A program made the position numbers and the translations under genes. Below the pieces are notes generated by a model, which did not search any database, was not told where the DNA came from, and worked only from the letters and a program-made list of their open reading frames with translations. Below, one piece after another: positions 1-64,000 of a stretch of 64,000 nucleotides of DNA. Source of the stretch: Candidatus Gastranaerophilales bacterium (GTDB lineage Bacteria; Cyanobacteriota; Vampirovibrionia; Gastranaerophilales; Gastranaerophilaceae); contig CALVBB010000008.1 of the NCBI GenBank assembly GCA_944325705.1, positions 1 to 64,000 on the forward strand. The letters are read 5' to 3'. Positions within the stretch are counted from its first letter, which is position 1, and each line of letters opens with the position of its first letter.

Positions 1-13
1 CTTTACAAAGTGC

Positions 14-931
14 GTGAAGAACAATGTCCTCCCCTTGCGTGAGGACCGAAATCTTGGATTTCGAGGAGGGGTAAAAAATAAAACATTAACCTCTTCAACC
101 ATACACCAGTTAAACATGAAGGGAGGAGGCACACAGCACCGGAGGGTTTTAATAAAAAATCCCCCTTTGCTTCCCCCGGTTTTGGATTATTCGGGGTGTC
201 CGAAAACTCAACGTTTCCGAACACCTTATGAGCTAACGCCCTACCAAAAAGCCGCTTTTACATTGGCCGAGGTTCTCATCACCCTCGGGATTATCGGAAT
301 AGTGGCTGCGATGACTATGCCGGCGCTTATTCAAAAAAATAATAACCGCGTTGTTGAAACACGTCTTATGAAATTTTATTCTGCTATGAATCAGGCTATA
401 AAACTTGCGGAAGTTGATTATGGCGACAGGTCATACTGGTTTCAGGATTTGTACGGGGTAGATGATGACGGGAATTCAAAAATTCAGCCGTGGATTGAAA
501 AATATTTTGTTCCTTATCTTAAGGTTATTAAAACAGACGTAAATGCTGAAGGGAGAGTGACACTCTATTTTGCAGATGGAACTGCAATGCGTTCGGCTAT
601 TGCCAACGGGCGTGACTGGATATTCTTTGTTGGCGACCCTGAGCGTTGTGAAAAAATCGGTAAAGGTAACTACTATAATTATATAGGTAGATGTGCTTTT
701 GCATTTTATTATAATCCGACTGATGGTAATAAACATACCCAAGGATGGCATTTTGAGCCTTATGCAGCTGGGTGGGACGGTACAGAAGAAAGTTTAAAAT
801 CTCATCCGTCTTTTGGATGTATTACAAAAAATCCAAGCACTGACAACTGGCATTCCTATTGTACAAAGTGGATACAGTATAACGGCTGGAAAATTCCTGA
901 TGAATATCCATATAAAGTGTATTATAAATAG
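14..931 (+). CDS. type IV prepilin-like protein with repeat-derived leader (pilin 1)
   Basis: A prepilin-type N-terminal methylation motif (AFTLAEVLITLGIIG, Glu at +5, about residue 81) is followed by a variable globular part ending in a WKIPDEYP-type tail. Mature pilins of this kind are inner-membrane-anchored and assembled by type IV pilus or pseudopilus machinery. The leader before the cleavage site is about 80 residues, far longer than normal, and is made of repeats shared with the copy at 9 kb. The GTG at 14 is only the first start in the window; the true start probably lies to the left, because the 9 kb copy has a further start and poly-G tract there. The C-terminal part resembles the pilin at 48.8 kb. 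The pilin identity is secure; the start and the state of expression are not. Confidence 0.8.
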   Translation: MKNNVLPLREDRNLGFRGGVKNKTLTSSTIHQLNMKGGGTQHRRVLIKNPPLLPPVLDYSGCPKTQRFRTPYELTPYQKAAFTLAEVLITLGIIGIVAAMTMPALIQKNNNRVVETRLMKFYSAMNQAIKLAEVDYGDRSYWFQDLYGVDDDGNSKIQPWIEKYFVPYLKVIKTDVNAEGRVTLYFADGTAMRSAIANGRDWIFFVGDPERCEKIGKGNYYNYIGRCAFAFYYNPTDGNKHTQGWHFEPYAAGWDGTEESLKSHPSFGCITKNPSTDNWHSYCTKWIQYNGWKIPDEYPYKVYYK

Positions 932-1012
932 CGCAGAATTTTCCAGCCGTCATCCCTGACAGAAGTTTGAAAAATAAAACGGAAATCTGCGGCAGGGGAA
1001 AACCGGACTTGT

Positions 1013-1036
1013 CCAGCCGCCAGTTCTGGCGGCTGG
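1013..1036. terminator. hairpin between convergent pilin 1 and ruvB
   Basis: A perfect GC-rich inverted repeat (CCAGCCGCCA / TGGCGGCTGG, 4-nt loop) lies between the two convergent stop codons. There is no good T run on either side, so it is either a weak bidirectional terminator or a small palindromic repeat. Confidence 0.4.
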
Positions 1037-1040
1037 CGGA

Positions 1041-2108
1041 TTAGAATAGACTCTGTTGTTCTGATGCGTTTTTATACCCCAGGTGCCTGAGCGCCGCAGG
1101 TGTAACCTTTCTTCCGCGCGGTGTTCTTTGCAGCAAACCAGCCTGTAAAAGAAAAGGCTCACATACATCTTCCAGTGTGCGTACATCCTCCCCGAGCGCA
1201 GCCGCAAGTGTTTCTATGCCAACCGGCCCGCCGTCGTATTTTTCGATAATCATTTTCAAAAGACTCCTGTCTGTGCTATCAAGCCCGCAAATGTCAATTT
1301 TAAGCGTATCCAGTGCTTTATTTGCAATATTTTCAGTAATTTTTCCGTCGGATTTTACAAGTGCGTAATCGCTTACCCGTTTTATAAGCCTGTTTGCAAT
1401 ACGGGGGGTGCCCCTTGATCGTCTGGCGATTGCAAGCGCGCCGTCTTTTGTTATTTCAATATTTAATAATCCGGCAGTTCTTGTTATAACCTGCGAAAGT
1501 TCTTCATCAGTATAAAACTCCAGCCTGTGAATTATACCGAACCTGTCGCGCAGAGGTCCTGAAAGTTCTCCTGCCTTTGTTGTTGCACCTATCAACGTAA
1601 ATTTTGGGAGCGGAACCCTGAGCGTTTTTACAGTCTGGCTTTTGCCTGTTGTCATATCAAGGAAAAAATCTTCCATAGCAGGATAGAGAATTTCTTCAGC
1701 AACTTTATTAAGCCTGTGAATTTCGTCTATAAACAGAATTTCGCCGCCCTTTAAAGACATCAAAATCCCTATAATATCGCGCGGGCGCTCTAATGCCGGA
1801 GCGGATGTAATTTTTATATCAACGCCCATCTGCTCTGCAATTACTCCGGCAAGTGTTGTTTTCCCCAGCCCCGGCGGTCCGTAAAACAGAAGATGGTCAA
1901 GAGGCATCTCACGCTTTTTGGCTGCTTCAATTGTAATTTTCAGAGTTTCTTTCAGTGCAGACTGACCAATGTAACTTTCAAAGCTTTTGGGACGGATACT
2001 GTTTTCAAAATTCCTGTCAAATTCAATTGTTTCAGCCTTTATATTCTGATTTTTTTTGTTTATATCAAAACTTTTTTCAAAATTTGTTTCGTCTGTAATT
2101 ATGCTCAT
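1041..2108 (-). CDS. ruvB: Holliday junction branch migration helicase RuvB
   Basis: RuvB is the hexameric AAA+ motor that drives RuvA-bound Holliday junction migration in recombinational repair. The 355-residue length is typical. Visible features are Walker [10 protein letters not shown] (about 77-85), Walker B ILFIDEIH (about 124-131), the sensor segment [18 protein letters not shown] and the C-terminal winged-helix signature near [16 protein letters not shown]. The N-terminus has about 35 extra polar residues before the conserved RP..FESYIGQ start of the domain. It stands alone, with no ruvA or ruvC beside it, and is convergent with pilin 1. The assignment is very secure. Confidence 0.97.
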
Positions 2109-2262
2109 TGTGTTTCCCTATTTTTTATGTTAGCATAAAATCAAGGTTAAGGAAAATATTTAACAATCGAGGTGCGAGCAGCTCCTCACCTAAAACCCGG
2201 AGCTTATTAAATATTTTTCCCTCTCCCGCAGGCGGCGAGGGTGAATTTGAAAGGGAGAAAGC

Positions 2263-3432
2263 ATGAAAGTATCAGAACGTTTGGAAAAAATACCTCCGTA
2301 CCTGTTTGCGGAGATTGACAGAAAAATTGCAGAAGCAAAAGCTAAAGGCTTTGATATTATAAGTCTTGGTATCGGAGACCCTGATACTCCGACATTGCAG
2401 CCGGTTGTTGATGAGATGCACAGGGCGATTGATAACCCTAAAAACCATGATTATCCGCCTTATAACGGTACAGATCAGTTCAGAAAGGCTGCATGCAACT
2501 GGATGAAAGAACGTTTCGGGGTTGAACTTGACGCAGATAAAGAAATGCTCTGTAATATCGGTTCTAAAGAAGCTATCGCACACGTATTCTTTGCTTTCGT
2601 TGATAAAGGCGACTATACATTAGTTCCGGATCCGGGGTATCCTGTTTATCATAACGCAACAATTTTTGCAGGTGGAACCCCGTTTACTATGCCATTATTG
2701 GAAGAAAACGGTTACCTTCCTGACTTTGACAAAATTCCGGAGGATGTGGCTAAGAAATCCAAAATTATGTTCCTGAATTATCCGAATAATCCTACTGGTG
2801 CTGTTGCCGATCTTGAATTTTTCAAGAAGGCAGTGGATTTTTGTAAAAAATATGATATTCTTCTCTGTCAGGATATGGCTTATTCAGAGATGACTTATGA
2901 CGGGTATAAGGCTCCTTCTGTCCTTCAGGTTGAAGGCGCTAAAGATATTGCAATCGAATTTTATTCGCATTCAAAATCCTACAACATGACCGGATGGCGT
3001 GTTGGTTTTGTCTGTGGAAACGCTGATGCCATAAAAGCTCTAGGTACTATCAAAAACAATATTGACAGCGGAACTTTTAAAGCAATTCAGCAAGCTGCAT
3101 CGGTTGCTTTTACAATTGATAAAAAGTATATTGAAGATTTGAATAAAATGTATCAGGCGCGCCGTGACGCTATGGAAGAAGGCTTGCGTGAACTCGGATG
3201 GAATATAAAGCCTTCAAAAGCAACATTTTATCTCTGGCTGCCGGTGCCGGAGGGTATGACATCGGAGCAGTTCGTGACAGAAATGCTTGACAAAGCGCAT
3301 ATTGTAGTTCCGCCTGGGAACGGTTACGGCGCTTACGGTGAAGGTTATTTCCGTATTGCGCTTACAAAAGATGTCGATACAATAAAAGAATGTATCAGAC
3401 GTATGAAGGAAGCAGGTATACGTTATAACTAA
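2263..3432 (+). CDS. dapL: LL-diaminopimelate aminotransferase
   Basis: DapL converts tetrahydrodipicolinate directly to LL-diaminopimelate (glutamate as amino donor) for lysine and peptidoglycan synthesis, bypassing DapD/C/E. It is a fold-type I PLP enzyme of 389 residues. The PLP lysine is in SHSKSYNMTGWR (about K238), and the N-terminal SLGIGDPDTPT signature and NYPNNPTGA motif are present. A GGGAG ribosome-binding site precedes the ATG. This pathway is characteristic of Cyanobacteria, Chlamydiae and some anaerobes, which supports the lineage inference. It is monocistronic, followed by a hairpin. Confidence 0.95.
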   Translation: MKVSERLEKIPPYLFAEIDRKIAEAKAKGFDIISLGIGDPDTPTLQPVVDEMHRAIDNPKNHDYPPYNGTDQFRKAACNWMKERFGVELDADKEMLCNIGSKEAIAHVFFAFVDKGDYTLVPDPGYPVYHNATIFAGGTPFTMPLLEENGYLPDFDKIPEDVAKKSKIMFLNYPNNPTGAVADLEFFKKAVDFCKKYDILLCQDMAYSEMTYDGYKAPSVLQVEGAKDIAIEFYSHSKSYNMTGWRVGFVCGNADAIKALGTIKNNIDSGTFKAIQQAASVAFTIDKKYIEDLNKMYQARRDAMEEGLRELGWNIKPSKATFYLWLPVPEGMTSEQFVTEMLDKAHIVVPPGNGYGAYGEGYFRIALTKDVDTIKECIRRMKEAGIRYN

Positions 3433-3439
3433 AATTTCA

Positions 3440-3461
3440 GGCGCTGCCTTAAGGCAGCGCC
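3440..3461 (+). terminator. hairpin downstream of dapL
   Basis: A perfect 9-bp GC-rich stem (GGCGCTGCC / GGCAGCGCC) with a TTAA loop begins 8 nt after the dapL stop. It is followed by an AT-rich stretch rather than a clean T run, so terminator function is likely but not certain. Confidence 0.6.
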
Positions 3462-3518
3462 CTATATTAATAAGTGTAACAATTTGTTAGTTGTTAGTTT
3501 GTGTGGTATATTTAAGTT

Positions 3519-6500
3519 ATGGAATGTCCAAAGTGCGGGTTAGAACTGGATGAAAAAACGATTGTCTGTCCGAACTGTAAAAAGGTTCTGAAAGTCGTTT
3601 GTCCTGTGTGCAAAACCATAAATAAAACCAATACCTGTAAAAAATGCGGTTATGTTATTATCGGCAAATGCAACAAATGCGGAAAAATTAACCTTACAGG
3701 AGATAAAAAGTGCAAAAAATGCGGTTTTAGCACTGAAAGAAGTGTTATTCTTAATGAATCAAACACGGATAACTTTGTTTGCCTCACAATTGAATTTCCT
3801 AACATGAGCGAGATGAAAGTTCTGTTAGGCTCTGCCCGCCTTTTGAATAAGTTTAAAGCCAACCTTGATAAGATTATTCTGGACTGTGCCAAAGAAGCCG
3901 GCGTCCGGCGCCAGATTGTCGGGAATACTTATATGATAAGGTTTTATAAGGATTATACGTTTAACAGTTCGGCTAATACTGCTATTACAACGGCTATAGC
4001 TATTTTAACCGAAATTACAAAAATGAATTACAGACTGACAAATAAAAAGAACGCCTCGGTCAGATGTAATATGTTTTTGATGAAACGTACTATTGATGAT
4101 GATCCTTACGATATTAACTCCGGATTTAACATTAGTATGGTTAACCAGAGCGAAAACCCGCGCGAAAAATTAATGAATACATTCCAGATTATTGCAGATA
4201 ACTATGTCAATCAGGCAATCGGTACTGATTATAAGTTTACCCCGCTGAATTCTGCTATGGTTAAAGGGCAGATGGTTATGTTTTTTGAGGTGAGTGTTTC
4301 AAATCTTATTGTCATTAATTATGACGAACTTGATGATAAAGATGAAGAAGCTCAGATACCTAACTTTGTACAGAACCTTCTGGTCGAACAGGACAAACTG
4401 GACGGCGAAGCGCTCAGCAAGATGGAAAAGCCTGTTGCCGTTGACCCTGATTCTATTTATGATATTCAATCTATAAGTTTTGAAGAGATTAAGTGCGAGT
4501 TTATAAGAACTGAAAATATAGATGTATTTTATCACATAGCAAACAAGCTTCAATCAGTGCCGAAAGGTATAATTGCGGTTCGTACGGATCCTTTGTATGT
4601 CCCGTATTCATTAAAAATTGTCACAACTATTGCAGACTTAGGGGTGTATAAAAATATTATCACCGTTACATGTTACGATGAAATGAAATACTCTCCGTAT
4701 TCATTTTTCAGAGATCTTGTTGCGGCTATTTTTGAATACACAGTTTCGCAGAAATTGTTTTCTAAAAATGATTTTACAATGTTTGCCTCTATTGACACAA
4801 CCGGTATGATTAAAGACTTAATCACATTTACCGAAAGGGAGGTCGACAATCCTGAGGATACAAGATATACATATTTTGATATTTTCCTTACCCTTCTGCA
4901 GGCTATTCCGAACACTCTGATTTTTATTGAAAATTTTGATAAGATTGACACAAGTTCTTATGATGTTTTGAAGTATCTTTTTGAAGCCTTTGACCAGCTT
5001 GATATTAGTTATTTAATCCAGTACAGCAAAGATTTTTCACTGCATAAGGACATGCACTTCCTTTTAACAAAGCCTTATTATACGGAAATTACCCTCAAAC
5101 CTACTCCGTTTGAAAAAATGATTGAGGAAAATAAGGATTACTACAAGAATATTATGGATACATTCTATTTCCAGCGTATTGCAAAGTATTCGTTCGGAAG
5201 TATTCTTTTTCTCGATATTGCAATTCAATATTTGATTGAATCCGGCGTCTTTGAAGCTACTGAGGATTCTATTAACATGGTTAACCCGAAAACAATTATT
5301 ATTCCGTCTAGTCTTAACAAACTGGTAAAACGCCGTCTAAACCTGCTGCAGGATTACCCGGAGGCAATAACACTTCTTACAAAATGTGTTCTTCTCGGAA
5401 CCAGAATTGATCAGGATACCCTCAAAACCCTCGGATGTGACGATCTGGAAGAAACTATCGAAAAACTTTCACAGATGGGGTATATCTATTTCTACAACAA
5501 TTGTATGTACTTCCCTAACTATAATATTCTGAGGGAAAATCTGCTTCAGACATTAAGCAAACAAAATCTTCAGGAAATTGCGGCATTTCTTTTTGAAAAC
5601 GTATTTGAAGAAAATATGCCTTCCCCTGAAAAAGCTTATTTATATGAGCTTCTGGACGACAGAAAGTCTGAATTTCTGGAGTGGGAAAAGCTCGCTAAAA
5701 TTGACCTTTCTTTAGGTGATTTCAACGCTTATCTTAATTGTGCTGATAAAATTTTGAAGCTTCTTGATATGAATACAGATGAAGAGGCTCAGGATGATAT
5801 AGATAAATACAAAATGGAACTTTATGAGAATATTTCAAATAACCTGTTTGACTATATTCCGGAAGAAACATTTCCTATTGCTGAGCGTACGCTTGAAAAT
5901 CTTGAAAAAGCAGGCGAGGCTGATAAGGTTGTTAATCTTTGCAACAAGATGATTCAGGGCTGCCTGATTAACGGAAACTATATGCACGCGCTCGAGTTAA
6001 CCCATAAAATTCTATCAATGATGCCTAATGCTTCAATAGATCCGGGTGCAACTGATTATAATCACTACTTCTTCCTGATGTCGCTGGTGCATGTGGAAAT
6101 TCTATTTAACATAGGTGCATGGGAAGATTGTATTGATATTGGATACAGGGTGTTAAATGTTGTAAATCAGGCAAATCTGGAAGTGCTTAAACCGGATTAC
6201 CTTACTGTAGAGCAGTTTGAGTATATAATTATGGACACAATAGCCTATGTAGCGCTGGCAAATATTCTGCAGTTAAAGGGAAATGTTCATGAATTTTTGA
6301 ATATAGTAAGAACCGATTTAACGAATGTTCCGCACTCTTTTGATATATTCATTGCGCTGCAGGATATGATAATGGGGCGTATTCCTAAATACGACAGAAA
6401 TATGGTGTCAGATCAGGATAAGTTTTCAGGTGTAATATTCCATGTTATTGAGGCCTTTATGCGCTGCAGGCATGATTACAATGTTTTTGCCGAAGAAATT

Positions 6501-7067
6501 TACGAGGCGAAAATTCTTGCTAAAAGCAGAGGGCTTTTCCAATTTGAGCTTTTTGCTGATTTGATGATAGCCTATGCTTACATAAAGCTCGAATCTTACA
6601 CAAAAGCCTCAATGATTATTTATAAAATTATTAAAACAGCAAACGAAAAAGGCATGTCTAATCTTCTTTATCTTGCCTGGTATATTATGAGCGAATTGAA
6701 TCTTGCGCAAGGCAAGTATACCGTCACATACGGAATTGTTAATAATGCTCTGATAAGGCTTGAGAAAACAGATTACTCAAATGAATACCTGATGCTGCTG
6801 TATAAATACAATATGTATAAAGTTTTGCGATTTAAAGGTCAGGATATAAATTCTCAGATTTGTCTTGCACAGGCAAATTATATTGCAAAAAAATGGGGTG
6901 TTAACTTTGAATTTGACACCAATCCGGATCATTTTATTGCACAGGTTGATCCGGATGATGAGTCGAATGTTCCGCCGAAAGATTACGAAACTATTGACGC
7001 CTCGGAACTTACAGGTTTGGAGCAATCTGGCAATGGACAGGATAACCAGTCAGAAAGTGAGGGATAA
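3519..7067 (+). CDS. zinc-ribbon, degenerate cyclase/STAND-like, helical-repeat protein
   Basis: A 1182-residue protein with no recognised name. Residues 1-70 hold six CxxC pairs (C3/6, 17/20, 28/31, 40/43, 51/54, 65/68), enough for three zinc ribbons. Residues about 85-300 look like a degenerate class III nucleotidyl-cyclase fold. Residues about 330-640 resemble a STAND/AAA-type ATPase module with a Walker-B-like strand (NTLIFIENFD), but I see no GxxxxGK[ST] P-loop. The remainder is helical and TPR-like, ending in an acidic tail. It overlaps the glgA start by one base (TAATG), so the two are probably co-translated; a link to glycogen control is only a guess. The domain reading is by eye. Confidence 0.75.
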   Translation: MECPKCGLELDEKTIVCPNCKKVLKVVCPVCKTINKTNTCKKCGYVIIGKCNKCGKINLTGDKKCKKCGFSTERSVILNESNTDNFVCLTIEFPNMSEMKVLLGSARLLNKFKANLDKIILDCAKEAGVRRQIVGNTYMIRFYKDYTFNSSANTAITTAIAILTEITKMNYRLTNKKNASVRCNMFLMKRTIDDDPYDINSGFNISMVNQSENPREKLMNTFQIIADNYVNQAIGTDYKFTPLNSAMVKGQMVMFFEVSVSNLIVINYDELDDKDEEAQIPNFVQNLLVEQDKLDGEALSKMEKPVAVDPDSIYDIQSISFEEIKCEFIRTENIDVFYHIANKLQSVPKGIIAVRTDPLYVPYSLKIVTTIADLGVYKNIITVTCYDEMKYSPYSFFRDLVAAIFEYTVSQKLFSKNDFTMFASIDTTGMIKDLITFTEREVDNPEDTRYTYFDIFLTLLQAIPNTLIFIENFDKIDTSSYDVLKYLFEAFDQLDISYLIQYSKDFSLHKDMHFLLTKPYYTEITLKPTPFEKMIEENKDYYKNIMDTFYFQRIAKYSFGSILFLDIAIQYLIESGVFEATEDSINMVNPKTIIIPSSLNKLVKRRLNLLQDYPEAITLLTKCVLLGTRIDQDTLKTLGCDDLEETIEKLSQMGYIYFYNNCMYFPNYNILRENLLQTLSKQNLQEIAAFLFENVFEENMPSPEKAYLYELLDDRKSEFLEWEKLAKIDLSLGDFNAYLNCADKILKLLDMNTDEEAQDDIDKYKMELYENISNNLFDYIPEETFPIAERTLENLEKAGEADKVVNLCNKMIQGCLINGNYMHALELTHKILSMMPNASIDPGATDYNHYFFLMSLVHVEILFNIGAWEDCIDIGYRVLNVVNQANLEVLKPDYLTVEQFEYIIMDTIAYVALANILQLKGNVHEFLNIVRTDLTNVPHSFDIFIALQDMIMGRIPKYDRNMVSDQDKFSGVIFHVIEAFMRCRHDYNVFAEEIYEAKILAKSRGLFQFELFADLMIAYAYIKLESYTKASMIIYKIIKTANEKGMSNLLYLAWYIMSELNLAQGKYTVTYGIVNNALIRLEKTDYSNEYLMLLYKYNMYKVLRFKGQDINSQICLAQANYIAKKWGVNFEFDTNPDHFIAQVDPDDESNVPPKDYETIDASELTGLEQSGNGQDNQSESEG

Positions 7068-8512
7068 TGAAAATACTATTTGCAGCAGCAGAAGTGGCAC
7101 CTTTTTCAAAAGCTGGAGGGCTTGCGGATGTTATGGGAAGCCTTCCTAAATATATTGAAAAGGATGCGGAAATTGCAATTTTTACACCGCTCCACGGGTG
7201 TATAGATGTTGACAAATACGGGATTAAAGAACTTGAAAATTCTTCGCTCTGGCTTACTTTCGGAAATCAGGGGCACCGATTCAGACTGTTTATGTGTAAG
7301 CTTCCGGGAACGGATATAAATGTGTTTTTTGTGCATAATGACTGGTATTTTACCTGTTTTAAAGAAGTTTACCCGAAATGGCTTGATACAAGATACGAGC
7401 ATGAAAGATATATAGCTTTTTCGTTGGCTGTTATGGAGTATGCAAAGCTTTTGAACTTCAGAGCTGACGTAATACATGCAAATGACTGGCACACTGCAAT
7501 GATTCCTGTATATTTAAAAAGCAACTACAGGTATGATGAATACTGGAAAAATACAAAAACTGTTTTTGAAATTCATAATCTTGCATATCAGGGCGTGTGG
7601 TTTGAAGATGTTCTTGATTTTGCAAATATGCGCAAGGACATTGTTTATAACGAATGGGGCGTAGAGCATTACGGCAAAGTCAACTGGATGAAGGGTGCGA
7701 TTAATTATTCAGACAGAATTGTTGCAGTATCTCCAACTTATGCCCGGGAAATTCTTACAGGTGAATACGGTGAGGGTATGGATTATACCCTGAGAGGCGC
7801 GCAGCATAAGCTTAAGGGAATTTTAAACGGTATAGATTATGATGTCTTTAATCCAGAGAAGGATAAGTCAATTGTAAAAAATTACAATATAAAGACAATT
7901 AATAACAAGGAAGAAAATAAAAAGAAAGTTTGTGAAGAATTCGGGCTGCAGTATAATCCAGATAAACCGCTTTTTGCGTTCATATCGCGTCTTGTTCCGC
8001 AAAAGGGGCTTGATTTAATCAGAGCGGCAGAGAACGATTTGAAAAACTGCAATGCTGATTTTGTATTTTTAGGAAGCGGAAATCACGATTACGAAAACCT
8101 TCTGATATGGCTTTCAAATAATACTTCGAATATAAGAGCGTATATCGGCTATCGCGGGGATTTAGCGAACCAGATATATGCAGGAAGCGATTTTTATCTG
8201 ATGCCGTCAAAGTTTGAACCTTGCGGATTAAGCCAGCTTATTGCAATGCGTTACGGCTCACTGCCTGTAGTTAGGGCAACAGGCGGTCTGGAAGATACGG
8301 TTACAGGTTATCCTCTTGAGAATTCAACAGGGTTTAAATTCTGGGGCTACGACGGTTGGGATATGATGTCTGCAATTAATTGCGCCCTCGGGGTTTATCA
8401 GGATAAATATACCTTCGGCGCAATGAGAAAATCTGCAATGGAAGCGGATTTTTCATGGAGAAAAAGCTCTGTTGAGTATTTGAATATGTATAAAGAGCTT
8501 GTGAATTCATAA
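7067..8512 (+). CDS. glgA: glycogen synthase (ADP-glucose, GT5)
   Basis: GlgA transfers glucose from ADP-glucose to growing alpha-1,4-glucan. The 481-residue length is normal for bacterial GT5. Visible features are the N-terminal nucleotide-sugar motif, here KAGGLADV at K15 instead of the usual KTGGL, then HANDWHTA, EIHNLAYQG and the C-terminal EPCGLSQLIAMRYG signature. The ATG overlaps the preceding stop by one base, which argues for translational coupling. A pgi gene lies 1.6 kb downstream but is separated by a pilin locus. The call is secure. Confidence 0.95.
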   Translation: MKILFAAAEVAPFSKAGGLADVMGSLPKYIEKDAEIAIFTPLHGCIDVDKYGIKELENSSLWLTFGNQGHRFRLFMCKLPGTDINVFFVHNDWYFTCFKEVYPKWLDTRYEHERYIAFSLAVMEYAKLLNFRADVIHANDWHTAMIPVYLKSNYRYDEYWKNTKTVFEIHNLAYQGVWFEDVLDFANMRKDIVYNEWGVEHYGKVNWMKGAINYSDRIVAVSPTYAREILTGEYGEGMDYTLRGAQHKLKGILNGIDYDVFNPEKDKSIVKNYNIKTINNKEENKKKVCEEFGLQYNPDKPLFAFISRLVPQKGLDLIRAAENDLKNCNADFVFLGSGNHDYENLLIWLSNNTSNIRAYIGYRGDLANQIYAGSDFYLMPSKFEPCGLSQLIAMRYGSLPVVRATGGLEDTVTGYPLENSTGFKFWGYDGWDMMSAINCALGVYQDKYTFGAMRKSAMEADFSWRKSSVEYLNMYKELVNS

Positions 8513-8822
8513 ATCTTTATCTTGAAAAACTATAAAAAATAGCTTATAATAAAAAAGGCAGCGGAAAATATTCTAGAACATTAAAAAGTAAATGAAAAGC
8601 TTTTCTCGGGCCTGCTCTCCCGCAATCGCCTCAAAAAGTTTTTACAAGTTGAAAAGAAGCGGAAGATTTGATATAATTTAACATGGTAGAGAAAAACAAG
8701 TTGGACAATCTATAAATGTTTTCTCGAACACGCTCCCGCACTGCTCTCGCTATCGTCTCGAAAACATATATAGATTGTCCAGAGAAAAGTAATAAAAAGA
8801 ATAAAACAAAGGGGATTAAACA
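8513..8822. other. intergenic leader region of pilin 2, repeated at 44.8 kb
   Basis: No gene is visible. The stretch holds a degenerate copy of the constant-loop hairpin (about 8595-8650), a -10-like TATAAT near 8674 and a full hairpin copy (8703-8780) directly before the start of pilin 2. The same order and nearly the same sequence occur at 44.8-45.03 kb before pilin 8, so the promoter, hairpin and start region were duplicated as a unit. Confidence 0.7.
8703..8780. repeat. constant-loop hairpin element, copy 1
   Basis: Arms beginning GGACAATCTATA and ending TATAGATTGTCC (over 20 bp of pairing) enclose a GC-rich core that reads GATAGCGAGAGCAG...CGGGAGCGTG on the minus strand. It lies in the 5' untranslated region of pilin 2. 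The core is shared with copies at 26.7, 40.8 and 44.95 kb, while the arms are shared only with the 44.95 kb copy. Confidence 0.8.
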
Positions 8823-8998
8823 ATGGAAAAGTCAAGTATAGCAAGGATTTCCGGGGGGGGGGGCAAGTAGTTTAAGCTCCTTAACCGGCACAGAGCAAGG
8901 GATACAGGCAGCCGAAGAGGGCAAAGCCTTAAGCTGGCGTGCATTGTTGCGGAAACTGATGGAAAGAAAATCCCCCCCTGCCCGCCTTTACAAAGTGC
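8823..8998 (+). promoter_or_regulatory. phase-variation leader of pilin 2 (G11 and C7 tracts)
   Basis: After a GGGGA ribosome-binding site, the ATG at 8823 opens ten codons that run into eleven G (8853-8863). As given, the frame ends four codons later (GGGGK, stop). With ten G the frame continues through a leader nearly identical to that of pilin 8, but stops at 9025. A second run, seven C at 8972-8978, would need one fewer C (six, as at the matching place in the pilin 8 leader) to join the pilin frame. The frames are read directly; switching is inferred. Confidence 0.7.
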
Positions 8999-9979
8999 GT
9001 GAAGAACAATGTCCTCCCCTTGCGTGAGGAACGAAATCTTGGATTTCGAGGAGGGGTAAAAAATAAACCAATCAACTCTTCAACCATACACCCGTTAAAC
9101 ATAACCTCCCCGTCCCCCGCCTGCGGCACCCTCCCCCGAGGGGTAGTTGTTGAACCCTTCACCCTTCACCCCTCACGCTTCACCAGCCGAAAAGCAGTTA
9201 TCCGGATTATTCGGGATGTTGGAAAAGCGTGGTTTTCCGACACCTTACGGGCTGGTTTCGCTATCGCTCACACTGCGCCCTTCCGAAAATCCGCTTTTAC
9301 ATTGGCAGAGGTGCTGATTACCCTTGGAATTATCGGCGTGGTTGCTGCGATGACGTTGCCTTCCCTTATTGGAAATTATAAGAAAAAACAGACCGTCACA
9401 CAGCTCAAAAAGTCTTATACAGTTCTTAGTCAGGCTGTTAAAATGTCAGAGTTGAAAAATGGCAGCATTGATGACTGGGATTATACTCTGCCTGCTAAGG
9501 AATTTTTTGAAACTTACCTGTCAAACAATGTGTCGATTAATAAAAGTACGGTATCAGATTCGAAGATAAGCTATAAATATTTAAATGGAGGCCCATGTTT
9601 AGAAGATTTGTGCATAAGAAACTCATATACTGTTTTTCTGGCTGATGGCAATTCTTTGACACTATCGGACAACCGGCGTTCCGATGGTAAAGTTGTTTCT
9701 ATTGACATAAACGGTTATAAAGAACCAAATACAATTGGCAAGGACTTTTTTACATTTGCAATCCAGAAAAAATATGGTCTTTCGCCTTTTGGCTATAAAG
9801 ATTTTGGTATGGCAGGAAATGAAGATGAAGGTGAGTATAATCAAATTTTCGGTGATTATGACAGAGATGTGTTGACATCTGAAAAATCATACGCATGTAC
9901 TAAAGGAAAGCAGGGTTTCTGGTGTGCCGCTTTGATAATTATGGACGGCTGGGAAATCAAAGACGATTACCCTTGGTAA
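8999..9979 (+). CDS. type IV prepilin-like protein, phase-variable locus (pilin 2)
   Basis: The methylation motif AFTLAEVLITLGIIG begins near 9293, followed by a YKKKQTVTQLKKSY-type helix and a variable domain ending IIMDGWEIKDDYPW. Two cysteines near the C-terminus could form a disulfide loop. The GTG at 8999 has no ribosome-binding site and lies inside repeat sequence; the plausible start is the ATG at 8823, reachable only if the G11 and C7 tracts each lose one base. An internal start closer to the motif cannot be excluded. The leader contains a TTCAC/CTCAC repeat (9156-9184) and a segment (RIIRD.GKAWFSDTLRAGFA) also found before pilin 3. The tail is closest to that of pilin 3. Confidence 0.75.
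   Translation: MKNNVLPLREERNLGFRGGVKNKPINSSTIHPLNITSPSPACGTLPRGVVVEPFTLHPSRFTSRKAVIRIIRDVGKAWFSDTLRAGFAIAHTAPFRKSAFTLAEVLITLGIIGVVAAMTLPSLIGNYKKKQTVTQLKKSYTVLSQAVKMSELKNGSIDDWDYTLPAKEFFETYLSNNVSINKSTVSDSKISYKYLNGGPCLEDLCIRNSYTVFLADGNSLTLSDNRRSDGKVVSIDINGYKEPNTIGKDFFTFAIQKKYGLSPFGYKDFGMAGNEDEGEYNQIFGDYDRDVLTSEKSYACTKGKQGFWCAALIIMDGWEIKDDYPW
9156..9184. repeat. TTCAC/CTCAC short repeat, copy 1
   Basis: A degenerate run of CCCTTCACCC-type units, translated as FTLHPSRFT in the pilin frame. Matching units occur at 22304-22330, 34358-34384, 40571-40597 and 45353-45380; four of the five are in pilin leaders. Confidence 0.75.
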
Positions 9980-10120
9980 ATAATTATTAACTAGTCCGTA
10001 TTACTCTTGAATTTTAAGCTTTAGTACATATAATAAGTGTATCACTTACGTGTTTATAAATAGCTTATTATGTGTTACTAAAGTTTTAAATAAGAAAGGT
10101 TAGTTTAAAGAGGGTTAAAT

Positions 10121-11509
10121 ATGATTAGGTTAAACTGCAAAAATGCCGATGTCACGATTGTAGGTCAGGAAAACGGGTTGGAGCTTGAGAAAGAATTTGA
10201 TGCTTATAAAGATAAAATAACTCATATAATTGCAAGCTTAAACCAGAGAAAGGATAAACCTGGACAGTGGCTGCAGTGGATGAACCTCGGGTATAACGAA
10301 GAAACCCTCTGGTATGTTAAAGAATATGCCTCAATGGTTAAAGACAGATTTGAAAATATTCTTGTTCTCGGTATCGGTGGTTCGGCACTCGGCGGAATTG
10401 CTGTTACAGAAGCTCTGCTAAAACCTTACTGGAATTTGCTTACAGATGAACAGCGCGAAGGACTTCCGAAAATATTCTTTCTTGATAATATTGATCCTGA
10501 TTCAATTTCTGCATTGCTTGATATTTTAGATTTGAAAAAGACTTTAGTTAACGTTATTACCAAATCCGGTTCTACTGCTGAGACCATGTCGCAGTTTATG
10601 ATTGTTAAAGACCGGATGGAAAAGGCATTAGGTGATAACTACCGCTATAATTTTGTAGCAACAACCGATAAAAAAACAGGTGTATTAAGACAGATTGCCG
10701 AGCAGGAAGGTTACAAAACTTTTGTAGTGCCAGATGATGTTGGCGGCAGGTTTTCTGTTTTCTCTGCCGTCGGGCTTTTGCCTCTGGCGCTTGTAGGAAT
10801 TGATATTGATGCAATTGTAAACGGTGTTAAAGATATGGATTTAGCGCTTAAAAATACTGATATTAGAGAAAATATTGCAGCACAAAACGCGCTTATCCAC
10901 TATCTTCTGGATACTAAAAAAGGTAAAAATCTTTCCGTTATGATGCCTTATTCAAGCAGGTTAAAATATGTAGCGGACTGGTACGTGCAGCTCTGGGCTG
11001 AGTCTCTCGGTAAAAATAAGGATAAAGACGGTAATGACGTGAATATTGGCCCTACCCCGATTAAGGCGCTCGGCGCAACAGATCAGCACTCGCAAATTCA
11101 GCTTTATAACGAAGGCCCGAATAACAAAGTTATTACTTTTATAAGAGTTGATGAATTTGATACAACTCTTGAAATTCCGAGAATATTTGAATACACAGGA
11201 ATTGGATACCTCGGAGGCAAAACCGTTAATCAGCTTATAAATGCCGAAGCTGATTCAACAAGGGTTGCAGTATCAGATTACAACAGACCGAACGTTACAA
11301 TATATCTTCCGAAAGTTGACGGCTATAACGTCGGACAGCTTCTTTATATGCTTGAAGTTCAGACTGCAATTGCCGGTGAATTATATAATATTAATACTTT
11401 TGACCAGCCTGGTGTTGAGCAGGCTAAGAATTATACTTACGCGCTTATGGGCAGGGCCGGTTATGAAGAATCTTCTCAGGTGCTTCAGGAAAAAATGGCT
11501 TCTGTATAA
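10121..11509 (+). CDS. pgi: glucose-6-phosphate isomerase
   Basis: Pgi interconverts glucose-6-phosphate and fructose-6-phosphate in glycolysis and gluconeogenesis. At 462 residues it is of the shorter bacterial type. SIS-fold signatures are clear: VLGIGGSALGG, TKSGSTAETMSQF and TDQHSQIQLYNEGPNNK. It follows about 140 bp of AT-rich sequence with promoter-like elements and is probably first in a run with the secreted protein and trxB downstream. The call is secure. Confidence 0.95.
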   Translation: MIRLNCKNADVTIVGQENGLELEKEFDAYKDKITHIIASLNQRKDKPGQWLQWMNLGYNEETLWYVKEYASMVKDRFENILVLGIGGSALGGIAVTEALLKPYWNLLTDEQREGLPKIFFLDNIDPDSISALLDILDLKKTLVNVITKSGSTAETMSQFMIVKDRMEKALGDNYRYNFVATTDKKTGVLRQIAEQEGYKTFVVPDDVGGRFSVFSAVGLLPLALVGIDIDAIVNGVKDMDLALKNTDIRENIAAQNALIHYLLDTKKGKNLSVMMPYSSRLKYVADWYVQLWAESLGKNKDKDGNDVNIGPTPIKALGATDQHSQIQLYNEGPNNKVITFIRVDEFDTTLEIPRIFEYTGIGYLGGKTVNQLINAEADSTRVAVSDYNRPNVTIYLPKVDGYNVGQLLYMLEVQTAIAGELYNINTFDQPGVEQAKNYTYALMGRAGYEESSQVLQEKMASV

Positions 11510-11530
11510 AAATTTATTATTATAAATTAT

Positions 11531-12055
11531 ATGTTTAATGTAAAAAAAATACTTTTAAATTTAATTATTTCAGCCGTTGTATGTTTTATTACGTCAGCGG
11601 CGGCTGTTTTTGCGGAAGATAATCTTACATTGAAAGCAGGTGTTTCTCTTGCAGAGCAGATTCCGGTGGGTTTTATGGGAACATGGCGGGTTTCAGCAAG
11701 GCTTAAAAATACAGACAGCCCGCAGAATTTTAAACAAACAAGCGTTGACATTTGGAACTTATCAAAAAAAGGCGACGTCATAAATTTAAGCAATCCATTT
11801 ACAGGTGCGAGCGCTTCCATCAATGTTAGCTATGTTGACAGGAGTTCTATAAAATTTACCAGAGTGGGGAACTATGATAATCAGAAACTTACGGATACAG
11901 TCGAGATAAGCTTGAGAGGGGATACTTTTACTGGTATCAATACCCTTTCTCTTGTGACCTATTCGGATGTAGATAATTCGGTTATTAAAACCAGAAAAGC
12001 TCTATATCAACTAAAGGGCGATAAAATTTCAGGATCAAGTATAGTAGGAAAATGA
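11531..12055 (+). CDS. secreted protein of unknown function
   Basis: A 174-residue protein with a clear Sec signal peptide (lysines at 5-6, hydrophobic core, probable cleavage after VFA near residue 28). The mature part is predicted mostly beta, with no cysteines and no motif I recognise. It begins 21 bp after pgi and ends 9 bp before trxB, so the three are probably one transcript. Function unknown. Confidence 0.8.
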   Translation: MFNVKKILLNLIISAVVCFITSAAAVFAEDNLTLKAGVSLAEQIPVGFMGTWRVSARLKNTDSPQNFKQTSVDIWNLSKKGDVINLSNPFTGASASINVSYVDRSSIKFTRVGNYDNQKLTDTVEISLRGDTFTGINTLSLVTYSDVDNSVIKTRKALYQLKGDKISGSSIVGK

Positions 12056-12064
12056 GGATAAAAA

Positions 12065-13009
12065 ATGCAGATTTACGATTTTGATACAGTTATATTAGGC
12101 GGAGGTCCTGCTGGATTATCTGCAGCAATTTATGCAAGCAGAGGTGCTGTTTCTACAGCACTGATAGATGTGAGCATGTTTGGCGGACAGCCGTCAAACT
12201 ATTTAGAACTGGAAAACTATCCCGGTTTTCCAATTGTCGGTGGATATGATTTGATGGAAAAGTTTGAGGAGCATGCCGATAAATTCGGGGTTCAAAAGTT
12301 TCCTATGCAGGAAATTGAGACTATAGATCTGATTTCAAATCCAAAAATTATTGCAACAAAAGAGGCAGAATTTAGAGCAAAAACAATTATTATTGCGACC
12401 GGTGCGCAGCCGATGAAGCTTGGCGTGCCCGGTGAAAAAGAATTTGTCGGACGCGGTGTCAGCTATTGTGCGGTGTGTGACGGCGCGTTTTATAAAGATA
12501 AAGTCGTGGCAGTTGTCGGAGGCGGTAATGCTGCGGTTGAAGAAGCTATGTATCTTACTAAATTTGCTTCAAAAGTTTATCTTATACACAGACGTGATGC
12601 TTTAAGGGCTGATAAAATTGTTCAGGAACGTGCTTTTAAAAATGAGAAAATAGAGTTTGTATGGGATACCGTTGTCAAAGAAATTAAGGGTACTGAGGTT
12701 GTTACAACAGCTGTTTTGGAGAACGTAAAAACAAAAGGCTTGAGTGAATTACCAATTGACGGAATTTTTCCTTATATAGGCATGGTTCCGAATATTGAAC
12801 AGTTTTCCGGTCAGGTAGAGCAGGATGCAAGAGGTTTTATTGTCGCTGATGAAACAATGAAAACTTCTGTTGACGGGGTTTTTGCTGTCGGAGATGTTCG
12901 CACAACTCCCCTAAGACAGGTCATAACAGCTGCTGCGGACGGTGCGGTAGGTGCTGTGTATGCTGTTAAATATCTTGAAGCACTAAAAGATATTCCGCAG
13001 AAAGTATAA
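12065..13009 (+). CDS. trxB: thioredoxin-disulfide reductase
   Basis: TrxB passes electrons from NADPH through FAD to thioredoxin. The 314-residue length is typical. Visible features are the FAD Rossmann motif GGGPAGLSAAIYA, the redox pair CAVCDG (C135/C138, a CAVC variant of the usual CATC), the NADPH motif GGGNAAVEEA and the C-terminal FAVGDVR FAD motif. An AGGA ribosome-binding site precedes the ATG. It may serve the membrane-anchored thioredoxin at 43.3 kb among others. A terminator follows directly. Confidence 0.95.
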   Translation: MQIYDFDTVILGGGPAGLSAAIYASRGAVSTALIDVSMFGGQPSNYLELENYPGFPIVGGYDLMEKFEEHADKFGVQKFPMQEIETIDLISNPKIIATKEAEFRAKTIIIATGAQPMKLGVPGEKEFVGRGVSYCAVCDGAFYKDKVVAVVGGGNAAVEEAMYLTKFASKVYLIHRRDALRADKIVQERAFKNEKIEFVWDTVVKEIKGTEVVTTAVLENVKTKGLSELPIDGIFPYIGMVPNIEQFSGQVEQDARGFIVADETMKTSVDGVFAVGDVRTTPLRQVITAAADGAVGAVYAVKYLEALKDIPQKV

Positions 13010-13032
13010 AAAGAGCTTTTAAAGCTCTTTTT
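13009..13032 (+). terminator. rho-independent terminator after trxB
   Basis: The stem AAAGAGCTTT / AAAGCTCTTT is followed by T's, starting at the last base of the trxB stop codon. Confidence 0.85.
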
Positions 13033-13100
13033 ATTTGCAAAAAAAAAAGTTGCCAGAAAATGGCAACATTAAATAAACACGAGGATATTAAGAGAGAGAG
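13033..13100 (-). ncRNA. possible small RNA with its own terminator
   Basis: On the minus strand a CTCTCTCTTAATATCCTC stretch is followed by a 7-bp hairpin (GTTGCCA...TGGCAAC, 13049-13067) and a run of U's (13037-13048), the usual 3' end of a bacterial sRNA. A TATACT-like -10 lies just upstream. No protein gene on this strand could use the terminator. A similar arrangement occurs at 43.82 kb. The transcript is inferred only. Confidence 0.35.
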
Positions 13101-13389
13101 TATAAAGTCTATTTTATATTTCGGCTCATATTGAATGAGATATTAAGTATTCCCGTAACGTTTTATTTATTTTTCTTTTCCCAATTAAATGAGTTTTAAA
13201 TTTTCCCTTACATTTATATAAAGTATTTTTGACGGTTAAAATTTCCTGAAGGATTATATTTATTAAGATTTCTTAACAAAAAGCTCTATTTGATACTGTA
13301 TATAGATGATTTCTAAATAAATCTTGTCAGATTCAAAATATAATGGTATAATAATTCATGTAGGTGAGAGAATATTAGATAGGATAGTT
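13101..13389. other. AT-rich intergenic region before pilT
   Basis: I see no gene. It is strongly AT-rich and ends with two overlapping TATAAT-like -10 elements near 13340-13353, the likely pilT promoter. Confidence 0.6.
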
Positions 13390-14472
13390 ATGGATTTTGA
13401 TATTGAAGATTTTTTAAGAAAAGCGGTTTCTATTGCGGCGTCTGACGTTCACCTTGCAGTTGGTGAACATCCTACTGTACGAAAAGACGGTAAAATTTTA
13501 AAAATTAACATGCCGATTTTAACCGATGACGATATTGATCATGCGTATGAAGTTCTCTTGCCGAGAAGTGCAAAAGATAATCTTGAAAACGTATATGATT
13601 TGGACTTTGCGTATGAAATACCAGGGTTTTCTCGTTTTAGGGTTAATTTAAGCCGCCAATTAGGTAAAAATAAATTAGTTATAAGGCTTATTCCTTATTA
13701 TGTAAGAAAAATTCCTGAATTAAATCTTCCGGCATCTATTGAACAGTTTGCAAAATTGAATCATGGACTTGTTCTTGTTACCGGGCCTACAGGTAGTGGT
13801 AAATCTACTACTATTGCATCAATTATTGATTATATTAACTCTAATTATCCAAAACACATTATTACTATTGAAGATCCTATTGAGTTTATTTTTAATAACA
13901 AAAAGAGTATTGTTTCGCAGCGTCAAATCCTTGTTGATACGGCATCTTTCCCTGATGGTGTAAAGTATGCCTTAAGGCAGGATCCTGATGTAATATTTAT
14001 CGGTGAAATTCGTGACAGGGAAACCATTTCTTCGGCTTTAAAAGCTGCAGAAACAGGTCACCTTGTATTCGCTACAATTCACACAAACGACGCTGTTCAA
14101 ACTGTTGACCGAATTGTCAATATGTATGAGCCTTCTGATAGAGATTTTGTAAGGCATCAGCTTGCTCAAATTCTAAGAGGAACTGTGTCGCAGAGACTCG
14201 TTCCTCTGAAAGACGGTTCAGGCAGACGTCCTGCCTGTGAGGTTCTTGTTGTAACTTCTACTGTTAAAGATTTTATTGATAAAGACGAACTTGAAAAGAT
14301 TTATGATTTAGTTAAAACCGGTTCGTTCAACAGTATGATTACAATGAACATGTCACTTTATAATCTCTGTGTAAATGATTACATAACTCAGGAAATGGCT
14401 TTAAGTTTCTCTGATGACCGTAATGAATTGACGCAAATGCTAAAAGGTGTTTTTCACGGCACAGCAGGCTAA
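13390..14472 (+). CDS. pilT: type IV pilus retraction ATPase PilT
   Basis: PilT powers pilus retraction (twitching, DNA uptake). Visible features are an N-terminal SDVHLAVGEHP segment, Walker A GPTGSGKST (about 134-142), Asp-box EDPIEF, Walker B VIFIGEIRD and the PilT-type AETGHLVFATIHT His box. I chose the ATG at 13390 (360 residues) because two TATAAT boxes lie at about 13340-13353 and the earlier TTG at 13324 is upstream of them. recO follows 23 bp later. It is the only pilus motor gene in the window and makes a retractile role for the scattered pilins plausible. PilT is favoured over PilB by size and the His-box sequence. Confidence 0.93.
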   Translation: MDFDIEDFLRKAVSIAASDVHLAVGEHPTVRKDGKILKINMPILTDDDIDHAYEVLLPRSAKDNLENVYDLDFAYEIPGFSRFRVNLSRQLGKNKLVIRLIPYYVRKIPELNLPASIEQFAKLNHGLVLVTGPTGSGKSTTIASIIDYINSNYPKHIITIEDPIEFIFNNKKSIVSQRQILVDTASFPDGVKYALRQDPDVIFIGEIRDRETISSALKAAETGHLVFATIHTNDAVQTVDRIVNMYEPSDRDFVRHQLAQILRGTVSQRLVPLKDGSGRRPACEVLVVTSTVKDFIDKDELEKIYDLVKTGSFNSMITMNMSLYNLCVNDYITQEMALSFSDDRNELTQMLKGVFHGTAG

Positions 14473-14495
14473 TAGGGGATTAGTTAAATTTAATT

Positions 14496-15260
14496 ATGAG
14501 GGATAGTTTCGTAACAGATGCTATTAACCTTAAGTCCTATAATTTGAGTGAAGCTGACAAAATTATGGTCATGTATTCCAGAGATAGAGGGCTTATAAGG
14601 GGTGTAGCTAAAGGTGTTAAAAAACCTAAGAGTAAACTTGGTGCACGGATGGATCTTCTTGTCGCTAATAAGCTTATGCTTTATAAAGGAAAAAATATTG
14701 ATACAATTTCTCAGGCAGAAGCCTTGAATACTTTTAATGCAACAAGACGGAATATGGATAAAATTTTTTATTCTATGTATGTTTCTGAAGTTGTAAATAA
14801 CTTTGGCGTAGAAGATGATCCTTGTTCTGCTGTGATATTTGATTTGCTGTATGAAGCTTTGAATACAGTGTCTCAGGCTGAAAATAAAATTCAAATACTC
14901 AATGCTGTTATAAAGTTTCAATTAAAAATGATGAGGGTATCAGGTTTTTCTCTTGAGCTGGATAGGTGTCTTTGCTGCGGAAACCCTATAGAAAATGAGA
15001 ACATGTATTTTTCAGGACGTTTAGGTGGGGTTGTGTGCAAAGAATGTAATGCTCACTATGGTTTGAGTGACCTTATGCACTACAAGCTGAGAGATTTTAT
15101 GTCTGTTCTTGCAAATACTGAATTTGATGTGGTTTCCGGGTATGAAGAAAAAGCAAATGAGAAGATTTGTCTTGTTTGTTTTGAACTTTTGAAATCCTAT
15201 ATAAATTCTCATTCTGTTAGAAAATTCAATTCTACATCAATTTTGCAAGAAGTGTCTTAA
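14496..15260 (+). CDS. recO: DNA repair protein RecO
   Basis: RecO loads RecA onto SSB-coated single-stranded DNA with RecR in gap repair. The N-terminal OB-fold begins with TDAINLKSYNLSEADKIM and VAKGVKKPKS, and a zinc site is visible in the C-terminal half (CLCCGNPI, then VCKECNA). The 254-residue length is typical. It begins 23 bp after pilT and is probably co-transcribed. Confidence 0.93.
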   Translation: MRDSFVTDAINLKSYNLSEADKIMVMYSRDRGLIRGVAKGVKKPKSKLGARMDLLVANKLMLYKGKNIDTISQAEALNTFNATRRNMDKIFYSMYVSEVVNNFGVEDDPCSAVIFDLLYEALNTVSQAENKIQILNAVIKFQLKMMRVSGFSLELDRCLCCGNPIENENMYFSGRLGGVVCKECNAHYGLSDLMHYKLRDFMSVLANTEFDVVSGYEEKANEKICLVCFELLKSYINSHSVRKFNSTSILQEVS

Positions 15261-15688
15261 AACAGCAAATGTCGTTAAGTGTAGGCAGAAAATTTAGCGG
15301 CTGCAAAGCTGGTCATTTATCAGACCGATTACCCAGTTCTGTTTTAATAGAAAAAAAGTCCTACAAAATACAAAACTAGTGGCAACAGAAATTTGGGAAG
15401 TTATATATATGTTTCCGTCAAATATTATTAAGAGATAAATATAATCTCATTCCGAACTGGCTGCAAAATCCGTTGAGCCGAAGGATAAATGTGATTTTAT
15501 GCCCCTACCTGTTGTTTCGAATCTTACCACAATGAGACCCTGTCACCGTGAGCCATTTTGCACGAAAACAAGTTTTCTGTATAAGAAGGCAAACAAGTTC
15601 AGAGCCTGCCCTGAATTTCTTGCCGCTAGTTTCTAAGGCTTTTTACCGAGTATAAGCTCTTTCGCCTGGTGTGCCGTTGAGCTGGAAT
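15261..15688. other. 428-bp non-coding region of unknown nature
   Basis: There is no open frame of useful length on either strand, yet the composition is not the AT-rich spacer seen elsewhere. It contains short complementary segments (GAGAT...ATCTC near 15432-15448; CCAGTTC near 15330 with GAACTGG near 15456; GTAGG near 15281 with CCTAC near 15360). I looked for RNase P, tmRNA, 6S and SRP RNA signatures and found none I trust. A structured RNA or a decayed element are both possible. Confidence 0.4.
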
Positions 15689-16735
15689 TTATCCAACAAT
15701 GCTGTATTTGTATTCAGGGTGTGCAGCGAGGGCTTCTTCTATTTCTTCAAAATTTAAAAGCCCCTGTGTTGCGCCGAATTCTGATACAACGCCTGCCGAG
15801 TTTACGGATGCGTACATTAAAGATTTTCCAATATCTGCATTTGTTCTTCCGAGTGCAGCGCAGAATGTTGAGGCAAACGCGTCCCCCGCCCCGAGTGTTG
15901 ATACTACAGGCCCGTTGAAAATAGGGCAGCAGTAATAATTTTCCCCGTCATAGGCGTAAGCGCCGTGTCCGCCATCTGTAATTACAATAATTTGATAATC
16001 GCGAATTTTTAATTTTTTAAACATCTCCTTCACATCCGGATGAATAAGTTCTTCCGAGAATTTTTCCTTGCTTGTATCAGGTCTTACCTGAATTTGTGTG
16101 GCAAGAGAGGCTTCTTCCTTATTCATTACAACAATATTTGCATTTTCAAGAATTTTTTTAAGGTAATTAAAACCTCGCTTAATGCTTGATGAGCCAGCAT
16201 TAAAGCAGACATAGACATTATTTTCATGGGCAAATGTCGCAATATCATCAAGAACTTTTGTACTGTCGCCGTTCATAGGTGCAATATAGAGAAGTTTTGC
16301 GTTCTTTATAGCATCAAAATTTATATCTGATTTTTTTATAAGTGCATTTGCTCCGCGGTGTGCCAGAACGGTTCTGTCCCCCTGAAAACTAACCAGAATA
16401 ATTGAAAATCCGGTGCTGATTGTCTTATCCTGTATTATATTTGATAAATCAACATTTTTATCTTTAAAAGCATCCAGAACTCCGGCAGAATAGATGTCAT
16501 CTCCTATTTTAAAGATGGCGCTGGTCTTTAAGCCGAGATTTGCAAAGTTCATAGCTGTATTTACACCGCCTCCGCCGACTTTTGAAGTAAAGTCTGTAAT
16601 CTCAACTTTTGCCCCGTACGGGTAACTCATAAATTCTGACTTCTTATTTTTTGTATAAACTGAAACAATGTTTGCGTCGTCGCTTTCAACAAAAACATCC
16701 ATTGTTGCGCTTCCTATTGTTATAACATCACACAT
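15689..16735 (-). CDS. PfkB-family carbohydrate kinase
   Basis: A ribokinase-fold sugar kinase of 348 residues. Visible features are the N-terminal ITIGSATMDVFV strand, the GGGGVNTAMNFANLGL sugar-binding motif and the C-terminal GAGDAFASTFCAALG signature with the catalytic Asp. The family phosphorylates ribose, fructose, adenosine and related compounds with ATP; the substrate cannot be read from the sequence. It is monocistronic and divergent from the large protein at 16.9 kb. Confidence 0.88.
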   Translation of the reverse strand: MCDVITIGSATMDVFVESDDANIVSVYTKNKKSEFMSYPYGAKVEITDFTSKVGGGGVNTAMNFANLGLKTSAIFKIGDDIYSAGVLDAFKDKNVDLSNIIQDKTISTGFSIILVSFQGDRTVLAHRGANALIKKSDINFDAIKNAKLLYIAPMNGDSTKVLDDIATFAHENNVYVCFNAGSSSIKRGFNYLKKILENANIVVMNKEEASLATQIQVRPDTSKEKFSEELIHPDVKEMFKKLKIRDYQIIVITDGGHGAYAYDGENYYCCPIFNGPVVSTLGAGDAFASTFCAALGRTNADIGKSLMYASVNSAGVVSEFGATQGLLNFEEIEEALAAHPEYKYSIVG

Positions 16736-16879
16736 GGTTTTTCATCTCCCGTTAATTATTCTCTGTAATTATATTAGCACAAATAGGTATAATTGTTAAT
16801 TTATATTAAATGCTGGCAAAAAATCTTATTCAGCGGGTTAGAATATATTTGTAAATATACATTTGATACAGGATTAGAT

Positions 16880-19186
16880 ATGAAAGTAGAAAGAATAGTT
16901 AGTTTTGCCCCGCCAGTATTAAAGAAAAATAACGGAAATGCCAATAAAAAATCTCAAGATTCAGTTCCGCAGATGAGTGAATACAGACCTGCGGCGTATC
17001 AGGATTTTAATATGACGTTTGGCGGGCGTCTTTTCAGAACCCCGGCAAACTTTTTTGCTCAGTCTTTTAACCAAAATGGCATGCCTGATACTATGAAACA
17101 GTATCTTTTTGAGGACTATGAGGACAGGCAGAACATGCCGCCTGTTCAGATGTGGAAAACAGTTTTTTCTGATATTAATCTTGCTGAAAATTTGCAGGAG
17201 GTAAAAGAGCTTTATCCGGATGAACCGCTTTTTGAAAACCTTAAATCAAATCCTGGGCAGGCAAGAAATTCTATAATCTCTGAAATTAAGGCGCTGGAAG
17301 GTGAATTTGAGAATACCCCGCTTTTCAAAGACGGTTCTTCTGATTTAGGCATGTATATTTTGAAAAAGATTTATACAGAAGGTAAAAGCCTTAAGGAAAT
17401 TAATCAGGACTTTAAAAAAGATATAACCGATGATTATAAAGGCCTGATTGATAAAAATATTGATTACGGTACTGTAAAAAATTACGGTATAAAGTTTCCT
17501 AATTTAGGCTTCTGGCATTCTTTTATTGTAACAAGAGATGATTTTCCTTATGAGTATAAGCCGAGAAAAGTTGAAATGCCTCGTCATCCGGTTTCCCGTC
17601 AGGTGACGAAGGATGTCAAAACTCCGTTGCCACAAAAGCCGCGGGAGGGAAAGTTTGATAAAATTAAAGACTGGGAAGTGGATAAACTTTCAAAAGCTGT
17701 AATAAAATCAAAAAACAGCAAATCGCGCGCTCCGAAAGAATTGAAAAATTCAGGAGTAAGGGATGAAGAATCTCTTAATTTTGTTGCGCAATATCTCGGC
17801 GAGATTAATTCTATAGTTCTCGAAAGACTTCACGTTTCAGATGAAATGAAAGATTTCTTTGAGCACTATGACGATCTTTCTAGAAATCAAAAGGAAAAAT
17901 TTGAAGAATACTGGAAAAATCCTGACCTGAACAGACTTCAATCAAAGATTATGTCTGATACTATAAAGTTGTTCTTTAATACTTACGGCGCTGATGGCAA
18001 TAACCAGGAGTTTCAAGAACTGCTTGATTACGCTCACAGTCTAAAACCGCAAAGATTAGAAAGGCAAAAACAGCACGACGCACTTCAGGAAGAATATGAA
18101 AAAACTCTCGGAATATTTGAAACAGAGATGCAGGGACATGAAGAAAACGCTTCCACGCAGATAGTTCCGGAAGATGAGGAGGACGGCGATTTTGACAGAT
18201 ACCAGAAGATTTTTGAAGATTTGAAAAAAGAATACAATGTTGAAGCTTATGACTTTGTAACAAAAGACGGTGATACAATTTCTATTGTTTCAAACTTGAA
18301 AGAAGGTTTGAGCGAGCAACTTACGGCTGATATGAACTTTATACCGCAGACTTTTGTGAAAAATTTTATAAACTTTATGGTTAATAATCCGCGAGTCGAT
18401 GATTCTTATATTCTGACAACACTTTTGAAAGCTAAAGGAATAAAGCTTCCGGATGATGAAAGGTTAATGCCTGAGGATAAGGCCGAACTGCTTACTCTTG
18501 ACCTTTATCAGGAGTATACCGATAAGTATCCGGCAGAAACAAGAGCAGCGCAGCAGGCTGTTACTGATACATTTATAGAACTGTCAAAAAATGAGATTAC
18601 CCCGGCTCTTTTCAGACTGGGTGTCTTTGAATTTCCTGAGCTATATAAATCAATGCGGGCTATGCATCCGTCTCAAAGCAAAGTTGTACGTGACAAAATA
18701 AATTTTACAACAGAAAGGTTTAATTACTATAAACGTCCGCTTTCAGATTCAGAGATAAGAAAAGCAACAATAACAATTATGGAACTGCTCAGAAAATATA
18801 ATCCGGATAATTCTATAATTAAAAACAGAGAAGAAACTTTTAAGGGTTTTGATACTGTTTTTGGCGCAATCAGTCTTTTAATCAAAGATAAAAATAGTCC
18901 AAAAGCAAAAGATGATATTAAAAATAACATAAGTAAGTATTTGCGCGAATACGGCGGTTCAGCAAGATTTTTACTGGATAAGTCAATGCCGGATGCTCTA
19001 AAGACAGCTAAGATGGAACAGCTGCTCTGTAACTATGCTTATGATAAGCCTGGTGAACTGCTTGTCTATGTCGCGGCTACTAATGAAGCTCTCAATTATG
19101 TCAAAAGTCGTAATTTAGATTTATACAATTATTTAATGGAGGAGCTTCTTTCCAGTGGTATACTTTATGCCGGAGGCGGTGTTTAG
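16880..19186 (+). CDS. large lineage-specific protein with FG motif
   Basis: I do not recognise this 768-residue protein. It is rich in charged helical segments and has no signal peptide or membrane span. Near residue 45 it carries an MTFGG segment, a hydrophobic-FG motif also seen in the proteins at 24-25.4, 34.7 and 49.7-51.0 kb. I prefer the ATG at 16880, since the earlier start at 16793 adds residues unlike the rest. It is monocistronic and followed by a strong terminator. Confidence 0.7.
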   Translation: MKVERIVSFAPPVLKKNNGNANKKSQDSVPQMSEYRPAAYQDFNMTFGGRLFRTPANFFAQSFNQNGMPDTMKQYLFEDYEDRQNMPPVQMWKTVFSDINLAENLQEVKELYPDEPLFENLKSNPGQARNSIISEIKALEGEFENTPLFKDGSSDLGMYILKKIYTEGKSLKEINQDFKKDITDDYKGLIDKNIDYGTVKNYGIKFPNLGFWHSFIVTRDDFPYEYKPRKVEMPRHPVSRQVTKDVKTPLPQKPREGKFDKIKDWEVDKLSKAVIKSKNSKSRAPKELKNSGVRDEESLNFVAQYLGEINSIVLERLHVSDEMKDFFEHYDDLSRNQKEKFEEYWKNPDLNRLQSKIMSDTIKLFFNTYGADGNNQEFQELLDYAHSLKPQRLERQKQHDALQEEYEKTLGIFETEMQGHEENASTQIVPEDEEDGDFDRYQKIFEDLKKEYNVEAYDFVTKDGDTISIVSNLKEGLSEQLTADMNFIPQTFVKNFINFMVNNPRVDDSYILTTLLKAKGIKLPDDERLMPEDKAELLTLDLYQEYTDKYPAETRAAQQAVTDTFIELSKNEITPALFRLGVFEFPELYKSMRAMHPSQSKVVRDKINFTTERFNYYKRPLSDSEIRKATITIMELLRKYNPDNSIIKNREETFKGFDTVFGAISLLIKDKNSPKAKDDIKNNISKYLREYGGSARFLLDKSMPDALKTAKMEQLLCNYAYDKPGELLVYVAATNEALNYVKSRNLDLYNYLMEELLSSGILYAGGGV

Positions 19187-19202
19187 GTGTTATTGTAATA
19201 GA

Positions 19203-19234
19203 AAGGCGTAATCTTTTGAGATTACGCCTTTTTT
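19203..19234. terminator. bidirectional terminator between convergent genes
   Basis: A 10-bp stem (AGGCGTAATC / GATTACGCCT) with a six-base loop and T run on the plus strand, between the large protein and pnp, which converge here. Confidence 0.9.
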
Positions 19235-19266
19235 ATCAGTAATACAGTTATTACTTTATTTTTACT

Positions 19267-21408
19267 TTACTGGCAGTTTGCTTTTTCTTCTTCTGAAACG
19301 CCTTTGATTGTAAGATTTACTCTTCCCTTATCGTCAATTTTGATAACCTTAACGATAACTTCCTGACCTATCTGGAGGTGCGGTTCAATTGTTTCAATGC
19401 GTTCCTGACAAACCTGTGAAATGTGTACCATTCCGTCTTTGCCCGGAGCCAGTTCTACAAATGCACCGATAGGAATAATTCTTACAACTTTACCTTTGAT
19501 AACCATTCCAGGTTCAGGGTGGAATGTAAGATCTTTAATCATTTTTCTTGCAATCTCAGCGCCTTCCTGATCGTTTGAAGTAATGGTTACAACACCGCTG
19601 TCCTGAATATCAATTTCAGCACCTGATGCGTCAATGATTGCTCTGATTTGTTTTCCTCCAGGGCCGATGACTGTTCCAATATCTTCAACCGGAATTGTCA
19701 TTGTTGTAATGCTTGGTGCAAAAGGTGAAAGATGGTCAGACGGAGCTGTGATAACTTTTCTCATTTCACCTAATATATGAAGTCGGCCTTCTTTTGCCTG
19801 GAATAAAGCTCTGCGTAATGTTTCATTCGGAATCCCTTTTGCCTTCATATCCATCTGAAGCGCTGTAATTCCGGTGTCATTACCGGTAACCTTAAAGTCC
19901 ATATCGCCTAAGAAGTCCTCAATTCCCTGAATGTCGGTCAAAACAACAGGTTCATAGCCTTCTTCCTTAATCATACCCATTGCAACGCCGCCAATCATAC
20001 ATTTAACCGGAACACCGGCATTCATCAGTGCCATTGAAGAACCGCAGGTTGAAGCCATTGAGGTTGAACCGTTAGATTCCAGAACGTCAGATGTTACTCT
20101 GATTGTATAGCCGAATTCTTCCTGAGAAGGTAGTGCAGGGATATTTGCTCTTTCTGCTAAATGTCCGTGGCCTACTTCACGTCTACCCGGCCCTCTCAAA
20201 GGTTTAACCTCACCTACTGAAAATCCCGGGAAGATATATTTGTGCATATAAGTTTTTTCTGTTTCAGGGTCAACCCCGTCGAGTTCCTGTTTCATACCAG
20301 GGCCGGCAAGTGTTGCAACAGAAAGTACCTGTGTTTGGCCTCTTGTAAATACTGCAGAGCCGTGTGCTCTAGGAATTACACCTACTTCACACCAGATAGG
20401 ACGGACTTCGGTTGGTTTTCTTCCGTCAGCTCTTACTCCTTCATCAAGAATCATTGCACGCATAACTTTCTTCTCAGCTGCTTTAAATTCTTCAGCTACA
20501 AAGTCTACGCCTGTTTCTTCAATCATTTTTCTGATAGCGTGATCTTCAGGCAGTGCTTCAATTTTTTCTTTAACAAGGTTTTTAGCTTCTTCAAGCTTGT
20601 TCTGTCTGTATGTTCTGTCGAAGTTGTGATAAGCGTCGACAATCATGTCGTGAGCGGTTTCGTTAATGATATTTTTGATTTCGGTTGTGTCGTAAGGGTT
20701 AACAAATTCTTCTCTTACAACGCCGTAGGCTTTAGCAAACTCAACCTGTGCGTCGCACTGTTTTCTTATTTCGCCCTGAGCGAATTCAACAGCAGCCATA
20801 ATATCATCTTCTGTGACAAACTTACATCCTGCTTCAACCATGATAACGCTGTCATGTGTACCTGCAACAACAATATCCAGATCTGATTTTGCTGCCTGCT
20901 GGTGGGTAGGATTTGCAATCATATTGCCGTTTTCGTCGCGCGAAACTCTTACCGCGCCGATTGGGCCTTCAAACGGAGCGCCCGAAAGCATTAAAGCACA
21001 GGATGCCCCGAGCATTGCAAGAGTATCCGGCTGGTTCTGCTGGTCGTAGCTGAATAATTGCGCAACAATTTGTATATCATTTCTGTAACCTTTTGGGAAT
21101 AAAGGTCTGATTGGTCTGTCGATTAATCTTGAAACAAGAATTGCCTTGTCGCTGGCTTTGCCTTCCGAACGGTTGTAACCGCCAGGGATACGGCCGATTG
21201 AGGACATTCTTTCTTCATAATCAATGAGTAATGGGAAGAAATCTATACCAACTCTCGGTTCTTTAGAAACAACGCAGTGAACAAAAAGCATTGTATCACC
21301 GCATCTTACAGTAACAGAACCATTAGTGGATTGAGCATACTTCCCGGTTTCAACGGTGACATTTTTGCCGCCGATTTCCAGTTCAAATTTCTTAGTTTCC
21401 GGTATCAT
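19267..21408 (-). CDS. pnp: polyribonucleotide nucleotidyltransferase (PNPase)
   Basis: PNPase is a trimeric 3'-5' phosphorolytic exoribonuclease of the RNA degradosome. At 713 residues it has the full order: two RNase PH-like domains (GRIPGGYNRSEGKASDKA and RGPGRREVGHGHLAERA signatures), a KH domain near VIGPGGKQIRAIIDASGA (about 560-620) and a C-terminal S1 domain (about 625-695). An AGGAAAGG ribosome-binding site precedes the ATG. It stands alone; rpsO is not beside it here. Confidence 0.97.
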   Translation of the reverse strand: MIPETKKFELEIGGKNVTVETGKYAQSTNGSVTVRCGDTMLFVHCVVSKEPRVGIDFFPLLIDYEERMSSIGRIPGGYNRSEGKASDKAILVSRLIDRPIRPLFPKGYRNDIQIVAQLFSYDQQNQPDTLAMLGASCALMLSGAPFEGPIGAVRVSRDENGNMIANPTHQQAAKSDLDIVVAGTHDSVIMVEAGCKFVTEDDIMAAVEFAQGEIRKQCDAQVEFAKAYGVVREEFVNPYDTTEIKNIINETAHDMIVDAYHNFDRTYRQNKLEEAKNLVKEKIEALPEDHAIRKMIEETGVDFVAEEFKAAEKKVMRAMILDEGVRADGRKPTEVRPIWCEVGVIPRAHGSAVFTRGQTQVLSVATLAGPGMKQELDGVDPETEKTYMHKYIFPGFSVGEVKPLRGPGRREVGHGHLAERANIPALPSQEEFGYTIRVTSDVLESNGSTSMASTCGSSMALMNAGVPVKCMIGGVAMGMIKEEGYEPVVLTDIQGIEDFLGDMDFKVTGNDTGITALQMDMKAKGIPNETLRRALFQAKEGRLHILGEMRKVITAPSDHLSPFAPSITTMTIPVEDIGTVIGPGGKQIRAIIDASGAEIDIQDSGVVTITSNDQEGAEIARKMIKDLTFHPEPGMVIKGKVVRIIPIGAFVELAPGKDGMVHISQVCQERIETIEPHLQIGQEVIVKVIKIDDKGRVNLTIKGVSEEEKANCQ

Positions 21409-21513
21409 AATTTTCCTTTCCTGCGGGAATTAGAAACATTACCCGCCTGTGCTTTCGCACCTTTTGTTATACACTTCTAATGTTCAATATAATTATACCG
21501 CAAACATAAAATT

Positions 21514-22485
21514 TTACCATGGATAATCGTCACTAATTTTCCAGCCGTCCATGATGATTAATCCAGCGCAAAAAGCTCCGCCTTTACTTTTGTTACAAGC
21601 TCTGTTATCACTTCCGTTTGCAAGTTCATCTCTATCATATCCTATATGCGTAGTTCCTCCCAAAACATCTCCGACGCCGTAAGGAACCATTTTGCCGCCT
21701 GCTGCTACCGAAAATGCAAACAAATCTTTGCCGTATGTATTCGGTTTTTGAAATCCGTTTAAGTCGGCAACAACTGTCAAAAATCTCGTGCCATCGCCGC
21801 TTGCTGTTGTTCTGAATGATAGTGCAGTCCCATTTTTTATAATAATTTTTGGTAAATCAAAATAGTCGAAATAACTGTCGCAATTTGTACCATTCATGCA
21901 GTAGTTATGAACATTTTTAGGAACATCTTCCGCCTTATAGGAGGCAATCACCTGAAAATAAGGCTTTATGTATTTATCACTAAATGTCTGCGAATCAAGT
22001 TCAAAATTCCAGTAGTCTAAAGCTCCGTTATCTACCTCTGAGCGTTTTATTGCCTGTGAAACAAGCGAATATGCCGCAGAAAGCCGGGCAACAGTTTCCT
22101 GCTTCTGGTATTTGTTTACAAGTGTCGGCAGTGTCATTGATGCAACAACGCCGATAATCCCAAGAGTAATCAGCACTTCTGCCAGAGTGAAAGCGGATTT
22201 TCGCATACGCGCCGTGTGAGCGAAAGCGAACCCAGCCCGTAAGGTGTCAGAAAACCACGCTTTTCCGGCATCCCGAATAATCCCGATAGCGGCTTTTTGG
22301 TAAGTGAAGTGTGAAGAGTGAGGGGTGAAGGTTTCAACTAGGGGGAGGATTCCGCAGGCGGGAGAGTGGGAGGTTCCTGATGTTGAAAGGTTAAAAGGTT
22401 TCCTCTCATATCGCCTTATGGTCTTATAGCTAAATGGCTTTTTCAGTGTGAATAGTTCAAAGAAAATCTTATTAATAAAATCCAA
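21514..22485 (-). CDS. type IV prepilin-like protein with long leader (pilin 3)
   Basis: The methylation motif AFTLAEVLITLGIIG (Glu +5) is preceded by about 100 leader residues, of which the last 60 are read from repeats (TTCAC/CTCAC unit 22304-22330 and the segment shared with pilin 2). The C-terminus ends LIIMDGWKISDDYPW. I chose TTG at 22485 because AAAGGAGG sits just upstream; the ATG at 22503 lies within the palindrome and before that ribosome-binding site. The frame is intact with no poly-G tract. It is divergent from an XRE regulator at 22587, and a CCCATATATGGG palindrome abuts the ribosome-binding site, so repression by that regulator is likely. Confidence 0.88.
   Translation of the reverse strand: MDFINKIFFELFTLKKPFSYKTIRRYERKPFNLSTSGTSHSPACGILPLVETFTPHSSHFTYQKAAIGIIRDAGKAWFSDTLRAGFAFAHTARMRKSAFTLAEVLITLGIIGVVASMTLPTLVNKYQKQETVARLSAAYSLVSQAIKRSEVDNGALDYWNFELDSQTFSDKYIKPYFQVIASYKAEDVPKNVHNYCMNGTNCDSYFDYFDLPKIIIKNGTALSFRTTASGDGTRFLTVVADLNGFQKPNTYGKDLFAFSVAAGGKMVPYGVGDVLGGTTHIGYDRDELANGSDNRACNKSKGGAFCAGLIIMDGWKISDDYPW
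22304..22330. repeat. TTCAC/CTCAC short repeat, copy 2
   Basis: The same repeat unit as at 9156-9184, here on the minus strand inside the pilin 3 leader and translated as FTPHSSHFT. Confidence 0.75.
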
Positions 22486-22498
22486 AATATCCTCCTTT

Positions 22499-22552
22499 CC
22501 CATATATGGGTAATTACATGAACAGTATAAACTAAAATCCCATATATGGGAT
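22499..22552. promoter_or_regulatory. paired CCCATATATGGG operators of the pilin 3/XRE pair
   Basis: Two perfect copies of CCCATATATGGG (22499-22510 and 22539-22550, centres 40 bp apart, about four helical turns) lie in the 101-bp divergent gap. One abuts the pilin ribosome-binding site. This is the arrangement expected for a dimeric XRE repressor binding on one face of the helix. Confidence 0.75.
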
Positions 22553-22586
22553 ATGTTTGTTAAGAATAGCAGGATAAATTGTTACA

Positions 22587-22862
22587 ATGAAGGAAAGGGA
22601 AAAAGAATACTGCATATATGTGGGGAAGGCGCTCAGGGCAATCAGGGAAGAACAGTCCGGCAAAAGCGGATTGATGTTTGCTTATGAAAACGACATTCCA
22701 AAATCTACGCTATGGCGAATTGAAAACGGCGAGAATGAAGCCCAGCTTGTTACCTTAAAAAAGATTGCAGAGGGATTCGGCTGGTCGCTTTCCGAATTGT
22801 TTAAACATATTGAAGATAAAGTGCCGGAGGATTTTAGAATTTTTGAGGATGATCATTATTAA
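22587..22862 (+). CDS. XRE-family HTH regulator paired with pilin 3
   Basis: A 91-residue Cro/CI-type helix-turn-helix protein: GKALRAIREEQSGKS, then the recognition region DIPKSTLWRIENGENEAQ and LKKIAEGFGWSLSELF. It is a clear paralogue of the regulator at 29.8-30.0 kb (RIENG.REAQL.TLK.IAEGFG). It is divergent from pilin 3 and probably represses it and itself through the CCCATATATGGG sites. The short acidic C-terminus suggests no ligand domain. Confidence 0.85.
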   Translation: MKEREKEYCIYVGKALRAIREEQSGKSGLMFAYENDIPKSTLWRIENGENEAQLVTLKKIAEGFGWSLSELFKHIEDKVPEDFRIFEDDHY

Positions 22863-22900
22863 TCTAAGGAGTGCTTGTGATATTGCTTACAGCAGTGTTG

Positions 22901-23419
22901 TTATTCCTTATTATACAACTCCCGTAATTCTTTTAAATCGTCTTTTGTTATTGTTAGAATCTGGGTAGTTGTAGGTTTCATAATACTGCTTACGTTGTCG
23001 GAATGCGGCAGTCCTATTGCGTGCCCTATTTCGTGCAGCATAATCCTGTAGTATTCATTTGTTGTAAGCACCCTGTTAAACGTGCTTTCACTGCGCGCAA
23101 GGTAAATTGTATTTTTTGTAAAGTATCCGTTTACAACTCCGCCGTAAGAACATAACCCCACGGCTTTTCCGTTAAGTTCATCCGTAAATTCAACATTTAT
23201 ATCTGCTTCCGAAGAACTGTCAACAAAAACAAAATTCACCACTCCGTTAGAAGCTGATTTCCACTTGTTGAAAGCTTTTTTCATTATGTATTCTTTTGGA
23301 TTTTCTTCTATATAAACCTTTACTGGCATATTCTCCCAGTGCGGGCCGGTTAATGCTTGTGCTGCCTGTATTGTAAATATGAATACAGCAGGCAGAATTA
23401 AAAGTAATATCTTTTTCAT
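22901..23419 (-). CDS. secreted matrixin-like zinc metalloprotease
   Basis: A 172-residue protein with a signal peptide (MKKILLLILPAVF..., cleavage near AQA) and the metzincin zinc motif HEIGHAIGLPHS, three His and the catalytic Glu, followed by SIMKP as the Met-turn. This matches M10-type matrixins that act on extracellular proteins. There is no propeptide of obvious length. The ATG at 23419 gives the normal signal peptide; a TTG nine bases upstream is an alternative. It is convergent with the XRE gene and stands alone. Confidence 0.87.
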   Translation of the reverse strand: MKKILLLILPAVFIFTIQAAQALTGPHWENMPVKVYIEENPKEYIMKKAFNKWKSASNGVVNFVFVDSSSEADINVEFTDELNGKAVGLCSYGGVVNGYFTKNTIYLARSESTFNRVLTTNEYYRIMLHEIGHAIGLPHSDNVSSIMKPTTTQILTITKDDLKELRELYNKE

Positions 23420-23534
23420 AACCCTCAATATGTTTCCTACCTGCTACAATAATATCATTAAATGAAAAGCATGCGCAGGGTGCTAAGATGATAAGTTTCT
23501 CAATTTGGCTGAGTCAGAGCAGTCTTGAAGTTAA

Positions 23535-23831
23535 TTAGAAGTGCATATCAAATGACGGAGGCATGCCGTTAATCTTTTCATCTTCCATTCGCATAGCACT
23601 GCCTATAGTAAAGCTTTCTGCAAATGCTTTGTTAATTTCAAAGTTAATGTCACCGTTAAAGACTTTCTCATTTTCTTCAAGGAAGTTAAACAGAGGCTCA
23701 ACAGGAGATGCTACAATATTTGTTAAAGTACCTTCCGCAAGCTTTAAGGTTCTATCACCTATTTCCGGAACTTTTACATTTAAACCGAACGGTTTGTACG
23801 GTCTGTTAAAAGACGCACCTGTTTCTGTCAT
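23535..23831 (-). CDS. small protein of unknown function
   Basis: A 98-residue soluble protein with no motif I recognise. It has a plausible ribosome-binding site (AGGGATAAGATA before ATG). It may be co-directional with the 488-residue gene upstream, about 125 bp away. It is moderately likely to be real given its amino-acid composition. Confidence 0.55.
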   Translation of the reverse strand: MTETGASFNRPYKPFGLNVKVPEIGDRTLKLAEGTLTNIVASPVEPLFNFLEENEKVFNGDINFEINKAFAESFTIGSAMRMEDEKINGMPPSFDMHF

Positions 23832-23955
23832 TATCTTATCCCTTATCTTTTTACTAAGAACAATAAGGTTATCGGAATTTTTGTCAGAAAAATTCAGGAT
23901 TTAATGTAAAAGTTTTACATTTGTTAATATATTCCGGAACTTCCATTAAGTGTTT

Positions 23956-25422
23956 TTATAGGTGTTTCCCTTTTATATGCTGCTGTTTGGGGTTAAATCC
24001 GTCCAGTGCCGATGTATCTATTTTTATTCCGCTCTGTGATTGGAATGTTCTAACCTGTTCCAGTGCATCTTCAAGCGCAAGTTTACCGTCTTTAACAACT
24101 TCAAAAATTTCATTGAAGTATTTTTGCGGGTTTTCAGGATTATAGTGTCTCAGTACAACACGCATATTCCGGTTGCTTCTGACAAAGTTGTTGTCAAAAG
24201 CACAACAGAGCGCGTAGTTTCCTATTACATTTTTCCCGTGGTCGTATTTTGTTTTCATGTGTTCTATTGTTACAATTGAAGGGAAAAGAAGGTTATGGCC
24301 TATTTTGTCTGAAGAGGCTGTGGCGTGTTTAGTTATAAATGAGTAAGGATTTTCCATGGATGTCGGCAAATCCCTTGTTATATTCAGCATTTTTCGTTTA
24401 AGTTTTTCATCCGGAAGCCCGTCTAAGGCTTCAATAAGGTCGTAGCGGAAAGCTTTGTTGCTGAACGGAACCTTTACCGGAATACCGGAAAGTTCATTTA
24501 TTGCACGATCGCAGTGTTCTATAATATCATTTCTGCTTAACTTCTGTCCGGCGAGCCTTATAGCGTAAATAGCCTGAAGCATTATCGCCTCTTTTGACTG
24601 CGGGAGTTCTTTTTTTATTTTTTTTAGATTGTTGTTGTTTTTGACATTAATATTAAAGATTTTATAGATAATATTTTCGGGAACTTCAGCCTGTGCATCT
24701 TTAAATGACGGGTGGGTAAGCAGGCTTGCTTTCTGTAACATTAACGATCCAAGACGGTCATTGCTTACTGTTTTGCACATATTTTGAAGCTGGTAATTAA
24801 ATTCCTTGGCGCTAAATTTATTTACAAACGGTTTATCTTTGAGTTTGCATTCTTGAATTCTCATAAATGCCGCAAATTTTTCCCTGTATTCAGGCGGAAG
24901 ATTTCTGGCACAGTTTTTCAGCTGGGTAAACAGCGGGTTCTGGGATTTTCTCAGATGTCTTAGAGCTTTAGGGTAAATAGACTGCATTACCTGTTCAAGT
25001 GTTGTCTGCGGAGATTTTACCGCGTAATCCGAAACCATTCTGAAAACTGTCCGGTGGGCTTTGTGCATTGATTTGTAAAACTGTTTTGTCTGTGCGACAA
25101 AGTCTTTTACAGGGCCGCTGAATACTCCGCTTTTTTCAAGCCGGTTCAACTGTTCCTCGTCTACAAGAACTTTGTGGCAGTAAATGCAGTGCATTGTTCT
25201 TTTTCTCACCAGCCGTTTGAATTGTGACTGGCTGTTAATCAGGTTTGCGCCGAATGAAATTTCCGGAGAGGTTTTTGTGAATGTGTCGGCAACCGGCATG
25301 GCAAGAAGCTGTCCTGAAACAGGAGGCTGAATAAATGATTTATTCAGAGCAGAAACATACTGCTTCTGCTCAAATCTCTTATTAGAGCTTATATCAAATG
25401 AACTTATTCCGAAAATTTTCAT
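23956..25422 (-). CDS. lineage-specific protein with split HNH-like zinc motif and FG motif
   Basis: A 488-residue protein I cannot name. Near residue 56 it has PEISFGAN, the recurring FG motif. C79/C82 (CIYC) and a distant segment with E387-H388, N402 and LCC (C406/C407) resemble the two halves of an HNH/treble-clef nuclease (CxxC ... EH ... N..LCC..) separated by about 300 helical residues. The final Cys pair is not the usual CxxC, so zinc binding or catalysis may be lost. It stands alone. The HNH reading is a pattern match by eye. Confidence 0.6.
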   Translation of the reverse strand: MKIFGISSFDISSNKRFEQKQYVSALNKSFIQPPVSGQLLAMPVADTFTKTSPEISFGANLINSQSQFKRLVRKRTMHCIYCHKVLVDEEQLNRLEKSGVFSGPVKDFVAQTKQFYKSMHKAHRTVFRMVSDYAVKSPQTTLEQVMQSIYPKALRHLRKSQNPLFTQLKNCARNLPPEYREKFAAFMRIQECKLKDKPFVNKFSAKEFNYQLQNMCKTVSNDRLGSLMLQKASLLTHPSFKDAQAEVPENIIYKIFNINVKNNNNLKKIKKELPQSKEAIMLQAIYAIRLAGQKLSRNDIIEHCDRAINELSGIPVKVPFSNKAFRYDLIEALDGLPDEKLKRKMLNITRDLPTSMENPYSFITKHATASSDKIGHNLLFPSIVTIEHMKTKYDHGKNVIGNYALCCAFDNNFVRSNRNMRVVLRHYNPENPQKYFNEIFEVVKDGKLALEDALEQVRTFQSQSGIKIDTSALDGFNPKQQHIKGKHL

Positions 25423-25488
25423 ATTATATTAAATCCCATCAAAAAAATTTTTGACAGCAGGTAAGAAATCCGGCTGTCAAAATCTCAT

Positions 25489-26148
25489 TTATCCCATTGG
25501 CGGCGGCTGTATGTATAAAGGTTTAAGCTTGTGCCAGTCGCCGTCTATCGTCGTAAGTTTTTTTTCTCCAAGCTCCGCCAGAATTTCTCCGAGCGGGAAA
25601 CATGCTTCCTGATAAGAAATGCCGCCGAGAAGCGGTTTTAATTTGTTGTCGGTAATAACGTTGTATTTGCCGCTTTTTGCAAGCTTTTCAACTTCTTCAA
25701 GCGGAACCGCACCTTTTATTTCGCCGTCACAGTAGAGGTAGGCGGAATTCTTTCTTGCATCCAGTGCAACAAGAGGGTTTTCTCCAACCGCTTCCGCAAG
25801 AATTTCCAGCGAGGAAACTCCTGTAACTTTTTTATGAAGTTGCTGTGCCATAACCCTTGCAACCGTTGTGCAGGCACGGATTCCTGTGAAGCTCCCCGGG
25901 CCTGTGTTCGTTACTATTAAATCAATATCTTCCGGTCTGCAGTTGTTTGCGCTCAAAATTTCCTGCAGGGTTGAAATTAAAAATGCGGAATGGTATTTTT
26001 CGTCATGATTTTCAACTATTTTAGAGGAAAGAATTTTGTCATCCTCTTTTAATACTGCATACATTTTATCAAGGCACGTATCAAATGCTAATATTTTTTT
26101 ACCTTTGTCATTCCGGACTTGTTCCGGAATCTCTTTATTATTCTTCAC
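25489..26148 (-). CDS. tsaB: tRNA t6A biosynthesis protein TsaB
   Basis: TsaB is the scaffold of the TsaB-TsaD-TsaE complex making N6-threonylcarbamoyladenosine in ANN-decoding tRNAs. Visible features are ILAFDTCLDKMYAVL at the start of the ASKHA fold and the TNTGPGSFTGIR signature. The start is a GTG inside the end of tsaE with GAGGAA as its ribosome-binding site. Residues 5-14 (KEIPEQVRND) are encoded by a palindromic repeat (26110-26130) before the conserved domain begins. It is the last gene of yebC-GGDEF-tsaE-tsaB. Confidence 0.9.
   Translation of the reverse strand: MKNNKEIPEQVRNDKGKKILAFDTCLDKMYAVLKEDDKILSSKIVENHDEKYHSAFLISTLQEILSANNCRPEDIDLIVTNTGPGSFTGIRACTTVARVMAQQLHKKVTGVSSLEILAEAVGENPLVALDARKNSAYLYCDGEIKGAVPLEEVEKLAKSGKYNVITDNKLKPLLGGISYQEACFPLGEILAELGEKKLTTIDGDWHKLKPLYIQPPPMG
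26110..26130. repeat. palindromic repeat coding the TsaB N-terminus
   Basis: An imperfect palindrome (ATTCCGGA.. ..TCCGGAAT) is read in frame as IPEQVRND. Repeats with this translation are widespread as intergenic palindromes in bacteria; here it has become part of a start region. Confidence 0.7.
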
Positions 26149-26608
26149 TTTTTAATTCCTCTACAATTTTTATATTATCACAGCCAAAACCTTCAAACGA
26201 GTATTTTCTTTCTTCATTGTCACCGTATGTAACATTTATTTTGATATGGTTAAACGGGATTTCATCCTGAGAAAATTCAGCCCATTCAACAAAAGTTACC
26301 TGATGACCTTCCGAGTATTCTCTGAGTTCGTCGAGAATTGTTTTAACCCCTTCATTCTCAAGTCTGTAAAGGTCGAAATGATATACCGGTAAAATTCCGC
26401 TGTGGTATTCGTTTAAAATTACAAAACTAGGGCTTGTGACTTTTTCTTTTACATCTAGAGCGTCGGCAACGAGTTTTACAAAGGCTGTTTTTCCTGCGCC
26501 GATTTCTCCGTAAAGACTAATAAAGCAACCTTTTGTGATGAGTTTTGCAAACCTTTGCGCTAAATCTTTTGTATCATCTAATGTTTTACAAATTTTTTCG
26601 TATTTCAT
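26138..26608 (-). CDS. tsaE: tRNA t6A biosynthesis ATPase TsaE
   Basis: TsaE is the ATPase that resets the t6A synthase. Visible features are Walker A GEIGAGKTA, switch region TSPSFVILNEY and HFDLYRLE. The ATG at 26608 has AAAGGAAGT before it and gives 156 residues, the normal length; an upstream extension would run through the hairpin repeat at 26636-26720 and is not credible. Its end overlaps the tsaB start by 11 bp. Confidence 0.93.
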   Translation of the reverse strand: MKYEKICKTLDDTKDLAQRFAKLITKGCFISLYGEIGAGKTAFVKLVADALDVKEKVTSPSFVILNEYHSGILPVYHFDLYRLENEGVKTILDELREYSEGHQVTFVEWAEFSQDEIPFNHIKINVTYGDNEERKYSFEGFGCDNIKIVEELKSEE

Positions 26609-26635
26609 TTTACTTCCTTTTATTATTTTTATTAT

Positions 26636-26720
26636 AAAGGTGTAAATTTTTATGTTTTCGAGGCGATAGCGGGAGCAGGGCGGGAGCGTGTCCGAAAAAA
26701 TATAAAAATTTTGCACCTTT
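26636..26720. repeat. constant-loop hairpin element, copy 2
   Basis: Arms beginning AAAGGTG and ending CACCTTT, with AT-rich interior (about 24 bp, one bulge), enclose the core GATAGCGGGAGCAG...CGGGAGCGTG. It fills the gap between the GGDEF gene and tsaE. The core matches the other copies, but the arms do not match any of them. Confidence 0.8.
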
Positions 26721-26724
26721 TTAA

Positions 26725-27846
26725 TTAAGTATATTTATACATTTTAACCGTATTTCTGCCTGATTCTTTTGCTTCATAGAGGGCTTTGTCCGCATTTTTT
26801 AACAGGTTTCCGCCGTTTCCGTCAAATTTGTTTACCCCTAAACTTATTGTAACCCGAATATTTTTTACTTTTGAATTTTCATCGGCTTTCGTAAGGTCTA
26901 TAACTGCATTTTCAACGGATTTTCTCAGACGTTCCGCAACCATAGCCGCTTCATCTTCCTGAGTGAAAGGCAGGAGTATGGCAAATTCTTCCCCGCCGTA
27001 TCGTGCTGCAATATCGTATTCCCTCAGCTGCGAGCGCATAATCTTTGAAACGGTTTTTAATACTAAATCACCTGCCGCATGCCCGTAAGTGTCATTAACC
27101 TGTTTAAAGTAATCTATATCAACCATGATTGCACAGAGAGAGGTTTTCTGACGTTTTGCACTTGAAATTTCCTGTTTTAAACGTTCTTCGAGCTGTCTGC
27201 GATTATAAAATCCGGTAAGTGCGTCCAGCGTTGCATGTTTTAAAATTTCAGCGTAAACGTTTGCGCGGTTTATTGTAATTGATGCCTGCGCTGCTAATTG
27301 TTCAATGTAACCTGTTTCTTCATTACTAATCCCATCTTCCATACTCTTTGCAACAATGCAGCCAAGAATTCTGTTTTCATTCACAAGCGGGAAAATTCCG
27401 ATTTTTTTGTTCTCTGTAAAAATTGAATGTGGTTTTGAACTTAATTCGGCTAAAAGTGCGGTTATTCGGGTATCATTACAAGCAGACGGCCATTCAAGCT
27501 TCATTCTGCCATTTTCTTTGAGAAAGATATAGATAAGATGGTTTGAGATTATTTTATCTATGATTTCTCCTATAATCGGGATGATATAGCTAAGGTCGTA
27601 TTGTGTTTCAATGATTTTTGCAATATTTTTCATTGCATCATGAAACTCGACACTTTTCCTCATTTTTTCTTTGAGTGACAGATTCTGGAGTTTTAAGTTA
27701 ACCATTGCTTCTGCAAGTTCGCGAAACTCCCCGCTGCCGGCGCAATCTATATCTGCACACTGCTTAAGAAGCTTTTCTGCGCAGGCTGTATCCTCACACA
27801 GTTCAAGCGATTTTGCTAAAATTTTCAATTGTTCTAAAATTTGCAT
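26725..27846 (-). CDS. GAF-like/GGDEF diguanylate cyclase
   Basis: A 373-residue protein: an N-terminal helical region, a GAF-like sensor (about 80-195) and a C-terminal GGDEF domain with DALTGFYNRR, DIDYFKQVND and the active-site loop RYGGEEF. An RxxD inhibitory I-site (REYD) lies five residues before GGEEF, so it should be an active, product-inhibited c-di-GMP synthase. Its ATG overlaps the yebC stop (TGATG), indicating coupled translation. c-di-GMP often controls pili, so a link to the pilins is possible but not shown. Confidence 0.9.
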   Translation of the reverse strand: MQILEQLKILAKSLELCEDTACAEKLLKQCADIDCAGSGEFRELAEAMVNLKLQNLSLKEKMRKSVEFHDAMKNIAKIIETQYDLSYIIPIIGEIIDKIISNHLIYIFLKENGRMKLEWPSACNDTRITALLAELSSKPHSIFTENKKIGIFPLVNENRILGCIVAKSMEDGISNEETGYIEQLAAQASITINRANVYAEILKHATLDALTGFYNRRQLEERLKQEISSAKRQKTSLCAIMVDIDYFKQVNDTYGHAAGDLVLKTVSKIMRSQLREYDIAARYGGEEFAILLPFTQEDEAAMVAERLRKSVENAVIDLTKADENSKVKNIRVTISLGVNKFDGNGGNLLKNADKALYEAKESGRNTVKMYKYT

Positions 27847-28598
27847 CAGCCCTCAAGTTTTTGAAGAATTTCATCAGAGATGTCAAAGTTTGCATAAACA
27901 TTCTGGACATCATCGTGTTCTTCAAGTTTGTCAAGAAGTTTTAAAATCTGGTCTGCAGTTTTCTCATCAGTTACTTCCACTGTGTTTTGCGGAATTCTGG
28001 AGAGTTCTGCCGAAACACTTTTAAAACCTTCTTTTTCAAGTCCTTCTACAACATTCTGGAAGTTTTCAACAGTTGTAAGAACTTTGTATTCCCCGTCATC
28101 TTCTGTAACATCAAGTGCATCAAGGTTTATTGCGGCTTCAAAAAGTTTTTCAAAGTCGGTGTCATCTTCAGAAAAAATTATAACACCTCTCTGGTCGAAC
28201 ATCCAGCCTACACATCCTGTAGCGCCGAGGCTTCCGTTGTATTTTGTAAAGAAGCTTCTGATGTCACCTGCAGTTCTGTTTCGGTTGTCTGTCATAGCTT
28301 CCACAACAACGGCAACGCCGCCTGCTGCGTAGCCTTCGTATGTTAATTCTTCGTAATTATCCGCACTTCCTGCACCGGCGCCTTTTTCGATTGCGCGTTT
28401 GATGTTGTCATTCGGAAGCCCTGCGGCCTTTGCTTTTTCAATAGCTGTTCTTAAACGGAAGTTTCCGGCAGGATCCGGCCCGCCAAGTCTTGCTGCAACA
28501 ATTAATTCTCTTGAATACTTCTGAAACACAACGGCTCTTTGTGAATCCACTTTTGCTTTTTTGTGTTTAATGGTTGACCATTTTGAGTGTCCTGACAT
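27846..28598 (-). CDS. yebC: YebC/PmpR-family protein
   Basis: A 250-residue YebC/TACO1-family protein with the conserved start MSGHSKWSTIKHKKAK and the GGVAVVVEAMTDNRNRT segment. Family members are described as transcriptional regulators and, more recently, as factors that help translation of difficult sequences such as polyproline. It is first in the yebC-GGDEF-tsaE-tsaB run. Confidence 0.94.
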   Translation of the reverse strand: MSGHSKWSTIKHKKAKVDSQRAVVFQKYSRELIVAARLGGPDPAGNFRLRTAIEKAKAAGLPNDNIKRAIEKGAGAGSADNYEELTYEGYAAGGVAVVVEAMTDNRNRTAGDIRSFFTKYNGSLGATGCVGWMFDQRGVIIFSEDDTDFEKLFEAAINLDALDVTEDDGEYKVLTTVENFQNVVEGLEKEGFKSVSAELSRIPQNTVEVTDEKTADQILKLLDKLEEHDDVQNVYANFDISDEILQKLEG

Positions 28599-28673
28599 AT
28601 TTTTATCCTCTTGTTAACTATATCCCTATAACAAAACATTAACAAAAACATGCAGGAGTGTAAAGTAAAACCG

Positions 28674-29426
28674 TTACTTAGCAGATTTTAAAAAGTCATT
28701 CCAGTAATCGCCTTCGCCTTCGGGGTTTTTGTCCGCCAGTGCATAAGCGGCACAGGAGTATTGCTCAAGAATACTTGTAGTAGATTTGCACCAGTTTTCA
28801 GCCGGTACAAAAGCGGAATTGCCACCTCCTGTGCTTAATTCCGGATTGTTTTTGTGCTCCTGTCCCATAGGAATAACAAAGCCGTCAGTGGTAAATACAA
28901 ACAAAAATATATCCATTCCGTATCTGTTGGGCCTTTTTTCACCATTGATGTCAACACAAATGGTCGGACCGTTTTTACCTGTAGCAGGGGGATCATTAAA
29001 TGAGTATACTCTTCCCGATACATCTGAGCGGAACCCTGCAACATCACAATGAGGTTTAGCTTTTGAGCTTCCTTTTAGTGGAAAATTATCGTATGGGACA
29101 GTATCTATATAAGAACCTGTTTCTTCATCTATATCATCATATCTCCAGTCGTCATAAGACTTTATGCCTTTCATATATTTCGGCAGCCGGGATAAAAATT
29201 TATTCATATTGCCGCCGGATACATATTCAGAAACTGAAATACCGTTGTCGTTGTAGAACAGTCTTGCGATCTGATTAAGTTCCGAGTAAGTCTTTTTAAA
29301 TTGAGTTTGCAGTTCTTTGTTCTGCTTGTCATTAACAAGAGCCGGCAGTGTCATTGCTGCAACAACCCCTATAATTCCGAGAGTAATTAAAACTTCCGCA
29401 AGTGTAAATGCGCTAATTCTTTTCAT
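28674..29426 (-). CDS. type IV prepilin-like protein (pilin 4)
   Basis: A 250-residue prepilin with a normal short leader (MKRIS before AFTLAEVLITLGIIG). The body contains NDKQNKELQTQFKKTYSELN and the tail DKNPEGEGDYWNDFLKSAK, shared with pilins 6 and 7. A conserved region (CVDINGEKRPNRYGMDIF) resembles the calcium- or disulfide-bearing domain of many pseudopilin-like proteins. It is divergent from a small HTH gene 84-108 bp away. Confidence 0.92.
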   Translation of the reverse strand: MKRISAFTLAEVLITLGIIGVVAAMTLPALVNDKQNKELQTQFKKTYSELNQIARLFYNDNGISVSEYVSGGNMNKFLSRLPKYMKGIKSYDDWRYDDIDEETGSYIDTVPYDNFPLKGSSKAKPHCDVAGFRSDVSGRVYSFNDPPATGKNGPTICVDINGEKRPNRYGMDIFLFVFTTDGFVIPMGQEHKNNPELSTGGGNSAFVPAENWCKSTTSILEQYSCAAYALADKNPEGEGDYWNDFLKSAK

Positions 29427-29473
29427 AAGTGAACTTCCTCTTTAATTTTAATTGCTAATAAGTAATTTAAATT

Positions 29474-29487
29474 GATTATATATAATC
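29474..29487. promoter_or_regulatory. palindrome between pilin 4 and its HTH gene
   Basis: The perfect 14-bp palindrome GATTATATATAATC lies about 50 bp from the pilin ATG in the divergent gap. It may be an operator, though AT-rich palindromes also occur by chance and it overlaps -10-like sequence. Confidence 0.5.
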
Positions 29488-29534
29488 TATTATGACGTTT
29501 TTGTATCAAGATGTCAACCCTATATAATAAATTT

Positions 29535-29759
29535 ATGATTATCAATGACTTGGACGATTTTCAGCTGGTAAAATATCTTCTGAATCAGGAGTATATGCTG
29601 CAGAAAGATTTGAATGAAAAGCTTAACGAGAGATTGGGTAAACAGACAAAGGCTTCCAATTTTTCGTGCAAGCTTAAGCGTCAGCATCTTACATTTAAAG
29701 AGTTAAAATTAATCTGTGAAATTCTTGGTTATGACCTGGTTGTGCAGAAAAAGAAATAG
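29535..29759 (+). CDS. small HTH protein paired with pilin 4
   Basis: A 74-residue DNA-binding-type protein: VKYLLNQEYMLQKDLNEKLNE, then the recognition-helix region ASNFSCKLKRQHLTFKE and the ending ICEILGYDLVVQKKK. The same layout (leading helices, KL/KIE segment, EILGY-K/D-L) is seen at 48.5 and 52.6 kb. The ATG at 29511 would add eight residues; neither start has a strong ribosome-binding site. It is divergent from pilin 4. Confidence 0.75.
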   Translation: MIINDLDDFQLVKYLLNQEYMLQKDLNEKLNERLGKQTKASNFSCKLKRQHLTFKELKLICEILGYDLVVQKKK

Positions 29760-29772
29760 TTAAAACTGCCTC

Positions 29773-30036
29773 TTATTCATCCTTGAGCGTAATTTTTGAT
29801 GGCATTTCGTTTTCGATATTTTTAATAAAATCTGAAAAACTGAGTCCGAACCCCTCTGCAATCCTTTTTAATGTGGTTAATTGAGCCTCTCTTTGTCCGT
29901 TTTCTATACGGCTTAGGGTTGCGCAGGGAATGTCGTATTCATATGCAAACATTCTCAGGCTTTTCCCTGTTGTTTTAAGCCTTAGGTTTCTGAGAGCCTG
30001 TCCGAATTGTTTTCTGTATTCCTGTGCTTTGTTCAT
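29773..30036 (-). CDS. XRE-family HTH regulator paired with pilin 5
   Basis: An 87-residue Cro/CI-type regulator with GQALRNLRLKTTGKS, recognition region DIPCATLSRIENGQREAQL and LKRIAEGFGLSFSDF. It is a close paralogue of the regulator at 22.6 kb. It is divergent from pilin 5, with the TGTTTCCA palindrome in the gap. The ATG at 30036 gives a normal XRE N-terminus; a TTG further upstream is possible. Confidence 0.83.
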   Translation of the reverse strand: MNKAQEYRKQFGQALRNLRLKTTGKSLRMFAYEYDIPCATLSRIENGQREAQLTTLKRIAEGFGLSFSDFIKNIENEMPSKITLKDE

Positions 30037-30102
30037 TAACTTGTGCCTGATTAGTTTAACCTCTTGCAATAGTTAAAATATAATGTTATACTTATTAATA
30101 CA

Positions 30103-30120
30103 TGTTTCCAAATGGAAACA
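30103..30120. promoter_or_regulatory. operator-like palindrome upstream of pilin 5
   Basis: TGTTTCCA AA TGGAAACA is a perfect inverted repeat placed between a TATAAT box (30079-30084) and the pilin ribosome-binding site AAAGGAGG (from about 30122). Binding there would block pilin transcription. Confidence 0.7.
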
Positions 30121-30135
30121 TTAAAGGAGGATAAA

Positions 30136-30836
30136 ATGAGAAATAAAGCGTTTACATTGGCAGAAGTGTTGATTACACTGGGGATAATAGGCATAGTCGC
30201 AGCAATGACGCTGCCGGTATTAACAGCAAAGTATGAGAAGGCTGAAACGGTAACCCGTTTGAAAAGAGCATATTCTCTTTTAAATCAGGGGCTTCAAAGA
30301 GCAGTGGTTGATTTCGGGGATGTTAATGACTGGCCGGATAATATTCCTTCAGAAGAGCTGATTACTATATATTTAGCTCCATCGTTTAAGGTTTTAAAAA
30401 TATATCCGAGTGCTGACAACTGGAGTAAGGCTATGTGTTATGACGGCAAAAGTGTAATCACTTCATCAGGAGTTGAAACCCAGTATGTCTGGTTTGATGG
30501 TGTACACCTTTCTATGCAAATAATACAGCGTCTATGAAATTACCTGACGGAATGTGTATTGGAATAAATAATTTCAGTAAGGAAGCTGGAGATTCTAGAA
30601 TAAATATGGTTATGGTAGATGTGAACGGGAATGCCAAAGGGCCGAATAAAGCGGGATATGATTTATTTTTCTTTATAATTAAAGGAAATGTTGTTAAACC
30701 TTATGGTTGGGATAGAACCGATGAGGATATTGTCAGTCCGTCTAAGCAAAATGCCTGTAATTTAAAAGCCACATTGGGTGGGTCTTTCTGTGCTGCAAGA
30801 ATTATGAGGGAAGGCTGGAAAATTAATTACCGTTAA
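30136..30836 (+). pseudogene. frameshifted type IV prepilin-like gene (pilin 5)
   Basis: A normal prepilin start (MRNKAFTLAEVLITLGIIG after AAAGGAGG) is open to a stop at 30537. The rest of the pilin continues in another frame to 30836, where DVNGNAKGPNKAGYDLFFF and the tail MREGWKINYR match pilin architecture. The break is near 30499-30510, at a GGTGTACA where one GT extra, or one base missing, explains the shift. It could be a decayed gene, a switchable one or a sequencing error. It is divergent from an XRE gene. Confidence 0.85.
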
Positions 30837-30905
30837 ATAATTAAATAAACATTAATTTAATATGACTTCATTAAAAAAAACGTTAAAATAAAAATAGCGA
30901 TTAGA

Positions 30906-30944
30906 GGTGGCGGGGCTGCAGATAATATGAAGCCTCAGGACACC
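30906..30944 (+). promoter_or_regulatory. leader hairpin of clpB
   Basis: GGTG..GGGGCT pairs with AGCCTC..CACC in the clpB 5' leader, ending 9 bp before the ribosome-binding site GGAG. A role in heat control is a guess. Confidence 0.35.
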
Positions 30945-30966
30945 GGATTTAATGGAGTTGATTTAT

Positions 30967-33567
30967 ATGGTTGATTTTAACAAATTTACAAATTATTCTC
31001 AGGAAATTCTCTCGGCATCGGGAGCTTTGATGAATGAGTATAGAAATTCCGAACTTCAGCCAGAGCATATTATGCTGGCTATGATTAAGGATAGCGGGAT
31101 TATAAAAGATTATCTTACAGAACTTAAACTTTTGAACCAGAATTTTATAAACAAAGTCGTTGCAAGAGTTAAGTCTTTTCCGACAATTTCGGGCCCTCCG
31201 AATGCCGGTCAGCTTTTTCTGGCAAATGATACCTACAGGCTTCTTGATATTGCAAAAGAGCAGTCTGAAGAATTGAAAGATGAGTTTATTAGTATTGAAA
31301 CAATTCTTCTTGCCATGACAAAGCTTGATAACAGCAATATTCAGTCATTGTTGAAAGAAGCCGGTGTAAGTCAGAATTCGGTTTTGAATGTTATGAAAAA
31401 AATAAGGGGAAATAAAAAAGTGGATAATAAAAATGCAGAAGAAAATATGAAAGCGCTTGAGAAGTTTTCGACAGATTTAACAGAAAGAGCGCGGAAAGGT
31501 AAATTAGACCCTGTAATTGGTCGAGATGAAGAAGTCCGCAGGATTATTCAGGTTTTGAACAGACGTACAAAAAATAACCCTGTACTGATAGGCGAACCCG
31601 GTGTCGGTAAAACTGCTATAGTTGAAGGGCTTGCCCAGAGAATTGTAAGGGGAGATGTTCCGGAAAGCCTGAAAGATGTTAAACTTGTTTCACTGGATAT
31701 GGGTGCGCTTGTTGCGGGCGCAAAATTCAGAGGCGAATTTGAGGAACGTCTGAAAGCTGTTTTAAAGGAAGTTGAAGATTCTGACGGTTCCATTGTTATG
31801 TTTATTGATGAACTTCATACTGTTGTAGGCGCTGGCGCCACCGAGGGTTCTATGGATGCCGGAAACCTCTTAAAACCTATGCTTGCAAGAGGCGTTTTAA
31901 GAACAATCGGTGCGACAACTATTAATGAGTACAGAAAATATATAGAAAAAGACCCTGCTCTTGAAAGACGTTTTCAGCCTGTGCTTGTGGGCGAACCTTC
32001 AGTTGAGGACACTATTTCAATCCTGAGAGGTTTGAAAGAAAAATACGAAGTTCACCATGGTATCAGAATCCTTGACAGTGCTCTGATTGCTGCGGCAAAG
32101 CTTTCTGACAGATATATCACAGACAGATTCCTGCCGGATAAAGCAATTGACTTAATAGATGAAGCTGCATCTTCACTGCGTATTGAAATAGATTCAATGC
32201 CGGAAGAAATCGATACTCTGATGCGTCAGAAAATTCAGCTTGAAATTGAGCGTGAGGCTCTGAAAAAAGAGGACAGCGATGAAGCAAGAGCCAAAATTGA
32301 AGATTTGACAAAGCAGATTAATGAACTGGAGGAAAAAGTTGCAAAACTCAAAGTTCAATGGGAAGCAGAAAAGGCTTCAATTGTTGGTGAGGCAGGTATT
32401 AAAGAAGAAATTGAACAGGTTAAAGCTAAAATTGAAGAAGCAGAACGTAATACGGATTTGCAGACAGCAGCTGAACTTAAGTACGGCAAACTTCTTGAAC
32501 TTGAAAAACAGTTAAAAGCAGTGCAAAACAAGGAAAAAAGCTCTAATAAACTTTTGAAAGAAGAAATTGACGAAGATGACATTGCAGAAGTTGTCAGCAA
32601 GTGGACAGGCATTCCTGTTAATAAACTTGTAGAAAGCGAAACTCAGAAGCTTGTTCACATGGAAGATATACTTCACAAACGTTTGGTAGGACAGGATGAA
32701 GCCGTTGAAATGGTTTCCGATGCAATAAGACGTGCGCGTGCAGGACTGAAAGATCCGAAACGTCCTATCGGCACCTTCTTATTTCTTGGACCTACAGGCG
32801 TAGGTAAAACTGAACTTGCCAAATCGTTGGCTGAATTTATGTTCAATGACGAGGATGCACTTATAAGAATTGATATGTCTGAGTATATGGAAAAACATAA
32901 CGTATCAAGACTTGTCGGTGCGCCTCCGGGATATGTCGGATATGATGAGGGCGGTCAGCTTACCGAAGCAGTACGTCGTAAACCTTATTCTGTTGTTCTT
33001 TTTGATGAGATAGAAAAGGCGCATCCGGATGTATTCAACATAATGCTTCAAATCTTTGATGACGGGCGTTTGACAGATTCAAAAGGCAGAACCGTTGATT
33101 TCAAGAATACTTTGATAATCATGACTTCAAATATCGGCTCTGATATAATCCTTGAGGATTCTCTCAAAGGTATCGGCTCGGAGCAAAATTTTGAGGCTAC
33201 GAAAGACAAGGTAATGGAAGTCTTGAGAAGCCGTTTCAAACCTGAATTCTTAAACAGAATTGATGAAACAATATTCTTTAGAGCGCTTACTCTGCAGCAA
33301 TTGTCGCATATTGTGGATTTGCAGATGGAATACTTACGCAGACTTCTTAAGGATCAGGAAATCGAACTTGAAATTACTGATGAAGCAAAAGATCTTCTGG
33401 CAACACGCGGTTTCAATCCTGTATACGGCGCAAGACCGCTTAAGCGTGTAATCCGCCAGATGGTCGAAAACCCGCTTTCTAAAGAAATTCTCTCGCAGAA
33501 ATTCTTAAGAGGCGACAGGTTGATAATAGATGTTGAAAATGACGAAATTGTTTTTAAGAAAGCATAA
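30967..33567 (+). CDS. clpB: ATP-dependent chaperone ClpB
   Basis: ClpB is a hexameric AAA+ disaggregase working with DnaK. At 866 residues it has an N-domain, a first AAA module (Walker [10 protein letters not shown], about 211), the coiled-coil M-domain (about 400-530, rich in Glu/Lys/Ala) and a second AAA module (Walker [10 protein letters not shown], about 609). There is no ClpP-binding IGL/F loop, as expected for ClpB rather than ClpA or ClpC. GGAG lies 10 bp before the chosen ATG; an ATG at 30952 overlaps that site. Confidence 0.95.
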
Positions 33568-33570
33568 ATT

Positions 33571-33600
33571 AAAAAGCCCTCTTAATTGAGGGCTTTTTTT
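33571..33600. terminator. bidirectional terminator between clpB and pilin 6
   Basis: The stem AAAAAGCCCTC / GAGGGCTTTTT with an A run on one side and T run on the other serves both converging genes. An almost identical stem follows glmS. Confidence 0.92.
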
Positions 33601-33603
33601 TAT

Positions 33604-34527
33604 TTACTTAGCAGATTTTAAGAAAACGTTCCAGTAATCGCCTTCGCCTTCGGGGTTTTTGTCAGCAAGGGCATAAGCCGCGCATCCAAATTGTCTGTAT
33701 TCAGATGTATTCACCCTGCATTCTTTTGAAAAGAAATTGGCCGATGCTGTTCCAACTTCTCCAGACACATTATTTTTATTATCCTGCCCCATAGGAATAA
33801 CAAAACCGTCAGTGGTAAATACAAATAAAAATATATCCATCCCGTATCTGTTAGGATTTTTTTCACCGTTAATATCAACACATACTACAGGCCCGTTTTG
33901 ACCGGCGTTAGGAGGATCGTTAAAAGCGTAAAGTCTGCCTGAAATATCCGAGCGGAACCCTGACACATCGCAAATCATTTTAACATCTTTGCTTCCTGTA
34001 ACTGCGTGTATCGGATACGGCATTGTGTTAATCTGTGTGTTATCTTCATCATAGTCATTGTGTGTCCAGTCGCTGATTACAGAAACTCCTTTCATGTATT
34101 TAGGAAATTCGTTTAAAAATTTGTTAAGATTATTCTGTCCGTTGCTGTAAACGGTATATTCAGACACAGAAATACCGTTGTCGTTGTAGAACAGTCTTGC
34201 AACCTGATTAAGTTCAGAATAAGTTTTTTTAAATTGAGTTTGTAGTTCTTTATTCTGCTTGTCATTTACAAGAGTTGGCAGCGTCATAGCAGCGACCACC
34301 CCGATAATTCCGAGGGTGATTAAAACTTCTGCAAGTGTAAATGCGGATTTTCTGGAAGTAAAGTGTGAATAGTGAGGGGTGAAGGGGTCAACAAAGACCT
34401 CTCTCACTATGAGAGGGCAGAATTTGTTAATGAGCGATAGCGAAATTACAAATTCTGGAGAGGGTATAGCGCCCGCAATGGAAAAAGATTTAAGAAAATC
34501 CCCGCGCTTAAGTAATTGCCAGAACAC
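33604..34527 (-). CDS. type IV prepilin-like protein, phase-variable locus (pilin 6)
   Basis: The prepilin motif AFTLAEVLITLGIIG is preceded by a long leader containing two repeats (TTCAC/CTCAC unit and an EFVISLSLINKFCPL segment also before pilin 8). The tail DKNPEGEGDYWNVFLKSAK and body are closest to pilins 4 and 7. The GTG at 34527 is simply the first in this frame. The plausible start is the ATG at 34597 with AAAAGGAGG before it, separated by a G12 tract that puts it out of frame; one G fewer joins the two. There is no HTH partner. Confidence 0.85.
   Translation of the reverse strand: MFWQLLKRGDFLKSFSIAGAIPSPEFVISLSLINKFCPLIVREVFVDPFTPHYSHFTSRKSAFTLAEVLITLGIIGVVAAMTLPTLVNDKQNKELQTQFKKTYSELNQVARLFYNDNGISVSEYTVYSNGQNNLNKFLNEFPKYMKGVSVISDWTHNDYDEDNTQINTMPYPIHAVTGSKDVKMICDVSGFRSDISGRLYAFNDPPNAGQNGPVVCVDINGEKNPNRYGMDIFLFVFTTDGFVIPMGQDNKNNVSGEVGTASANFFSKECRVNTSEYRQFGCAAYALADKNPEGEGDYWNVFLKSAK
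34358..34384. repeat. TTCAC/CTCAC short repeat, copy 3
   Basis: The repeat unit in minus orientation, translated as FTPHYSHFT in the leader of pilin 6. A second repeat (34391-34469) reading EFV.SLSLINKFCPL follows on its upstream side and recurs at 45284-45341. Confidence 0.75.
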
Positions 34528-34597
34528 CTTGTTCTGAGCGGAAGTTAATCTACCCCCCCCCCCCTCTGAGTTTTGAAGCTATAGTTGTGTTTTGCAT
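34528..34597 (-). promoter_or_regulatory. start region and G12 phase-variation tract of pilin 6
   Basis: ATG at 34597 has an excellent AAAAGGAGG ribosome-binding site. Eleven codons later come twelve G (34564 down to 34553) and, in the given length, an immediate TAG. With eleven G the frame runs through to the pilin without a stop. With thirteen it closes after two further codons. Read directly from the sequence; switching in the cell is inferred. Confidence 0.75.
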
Positions 34598-34689
34598 AAA
34601 TTTATCCTCCTTTTTTACTTATTATATCATATATTTATTAACATTACAATTATTTTATGCTAATTTGTAAATATATAAGGGATATTTGA

Positions 34690-35352
34690 ATGAAAATTAA
34701 TTCAATTGATAATAAAACAAATTTCGGATGGAGTTTTAAAACCCACGCTGCGATTACTGGAAAAGTTGCGGATGAAATCCCGAAACTTAAAAAATATAAA
34801 AACACTTTAATAAAATTTGTGCAGCAGCCGGATTTTGATGAGCGCGGGTTTAAAGGGAATAACCATTTTTACTTCACTCCGCTTATGTTTAGGCCGAAAG
34901 AAAGTTTTCTGGATTTCTTCGGGAAAAATAATGCGGGTGCAAGGTTTAATGAACATGTTTATTATTTTGATAAATTAGTAAAGATAGATGAGCCGGAGGC
35001 TATGGAACATGCAGGACGTGCGCTGCATTTTTTACAGGATGTCACCCAGCCGCAGCATACCGAACGCGGATCTGTATGGAAAAAATGGAAAGATTTAAAA
35101 TTACATAAAAAGTTTGAAATATATGTAAGTGAGGAGCAGGACACCTTTATTAAAAACGCAAAGCCGGCGGAGCTTCTGCTGGAAACTGATGAACCGGACG
35201 AATTGTTTGAAGAGGCTGTCTTTTTATCAGAAAATGGAAAGCAGGTCAAAAAAGACCGCAAACAGGATTGGGATGAAATCGCTCAAACAGGTATCTCTAA
35301 TGCAATATCCCTTACAAAACATTTTCTGGAATATGTTGCATCAAAGTTATAA
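34690..35352 (+). CDS. zinc-dependent phospholipase C-like protein with FG motif
   Basis: A 220-residue protein with the pattern of zinc-dependent phospholipase C / S1-P1 nuclease folds: THAAITGKVA near the N-terminus, NHFYFTP, and HAGRALHFLQDVTQPQHTER, where His and Asp would bind zinc. There is no signal peptide, although the family is normally secreted; instead the N-terminus has TNFGW, matching the FG motif of other lineage-specific proteins here. An AAGGGATATTTGA stretch precedes the ATG. It stands alone. Phospholipid hydrolysis is inferred from the motif. Confidence 0.72.
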   Translation: MKINSIDNKTNFGWSFKTHAAITGKVADEIPKLKKYKNTLIKFVQQPDFDERGFKGNNHFYFTPLMFRPKESFLDFFGKNNAGARFNEHVYYFDKLVKIDEPEAMEHAGRALHFLQDVTQPQHTERGSVWKKWKDLKLHKKFEIYVSEEQDTFIKNAKPAELLLETDEPDELFEEAVFLSENGKQVKKDRKQDWDEIAQTGISNAISLTKHFLEYVASKL

Positions 35353-35531
35353 ATCAGACCGCAATTTGTAAGCCGGCTTCTCCGCCTCTTTGCTTTTGCA
35401 ATTACTTCCATATATTCATCAAAAAATATTTTATTTTGCCGGTGTATGTAAAACTTTTATAAGGATAGTTTATTTTAAATTTTTAAATGATATAATGTCC
35501 TTACAGACTAGAGATTTATTGGAGAGAAGAT

Positions 35532-37376
35532 ATGTGTGGAATTGTAGGATATACTGGCGGAAAATCCGTTATTGATATATTGATAGACGGCTTAAGACAG
35601 CTTGAATACAGAGGATATGATTCCTCTGGTGTTGCCGTAAAATGCGGGGAAGATATAAAGGTTTATAAGGCGGAAGGTAAGCTTGAGAACCTGTGTAACG
35701 TGTTAAGCCCGCATAAAGAAGAACTTAAAACCGCAACATGTGGTATCGGTCATATAAGATGGGCAACCCACGGCGCCCCGACTGTTTTGAATGCGCATCC
35801 TCATACCTGTACATGCGGAAGGCTTGCGCTTGTGCATAACGGGATTATTGAGAATTACAAGGAAATAAGAGAAAAACTGGAAAAAGAAGGCTGTACATTC
35901 CGTTCTCAAACCGATACGGAAGTCGCTGCTCACCTTGTTGCGAAAAAATACGCCCAGACAAAAGATTTAACCGAGGCAGTAAGACTTGCAACAAAAGAGT
36001 TGGAAGGTGCTTATGCTCTTTGTGTTATGCACAATGATTACAAAAATACTATTGTTGCAACAAAGAGAAACGCTCCGCTTCTTGTAGGCGTCGGCGACGG
36101 GGAGTTTTTTGCAGCTTCTGATGTTCCTGCAATTATAAAATATACAAACAGGGCAATGTACTTAAACGACAATGAGATAGTTACGTTAACTCCGGAAAAG
36201 ATGGTTTTGATTAATTCGGAAGGGAAAGAAATTCCGCAAAAGATAGAAACCCTTCCTTGGGAGCCTGTTGCATTGAGTAAACGCGGTTACAAGCATTTTA
36301 TGCTGAAAGAAATTCACGAACAGCCGGATGTTATTAGAAATATTCTTGTAGGAAAGCTTCATGCACCTGACGAGCCGATTGTTTTAAACGAGGTTAAACT
36401 TAATAAAGATACTCTGAAAAATCTTAATCGTATTCAAATAATTGCCTGCGGAACCTCACTTCATGCCGCGATGGTCGGAAAGTATTTAATTGAGAATTTC
36501 TGCGGAATTGCGGTGGACGTTGAGGCTTCAAGCGAATATATTTACAGAAAAACCGTGACAGATAGCCATACTCTTGTTATAGGAGTTTCCCAGTCCGGTG
36601 AAACAGCAGATACGCTTACTGCAATCAGACAGGCTAAAGAAAAAGGCTCTCATGCTCTTATTATTACAAACAGACCGGATTCTGCTATGGCAAGACTTGC
36701 AGACAGCTTGATTTCTGTTAATGCGGGGATTGAAGTTTCTGTTGCAGCTACAAAATCTTATACCGCACAGCTGATGGCATTTTATCTTCTTGCCTTGTAT
36801 ATGGCAGAGATTAAAGTCAGCGTTGAAAAAGATACGCTTACTTCACTGAAATCGGAGTTAATGCTTTTGCCGCAGAAGGTTGAACGGATTCTTGCACATA
36901 CCGAAAACATTCAAAAATGTGCAAGAGCCTATGCTTCTACAAAAGATTTTATCTATATTGCAAGAGGAATAAACTTTCCGACAGCTCTTGAGGGGGCACT
37001 GAAACTGAAAGAAATCAGTTATATAAACGCAACCGGTTATCCTGCAGGCGAGCTTAAACATGGGCCTATTGCAATGCTTGATGAAACAATGCCGGTGCTT
37101 TCAATTCTGATGCGCGGATGTGTTTACGAAAAACTTCTCTCAAACAGCGAAGAAGCGAAAGCCCGTAACGCAAGAATGATTGCGCTGACAAATTCTGATG
37201 ATGAAAAGTTAGACGATTTGTTTGATTATATAATAAGAGTTCCGGAGGTGCAGGAACTGTTTTCGCCTGTAATTGCGATGGTGCCGCTACAGCTTCTGGC
37301 TTATTATATTGCGGAATTTCTCGGCAAAGATGTTGACCAGCCTAGAAATCTTGCAAAATCAGTGACTGTTGAATAA
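35532..37376 (+). CDS. glmS: glucosamine-fructose-6-phosphate aminotransferase (isomerizing)
   Basis: GlmS makes glucosamine-6-phosphate from fructose-6-phosphate and glutamine for cell-wall synthesis. Cys2 (MCGIVGYTGG) is the glutaminase nucleophile. The N-terminal domain has GHIRWATHG, and two SIS domains follow (SQSGETADT; ELKHGPIAMLDE). The 614-residue length is typical. A GGAGAGAAG ribosome-binding site precedes the ATG. I see no glmS ribozyme in the 180-bp leader. Confidence 0.96.
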   Translation: MCGIVGYTGGKSVIDILIDGLRQLEYRGYDSSGVAVKCGEDIKVYKAEGKLENLCNVLSPHKEELKTATCGIGHIRWATHGAPTVLNAHPHTCTCGRLALVHNGIIENYKEIREKLEKEGCTFRSQTDTEVAAHLVAKKYAQTKDLTEAVRLATKELEGAYALCVMHNDYKNTIVATKRNAPLLVGVGDGEFFAASDVPAIIKYTNRAMYLNDNEIVTLTPEKMVLINSEGKEIPQKIETLPWEPVALSKRGYKHFMLKEIHEQPDVIRNILVGKLHAPDEPIVLNEVKLNKDTLKNLNRIQIIACGTSLHAAMVGKYLIENFCGIAVDVEASSEYIYRKTVTDSHTLVIGVSQSGETADTLTAIRQAKEKGSHALIITNRPDSAMARLADSLISVNAGIEVSVAATKSYTAQLMAFYLLALYMAEIKVSVEKDTLTSLKSELMLLPQKVERILAHTENIQKCARAYASTKDFIYIARGINFPTALEGALKLKEISYINATGYPAGELKHGPIAMLDETMPVLSILMRGCVYEKLLSNSEEAKARNARMIALTNSDDEKLDDLFDYIIRVPEVQELFSPVIAMVPLQLLAYYIAEFLGKDVDQPRNLAKSVTVE

Positions 37377-37379
37377 TTG

Positions 37380-37408
37380 AAAAAGCCCTCATATTTGAGG
37401 GCTTTTTT
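37380..37408. terminator. bidirectional terminator between glmS and pilin 7
   Basis: AAAAAGCCCTC / GAGGGCTTTTTT with a six-base loop, almost the same stem as after clpB at 33.57 kb. Both stand beside a pilin gene of the same subtype. Confidence 0.9.
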
Positions 37409-37409
37409 G

Positions 37410-38161
37410 TTATTTAGCGGATTTCAAAAAGTCGTTCCAGTAATCACCTTCGCCTTCCGGGTTTTTGTCTGCCAGGGCATAAGCCGCACATCCAAACTGC
37501 TGTATTTCAGAATTAGAGGCAACCTTACAGTTTTCATAAAAGAAATTGCCTGAAAAAGATGTTGAATTTGTTGAGTTATTTTTATGATCCTGCCCCATAG
37601 GAATCACAAACCCGTCAGTAGTAAATACAAATAAGAAAACGTCCATCCCGTACCTGTTAGGCTTTTTTTGTCCGTTAATGTCAACACAAACAATAGGTCC
37701 GTTTTGACCGGCAATAGCAGGAGAATCGTTAAAAGCGTAAAGTCTGCCGGCAACATCTGAGCGAAATCCTGCTATATCACAAATCATTTTGCGTTCGGTG
37801 CTTCCTTTTATTGCATATATAGGATACGGCATTGTGTCAATTTGTGTATTATCTTCGTCAGTTGTGATAAAAATTTCCTCATGTTAGCGTTTCTTGTAGC
37901 GGCATCATCACTATTTGTATATTCCGCAATAGAAACTCCGTTATCATTATAAAACAATCTCGCAATCTGATTGAGTTCGTTATAAGTTTTTTAAACTGTG
38001 TCTGCAGTTCTTTATTCTGCTTGTCATTCACAAGAGTTGGCAGCGTCATTGCAGCGACCACCCCGATAATTCCGAGGGTGATTAAAACTTCTGCAAGCGT
38101 GAACGCACTTTTACGATACGCAGCAGTAAATCCCTAGCTTATAAGTATCTTTTTCAACCAT
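37410..38161 (-). pseudogene. decayed type IV prepilin-like gene (pilin 7)
   Basis: A relative of pilins 4 and 6 with at least three lesions. The start at 38161 (GGAGG before it) reads MVEKDTYKLG and then goes out of frame before RKSAFTLAEVL. One A is missing in the AAAAAA run near 37990 (QTQFKK, then shift). Near 37860-37875 a deletion removes about 18 codons present in pilin 6 and shifts the frame again. The C-terminal 140 codons remain intact (37410-37832). It is not expressible as one pilin, unlike the single-tract loci. The divergent HTH gene at 38213 survives. Confidence 0.88.
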
Positions 38162-38212
38162 TAAAAAATCCTCCGTAGGTAATTCCGAACAATATATTAT
38201 TATAACATTAGT

Positions 38213-38494
38213 ATGAAAATTATGCAACTTGAAACAAAGCTTAAAAGGGAAAAACTGCTGGCTGCTGTTGCCAAAACAATTAAAGATTTACGGCTGCGTT
38301 CAGGAAAATCCATAAGTTTAATTTCTAATGAATTGAATGTTTCAAAATCTATATGGTCTGATGTAGAGATGGGGAAATCGGATATGCAGTTTTCAACTTT
38401 CTGGAGAATTGCCGAAGCGCTTGAAATTCCTCCTGAGGTTCTAATTAAGAATATAAGAAGTAATATGGCTGAAAATTTTAGTTTTATTGAATGA
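38213..38494 (+). CDS. XRE-family HTH regulator paired with pilin 7
   Basis: A 93-residue Cro/CI-type protein: VAKTIKDLRLRSGKSISLIS, then NVSKSIWSDVEMGKSDMQ as recognition region and FWRIAEALEIPPEVL. It is related to but divergent from the regulators at 22.6 and 29.8 kb. It starts 51 bp from the pilin 7 start, the shortest gap of the six pairs, where I see no clear palindrome. Confidence 0.8.
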   Translation: MKIMQLETKLKREKLLAAVAKTIKDLRLRSGKSISLISNELNVSKSIWSDVEMGKSDMQFSTFWRIAEALEIPPEVLIKNIRSNMAENFSFIE

Positions 38495-38543
38495 ATGTTA
38501 ACGGCATATTGTTATTATGAAATTTTTTTAATATTATTTTTCT

Positions 38544-38708
38544 ATGATAGTTTCGGGAAGCATAAAAATAAAGAAAAAACCTCCAGTTACCGCAGCGTTG
38601 ATTGAGGAAGAATTTGCAAAACACAGTATCAATCCGTTACGCTGGGCAATTACAGAGGTTTTTGAAAATGAAATTACGGTTAGTGTTTCGTATGAAAAGA
38701 ATGACTAA
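38544..38708 (+). CDS. small protein of unknown function
   Basis: A 54-residue frame (MIVSGSIKIKKKPP..., ending SYEKND) with a balanced composition and beta/alpha-like pattern. It follows the XRE gene by 49 bp and overlaps the end of the convergent cupin gene by four bases. There is no strong ribosome-binding site. I judge it probably real because it fills the gap neatly, but it matches nothing I recognise. Confidence 0.5.
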   Translation: MIVSGSIKIKKKPPVTAALIEEEFAKHSINPLRWAITEVFENEITVSVSYEKND

Positions 38709-39010
38709 ATTTTTATCAGAAGAAATCTGCTGTCTTTCAGTGCAACGACTTTGTGCTCCTTGTCTTTTTTGAACATTAGAAGTTCTCCTTTTTCAACTTT
38801 GAATTTTTCGGCGCCAAAGTGAATTTCAATCTCTCCGTCATAGACGTAGACTGCTGCATCGTTTTCAGATGTATGTGTATCTATTATTTCATCTTTCTTT
38901 ATTGCAATAGCGCTCAGATTTCCGTGCTCGCTTTCCATTAAAGGAATTCTGTCAAGCTTCTTCCCGTCAAGATCAACTAGATCCTTAATTTTTAATACAT
39001 TAAAAAACAT
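38705..39010 (-). CDS. cupin-domain protein
   Basis: A 101-residue single-domain cupin. The two beta-barrel motifs are degenerate: IIDTHTSENDAAVYVYDGEIEIHF for the first and KGELLMFKKDKEHKV for the second, leaving few metal-binding His. The role is unknown; such proteins are often small-molecule binding or act in redox-stress responses. It stands alone, divergent from metK. Confidence 0.8.
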   Translation of the reverse strand: MFFNVLKIKDLVDLDGKKLDRIPLMESEHGNLSAIAIKKDEIIDTHTSENDAAVYVYDGEIEIHFGAEKFKVEKGELLMFKKDKEHKVVALKDSRFLLIKI

Positions 39011-39160
39011 AATTTCTCCCTGTATTGTCTATTCACAAATATATTTAACCTTGATGTTTGGAAAATCGCTATTGCTCTGTTGCGGAATTTTTTAATATAT
39101 ATTAATACATTATTTGCTTTTAAAAACTTTTGGAGTTAAACTGTAACTTAATAATGATGT

Positions 39161-39194
39161 GGCCGGGTTGGAATTAAAAAACTTACCGGCCGGT
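39161..39194 (+). promoter_or_regulatory. hairpin in the metK leader
   Basis: GGCCGGGT pairs with ACCGGCC about 16 nt later, ending 13 bp before the AAGGAG ribosome-binding site of metK. It overlaps a perfect palindrome ACCGGCCGGT. It does not match any SAM riboswitch class I can recall, but its place before SAM synthetase is suggestive. Confidence 0.4.
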
Positions 39195-39222
39195 ACAAAA
39201 ACAAATTAAGGAGAAATTGGAA

Positions 39223-40491
39223 ATGACACCAAGAAACTTTTTATTCACTTCCGAATCCGTTACGGAAGGGCACCCCGACAAAGTATGCGATCAGATTTCT
39301 GATGCTATTTTGGATGAATTTTTGACAAAATCACCGCAGTCGCGTGTTGCTGCAGAAACTACTGTAACTACAGGCATGGCGCTTGTTTGCGGTGAAATTA
39401 CCTCAGACTGCTACGTTGACATCCCTGCAGTTGTGAGAAACACTATTAAGAATATCGGTTACGCAGAAGAAGAAGGCGGAGGCTTTAGCTTTGAAACCTG
39501 TGCTGTGTTAACTAGCATTGATGAACAATCTTGCGATATTGCAGGCGGTGTTAATAAAGCTTACGAAACCAGAAGCGATAATGCCGATACTTCAACTTCT
39601 GAAACAGAAAATATCGGCGCAGGCGATCAGGGTATTATGTTCGGTTATGCCTGCAATGAAACTCCTGAACTTATGCCGCTTCCTATCAGCCTTGCCCATA
39701 AATTATCATTCAGACTTGCTCAGGTTAGAAAACAGGGGCTTGTAAATTACCTCAGACCGGACGGCAAATCTCAGGTTACTGTTGAATACGTTGACGGAAA
39801 ACCTTCAAGAATTGATACCGTTTTAATCTCAACACAGCATGACCCTGAAATTAACGGAACATCTGACAACTCTAAGGTTCAGGAAATTATCAAAAATGAT
39901 ATTAAAAAGCTTGTTATTGATGAAGTTTTTTCACATGAAGCAATCAAGCTTGACAGCAGAACAAAAATCCTTGTAAATCCGTCAGGAAGATTCGTTGTAG
40001 GCGGCCCTCAGGGCGATGCAGGTTTGACCGGACGTAAAATTATTGTTGATACCTATGGCGGTTACTCACGTCACGGCGGCGGTGCTTTCTCCGGAAAAGA
40101 TCCGACAAAAGTTGACAGATCAGCCGCTTATGCAGCAAGATGGGTTGCTAAAAACATTGTTGCTGCAGGTCTTGCTGAAAAATGCGAAATTGAACTTGCT
40201 TACGCAATCGGTGTTGCTGAACCTGTTTCAATCATGGTTGACACTTTCGGTACAGGTAAAATTTCTGATGACGAAATTTCAGCGCTTGTATCAAAGAACT
40301 TTGACTTAAGACCGGCTGCAATTATCAAGCAGTTTGACCTCCGCGGCTTGCCTGCTAAAAACGGCGGTAAATTCTACCAGCTTTTAGCTGCATACGGACA
40401 CATGGGCAGAACTGATATTGATGTTCCTTGGGAGAAAACTGAAAAAGCTGATGCCTTGAAATCTCAGGCATGCAGCTTATGCTCATGCTAA
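39223..40491 (+). CDS. metK: S-adenosylmethionine synthetase
   Basis: MetK makes S-adenosylmethionine from methionine and ATP. Visible features are [18 protein letters not shown] at the N-terminus, the [12 protein letters not shown] signature and [21 protein letters not shown] with the phosphate-binding loop. At 422 residues it is slightly longer than usual. The C-terminus ends in SQACSLCSC, an unusual Cys-rich tail. ATG at 39223 is preceded by AAGGAG. Confidence 0.95.
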
Positions 40492-40570
40492 TCTTAGCGG
40501 TAATAAATTTCAAAAAGGGAGCCCGCGAAAGGCTCTCTTTTTGTGTTTAATGCGATAATAGCGACAAGAA

Positions 40571-40597
40571 GTGAAGCGTGAAGTGTGAGGGGTGAAG
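40571..40597. repeat. TTCAC/CTCAC short repeat, copy 4
   Basis: Minus-orientation repeat unit, the only copy here not inside a pilin leader. Confidence 0.7.
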
Positions 40598-40769
40598 CAC
40601 AGTTCCCTCTCCCCTTGAGGAGCAAAGCGAACAGGCGAAGAATGCGTCGTGTTACTCCCCCCCCTTTTTTAATAGGGGGCAGGGGGGATTTTCTTTCAAT
40701 CAAGTTCCGCTATAATGTACGCCAATTGTAGACCGGATTTACTAATCCGGCACTATATTGCATCTATAC

Positions 40770-40846
40770 CGGAACAGTAGTATTAGTTTTCGAAACGATA
40801 GCGGGAGCAGGGCGGGAGCGTGTTGAGAAATTAATACTACTTTCCG
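40770..40846. repeat. constant-loop hairpin element, copy 3
   Basis: Arms beginning CGGAAC AGTAGTATTA and ending TAATACTACT TTCCG (about 22 bp) enclose GATAGCGGGAGCAG...CGGGAGCGTG. The core is the same as in copy 2, while the arms are unrelated to those of other copies. Confidence 0.8.
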
Positions 40847-40919
40847 CTTCCTTGATAGAAACAAAGTTGCGTCGGTTTAGTCAATCCCTCCATAACTTTG
40901 CTGCCCCTCACAATTCACT

Positions 40920-42041
40920 TTATTTAAAATCAAATTCAACTTTTTCTTTCTGATTTTTTATTAAATAAGCACTTATGATTGCGGTCAGAGGCACGCAGAG
41001 GAGTATTGCAATACTCCCTATTAAGGCTGAAGAAATTTCGGTTGCCACCTGATTAAGATTAAAGAACTTCTGCAGGTCAATATTGCTCGATAAAAGCACC
41101 AGCGGCAGGGCAGAGCCCAGATAGACAAGTATAAGTGTATTCGACATTGTGCCTATAATATCTTTACCTATGTTCATTCCGGAATTAAAAAGCTGTTTGA
41201 CAGAAAGAGTTTTATCTGTTTCGTAGATTTCGTTAATTGCGCTTGCAATCGAAACCCCTGTATCCATAAGCGCCCCGAGTGATGCAATAATCATCGACGC
41301 CGACAGAATTCCTGTAAAACTTAAATCAGGGTGCGCCGAGTATAAGAACATTGTTTCTTCTCCGGCAAATCCTGTCAGGTGCGCAGTAAATATTACAAGC
41401 ATAGAGAGCGCTCCGGCAAAAATAAGGCTTAATGAGGTACCGATAATAGCTGCAGAACTTTTTGAGTTAAACCCGCCGACAAGATATATTGTAATTATTG
41501 TCGATAAGATTCCGGCAAGAACAGCCGACGCTATCGGACAGAAACCGTTCAATATCATCGGCATAAGCATAAAGAAAATTAATCCTACTGTTGCTATTAT
41601 GGAAATAAGACTGAATACACCCTTTTTTCTTCCTATAGCAAGAAGCAGTGCAATAAAAACAGCTCCAATCCATAGAAGGGAGGTATCTCTTTTTAAGTCT
41701 GCAATAAAAAAATCCACATCATCTGCGGTTGCAATATTGTCATTACGGGCTTCAACATGTAAAATTACCCTGTCACCCTTTTTTAAATTGATGTCGTAGG
41801 CTGGATTTCCTGTGAGCATATTATCAACAAGCCTTTCTGTTCCCTTGAATTCTCCGGAAATAACCTTAACAAGAACAGTCTGTTTTACATTGTTGTCACC
41901 CTGCTGCAGGCCCTGAACATCTTCGTATTGAATATTTTCCACAAGTCCTGTTGCAGAAGGAAGTTCCTGATTATCTCCAGCCTGTACCGGTAAAAATGCA
42001 AATGCTGTAAGCAAAATAAACAAAATAAATATTTTTTTCAT
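40920..42041 (-). CDS. YibE/F-family membrane protein
   Basis: A 373-residue protein with a signal sequence (MKKIFILFILLTAFAFLPVQA), an extracytoplasmic beta-rich region (about 25-118) and then seven or eight membrane spans. This matches the YibE/F family, whose function is not established. The ISSALIGSIAILLCVPLTAIISAYL end segment is typical. It stands alone. Confidence 0.87.
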   Translation of the reverse strand: MKKIFILFILLTAFAFLPVQAGDNQELPSATGLVENIQYEDVQGLQQGDNNVKQTVLVKVISGEFKGTERLVDNMLTGNPAYDINLKKGDRVILHVEARNDNIATADDVDFFIADLKRDTSLLWIGAVFIALLLAIGRKKGVFSLISIIATVGLIFFMLMPMILNGFCPIASAVLAGILSTIITIYLVGGFNSKSSAAIIGTSLSLIFAGALSMLVIFTAHLTGFAGEETMFLYSAHPDLSFTGILSASMIIASLGALMDTGVSIASAINEIYETDKTLSVKQLFNSGMNIGKDIIGTMSNTLILVYLGSALPLVLLSSNIDLQKFFNLNQVATEISSALIGSIAILLCVPLTAIISAYLIKNQKEKVEFDFK

Positions 42042-42066
42042 AACATATCCCTCAAAATAACTTTAG

Positions 42067-42110
42067 CATAAAATTCCATAAAAACAAAAAGAGCGGTATT
42101 TGCCGCTCAC
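42067..42110 (-). terminator. terminator of the sigma-factor gene
   Basis: On the minus strand AGCGG CAAATA CCGCT is followed by a T run, 41 bp after the sigma-factor stop. Confidence 0.8.
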
Positions 42111-42150
42111 AAACTTCAAGATATAAAATATAAACTCACGAGGAACTTCA

Positions 42151-43065
42151 CTACCCGATATAACCTGCCAGCATTTCCTGTCCGATTGTAGACAGTCGCA
42201 TTTTTTTTAAAGCCCTTAGTTCTGTCTGCCTGATACATTCTTTTGTAACGCCGTAAATGCTGCCGATTTCTTCTAAAGTCCTCTTTGCTGCATTCCCCAA
42301 TCCGTAGCGCATTCTTACTACATCTTGTTCACGTTCTTTCAGAGTTGATACTACCATTTCTATATCCTTTTGAAGATTTAAAAATTCGACATTGTCGGAT
42401 ACGGAAGCCCTCTCATCTTCAAGGATGTCTGCTATGTTCAAATCTTTTCCGTTGTCGCGTTCAAGCCCGCTTTCTATTGAAATTGTTTTTGTATATGCAG
42501 AAAGGAATGTTTCAATCTTATCAGGCTCTATATTCATCTTTTTAGCAACATCTTTGGTCTGAACCTGATAGTTGCACTCCTGCTCCATTTCAGATTTAAC
42601 CTTTGAAAATTTAGAGAGGGTTTCCTGAATATAGACAGGAATTTTCATACAGTGCGACTGCTCAGAAATTGCCTTAAACATTGATTGTTTAATCCACCAG
42701 CTTGCATAGGTTGCAAATCTGTAGCCGAGTTTGTAGTTGAATTTTTCTGCTGCAATCATCAGCCCCAGGTTTCCTTCCTGAATTAAATCAATCATCGGAA
42801 GTCCTGACATGTGGATTGCTTTTTTAGCAATGCTCACTACGAGTTTAAGGTTTGCCTGAATTAATTTTTTCTTTGCACCGGCATCTCCTTCTTTTGCAAG
42901 TCTTGCAATCTCTTTTTCTTCAGAGGCTGAGAAAGACGGGTAATCCGCTATTTCTCTCAAATAGCCGTTCAGAATGCTGTCTGTTGACGCAGATAAAACT
43001 TCATTTTTTGCTGGATTTGATTTTTCGATAACCTTCTTCATCTTAACGGGGTGATTTTTGCTCAT
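42151..43065 (-). CDS. group-2 (RpoD-like) RNA polymerase sigma factor
   Basis: A 304-residue sigma-70 protein without region 1.1. Region 2 is clear (DLIQEGNLGLMIAAEKFNYK, then RFATYASWWIKQSM), region 3 follows, and region 4 has RTLEEIGSIYGVTKECIRQTE, where the usual VTRERIRQIE is altered to VTKECIRQTE. This suggests an alternative factor with modified -35 contacts rather than the vegetative one. Cyanobacteria-related lineages often carry several group-2 factors. The divergent gap to the thioredoxin gene holds a 57-bp palindrome. Confidence 0.9.
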   Translation of the reverse strand: MSKNHPVKMKKVIEKSNPAKNEVLSASTDSILNGYLREIADYPSFSASEEKEIARLAKEGDAGAKKKLIQANLKLVVSIAKKAIHMSGLPMIDLIQEGNLGLMIAAEKFNYKLGYRFATYASWWIKQSMFKAISEQSHCMKIPVYIQETLSKFSKVKSEMEQECNYQVQTKDVAKKMNIEPDKIETFLSAYTKTISIESGLERDNGKDLNIADILEDERASVSDNVEFLNLQKDIEMVVSTLKEREQDVVRMRYGLGNAAKRTLEEIGSIYGVTKECIRQTELRALKKMRLSTIGQEMLAGYIG

Positions 43066-43182
43066 AAACTTTAAACTCCTTATTTTTTTTTCTTCTTCAC
43101 AAAACTTCCGGCTGCACCTTTATGCTTTTATATAATATAAATGCACAAACTGCCTCCGCCCGTTTTTAGCATGCGGGAAATG

Positions 43183-43239
43183 TAACACGAAATAATATAT
43201 ATTTAGTATATACTATAATATATATTATTTCAAGTGTTA
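43183..43239. promoter_or_regulatory. large palindrome between sigma factor and thioredoxin genes
   Basis: TAACAC...AAATAATATATAT on the left mirrors ATATATATTATTT...GTGTTA on the right, with a short AT-rich centre: about 57 bp, nearly perfectly symmetric. It lies in the divergent 267-bp gap and may be an operator, cruciform or bidirectional promoter element. Confidence 0.6.
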
Positions 43240-43332
43240 TGTTAAGATTTATTAAAACGTGTTTTTGAAAAAAATTTGTCCTTTCCTATTTTAGAAGTGT
43301 TTATAGTATAATGTTTGTGAGGAGTATTAATT

Positions 43333-43812
43333 ATGAAAAAAAAGATTATTATTGGATTAAGTATTTTATTGGTAACCGCTCTTACCTCTGCTGTTTGTCT
43401 TGCACTGAACGGAAATTTCATGGATAAAAAAGAAAAACCGTCAGATTATCATATAGGAGTATCTTACGAAACTGCTCTTGAATCCGAAAAACCGGCGCTT
43501 GTCTTATTTTACGCAGACTGGTGCGGATACTGTCTGAGGTTCATGCCGAAATTTCAGACTATCAATTCTATATATAAGAATAAATTTGATATTGTCATGT
43601 TAAATGTTGATGATCCGCAGTATAAAAAAGTTGTTGAAGATGTGGCTTTAACTGGTTTTCCTACACTTTATATAATCGATAAAAAGTATGACAACAGAGT
43701 TTTGCTGAACAATGCGATTTATCTGGATTTAAAACGTTTGAGAGGCGAGCTTGACAGATTCCTTGCTATCAGAAAGCGTCTAGACGAGTGCGAAACCTGC
43801 ACAGGAAAATAG
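43333..43812 (+). CDS. membrane-anchored thioredoxin-like protein
   Basis: A 159-residue protein with an N-terminal signal anchor (MKKKIIIGLSILLVTALTSAV), then a thioredoxin fold with active site WCGYC and the cis-proline in TGFPTLY. The active-site pair is CGYC rather than the cytosolic CGPC. It probably acts outside the membrane on disulfides of secreted proteins. The final ECETC is an additional Cys pair. GAGGAG precedes the ATG. Confidence 0.87.
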   Translation: MKKKIIIGLSILLVTALTSAVCLALNGNFMDKKEKPSDYHIGVSYETALESEKPALVLFYADWCGYCLRFMPKFQTINSIYKNKFDIVMLNVDDPQYKKVVEDVALTGFPTLYIIDKKYDNRVLLNNAIYLDLKRLRGELDRFLAIRKRLDECETCTGK

Positions 43813-43814
43813 CA

Positions 43815-43880
43815 TAAAAAAAAGACCTTGATGTTATTTTCAAGGCCTATCCGTTTAAATAAGAAGAGAGAGCTTTATGT
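43815..43880 (-). ncRNA. possible small RNA, similar to the one at 13.05 kb
   Basis: On the minus strand CTCTCTCTTCTTATTTAAAC is followed by a hairpin (CCTTGA...TCAAGG in plus coordinates 43826-43845) and eight or more U's (43815-43823). It sits just after the thioredoxin gene on the other strand, without a protein gene to serve. The shared CTCTCTCTT stretch would be complementary to purine-rich ribosome-binding sites. Confidence 0.35.
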
Positions 43881-44008
43881 TTATATAAAGTATATTGGAA
43901 TTAAAAAATTGCTATTTTTGATGCAAATTTTTAACAAATCTTAATATAAAATTTCAGAACGTGGTCAAACAATTGCTGAAACGCTCTTAAATCGCAGTTT
44001 GGAGAGAA

Positions 44009-44788
44009 ATGAAAGACATTCAGAATCTTAAAGATACAAGAAATGTGGATATACAAAAAGTCGGGATAAAGCATATTGATGTTCCATTGATTATCCAGCG
44101 AAAGAACAATTCTAATCAGGTTGTCTGTGCAAAAGCAAAGGTTAGTGTTTCACTGCCGCGGGATTATAAAGGAACGCACATGTCGCGATTTGTTGAAGTT
44201 TTAAACGAGTGGCAGAATAAAAATCTTCTCGGAATTGATATAAAGGGCTGTCTTGAGAAAATTATAAAAAATCTTGATGCAGTGAGCGGGGAATTGCAGT
44301 TTAAGTTCAAGTATTTTGTAGAAAAAAAAGCTCCGGTGACGCAATTGCCTGCACAGATGGCTTATGAATGTACGTTTGAAGGCCGGATTGATAACGGGGA
44401 ATACAAGTTTATTCTTGGTGTGGAAGTTCCTGTGACTACGCTTTGTCCTTGTTCAAAAGAGATTTCTGATAACGGTGCGCACAACCAGCGGGCGTTTATT
44501 ACGGTGAAGGTGTCTTATGATGAGGATAAGCATATCTGGTTGGAGGATTTAATTTCAATTATAGAGGGCTGTGCGTCTTGTCCTGTGTATCCGCTTTTAA
44601 AACGCGAGGATGAAAAATTCGTAACAGAAAAAGCGTGGGATAATCCAAAGTTTGTGGAGGATGTGCTGAGGGATGTGGTTGTAAAATTAAGGGAACATCC
44701 TTATGTAAAAGAATTTGAAGTCGAATGTGAAGCTTTTGAAAGCATTCATAATCATTCTGCATGGGCTTACCAGAGAGAAGCAAAGTAA
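44009..44788 (+). CDS. folE2: GTP cyclohydrolase FolE2
   Basis: FolE2 (type IB GTP cyclohydrolase) makes dihydroneopterin triphosphate for folate and, in some bacteria, queuosine. Visible features are the N-terminal DTRNVDIQKVGIKHIDVPL signature, the metal-site CPCSKEIS and HNQRAFITVKV. The 259-residue length is typical. FolE2 replaces FolE in many organisms under zinc limitation. GGAG precedes the ATG. It stands alone. Confidence 0.94.
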   Translation: MKDIQNLKDTRNVDIQKVGIKHIDVPLIIQRKNNSNQVVCAKAKVSVSLPRDYKGTHMSRFVEVLNEWQNKNLLGIDIKGCLEKIIKNLDAVSGELQFKFKYFVEKKAPVTQLPAQMAYECTFEGRIDNGEYKFILGVEVPVTTLCPCSKEISDNGAHNQRAFITVKVSYDEDKHIWLEDLISIIEGCASCPVYPLLKREDEKFVTEKAWDNPKFVEDVLRDVVVKLREHPYVKEFEVECEAFESIHNHSAWAYQREAK

Positions 44789-45032
44789 ATCTTGAAAATG
44801 TTACTTTTTTCGGGTACGCGCTGCTCCCGTTATGGCCTCAAAAAGTTTTTTATTACAGGTTGAAAAGAACCGAAAGATTTGATATAATTTAACATGTCAG
44901 AGTAAAACAAGTTGGACAATCTACAAATGTTTTCTTGAACACGCTTTCGTTCTGCTCCCGCTATCGTCTCGAAAAGATTTATAGATTGTCCAGAGAAAAG
45001 TAATAAAAAAATAAAGCAAAGGAGATTAAACA
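44789..45032. other. intergenic leader region of pilin 8, repeated from 8.6 kb
   Basis: No gene. The same layout as 8.6-8.82 kb: degenerate hairpin copy (about 44795-44860), TATAAT at about 44883, full hairpin (44914-44991), then AAAGGAG and the ATG at 45033. Confidence 0.7.
44914..44991. repeat. constant-loop hairpin element, copy 4
   Basis: GGACAATCTA... / ...TAGATTGTCC arms around the core (minus strand GATAGCGGGAGCAGAACGAAAGCGTG). The arms match copy 1, as expected if this leader was duplicated, with compensating and non-compensating differences in the arms. Confidence 0.8.
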
Positions 45033-45249
45033 ATGGAAAATGCAGTAAAATCAATGGTTTTCGGGGGGGGGGGCAAGTAGTTTAAGCTCCTTAACCGCCA
45101 CAGAGCAAGAGATACAGGCAACCGAGAGGTGCAAAGCCTTAAGTTGGCGTGCATTCTGGCGACGGCTGTTTGAGGAAAAATCCCCCCTAACCCAATTAAA
45201 AAAATGGGTAGTATCAAAGACCTCCCTTATAAAGGAAGGTGGCACGGAA
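45033..45249 (+). promoter_or_regulatory. start region and G11 phase-variation tract of pilin 8
   Basis: ATG at 45033 (AAAGGAG before it) opens ten codons, then eleven G (45063-45073) and a stop three codons into other sequence (GGGGK, stop). With ten G the frame is open without interruption to the pilin stop at 46140, giving a leader of about 125 residues before the prepilin motif. I traced every codon of this frame. Confidence 0.78.
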
Positions 45250-46140
45250 GTGTCGGAGGGTTTAGAAGAAAAACCCTCTCCCGAATTTGTAAATTTGCTA
45301 TCGCTCATTAACAAATTCTGCCCTCTCACAAAGAGAGAGGGCAATAGAGAACCCTTCACCCCTCACTCTTCACGCTTCACTTTCAGAAAGGCAGCCTTTA
45401 CGTTGGCAGAGGTTCTCATCACTCTCGGGATTATCGGTATAGTAGCAGCCATGACAATGCCGGCGCTGATGGCTAATCATAAAGCAAAAGAATTGGAGGT
45501 TCGATTTAAGAAAGCCCATTCTGTTATTTGGAATATTCATCAGCGTATGATTGCTGATTATGGCAGTGTTTACGCTACTTTTATACAGAAAGATGTTATT
45601 ATGAACAATAATGAGAGTGAAAAAGCCCTTCGGTACAAATATATAGAAGCATTTATGAAATATGTTAACGGCGGGAAAATTTGCACATGGGGGAATGCAA
45701 TTTTGTCCTGTATGAATAAAAGTAATCCTGTTGATTACAAAACTTATGACGGAAAAAATACGGCACATTTGACAGCAGATGCTGTTACTAACAGGGTGGT
45801 TGTTGCTCCTGACGGTATTACAATTTTCTTTGGCAACACAGAATACAGAAATAACAGAATTTATGTTGATACAAACGGGGCTCTGAAAGGACCTAACAGA
45901 TTAGGGTTTGATTTATTTGCATTAGATGTTGATGCAAATGATAAAATTATTCCGCCTAAAGCCTTTGGAGGCGGGGGCGACGATCTTGTAACTGATAGTG
46001 ATGAAACCGGTACTACTGCTGATTGCTCAATTAAACAGACAGGTAACAAGTATAACGGTTTTGGCTGCACTATTTATGCAATGAATGACCAGAATCCAGA
46101 TAATCCGGAAGTTTCTTACTGGAAAAATTTACCGAAATAA
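45250..46140 (+). CDS. type IV prepilin-like protein, phase-variable locus (pilin 8)
   Basis: Prepilin motif AFTLAEVLITLGIIG followed by NHKAKELEVRFKKAHSV and a variable domain ending DQNPDNPEVSYWKNLPK; closest to pilin 10. The GTG at 45250 is only the first candidate start in this frame, lying within a repeat (CCTCCG.CACTTC.GCCACC unit). The credible start is the ATG at 45033, out of frame by one base at the G11 tract. The leader contains the EFVNLLSLINKFCPL repeat and the FTPHSSRFT repeat, as at pilin 6. There is no HTH partner. Confidence 0.87.
   Translation: MSEGLEEKPSPEFVNLLSLINKFCPLTKREGNREPFTPHSSRFTFRKAAFTLAEVLITLGIIGIVAAMTMPALMANHKAKELEVRFKKAHSVIWNIHQRMIADYGSVYATFIQKDVIMNNNESEKALRYKYIEAFMKYVNGGKICTWGNAILSCMNKSNPVDYKTYDGKNTAHLTADAVTNRVVVAPDGITIFFGNTEYRNNRIYVDTNGALKGPNRLGFDLFALDVDANDKIIPPKAFGGGGDDLVTDSDETGTTADCSIKQTGNKYNGFGCTIYAMNDQNPDNPEVSYWKNLPK
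45353..45380. repeat. TTCAC/CTCAC short repeat, copy 5
   Basis: ACCCTTCACCCCTCACTC-type run just before the prepilin motif of pilin 8. Confidence 0.75.
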
Positions 46141-46171
46141 GTTGTCATGTTCATGCTAAAATATAAACACG

Positions 46172-47695
46172 ATGAATTTAGACAGTGCGATAGATAGTTT
46201 TTTATCACCGATAGCCGACAAAATTTCAGGGATAATATTCAGCCACGTGACAATTCACGGTGTCAGGGTGGAATTTCTTGTTGCGCTTTTGATGACTGCT
46301 GCAATCTATTTTACTATACGTACACGAGCAATCGGTATCTGGGGATTTAAACATGCGCTCAAACTTATTACAAAAAATTATGAGCATAAAGATATTATCG
46401 TGCGAAAGAAAAAGGGGGAGGTTTCCTCTTTCCAGGCTTTAACCGCAACAATTTCAGCCTCTGCAGGAATAGGTAATGTTGCAGGTTCAGCAGCGGCTGT
46501 GTCGGTTGGTGGCCCGGGAGTAATTTTCTGGATGATTATTGCAGGATTTTTCTCAATGGCGTTAAAGTTTGCAGAGGTTCTACTCGGGTTGAAATTTCGT
46601 CAAATTAATAAAGACGGGGCTGTTGCCGGAGGTCCTATGTATTATATTCAGACCGGTTTAAAAAATCATAAATATCTCGGTAAATTTTCACCGTATCTTG
46701 CTAAAATATATGCTGTGTGCTGTATTTTTGCAATGATTGGCGGCTGGAATTTATTCCAGATTAATGCCATGACAACACAGATTACGGAAGTGACAGGCGG
46801 AGAACACAGTTTCTTTGCAAATCAAAGCTGGCTTTTGGGTTTGATTGTGGCTGTAATTACATATTTTACAATTATCGGCGGAATTAAAGCTATCGGGAAA
46901 TTTACCTCAAAGGTTACGCCTGCCATGTGTACTTTATATGTTGCATCCGCTTTTGTTGTGTGTCTTATGAATATACATCATCTTCCGCACACAATTCATG
47001 TGATTATAACGGAAGCTTTCAAACCGAGGGCAATGGAAGGCGGAATGTTTGCCTGCATGCTCTGGGGATTTAGGCGTGCGATGTTTGCAAACGAGGCCGG
47101 ACTTGGAACTGCGCCGATTGCATTTTCCGCGGTAAAAACAAGCAGACCTGTTGCGCAGGCATTTATTGCCATGCTCCAGCCGTTTGTTGATACTGTAATT
47201 GTAGGTTCAGCTACTGCTTTTGTAATTGTTGTAAGCGGAGTTTATTTACAAAATACAGGCCTTGCGGGAATCGAATTAACCTCTAAAGCTTTTGGCACGG
47301 TATGCCCGTTTTTCCCTGTATTATTGACGTTTATGGCAAGCTGCTTCGTGCTTTCGACCATGCTTTGCGGTTCCTACTACGGAATTAAGGGCTGGAACTT
47401 CCTCTTCGGCGATACAAAATTGACAACGAGGACTTTTCAGGTTATATATTGTATATTCATTGTTATCGGCTCTGCCATGAACTTTAAAAGTATAATAAAT
47501 CTTTCAGATGCGTTTACTCTGTTTCTGGCGGTTCCGAATTTGATAGCAGTTTTCATACTTTCGGATGTTGTTATGAAGGAATTGAAGCGCTATTGTAAAA
47601 AATATAATGTTGGGCTATTTAGAAATAAAATCGAAAAAGAGGAGAGAGAAGAATATGAAGAAAAGTTGCCTGGAGATAGTAAGACAGAAGTGTGA
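46172..47695 (+). CDS. alanine/glycine:cation symporter (AGCS family)
   Basis: A 507-residue inner-membrane transporter with about ten spans. The family signature is clear: SSFQALTATISASAGIGNVAG and GGPGVIFWMIIAGFFSMALKF; later GFRRAMFANEAGLGTAP. It imports alanine or glycine with Na+ or H+. It is followed by the uracil-DNA glycosylase gene, which begins within its 3' end. Confidence 0.92.
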   Translation: MNLDSAIDSFLSPIADKISGIIFSHVTIHGVRVEFLVALLMTAAIYFTIRTRAIGIWGFKHALKLITKNYEHKDIIVRKKKGEVSSFQALTATISASAGIGNVAGSAAAVSVGGPGVIFWMIIAGFFSMALKFAEVLLGLKFRQINKDGAVAGGPMYYIQTGLKNHKYLGKFSPYLAKIYAVCCIFAMIGGWNLFQINAMTTQITEVTGGEHSFFANQSWLLGLIVAVITYFTIIGGIKAIGKFTSKVTPAMCTLYVASAFVVCLMNIHHLPHTIHVIITEAFKPRAMEGGMFACMLWGFRRAMFANEAGLGTAPIAFSAVKTSRPVAQAFIAMLQPFVDTVIVGSATAFVIVVSGVYLQNTGLAGIELTSKAFGTVCPFFPVLLTFMASCFVLSTMLCGSYYGIKGWNFLFGDTKLTTRTFQVIYCIFIVIGSAMNFKSIINLSDAFTLFLAVPNLIAVFILSDVVMKELKRYCKKYNVGLFRNKIEKEEREEYEEKLPGDSKTEV

Positions 47696-48287
47696 AAGCT
47701 GTCAGGGGTGCGCGCTTGCAAAATATCGCAATAATGTCGTTTTTGCTGACGGAAACCCATCCACTGCAAGGATTGTTTTAATCGGAGAAGCTCCGGGAGA
47801 AATGGAAGATGAATGCGGCAGACCTTTTGTGGGAAGAGCTGGACAGCTTCTTGATGAATTTTTGGCAGACGCCGGTATTTCTCGCGAGGAAGATGTTTAT
47901 ATGATTAATACAGTAAAATGCAGACCTCCTGAAAACAGAGTTCCTACTGACGAAGAAAAATCTGCATGCCATAAGTTTCTTGTAGCTCAGATTGATATTA
48001 TTAAGCCGGATGCAATTATCCTGTGCGGTGCTACTGCATTAAAATCTTTTGTTGAACTTGATAAAAAACAGACAATTTCAAAAGTTCGCGGCAAATGGAT
48101 GACAGTTTCTGTTGATGGTGTTGAGTATAAAGCAATGACTATTTTCCATCCGTCATACCTCTTGAGAAACCATTCTATGGAAGAAGGTTCTCCAAGAAGA
48201 TTGATGCAGCAGGATCTTGCTGAAATTAAAAACACTATTCTGCCTGATAAGGTCGTTTCCGATGACAGAGAGTTAGTGCTGTTATAA
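47655..48287 (+). CDS. family-4 uracil-DNA glycosylase
   Basis: It removes uracil from DNA in base excision repair. At 210 residues it has an N-terminal Cys cluster (C13, C16, C19) and later Cys (VKCRPPENR, SACHKF) that bind a 4Fe-4S cluster in this family, motif A GEAPGEMEDECGRPFVGRAG and motif B HPSYLLRN. I chose ATG at 47655 with GAGAGAAGA before it, overlapping the transporter gene by 41 bp. Confidence 0.92.
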   Translation: MKKSCLEIVRQKCESCQGCALAKYRNNVVFADGNPSTARIVLIGEAPGEMEDECGRPFVGRAGQLLDEFLADAGISREEDVYMINTVKCRPPENRVPTDEEKSACHKFLVAQIDIIKPDAIILCGATALKSFVELDKKQTISKVRGKWMTVSVDGVEYKAMTIFHPSYLLRNHSMEEGSPRRLMQQDLAEIKNTILPDKVVSDDRELVLL

Positions 48288-48402
48288 AACAGCGTAAGAA
48301 GTAGTTCTCTTCCGGATTTGCGCCTGCATTGTAAACATTTCATTGCGGGTTATCAATGAAATGTTAGCAGACACCGTATTTGCCCGGCTATATGCTTTGT
48401 TT

Positions 48403-48439
48403 AAAAGTCCGTTCTTAAGTGTTTAAGAGCGGACTTTTT
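48403..48439. terminator. long terminator between uracil-DNA glycosylase and HTH genes
   Basis: AAAAGTCCGTTCTTAA pairs with TTAAGAGCGGACTTTT (16 bp, one G-U), four-base loop, followed by T's. It serves the glycosylase gene and probably the convergent HTH gene. Confidence 0.92.
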
Positions 48440-48443
48440 GTAT

Positions 48444-48659
48444 TTATTTCCCGGAGTTTTTGACCGGAACAAGTTTATAACCTATAATTTCCAGAATTTG
48501 CAGGGTTTCTTTTAGTGTAATACTCTCTCTTATTAGTTTTCCAGAGATTGATTTTACTGTGTAGTGGTACCCTGTTTTTTCCGAAAGTAATTCTGCCATG
48601 CGGGTCAGGGTAACCCCTTCTTTTGCAAGCAGGTATTTTATATCGTTCCTGATGTCCAT
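48444..48659 (-). CDS. small HTH protein paired with pilin 9
   Basis: A 71-residue protein of the same small family as those at 29.5 and 52.6 kb: IKYLLAKEGVTLTRMAELLSE, VKSISGKLIRESITLKE, LEIIGYKLVPVKNSGK. It looks like a minimal XRE-like DNA-binding domain with nothing else. It is divergent from pilin 9 with an 18-bp-arm inverted repeat between them, probably its binding site. Confidence 0.8.
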   Translation of the reverse strand: MDIRNDIKYLLAKEGVTLTRMAELLSEKTGYHYTVKSISGKLIRESITLKETLQILEIIGYKLVPVKNSGK

Positions 48660-48701
48660 TTTTAAATTATAGAGGACTTTACAAATTTATAAAAACAGGT
48701 T

Positions 48702-48751
48702 ATAATAATACTAATATTTTAATAATTTTCTTTAAATATTAGTATTATTAT
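48702..48751. promoter_or_regulatory. inverted repeat between pilin 9 and its HTH gene
   Basis: ATAATAATACTAATATTT (48702-48719) and its exact complement AAATATTAGTATTATTAT (48734-48751) with a 14-bp spacer. Eighteen perfect base pairs are well beyond chance even in AT-rich DNA. It ends 10 bp before the pilin ribosome-binding site AAGGAG. Confidence 0.8.
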
Positions 48752-48775
48752 CAATCTATAAGGAGATTTTGTGAA

Positions 48776-49483
48776 ATGAAAAAACAAGGATTTACGCTTG
48801 CGGAAGTTCTTATAACATTAGGGATAATAGGAGTTATTGCAGCATTGACTATTCCGAATGTTACCTCGCATTACCGCAAAAAAGTCGTAGAAACCCGTCT
48901 TGCTAAGTTTTATTCGGTAATGAATCAGGCTGTGCAAATCTCTGAAAAAGATAACGGGCCGAAGGAATACTGGGAGCATCTCGGGGTTAAAGATGAGGAC
49001 GAAAATGCTGAGAAAGGAGAGATTTTACCGGAAGTTTGGTTTGATAAATATTTAAAACCATATCTTAAATATTCAAGTGTAAAGGTAAATGATGTAACCG
49101 GCAGAGTTATGGTTTATTTTCCTGACGGAAGTTTAGCGCTTATCGGAGGAGAAAGTATTCATTTCTGGCCTGATGCGGGAAGTTTTGTGGAATACAACGG
49201 TGAGGCTGATACTTCTGCAGGAGAGTCGAGGAATAATTATCAGTATTCAGGAACTAAATATTTTACATTTTTATTCAGGCCCTGGGCTGAAAGTATGAAA
49301 TATCATTATAAAAAGGGTGTTGAGCCATACAAAGCTTATTCATGGGATGGAACTGTTGAGATGTTGAAAACTCATAGCGCTGTTGGTTGTAAGGAAACTG
49401 TATCTAATGAACGTGCCTTTTGTGCTGCATGGATTCAGCAAAACGGCTGGAAGATTCCTGACGATTACCCGCTGAAGTTTTAA
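48776..49483 (+). CDS. type IV prepilin-like protein (pilin 9)
   Basis: A 235-residue prepilin with a normal leader (MKKQG^FTLAEVLITLGIIG), the only one with Gly at -1; the others have Ala. The body has RKKVVETRLAKFYSVMNQAV, very like pilin 1, and the tail WIQQNGWKIPDDYPLKF. AAGGAG precedes the ATG. It is divergent from the small HTH gene and followed by a 198-bp foldback directly at the stop codon. Confidence 0.93.
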   Translation: MKKQGFTLAEVLITLGIIGVIAALTIPNVTSHYRKKVVETRLAKFYSVMNQAVQISEKDNGPKEYWEHLGVKDEDENAEKGEILPEVWFDKYLKPYLKYSSVKVNDVTGRVMVYFPDGSLALIGGESIHFWPDAGSFVEYNGEADTSAGESRNNYQYSGTKYFTFLFRPWAESMKYHYKKGVEPYKAYSWDGTVEMLKTHSAVGCKETVSNERAFCAAWIQQNGWKIPDDYPLKF

Positions 49484-49681
49484 CCTGCTACCCGGCGCGC
49501 TGCAAATAAAAACAAATCCAATCTGTAACTACATCGCTACCCGTTTGTAATCTGCTCAACCAGAGGCAAGTGAACTCACTGCATTCAGACAGCACTTGCC
49601 CTGTTGATATTTCGCAGAACAACGGCTGCTCTTTTCGTTGAGGTTGTCTTTATTTTTATTTGTATTGTGCGGGGTAGCAGG
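49484..49681. repeat. 198-bp foldback element after pilin 9
   Basis: CCTGCTACCC...CAAATAAAAA on the left pairs with TTTTTATTTG...GGGTAGCAGG on the right over about 33 positions, mostly paired, around a loop of about 125 bp that itself contains GGCAAGTG/CACTTGCC. It starts at the base after the pilin stop codon. It may be a small mobile or palindromic element, or a structured RNA. Confidence 0.65.
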
Positions 49682-49698
49682 CTGGATTATGGGAAATT

Positions 49699-51051
49699 TT
49701 ACCTTTCAGCCTGCTGTTCCGCATTAACAATTCCAGGTTCAAGGTCAGAACCGGTAACGAGTTTTCTGAATGCAAACTGTGCTTTCGGCAGTCCGTATGC
49801 CAGAAGGAAACTGCTTAATCCCACGTTTGCAAGTATGTTTACGGATTTTACAAATTTTGCGCGCTTTGCAAATTTTTCAACCATAGCGGCTCCGCCATCT
49901 GACAAAGCATTTTTTGCAAAGGCTTCAATGTCATTCCTGAATTCTGCAAGTTTCTTCATATTTACATAAGCGCGCGGATCTCTGACGCCCTCTTTAAGCA
50001 TTGTAATTTTTTCAAACTTGTTTGCGTATTTTACAAATAAGCTTTCGGGGTTGTTATCTATGTAGTCAAGCATGTCCTGCGGTCTTGCGGTTTTTGGAAG
50101 TTCAAGTGTGCCTTCCTTAATTTGTTTTAGAAACTCTTTATCCGCAAGCATAAGAGGATCAAGCTTGACATCAAGTTTAAAAGCTTTCATAGTGGCTTTA
50201 TTAAGAATTTTTTCAATCTGCTTTGGCGCAACATAGTTCAAATACATCATGCCCGCCATTTTAAATCCTATATCAATGGCTTCGTTTCTGTTTCCGTCAG
50301 CGCCTTTTCTGGCTGTCAATACTCTGCCTATTGCGTAACCTCCGTCGATAGTTTCCATCTTCTCAAGTGTTGAAAAGTTTGCAAGGTTTGAGATAAAGTT
50401 CCCGCCAAAGCTTACATCTTTTTGTTTTTTCAAAGACATTCCGGCAAATGTGTCGCTTTTTAAACCTTCAAAAGCCATTGTGTTTTGTTGCGAATTTTGC
50501 TTCTTGCGTTGAGATTTCAGTTTTGCAATTTTTGCAGCAGAGGAGGCAAAAATCATCTTAGGAAGAATAAAGCCGATAAATGCAATTGGTATTGCAGTGG
50601 CTGCAATAAATTTCGCAGCAAGCATTTTTTCGTAAACTTTTTTGTTTGAAGCGGCTTTTTTCAGGTCAGCAAGAGCCTTTTCTATTGCCAGTCTTGCTTT
50701 AGGGTTTTTGTCCGCAATATTTTTGAAGCGGGCAATATTTTCATTTACACCCTGAACGCCTTTTTCTTCTTTGAAAAGTTTCAGATTAACTTTCGGATTG
50801 TAGCCGAATTTTTTGATAAGTTTGTTTGCGGCCCAATCAATCAGAGGAATACCGCCGAGCCAGACGGCTGATGTAGTATATTCGTCTAAAAGACGTTCCC
50901 TTGTAGCAAGTTTGGCTACAGTTGGGTCATCTTCATTCTGTTTGTAGGTCAAATAAACCTTTGACGGAACTTCTATTCCGCAATCTCTGACCAGAAGGGG
51001 ATATATGCTGCTGTTATTGCCGATGGCTGATATTATTCGGGTAAGTGTCAT
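49699..51051 (-). CDS. lineage-specific membrane protein with FG motif
   Basis: A 450-residue protein I do not recognise. A likely membrane segment lies around residues 140-165 (FIAATAIPIAFIGFILPKMIF) and another hydrophobic stretch near 415-430 (ILANVGLSSFLLAYGLP). Around residue 215 it has DVSFGGNF, the FG motif seen in other proteins here. The rest is charged and helical. GGAG lies 7 bp before the ATG, inside a long hairpin (51041-51123). It stands alone. Confidence 0.75.
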   Translation of the reverse strand: MTLTRIISAIGNNSSIYPLLVRDCGIEVPSKVYLTYKQNEDDPTVAKLATRERLLDEYTTSAVWLGGIPLIDWAANKLIKKFGYNPKVNLKLFKEEKGVQGVNENIARFKNIADKNPKARLAIEKALADLKKAASNKKVYEKMLAAKFIAATAIPIAFIGFILPKMIFASSAAKIAKLKSQRKKQNSQQNTMAFEGLKSDTFAGMSLKKQKDVSFGGNFISNLANFSTLEKMETIDGGYAIGRVLTARKGADGNRNEAIDIGFKMAGMMYLNYVAPKQIEKILNKATMKAFKLDVKLDPLMLADKEFLKQIKEGTLELPKTARPQDMLDYIDNNPESLFVKYANKFEKITMLKEGVRDPRAYVNMKKLAEFRNDIEAFAKNALSDGGAAMVEKFAKRAKFVKSVNILANVGLSSFLLAYGLPKAQFAFRKLVTGSDLEPGIVNAEQQAER

Positions 51052-51170
51052 TTTAATTCTCCAATTCTTTTAACTAATGTGACCTTTTACGCGGGGTTCC
51101 TGAAAAGGCCGTTAAAAGAATTGAATTAAAATTTAAAATCGCGCACCATCAATTCTACAGCCTTTTCAGG
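51049..51170 (-). promoter_or_regulatory. two-state leader RNA of the 450-residue gene
   Basis: On the minus strand two long hairpins share one strand. Stem A (CAATTCTTTTAAC with GTTAAAAGAATTG, 13 bp, extended on both sides) encloses GGCCTTTT/AAAAGGTC and buries the GGAG ribosome-binding site. Stem B (CCTGAAAAGGC with GCCTTTTCAGG, 11 bp, plus AGAATTG/CAATTCT) uses the same central bases and would free the ribosome-binding site. This is the layout of a riboswitch or protein-controlled leader. Confidence 0.6.
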
Positions 51171-51262
51171 TTGATATGATGATGCAAATGCAATTTTAAG
51201 GTAATTAATGTATTCATAGTTATCATGCTAGCAGATAAAAATTTTTATGCAACCCTTTTGTT

Positions 51263-51400
51263 CGCTGTAACGCACATATTCGCATTAAAACCCTCCGGCA
51301 CTTCGCGCCACCTCCCTTATGAAGGGAGGCAAAAACCTAACCCCCTTTTGTTGTAAAGGGGGAAGATAAGGTGGATTTTAATGCGAGCGTGTGCTGCGAG
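51263..51400. repeat. repeat flanked by imperfect inverted arms
   Basis: CGCACATATTCGCATTAAAA and TTTTAATGCGAGCGTGTGC are imperfect complements around the CCTCCG.CACTTC..GCCACC repeat (also at 45.22 and 0.12 kb) and a CCCCC/GGGGG pair. It lies in the 459-bp gap (51052-51510) that otherwise has no gene except leader RNA. Confidence 0.6.
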
Positions 51401-51510
51401 CTATTTAGCGAGTAATTTAGGTGAACAATTTTTAACAAGTAAAATGAATAGTGCATTTTATACGAATGTTCATTCCATTAAGAATAAAATATTTGTGGTA
51501 AAATTTAATT

Positions 51511-52509
51511 ATGAAAAAGAGGAAGATTGCAGCGTTAGTAATAACAATTGTATTGCTGGCGGCTATTTTTTATAAGATAGACTGGGCGGAGCTTATCCGG
51601 ACGTTTAAAGATTTTGATTTTAAAAACATTTTGCAGATAGTAATTTTTTATGTGCTGACGCTTTATATCAGAGGCATCAGATGGAAGGCGCTTTTGCTGA
51701 ATGATAAAAAGTATTCATCATTGCATCTCGGGGAAGTTTTCACTGTAGGAAGCATGCTGAATATATTCTTGCCTGCACGTGCGGGGGATGTTTACAGAGC
51801 TTATTATCTGGGTTCTGTTAAGGGCGAGAAGAAAATGAAAGTTTTCGGCTCAATTATTCTTGAGAGAACTCTTGATGGAATAAGTGTATTTTTTATGCTT
51901 CTGATTGCTATACTTTTATACTGTAAACAACAGTGGATTTTGCATATTGCATACGGTATCGGGGCACTTTTTATCGGAAGCCTTGCTGTATTTTACGTTG
52001 TGTTTAAGTTCGATAAAATTGATGAGGTGTGCGGATGGTTTGCAAAACTTGCGGAAAAGCTGCCCGAGAAAGCTCGTGAAGCCTCAATACTTTTGATTGA
52101 TAAAATCTGCTGTTATACAAAATCCTTTATGGAAGGTTTCACTGTGCTTGATTACCCTAAATACTGGACAATTGCCTGTGTGACAAGTATTCTTGTATGG
52201 GGAATTGAGGCCTATGTTGCCTATCTTATAGTTGACAGTTTTTCTCTCGGGTTAGGTTTTTCAGCTGGTTTGTTTGTATTGAGTTTAATATCTTTTTCCA
52301 CAATGATACCTTCAACCTCGGTATTCTTAGGGCCTTATCAGGTTGCATACCTTATGGCTCTTGGAATTTTTGGGATTGAAAAATCAACAGCGCTTGCTGT
52401 ATCTACTGTACATCAGGGAATTTTAATCATAATATTAACAATTCTTGGTGGATACTATCTTTTGAAATTTAATATCTCAATGAAAGATATTAATAAAAAT
52501 GCACAGTAA
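51511..52509 (+). CDS. UPF0104 / lysylphosphatidylglycerol-synthase-TM-type protein
   Basis: A 332-residue inner-membrane protein with about eight spans. The family hallmarks are visible: YIRGIRWKALL near 50-60, PARAGDVYRAYYLG (about 90-103) and SIILERTLDGISVFF. Relatives form the membrane part of lysylphosphatidylglycerol synthase/flippases or act in polysaccharide and sterol-like lipid handling. No aminoacyltransferase domain is attached. It stands alone. Confidence 0.87.
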   Translation: MKKRKIAALVITIVLLAAIFYKIDWAELIRTFKDFDFKNILQIVIFYVLTLYIRGIRWKALLLNDKKYSSLHLGEVFTVGSMLNIFLPARAGDVYRAYYLGSVKGEKKMKVFGSIILERTLDGISVFFMLLIAILLYCKQQWILHIAYGIGALFIGSLAVFYVVFKFDKIDEVCGWFAKLAEKLPEKAREASILLIDKICCYTKSFMEGFTVLDYPKYWTIACVTSILVWGIEAYVAYLIVDSFSLGLGFSAGLFVLSLISFSTMIPSTSVFLGPYQVAYLMALGIFGIEKSTALAVSTVHQGILIIILTILGGYYLLKFNISMKDINKNAQ

Positions 52510-52534
52510 TTCAATAAAATTAATTTATGAAATA

Positions 52535-52771
52535 TTATTTTTCGTGAATATCAATTTTGTATCCTAGTATTTCGCAGATAAGTATCATTTCATAAAACTT
52601 TAATGAACCTTTTTCTATTTTTGCTCTTACATTGAATCTTGAATAATCTTTACCACTTAAATCACTCATTCTACGTGCAAGTTCCGCAATTGTTATTTTA
52701 TTACGGAATAGAAGTAGTCTTACTAGTTCATTAATATCTGTTTTTGTATCTATATCAATAATTATAGCCAT
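52535..52771 (-). CDS. small HTH protein paired with pilin 10
   Basis: A 78-residue protein of the same minimal family as at 29.5 and 48.5 kb: VRLLLFRNKITIAELARRMSD, FNVRAKIEKGSLKFYEM, ICEILGYKIDIHEK. It is divergent from pilin 10 across 124 bp containing TGTTAAT-type repeats. Confidence 0.82.
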   Translation of the reverse strand: MAIIIDIDTKTDINELVRLLLFRNKITIAELARRMSDLSGKDYSRFNVRAKIEKGSLKFYEMILICEILGYKIDIHEK

Positions 52772-52820
52772 TCTTTAATTATAAGCTATTTGTTAACGTC
52801 TTGATATAAACAGGAAAATA

Positions 52821-52847
52821 TGTTAATATGTTAATATATAATTAACA
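52821..52847. promoter_or_regulatory. TGTTAAT repeats between pilin 10 and its HTH gene
   Basis: TGTTAATA occurs twice in tandem (52821, 52829) and ATTAACA once inverted (52841), giving a 19-bp inverted repeat at 52829-52847. Likely operator, in very AT-rich surroundings. Confidence 0.55.
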
Positions 52848-52895
52848 AAATATTATTTATTTAACTAATAGTTACAATATATTAAGGAGGCGTTG

Positions 52896-53666
52896 ATGAA
52901 AATTAAAGCATTTACATTAGCAGAAGTTCTAATAACTCTTGGAATTATTGGTATAGTTGCAGCAATGACATTGCCGACTATTATAAATGATCATAAAGCT
53001 AAGGAGTTGCAAACCCGCTTTAAAAAGGCTTATTCAATATTATCGAATGTGCATCAACGTATGATAAATGATTATGGTGGTGTATATAGTATTTTTATTA
53101 AAAAGGATTTAGATATTGATAGTAATTCATCTTTAATTTCCAAAAAGTATGAACAAATAGAAGCTTTTTCAAAATATTTTAACGATGCAAAAGTTTGCGA
53201 ATATTCAAATTCGTATCTTTCTTGTTCTGGAAAAACTAAGCTTGCAATATATAAAACATATACTGGTAATAAAAATGCTCGTTTAGATTGTGATGTTATA
53301 TCTGATAGGGCTATTAATACTAGCGATGGAATGAGCTTTTTTTTTGGTAGTGTAAATTCTCGTAATGCAAGGGTATATATTGATACTAACGGAACAGCAA
53401 CAGGCCCTAACCGTTTAGGTTTTGATTTATTTGCATTTGATATAGATAAAAATGATAAAATAGTTTTTCCTCAAAATATAGGAGGCGGTAGTGCTGGAGC
53501 TTATGAAGATGATGAGGAATTAGGCGGAATTGTAGGTGCAGTAAATGTATGTTCTCTTTCTGAACAAGCAAGCAGATATAATGGATTTGGCTGTAGTGAA
53601 TTTGCTCTGCTGGATAAAAATCCCGATAATCAAAATTTATCATATTGGAAGAATTTACCCAAATAA
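52896..53666 (+). CDS. type IV prepilin-like protein (pilin 10)
   Basis: A 256-residue prepilin with a normal leader (MKIK before AFTLAEVLITLGIIG), ATG preceded by AAGGAGG. The body has NDHKAKELQTRFKKAYSIL and DTNGTATGPNRLGFDLFAFD, and the tail NPDNQNLSYWKNLPK, making it the nearest relative of pilin 8. Its codons are visibly more AT-rich than those of pilin 8, suggesting different age or origin. It is convergent with proS. Confidence 0.93.
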   Translation: MKIKAFTLAEVLITLGIIGIVAAMTLPTIINDHKAKELQTRFKKAYSILSNVHQRMINDYGGVYSIFIKKDLDIDSNSSLISKKYEQIEAFSKYFNDAKVCEYSNSYLSCSGKTKLAIYKTYTGNKNARLDCDVISDRAINTSDGMSFFFGSVNSRNARVYIDTNGTATGPNRLGFDLFAFDIDKNDKIVFPQNIGGGSAGAYEDDEELGGIVGAVNVCSLSEQASRYNGFGCSEFALLDKNPDNQNLSYWKNLPK

Positions 53667-53692
53667 AAAGCGGGTTATTAACCCCGCTTTTT
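53665..53692. terminator. bidirectional terminator between pilin 10 and proS
   Basis: AAAAAGCGGG...CCCCGCTTTTT, with A run and T run on opposite sides, between the two convergent stop codons. Confidence 0.9.
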
Positions 53693-53693
53693 A

Positions 53694-55427
53694 TTATTTG
53701 ATATTTTTAACTATTTCAATTAAGTGTTCAATGGCGGTCTCAGGTGTAACTTTTTCAATTTCGCCGGTTTCACGTGTTTTGTATTCAACAAGTCCTTCAT
53801 TAATTGTTTTACCTACAGTTACTCTGTATGGGAACCCTATTAAGTCTGCATCTTTGAATTTTACTCCTGCACGTTCATCTCTATCATCTAGTACGACTTC
53901 AACCCCTGCTTTTTTAAGTTCTTCATACATTTTTTCAGCAACTTCCATTTGAAGTTTGTCTTGGATGTTGACAGGGACAATTACTACATGATATGGAGCA
54001 ATTGATATAGGCCATTTAATACCGTGTTCATCATAATGTGCCTCAACTGCAGCTGCAGCAGTTCTGGAAATTCCTATACCGTAGCATCCCATAATATATG
54101 GATGAGATTTGCCGTTCTGGTCAAGATAAACAGCATTCATCGGTTTTGAATATTTTGTGCCGAGTTTGAATATGTTGCCGACTTCAATCCCTTTTGTAAC
54201 TTTTAACGGTTTTCCGCATTCAGGACAGAAGTCACCGGCCTCTACAAGCCTGATGTCAGCATATTGGAGGTTTTCAACACCTAAATCCGAAAGATTTGCC
54301 CCGACCTGATGTTTGTCTGTTTGGTTAATTCCGACAACAAAGTTTTTCATTTCACGTACTGTTTCGTCCGCTATTATAGGAATATCTTTCATTCCCTTAG
54401 GGCCGATAAATCCAGGAACGGCATCAAAGCCATGATCTGCCATAAGTTCTGCAATTTCAGCAGCAGATGCTATTCTTATTTCAATTCCGCCGACTGCATT
54501 CATTAATTTTGTTTCTTCAACGACCCTGTCTGCTCTGATAAGCGCAATAACAGGTTTTTTATCAACTATATAAACAAGCGATTTCAAAATAAGTGTTGAC
54601 GGAATCTTTAAAAACTTGCTTAATTCTTCTATTGAATGTGTGTTTGGAGTGTCAATTATTTCCGTTTCTGTGAAGTAATCTTTTCCGTCAATAACAACTT
54701 GAGGTAATTTTGATACTGCATGGTTTGAGTTTGCCGCGTAACCGCACTCGCAATAGAATACGTCATTTTCACCTGCGTCGGTATCGGTGATTACCATAAA
54801 TTCATGCGAAACGCTTCCGCCGATTGCGCCTGAATCTGACTGAACCATTTTTGTATCAAGCCCGCAGCGGTCGAAAATTCTTTTATAAGCACGCGCCATA
54901 TTTTGATATTCTTTGTTGAGTCCTTCTTCTGATGTGTCAAAGCTGTAGGCGTCTTTCATAATGAATTCTCTTCCTCTCAAAAGTCCGTATCTCGGGCGGA
55001 CTTCGTCGCGGAATTTTGACTGAATTTGATATAAATTAACCGGAATTTGTTTGTAGGATTTTAAGCCGTCGCGTGCAATTGCGGTAATAATCTCTTCGTG
55101 AGTAGGCCCGAGGCACATAACTCTGTCGTGTCGGTCTTTCAATCTCATTAATTCTTTGCCGTAAGCATCCCATCTGCCGGATTCTTCCCAGAGTTCTTTT
55201 GGCTGGACAAACGGCATCAAAAGTTCCTGTGCGCCTGCTGCGTCCATTTCTTCTCTTACAATATTTTCAATCTTTTTCAAAACTCTCCACATAAGGGGTA
55301 AATAGTTATAAACACCCGAGGTTAATTTTCTTATATAGCCGGCTCTAGCAAGCATTTTGTGTGAAATTACCTCCGCATCAGCCGGAAACTCTCTCAGGGT
55401 TTGAACAAATAATTTTGACATTCTCAT
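53694..55427 (-). CDS. proS: prolyl-tRNA synthetase (bacterial type)
   Basis: A class II aminoacyl-tRNA synthetase of 577 residues. Visible features are MLARAGYIRKLTSGVYNYLP, the motif-2 region FRDEVRPRYGLLRGREFIMKD, and a YbaK-like editing insertion (about 220-390, with LKSLVYIVDKKPVIAL and RADRVVEE), followed by motif 3 and the anticodon domain. The editing domain hydrolyses mischarged alanyl-tRNA(Pro). It stands alone. Confidence 0.96.
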   Translation of the reverse strand: MRMSKLFVQTLREFPADAEVISHKMLARAGYIRKLTSGVYNYLPLMWRVLKKIENIVREEMDAAGAQELLMPFVQPKELWEESGRWDAYGKELMRLKDRHDRVMCLGPTHEEIITAIARDGLKSYKQIPVNLYQIQSKFRDEVRPRYGLLRGREFIMKDAYSFDTSEEGLNKEYQNMARAYKRIFDRCGLDTKMVQSDSGAIGGSVSHEFMVITDTDAGENDVFYCECGYAANSNHAVSKLPQVVIDGKDYFTETEIIDTPNTHSIEELSKFLKIPSTLILKSLVYIVDKKPVIALIRADRVVEETKLMNAVGGIEIRIASAAEIAELMADHGFDAVPGFIGPKGMKDIPIIADETVREMKNFVVGINQTDKHQVGANLSDLGVENLQYADIRLVEAGDFCPECGKPLKVTKGIEVGNIFKLGTKYSKPMNAVYLDQNGKSHPYIMGCYGIGISRTAAAAVEAHYDEHGIKWPISIAPYHVVIVPVNIQDKLQMEVAEKMYEELKKAGVEVVLDDRDERAGVKFKDADLIGFPYRVTVGKTINEGLVEYKTRETGEIEKVTPETAIEHLIEIVKNIK

Positions 55428-55546
55428 AATCTTTAATTCCTCTTTTGTTTTTCAGTGATTTTATTTTACCATGCTGAAAAGTAAATTTAAACAGCGTTCT
55501 TCTGCTGAAAAATTTTAGGCCGTTCAAAGTTTCGGGCACTCTTGTT

Positions 55547-56473
55547 TTAGCCGTTTAACGCATCAAGTTCTTTCAGTATAATTTTCTCTGGCGCCGAGAG
55601 GGTGTCTTTGTGTTCCAGGGTAAGTTTAAGCCCGTTTTCGTAAGCTTCAAGGTTTCCGAGTTTTTTATCAATCTGGGCTTCTGTATAGAACAAATCTCCT
55701 GACTGTATGCCGGCAGCTACTGCACGTTCTATAATTTCGGAGGCGTCATCATACAGCCCCTGTTTTGCAAGGATTTTTGCGTAATTGATGTAGGCTTCAT
55801 GATCTTTAGGGTTTAATTCGATTGTTTTTTTTAGTTTGGTAAGCGCGTCATCAAGGTTCCCTTTTTCAAAATCAATAACAGCAAGATTATAATACGCCCA
55901 GCTGTAATCCGGTGAAAGTTCCAGAACTTTTTCAAATTCGCCTGCTGCACTTTCAGAATCTCCAAGTTCTTTCAGGATATTGCCTATGTAAAAATGAGCG
56001 TAAATGTCCTCGTCGTTTAAGTCAATTGTGTTTTGAAAGTGAGTAAGTGCGTCAGCAAGATCTCCTTTCTTTAGCAGGCAGATGCCGAGGCTGAAGTGGG
56101 TATTTGAATCGTTATTATCTTTTTCCAGAACTGTTTGAAAACATGTTATCGCATCATCATACTCCTCAAGTTCTGTCAAAACAAGCCCTAAATTGTAGCA
56201 AGCGTCCGTTTCCTCCGGCGAAAGATCTATTGCTTTTAGATAAGCCTCTTTTGCTTTTTCAAAGTTTTTGAGCTTTTCGTATGAAATACCTAGGTTGTAG
56301 AAAATCCCGCTGTCGTTTTCAAAGATTTTTGAAAGATAAAGAAAGTGCTGCAAGGCTTCTTCTGAAAATCCGCTGTCAAGCAACAGTACAGCAAGCTGCC
56401 TTCTGGCCTGATAATTCTTGCTGTCCTGTTGCAGAATTTCCTGTAATTCCTGTATTTTTTCAATTTTTGACAT
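55547..56473 (-). CDS. tetratricopeptide-repeat protein
   Basis: A 308-residue protein built from about seven TPR units (for example YNLGISYEKLKNFEKAKEAY and YNLGLVLTELEEYDDAITCF). There is no signal peptide or membrane span, so it is probably a cytoplasmic scaffold. No partner can be read from the neighbours. Confidence 0.87.
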   Translation of the reverse strand: MSKIEKIQELQEILQQDSKNYQARRQLAVLLLDSGFSEEALQHFLYLSKIFENDSGIFYNLGISYEKLKNFEKAKEAYLKAIDLSPEETDACYNLGLVLTELEEYDDAITCFQTVLEKDNNDSNTHFSLGICLLKKGDLADALTHFQNTIDLNDEDIYAHFYIGNILKELGDSESAAGEFEKVLELSPDYSWAYYNLAVIDFEKGNLDDALTKLKKTIELNPKDHEAYINYAKILAKQGLYDDASEIIERAVAAGIQSGDLFYTEAQIDKKLGNLEAYENGLKLTLEHKDTLSAPEKIILKELDALNG

Positions 56474-56636
56474 ATCTTGATAATAACACTTTTTTGCAAA
56501 TTAGCAACTTTTTAACTTAAAGGTCTGTAAGTTCTTTAATGCTGTGCTTTTACGCTGTTATATTCACTGCCGTATCAGATACTTGCATTTTTTATAAAAA
56601 TTGCTAGAATAATATGTATTCTAGGAGGATTTAGAG

Positions 56637-57311
56637 ATGAAATTAAAATTATTTTCAATAATTCTTGCGCTGTTTCTTGCCGTGCAGACAGTTCTTGCAG
56701 CACCATTTAATGCAAATGCTAAAACCAAAAGGATTCCTGCGGGAACAAAGTTCCAGCTGCAGCTTCTTAACCCGCTTTCTACAGCGCGTCAGACAGGTGA
56801 ACCTTTTTCTGCAATTCTTGTAACAGACCAGACTGCGGATTCTGATGTAATTCTTCCGTCAGGCTCGCTTGTCAGAGGCAGTATTAAAAATATAGTTCCT
56901 TCAAAAAGAATGTCAAAAGGAGCAATTCTTTATCTGGATTTTGACCACATAGTTACCCCGAACGGCAGACAGATTCCTCTGTCTCTCTCGCTTGTCGGAA
57001 GGACTGATATGACTTTTGACGGCGGGATTACAACAACACGCGGATATTCTGATGCCGTAAAAAAAAGCTGGGCAAAAACCGTTGATATTACGAAAAATTC
57101 AATTGAATGGGGAAATGATATAGTAAATGATGGCCCTGCAAAATATGTAACTGTTCCGTTAGCCGCAATCGGCGGCGGAATTGGCGGCGGTGCATTCTTT
57201 ATCTATGATGCAATTGCTGATATGATACGGAAAGGCGAGGATGTAAATCTGAATTCCGGCGAGGTTATAAACGTAATTCTGGTTGATCCGATTGACGTTC
57301 CTGTTATTTAA
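56637..57311 (+). CDS. secreted protein of unknown function
   Basis: A 224-residue protein with a Sec signal peptide (MKLKLFSIILALFLAVQTVLA, cleavage near LAA). The mature part is beta-rich (IPAGTKFQLQLLNPLS, LPSGSLVRGSIKNIVPSKR), resembling small beta-barrel domains such as those of TrbI/VirB10-like or envelope proteins; a Gly-rich stretch (AIGGGIGGGAFF) follows near 180. AGGAGG precedes the ATG. Function unknown. Confidence 0.8.
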   Translation: MKLKLFSIILALFLAVQTVLAAPFNANAKTKRIPAGTKFQLQLLNPLSTARQTGEPFSAILVTDQTADSDVILPSGSLVRGSIKNIVPSKRMSKGAILYLDFDHIVTPNGRQIPLSLSLVGRTDMTFDGGITTTRGYSDAVKKSWAKTVDITKNSIEWGNDIVNDGPAKYVTVPLAAIGGGIGGGAFFIYDAIADMIRKGEDVNLNSGEVINVILVDPIDVPVI

Positions 57312-57325
57312 TAAATAAAAAATAT

Positions 57326-57366
57326 AAAATACCGCCCCTATTAGTTCTAAGGGCGGTATTTTTTTT
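57326..57366. terminator. bidirectional terminator between secreted protein and argS
   Basis: AAAATACCGCCC / GGGCGGTATTTT with T run, between convergent genes. Confidence 0.92.
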
Positions 57367-57397
57367 AACATTTCTAGCAATCAGTCAAGTTCAACCT

Positions 57398-59149
57398 TTA
57401 CATTCTCTCCGGTGCGGTTACTGCAAGAATATCAAGGGCGTTATTTAATACTTTCTTCACTGCAACAACAAGTGATAACCGTGCTTTCATCATTTCTTTA
57501 TCTTCTGAAATTACACGGTTTGCATTGTAGAATGAATGAAATTCCGACGCAAGTTCCTGTACGTAACGGCAGATTGTATAAACCTGTCTTGTTTCCGCTG
57601 ACATTTTTATCATTGATTTGTATTCCTCAAGTTTTAATATAAGTTTTTTAGCGCTTTCAATTGTCGGCAGTATTATTTCAGGATTGTAATTGTTTATAAG
57701 TTCATCAAGTTCTGTCTTAGAGAGCGGTGCCGGTGTTTTTTCTCCTGTTTCGGTGTTAAGTTTTTCTTCCACAGCGTTACGTAAAATCGAGCAGGCTCTT
57801 GCGTGAGCGTATTGGACATAAAATACAGGGTTTTCATCGCTGTTTGTTTTTGCAAGCTCAATATCAAAGTCAAGAGTTGTATCAATATTTCTCATTGACA
57901 TCCAGAATCTAGTTGCATCAACTCCGACTTCCTCAATCAAATCGTCAAGAGTAACCATATTCTTACGTTTACCCATACGTACTTCATTTCCGTTAATCAC
58001 AAGATTAACAAGCTGTCCTAAGAGAATTTCAAGTTTATTAGGATCATAACCGAGAGCTTCAATAGATGCCTTTACTCTGGCTACATATCCGTGGTGGTCT
58101 GCTCCCCAGATGTTTATCATTCTATCAAAGCCTCTTTCTAGTTTGTCTATGTGATAGGCAATATCTGCTGTAAGATATGTATTGGAACCGTCTGCTTTTT
58201 TGATTACTCTGTCCTGATCATCGCCGTAATCGGATGATTTAAACCAATCTGCACCGTCTTTTTGATAGATTTTGCCGCTTTCTTTGAGTTTGTTTACGCA
58301 CTCATCAACTTTTCCGGATTGGTGAAGCGTTAATTCTGAATAGAAATTATCAAAGTGAACTCTGAAGTTTTCAAGAAGCTCTTTTTGTAGGCGTTCCATT
58401 TCAGCTTTTGCAAAGTCGGAGAGTTTTTTGACATCAAGGAACCCCTCACCCTCATTTCCTCTCCCGCAAGGGACGAGGGAAGTTAAATTATTAATTTCAA
58501 TATATTTCTTAGCAACAGGAATTAAGTAATCTCCGGGATAGAAGTTTTTTCTTTCAGTTTCATCTGCCGGAAAATCAATATCTTCGCCAAGCTGCTGGCG
58601 TACTCGGATTGCAAGAGAGTTGCCAAGTTTTGTAATCTGCGAGCCTGCATCATTAATGTAGAATTCCTGATACACTTCATGTCCGTAAAATTTTAAAAGG
58701 TTTGCAAGTACGGAACCCATTGCAGCCCAGCGTCCATGTCCGATATGAAACGGGCCTGTCGGGTTTGCCGAAACATATTCAAGAATAATTTTTTCGGTCT
58801 TTACGTTTTCAGGTTTTCCGTAATTTTTATCTTTTTTAAATATTTCTTCGACTGCATTTTTCAGGAGAGTTGTTCCGGTTTTAAAGTTTATAAACCCACC
58901 TATTACTGAATATTCATTATCTTCCGTATCTATATATGAAACAATAGTGTTAGCAATGACAGGCGGTGCAAGTCTTGCATGCCTTGCCAGAGAAGATACA
59001 TTTACCGCAAAATCACCAAAGTCTGCATTTTTAGGACGTTCGGTAGAAAGTGTTCCTGTGGTATACTCTTTCATTTCGCCAAGTTTATTATCTTTAATGG
59101 CTTTTTCTAAAGCTGTTTCTATTTCGTTTAAAAAATAATCTTTTATCAT
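57398..59149 (-). CDS. argS: arginyl-tRNA synthetase with an in-frame repeat insertion
   Basis: A class I synthetase with the HIGH motif in ANPTGPFHIGHGRWAAMG and the DALR anticodon domain at the C-terminus (HARACSIL, VLNNALDILAVTAPERM). I chose ATG at 59149 (583 residues). In the middle, after PVAKKYIEI, about 19 residues (NNLTSLVPCGRGNEGEGFL) are encoded by a GC-rich repeat-like DNA segment (58434-58492) and then the normal sequence resumes at DVKKLSDFAKAEMERL. The insertion preserves the frame. Confidence 0.94.
   Translation of the reverse strand: MIKDYFLNEIETALEKAIKDNKLGEMKEYTTGTLSTERPKNADFGDFAVNVSSLARHARLAPPVIANTIVSYIDTEDNEYSVIGGFINFKTGTTLLKNAVEEIFKKDKNYGKPENVKTEKIILEYVSANPTGPFHIGHGRWAAMGSVLANLLKFYGHEVYQEFYINDAGSQITKLGNSLAIRVRQQLGEDIDFPADETERKNFYPGDYLIPVAKKYIEINNLTSLVPCGRGNEGEGFLDVKKLSDFAKAEMERLQKELLENFRVHFDNFYSELTLHQSGKVDECVNKLKESGKIYQKDGADWFKSSDYGDDQDRVIKKADGSNTYLTADIAYHIDKLERGFDRMINIWGADHHGYVARVKASIEALGYDPNKLEILLGQLVNLVINGNEVRMGKRKNMVTLDDLIEEVGVDATRFWMSMRNIDTTLDFDIELAKTNSDENPVFYVQYAHARACSILRNAVEEKLNTETGEKTPAPLSKTELDELINNYNPEIILPTIESAKKLILKLEEYKSMIKMSAETRQVYTICRYVQELASEFHSFYNANRVISEDKEMMKARLSLVVAVKKVLNNALDILAVTAPERM
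58434..58492. repeat. repeat-derived insertion inside argS
   Basis: A CCTCTCCCGCAAGGGACGAGGG-type segment (CTCTCCCGC... matching short repeats near 2221 and 22343), more GC-rich than the flanking argS sequence, read in frame. Confidence 0.55.
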
Positions 59150-59322
59150 CTTTTTCTCTCCTGTAGTTTTAATATTAACATAAACAAATGAGAGTAGAAA
59201 CAACAAATATGACAGGCCGGAGAGTGACGCTTTCAGCTTGCTGCTGTCTGCCGCTGCCTTTAATGAATTTGAGTATTGCTGTTATTATTTTTCATATTTT
59301 CTGTTTGTAATATAATGTTTAT

Positions 59323-60690
59323 ATGATGAATATTGAAAACATTACGGAGCGCATCCGCGAAATTTTAGAAGATGAAACCCCCGAGCAGCTTAAGGATGAA
59401 TTGAATGGGTATCATGTTGCGGATCTGGCGGATATTTTTCAGGAATTGAAGCCGGAGGAGCGCCTTACATGTTTTAAGCTTCTTGATGTTGATAAGGCGG
59501 CAGATTTGATGGAATATCTGCCAGCGCAGACTCAGGTTGAACTTTTAAGCGATATTGATGAAGAATTAGCCTCAAAAATTCTTACACGGCTTCCGCACGA
59601 TGCTGCAGCTGACGTTCTCGGCGATATGGAAGAAGATGAGAGTGAAACTTATCTCGATAAACTTCCGCATAAGTTTTCGGAAGAAGTAAGAGAACTTTTG
59701 ACGTACAACGAGGATACGGCCGGCGGTATTATGAACCCTGTTGTTCTTACAGTTAATTCTGATATGAGTGTTCAGGATGTATTGAATTATATAAGGATTA
59801 AGGCCGAGCAGGATAATATGGAGCTTTATTACGTCTATGTGACAGACAAGCAAAACCATCTGCTCGGGGTTGTTTCTCTGCGTAAGCTTTTGACTTCGCC
59901 TATTAACCAAAAGGTTGAAGATATTATGATTTCTGACATTGTTAAGCTTCATGTTGACGATTACAGCGATTATATTATTGATGAATTTATGAAATATCAA
60001 TATAATGCTCTGCCTGTTGTGGATTTATACAACCGTCTTAAGGGTATGATTACGTGGGATGATGTTCACGATTTGTTTGAAGAAGAAACAACGGAAGAAA
60101 TCTATCAGTCATCAGGTATTTCGACAGAAATGGTTGATGAAGATGAAATCCTTTCTGGAAACATCTTAAATGCAATAAGGGCGCGTACTCCATGGCTTTT
60201 TATAACACTTCTGGGCGAGTTTGTTGCTGTAAATGTTGCGAATCATTTTGACCATACTCTCTCAGCCCTGCCTATTATCGCTATATTTATGCCGCTTCTG
60301 GCAGGATTAGGCGGAAATATTGGAACGCAGAGTATTACGCTTATGGTACGCGGGCTTTCTACAGGTCAGGTAACATTAAGTTCCGCTTTTCATCATATTT
60401 TGAGAGAAGCTTTTATCGGCCTGATTATCGGCGGGTTTTTCGGTGTGCTGGTTACTCTTGCAACATGGGGATGGCAGCATAATGCCGAATTAGGCATTGT
60501 TGTAGGGGCTGCTATGGTGGTGAATATGACTATGGCGACAATTATCGGTACCTTTACTCCGTTTGCTTTAAAATCCATGAATGTTGACCCTGCCGTTGCC
60601 TCAGGGCCTGTTATTGCTACAACTATTGATGTTGTCGGGCTTGCCGTTTACTTTACGCTTGTATCAATTTTTCTTGTTCATGTTATGTGA
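59323..60690 (+). CDS. mgtE: magnesium transporter MgtE
   Basis: A 455-residue Mg2+ channel/transporter. The N domain (superhelical, with LPAQTQVELLSDIDEELA), a pair of CBS domains (TAGGIMNPVV, ..QKVEDIMISDIVKLHVDD) and five C-terminal membrane spans (from about 285, with PLLAGLGGNIGTQS lining the pore) are all present. N and CBS domains gate the pore by sensing cytosolic Mg2+. It stands alone. Confidence 0.95.
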   Translation: MMNIENITERIREILEDETPEQLKDELNGYHVADLADIFQELKPEERLTCFKLLDVDKAADLMEYLPAQTQVELLSDIDEELASKILTRLPHDAAADVLGDMEEDESETYLDKLPHKFSEEVRELLTYNEDTAGGIMNPVVLTVNSDMSVQDVLNYIRIKAEQDNMELYYVYVTDKQNHLLGVVSLRKLLTSPINQKVEDIMISDIVKLHVDDYSDYIIDEFMKYQYNALPVVDLYNRLKGMITWDDVHDLFEEETTEEIYQSSGISTEMVDEDEILSGNILNAIRARTPWLFITLLGEFVAVNVANHFDHTLSALPIIAIFMPLLAGLGGNIGTQSITLMVRGLSTGQVTLSSAFHHILREAFIGLIIGGFFGVLVTLATWGWQHNAELGIVVGAAMVVNMTMATIIGTFTPFALKSMNVDPAVASGPVIATTIDVVGLAVYFTLVSIFLVHVM

Positions 60691-60787
60691 TTTTGATAAA
60701 ATCCGCAGTTTACTGTATATTTTTTATTACGGTTTATAATAAAATATTCATTGTATTAAAATTTAAATGAAATAGGTATAGAGAGTT

Positions 60788-62146
60788 ATGACAAACGAAA
60801 CAAACAGAAGAATAAGACCAAGAGCCGAACAAAATCAGGAAAACGCAAGACAAAACGAATATTTAAAACGGATGAAAAAAGAACAGGACGCGCAGGCAAG
60901 ATTTGTACGCGGAGTTTTTATTTTTCTGGCTGTTGTTGTATGTGTATTAGCAGGTATTTTTATACTTGCCGGGAATCAGGAACTTGTCAATGATATATTT
61001 GGAGAGGATTCTTCTGCCGCAAAAATGTTTGCCAAAATTGCTAAAGATAATGATAACAAGCAAAAAGCCGAATTTGTATTACCTTTTGGACCGAGAAAGC
61101 AGAATATTCTTCTTCTTGGCGTTGACGCGAGCGAAAATAAAGACGATTTATGGACAGGAACAAGAACCGATACAATTATACTTGTGAACATTGATCCGCG
61201 TTCAAAATCTGTTAATGCAATTTCAATACCGCGTGACAGCAAGGTTTATCTGCCGGATAATCACGGTATTCAAAAGATTAATGCGGCCCATGCAATCGGC
61301 GGTGTGGGGATGACTATACGCACTGTTGAAGATACTCTAGGTGTTAAGGTTGACAGATATATTATGGTGCATGATAACGCAGTAAAAGCTATTGTTGAAG
61401 CTCTCGGCGGCGTTGATGTTTATGTTGAAAAACCTATGCGGTATCACGATTACTCGGGAAAACTTCATATAGATCTTTCTAAAGGTGAACACAGGCTTAG
61501 TCCGGAGGAAGCTGTTGGATACTTAAGATTCCGACATGACCCGCTTGGTGATATTGGACGCACACAGCGCCAGCAGTGGTTCTTAAGAGGTCTTTTGCAT
61601 GAGCTTCAAAAACCTGAAACTATTGCAAAAATACCTGAAATTATATCTGTTATGCAAAAATATGTTAAAACAAATATGTCTTTGTACGAACTGTCACAGT
61701 ATGCCGCTATGACAAAACATATTGATATGGATAAGATTGAAATAGCAACACTTCCAGGTGCTCCGAATAAAAAAGGATATATAAGTTACTGGATTCTAGA
61801 CCCTGAAAAAACTCAGGAAGTTGTTGACAGATTAATATATAGAGAAAAGGTTCATCCTGATGAGGCAGTGCAATTCAAAGCCGGAGTTATGTATACTGCC
61901 GGAAATGAAGGACGTGCTGAAGCTGTGAAAAGTGAACTTGAAGCAGCAGGTATTAATGTTTCATGTACAGGACATCTCTCAAGAACCCATACCCAGTTTA
62001 TTGCTCATTCAAAGAATGTTACTAATGAGTACTTTAACTGGTTAAAGAAGAAAACCCCGTCAATTTCAGGGTATCAGTTTGTATATGAACCGGTGAACTA
62101 CTACTGTGGTGAAACTGATTTTACTATCGTTGTTGCCGGAAATTAA
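60788..62146 (+). CDS. LytR-CpsA-Psr family glycopolymer ligase
   Basis: A 452-residue protein: basic N-terminus, one membrane span (about 40-62), the extracytoplasmic LCP domain (about 105-255; NILLLGVDAS, GTRTDTIIL, AISIPRDSKVYLP, EAVGYLRFRHDPLGDIGRTQRQ with the catalytic arginines) and a C-terminal LytR_C domain (about 355-450). LCP proteins attach polysaccharides or teichoic-type polymers to peptidoglycan. lemA follows 71 bp downstream. Confidence 0.93.
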   Translation: MTNETNRRIRPRAEQNQENARQNEYLKRMKKEQDAQARFVRGVFIFLAVVVCVLAGIFILAGNQELVNDIFGEDSSAAKMFAKIAKDNDNKQKAEFVLPFGPRKQNILLLGVDASENKDDLWTGTRTDTIILVNIDPRSKSVNAISIPRDSKVYLPDNHGIQKINAAHAIGGVGMTIRTVEDTLGVKVDRYIMVHDNAVKAIVEALGGVDVYVEKPMRYHDYSGKLHIDLSKGEHRLSPEEAVGYLRFRHDPLGDIGRTQRQQWFLRGLLHELQKPETIAKIPEIISVMQKYVKTNMSLYELSQYAAMTKHIDMDKIEIATLPGAPNKKGYISYWILDPEKTQEVVDRLIYREKVHPDEAVQFKAGVMYTAGNEGRAEAVKSELEAAGINVSCTGHLSRTHTQFIAHSKNVTNEYFNWLKKKTPSISGYQFVYEPVNYYCGETDFTIVVAGN

Positions 62147-62217
62147 TTGTGCTGTGTGATAGACAGAATTAAAAAAATATGCTATTTTATGTATGTATTA
62201 CAAAGTGAGGTTATGTT

Positions 62218-62808
62218 ATGGAAAAAATGTTTGTGAGCGGCAGCATGCCAGTTATTATAGTAGCGGTTGTTGTTCTGGCCCTCCTTTACGGGATTTATTA
62301 TTCTTTAATTCAAAAGAAAAACAAGGCGAAAGAGGCTTTTTCAAGTATTGATGTTCAACTGAAAAAACGTTATGACCTTATACCGAATGTTCTGTTTATT
62401 GCAAATAAATTCATGGAGCATGAAAGAGGGCTTCTGGAGGATATTACAAAACTCAGAGCGCAGGCTGCAAAAATACCTGCTGATTTAAATAATGCGGCGC
62501 AGAAGCTTGATCTTGACGCTAATATTGCTGGAAAGATGGGGCAGCTTATGGTTGCTGTTGAAAATTATCCGCAGTTAAAATCTGATCAAACAATGATTCA
62601 GGCTATGCAGACTTACAATGAGCAGGAAGAACATATTGCAGCTGCAAGAAGATTTTACAACTCGGCTGTGCTGGAACTTAACAACGCTGTAGAAATCTTC
62701 CCTAGTTCAATGGTTGCAGCTATGCTGAATATTAAACAACTTCCGTTCTTTGAGGTTAAAAATGAGCAGGAACGCGAGGCTATTGACGCAAGTAAATATT
62801 TCAAGTAA
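62218..62808 (+). CDS. LemA-family protein
   Basis: A 196-residue protein with one N-terminal membrane span (VIIVAVVVLALLYGIYY) and a helical bundle (RYDLIPNVLFIANKFMEHE, AVENYPQLKSD, RRFYNSAVLELN). This is the typical LemA layout; the biochemical role of the family is unclear. The terminator at 62835 follows. Confidence 0.92.
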   Translation: MEKMFVSGSMPVIIVAVVVLALLYGIYYSLIQKKNKAKEAFSSIDVQLKKRYDLIPNVLFIANKFMEHERGLLEDITKLRAQAAKIPADLNNAAQKLDLDANIAGKMGQLMVAVENYPQLKSDQTMIQAMQTYNEQEEHIAAARRFYNSAVLELNNAVEIFPSSMVAAMLNIKQLPFFEVKNEQEREAIDASKYFK

Positions 62809-62834
62809 GAAATTAAATAATTAAAATTTTAAGG

Positions 62835-62864
62835 ACGGCGGTTTTTATCAAAACCGCCGTTTTT
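62835..62864 (+). terminator. rho-independent terminator after lemA
   Basis: ACGGCGGTTTT / AAAACCGCCGT with three-base loop and T run. Confidence 0.93.
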
Positions 62865-62890
62865 GTAGTATAATATTTTTGAAATTATAT

Positions 62891-62964
62891 GTGCCTGTAG
62901 CTCAGATGAATAGAGCGTCGCTCTCCGAAGGCGAAGGCCGCGGGTTTGACTCCCGCCAGGCACA
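62891..62964 (+). tRNA. tRNA-Arg (anticodon CCG)
   Basis: A complete cloverleaf: acceptor stem GTGCCTG/CAGGCAC, D-arm GCTC...GAGC, anticodon loop CTCCGAA with CCG, T-arm with GTTTGAC in place of the usual TTCGAxx-type loop, discriminator A, no encoded CCA. It reads CGG, a rare codon in this low-GC DNA. Confidence 0.9.
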
Positions 62965-63051
62965 ATGTTATAATAATACCGGTTGACAGCCGGTTTCTCT
63001 GAAACCTTGAAGGGGGAAGGGCGCGATACATCCCTTTCCTCTGTAATAAGT

Positions 63052-63125
63052 GGCTTCGTAGCTCAGCAGGATAGAGCAGCGGTTTCCTAAACCGAAGATC
63101 GCGCGTTCGAATCGCGCCGGGGCCA
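63052..63125 (+). tRNA. tRNA-Arg (anticodon CCT)
   Basis: Acceptor stem GGCTTCG/CGGGGCC (two G-U pairs), D-arm GCTC...GAGC, anticodon loop TTCCTAA with CCT, T-arm GCGCG TTCGAAT CGCGC, discriminator A, no encoded CCA, then a T run. The anticodon stem has one G-A mismatch at its base. It reads AGG. Confidence 0.9.
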
Positions 63126-63170
63126 TTTTTTATTAAGAATGACCAGATTAACATTAAGGAGTATGTATAT

Positions 63171-64000
63171 ATGAGAGTTTTAATTACAGGTGGCGGAGCA
63201 TGCGGGGCAAGTGCTGCTGCAAGATTGAGAAGGCTTGATGACAGTGCTGAAATTACAATACTTGAGCAGACTGATGAAATTTCCATTGCAAATTGCGGTT
63301 TGCCTTACTACTGTTCAGATGTAATAGATAGTGAAGATAAAATGCACGTTTCAAGCGTCGAAAAATTTAGAAATCTGCTTAATGTTGATATTAGATTAGG
63401 TGCAATGGTTACCTCTATTGACAGGACAAATAAGACTGTTACAGTAAACGGTTCTGAAAAGTTGAATTACGATAAACTCGTGCTGGCAACCGGCGCAGCC
63501 CCGTTTAAGCCGCAGATTAAAGGCATTGATAGCAAGAAAATTTTTACTGTGAGAACTTTGCGTGACGCAAACAGAATTAAGTCTTACATAAGAAATTCAA
63601 TGGTGAAATCAGCAGTTGTTATCGGCGGCGGTTTTATCGGTGTTGAGATGGCTGAAAATATTTCGGAAATTGACGGAATTAAAACTACTTTAGTTGAGCA
63701 GTCTTCTCATATTCTGCCTCCTGTTGATGCTGAAACTGCAGCATTTGCTCAGAATGAGATTAGAAAACACGGGGTTGAACTTATTCTCTCGGATGGCGTA
63801 AAAGAGTTTGGGGAAAATGACATAATACTGCAGTCAGGCAGAAAAATTCATTATGATATTGCTGTTCTTGCAATTGGAGTAAAACCTGAAACCCAGCTTG
63901 CCACAAGCTGCGGGCTTATTTTAGGGAAATCAGGCGGCGTTAAGGTAAATGAACTTATGCAGACCTCTGATGAGAATATTTATGCAGGTGGAGATAGTGT
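63171..64000 (+). CDS. CoA-disulfide reductase / NADH oxidase-like flavoprotein (partial, runs off the window)
   Basis: The first 276 residues of an FAD-dependent pyridine nucleotide-disulfide oxidoreductase. Visible features are the FAD motif ITGGGACGASAAARLRR (with CG in place of the usual AAG), the single redox Cys in SIANCGLPYY (C42, the position used by CoA-disulfide reductases and NADH oxidases), LATGAAPFKP, the NADH motif VIGGGFIGVEMAEN and the start of YAGGDS. AAGGAG precedes the ATG at 63171. The exact substrate is not decidable from this half. Confidence 0.88.
   Translation, partial: MRVLITGGGACGASAAARLRRLDDSAEITILEQTDEISIANCGLPYYCSDVIDSEDKMHVSSVEKFRNLLNVDIRLGAMVTSIDRTNKTVTVNGSEKLNYDKLVLATGAAPFKPQIKGIDSKKIFTVRTLRDANRIKSYIRNSMVKSAVVIGGGFIGVEMAENISEIDGIKTTLVEQSSHILPPVDAETAAFAQNEIRKHGVELILSDGVKEFGENDIILQSGRKIHYDIAVLAIGVKPETQLATSCGLILGKSGGVKVNELMQTSDENIYAGGDS

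Follow-up and report, generated by a model that had tools for sequence, protein, structure and literature searches.

A G tract held one base out of frame as a probable phase-variation switch of type IV pilin genes in Candidatus Gastranaerophilales

Introduction

The locus at position 45033 raises the question of whether a tract of 11 G residues, which in the assembled sequence puts a start codon one base out of frame with a type IV pilin gene, is a genetic switch, a signal for programmed frameshifting or an error of assembly, and why it should have the length that it has. The best-known cases of poly-G switching come from Neisseria and Campylobacter, where it affects one or few genes of a kind; Neisseria pilC, which encodes a pilus tip protein, is such a poly-G phase-variable gene. 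Our literature search found no paper on phase variation in Gastranaerophilales or Melainabacteria, and searches on pilins gave nothing relevant. We have analysed the locus within a window of 64,000 nt (the whole stretch of DNA under study), within its host genome (Candidatus Gastranaerophilales, 1.95 Mb; G000), whose sequence was read in the surroundings of the tracts, and among related genomes.

Results

A sequence-only reading had described a ribosome-binding site, an ATG, ten codons, a G11 tract and then a stop, and had found the frame with ten G residues free of stops as far as 46140; both descriptions agreed with what we read directly in the sequence (Table 1). The G11 version of the ORF from ATG 45033 comprises 15 codons, and the G10 version runs for 368 codons to a TAA at 46138–46140 and contains KAAFTLAEVLITLG. 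The tract is a long homopolymer in the 5′ coding part of the gene, where a change of one unit connects the ATG to the pilin. A start in the pilin frame 5′ of the tract was ruled out, as that frame has a stop at 45046–45048 and no start codon after it. The RNA fold of the 5′ region was no better than that of shuffled sequences (z 0.30).

Table 1. Coordinates of the switch leader at 45033 and of the two related leaders in the window
Feature	Position	Strand	Remarks
Same switch leader, ATG 8823 + 10 codons + G11 (8853–8863)	8823..8863	+	Precedes another pilin gene
Related leader (second leader class), ATG 34597 + 11 codons + G12 (34553–34564)	34553..34597	−	Precedes pilin 33604–34527
Inverted repeat GGACAATCTA...TAGATTGTCC	44914..44991	+	Sequence; 5′ region, common to other copies of the same leader class
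Ribosome-binding site AAAGGAG	45018..45024	+	Sequence; conserved before tract-bearing ATGs
ATG and first ten codons (MENAVKSMVF)	45033..45062	+	Leader class in about 20 loci of G000
G11 tract, proposed switch	45063..45073	+	Pilin frame requires 10 (or 13) G
15-codon ORF at assembled tract length	45033..45080	+	GGC AAG TAG after tract, TAG 45078–45080
Long leader, pilin frame	45074..45396	+	Partly dispersed repeats, 69 repeat matches in G000
Mature type IV pilin-like protein, start FTLAEVLITLG	45397..46137	+	PF07963, E 8.4e-5

The protein behind the tract carries the pilin methylation motif, with an FTLAE start, Glu at +5 and Ala at −1, and an AlphaFold model of it, of a mean pLDDT of only 48, shows a long N-terminal helix and strands. 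G000 has one match over the cut-off to the prepilin peptidase family (PF01478) and five to the assembly ATPase family (PF00437). The mature pilin is 73–96 % identical to its orthologues in four sister species and in G004 (for G011 by DNA only), which share its position upstream of a Na+:alanine symporter gene, and dN/dS values of about 0.10–0.18 point to purifying selection, which argues that the gene is in use despite its out-of-frame assembly.

The leader has a different history. The orthologues of G001, G002, G010 and G011 lack a tract; each lies downstream of a queA-type gene and begins with a short leader of the usual kind (for example RBS-ATG-AAA-AAG-AGT-GCA-TTT). Behind the queA-type gene of G000 there is another pilin, one with the repeat leader. 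Long homology of the window to all five orthologues starts at 45394–45397, the end of the leader; the first ~85 bp of the mature part are 65–80 % identical to G001/G011 and the next part mostly 90–100 %. The position at which homology begins, the tractless short leaders of the four sisters and the different pilin behind the G000 queA-type gene suggest that the switch leader and the N-terminus were swapped in here, presumably through recombination within the conserved N-terminal part. Exchange between the pilin loci is indicated only for the 5′ leader, and the arrangement is not that of the pilE/pilS type, with silent promoterless copies and one expression locus, as every locus possesses an RBS and a start of its own. 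Which pilin follows the queA-type gene differs among the sister species as well (L268, on contig C15 of G000, versus L214, L215 and L213), and the chromosome seems to undergo exchange at its pilin loci.

The tract is not an isolated one. Overlapping G8 matches numbered 14 in the window against 0.30 expected from dinucleotide shuffles, of which none reached 14. Both of the other leaders in Table 1 are out of frame as assembled; with one G fewer, that at 34597 opens for 330 codons and that at 8823 still stops after 67 codons. Elsewhere in the window, a pilin gene at 30112–30836 that has no G tract is split between frames into two overlapping ORFs and looks frameshifted, and at 37410–38115 a pilin N-terminal motif (38044–38115, minus strand) and a C-terminal ORF (37410–37832) do not form one listed ORF and are probably parts of a broken gene. 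Across G000 there are 74 runs of eight or more G residues, 50 of which lie behind an RBS-ATG that is open to the tract; 39 of these 50 have a pilin N-terminus within 1.5 kb, and in 30 of the 39 exactly one tract-length class is open. In those 30 loci the 1983 leader codons of the pilin frame include not one stop, whereas the other frames have stops at 5.9 % of codons. Of 131 matches to Pfam N_methyl in G000 nearly all exceed the cut-off, and for a genome of 1.95 Mb this is an exceptionally large pilin-like repertoire.

The leaders of G000 are of the short-leader type found in its relatives, lengthened by dispersed repeats, which occur at about 69 places in the genome and form part of the translated pilin leaders; several G000 contigs end within leader repeats or at the tract. 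A search against viral contigs gave no match. On contigs C1, C4, C5, C8 and C16 of G000, leaders of one main class (ATGGAAAA...) are always on the strand opposite to those of the other (ATGCAAAACACA...), as if each class kept one orientation to replication.

A search of 59 relatives found sites of the form RBS-ATG-(24–40 nt)-G8 in 24; 23 of these genomes belong to the same family as the window and the other one to a different part of the order. A reversed control pattern was nearly silent. Named matches to the leader and tract were all Gastranaerophilales MAGs, including Candidatus Scatousia excrementigallinarum; the rest were uncultured MAGs that carry the same leaders. Where relatives have short leaders, the tract falls within a prepilin leader of about 22 residues, giving products such as MQKIDIARVSGGGQRRTLTGKG followed by FTLAEV or MQKIGIARISGGGHLKTLTGKG followed by FTLAEVLITLG. 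Among 99 leaders of up to 60 residues, 75 have no ATG, GTG or TTG between the tract and FTLAEV, so that in those 75 translation must cross the tract.

Among the 156 pooled pilin tracts to which a single open frame could be assigned without ambiguity, 20 (about 13 %) were in frame. In most lineages (+ lineages; n=113) 87 tracts were one G too long (ON+1), 15 in frame and 11 off by the other base, and in three genera (− lineages; G018, G019 and G033; n=43) 36 were one G too short (ON−1), 5 in frame and 2 one too long; the division into + and − lineages was chosen after inspection of the data, and the members of the tract family are paralogues, so that these counts are not independent. Shuffling lengths within genomes gave 60 against the 87 observed in the + lineages, with no shuffle matching (P<2e-4), and 32 against 36 in the − lineages (P 0.005). 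Within G000 the phase was that typical of its lineage in 22 of 30 loci, against 10.4 when lengths were shuffled among its loci (0 of 5000 shuffles). A single leader class comprised, in G000 and in the sister genome G004 respectively, 14 and 12 tracts at ON+1, five and four at ON+2 and one each exactly at ON. Modal tract length follows the length that would be in frame, being 10, 11, 12 and 13 where 9, 10, 11 and 12, respectively, are required. The constraint acts on phase rather than on tract length. A mere mutational optimum of length was rejected in G000, which has G10, G11 and G12 where the in-frame length is 9, 10 and 11, respectively.

The sequence behind the tract is similarly constrained. 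When the assembled frame is read on past the tract, a stop follows within four codons in 91 % of cases in the + lineages and 94 % in the − lineages, against 31 and 53 %, respectively, by the same measure further downstream; in the third frame the share is close to that expected for it (47 versus 38 % in the + lineages, 17 versus 22 % in the − lineages). The two groups prefer opposite frames, so that the excess of stops is not explained by codon usage in the pilin frame. The out-of-frame reading thus seems to be a common state shaped by selection.

Variation in tract length among relatives, which the sequence-only reading had proposed to look for, was found in same-flank members of the family. 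L049 has an out-of-frame G11 where its orthologue L351 in G004 has an in-frame G12, the mature parts being 92 % identical; L042 has G12 where L333 has G11; and two neighbouring G033 genes (L245) with the same flanks have G12 and G10. For the tract at 45033 itself no length variant was found, four orthologues being tractless and the G004 contig ending before the tract.

Tracts are also present in G000 in or before genes of other kinds, namely GT11, GT17, GT6, GT-D-like, AlgX-like, hexapeptide-transferase and amylase-like genes. Glycosyltransferase genes are classic targets of phase variation. About half of these non-pilin tracts are in frame (five in ten, by our reading, the five being G10–G12 in length), against 2 of 30 pilin tracts in the same genome (Fisher P 0.006). 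This contrast speaks against miscounted lengths in general and in favour of phase variation as a regular feature of this genome. The GT6-family glycosyltransferase gene L092 (G000 C21:30352) has a G14 tract in mid-gene, is out of frame as assembled and is likely to be a phase-variable surface sugar gene. At L043 (G000 C1:71542, minus strand) a pilin-type leader with G11 lies directly upstream of a GT11 (fucosyltransferase-like) gene, and the pilin-type leader may have moved to non-pilin genes in this way.

Discussion

We consider it probable that this type IV pilin gene is phase-variable, with the G11 tract as its switch, and that G000 has at least 39, and up to about 50, loci of this kind, for which OFF is the default and ON is one step away. 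Translation would start at ATG 45033 and, with G11, would end after 15 codons without producing pilin; a replication slip from G11 to G10 would join the ATG to the pilin, and prepilin peptidase would then remove the long leader before FTLAEV. With the typical gene OFF and one slip from ON, a population would consist of many small subclones, each showing a different few pilins. Slippage in replication, reversible switching in the population, cleavage of the leader and surface display are all steps that we infer. The sequence-only reading had proposed slipped-strand phase variation, and the position of the tract in the start region, the purifying selection on the pilin, the length differences between orthologues and the tracts of glycosyltransferase genes are in its favour; a coin-flip between ON and OFF, on the other hand, does not predict the uniform phase and the adjacent stop. 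Indeed, the phase is far more uniform (87/113 at ON+1; 36/43 at ON−1) than free switching would leave it. Uniform phase with an adjacent stop can be produced by selection against ON that preserves a one-step route to it, or by programmed slippage.

Programmed frameshifting would mean that RNA polymerase or the ribosome slips with a fixed frequency on the run of G residues; a fraction of transcripts or ribosomes would then make pilin in every cell, and the stop would end the rest. The rarity of in-frame lengths and the excess of adjacent stops in the assembled frame, to the exclusion of the third frame, are what it would lead one to expect, and the phase is kept within lineages despite differing flanks, even where a change at the tract edge has shortened the run (e.g. 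G10 plus one other base for G11). Programmed transcriptional slippage or frameshift sites likewise combine a homopolymer, an immediate stop and a conserved phase (PMC1088944), although the bacterial slippage cases surveyed there use A/T runs and not G runs. We nevertheless regard this explanation as unlikely, since some of the 156 pilin tracts are in frame and others off by the other base, the tracts of sugar-transferase and large surface genes in G000 show the usual mixed phases, the 5′ region (the only part folded) carries no signal of RNA structure and the known pilus precedent is replicative (PMC9187656). Tract length also varies between close orthologues, which speaks for a switch at the level of DNA, unlike programmed slippage sites. 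It is likewise doubtful that the out-of-frame tract is itself the working signal and that the whole order expresses dozens of pilins by programmed slippage, of opposite sign between genera.

Miscounting of the G run by one in the assemblies, the genes simply being in frame, is improbable. Homopolymers are difficult to sequence, G-tract lengths in the literature have disagreed with those obtained by deep sequencing (PMC9187656), and the shortage of one G in three genera would fit a method that undercalls; yet the excess of one G is seen in MAGs from several projects and assemblers, non-pilin tracts in the same assembly are in frame significantly more often, and the stop conserved in the assembled frame points to genuine translation there. 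We give still less credence to a pilin start downstream of the tract, which would then merely end a regulatory short leader ORF. GTG 45250 is in the pilin frame and has an SD-like AAGGAAGG 10 nt upstream, but most short leaders offer no start codon between the tract and the pilin, and the leader frame is free of stops from the tract onwards.

The probable phase-variation switch at 45033 has its closest parallel in Bifidobacterium breve UCC2003, also a gut commensal, in which the pilus genes bbr_0113 and bbr_1889 contain an intragenic G10–G12 tract, the assembled length is likewise out of frame and omission of one base fuses the frames at bbr_1889 (PMC9187656). A B. breve pilus gene with G10 is productive at G9, and G9 was enriched in the mouse gut (PMC9187656). 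The B. breve genes are unrelated, encode sortase-dependent pili and occupy one or two loci per genome, whereas here dozens of type IV pilins are concerned. Poly-G surface genes of Neisseria also have a long coding G run whose length sets the frame (phasome; PMC5953494). There the switch occurs in many unrelated genes and in that of a pilus tip protein, unlike the large pilin family described here. We know of no uniform out-of-frame phase for Neisseria poly-G genes. The Opa genes, about 11 in N. gonorrhoeae (PMC3745409), resemble the present family in being dispersed and switched independently. They differ in encoding outer-membrane proteins and in having only about 11 members. The switching repeats of Opa genes are pentamers.

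What is new here is the out-of-frame length as a rule, the conserved stop behind the tract and the apparent swapping of a switch leader onto a pilin under selection. Within one gut bacterial family, the same switch recurs in the leaders of pilin genes, dozens of them to a 2-Mb genome and nearly all one base from ON. If our interpretation is true, each cell can display a different subset of pili, and the uniform phase offers a way to test whether selection acts on the OFF frame itself in contingency genes.
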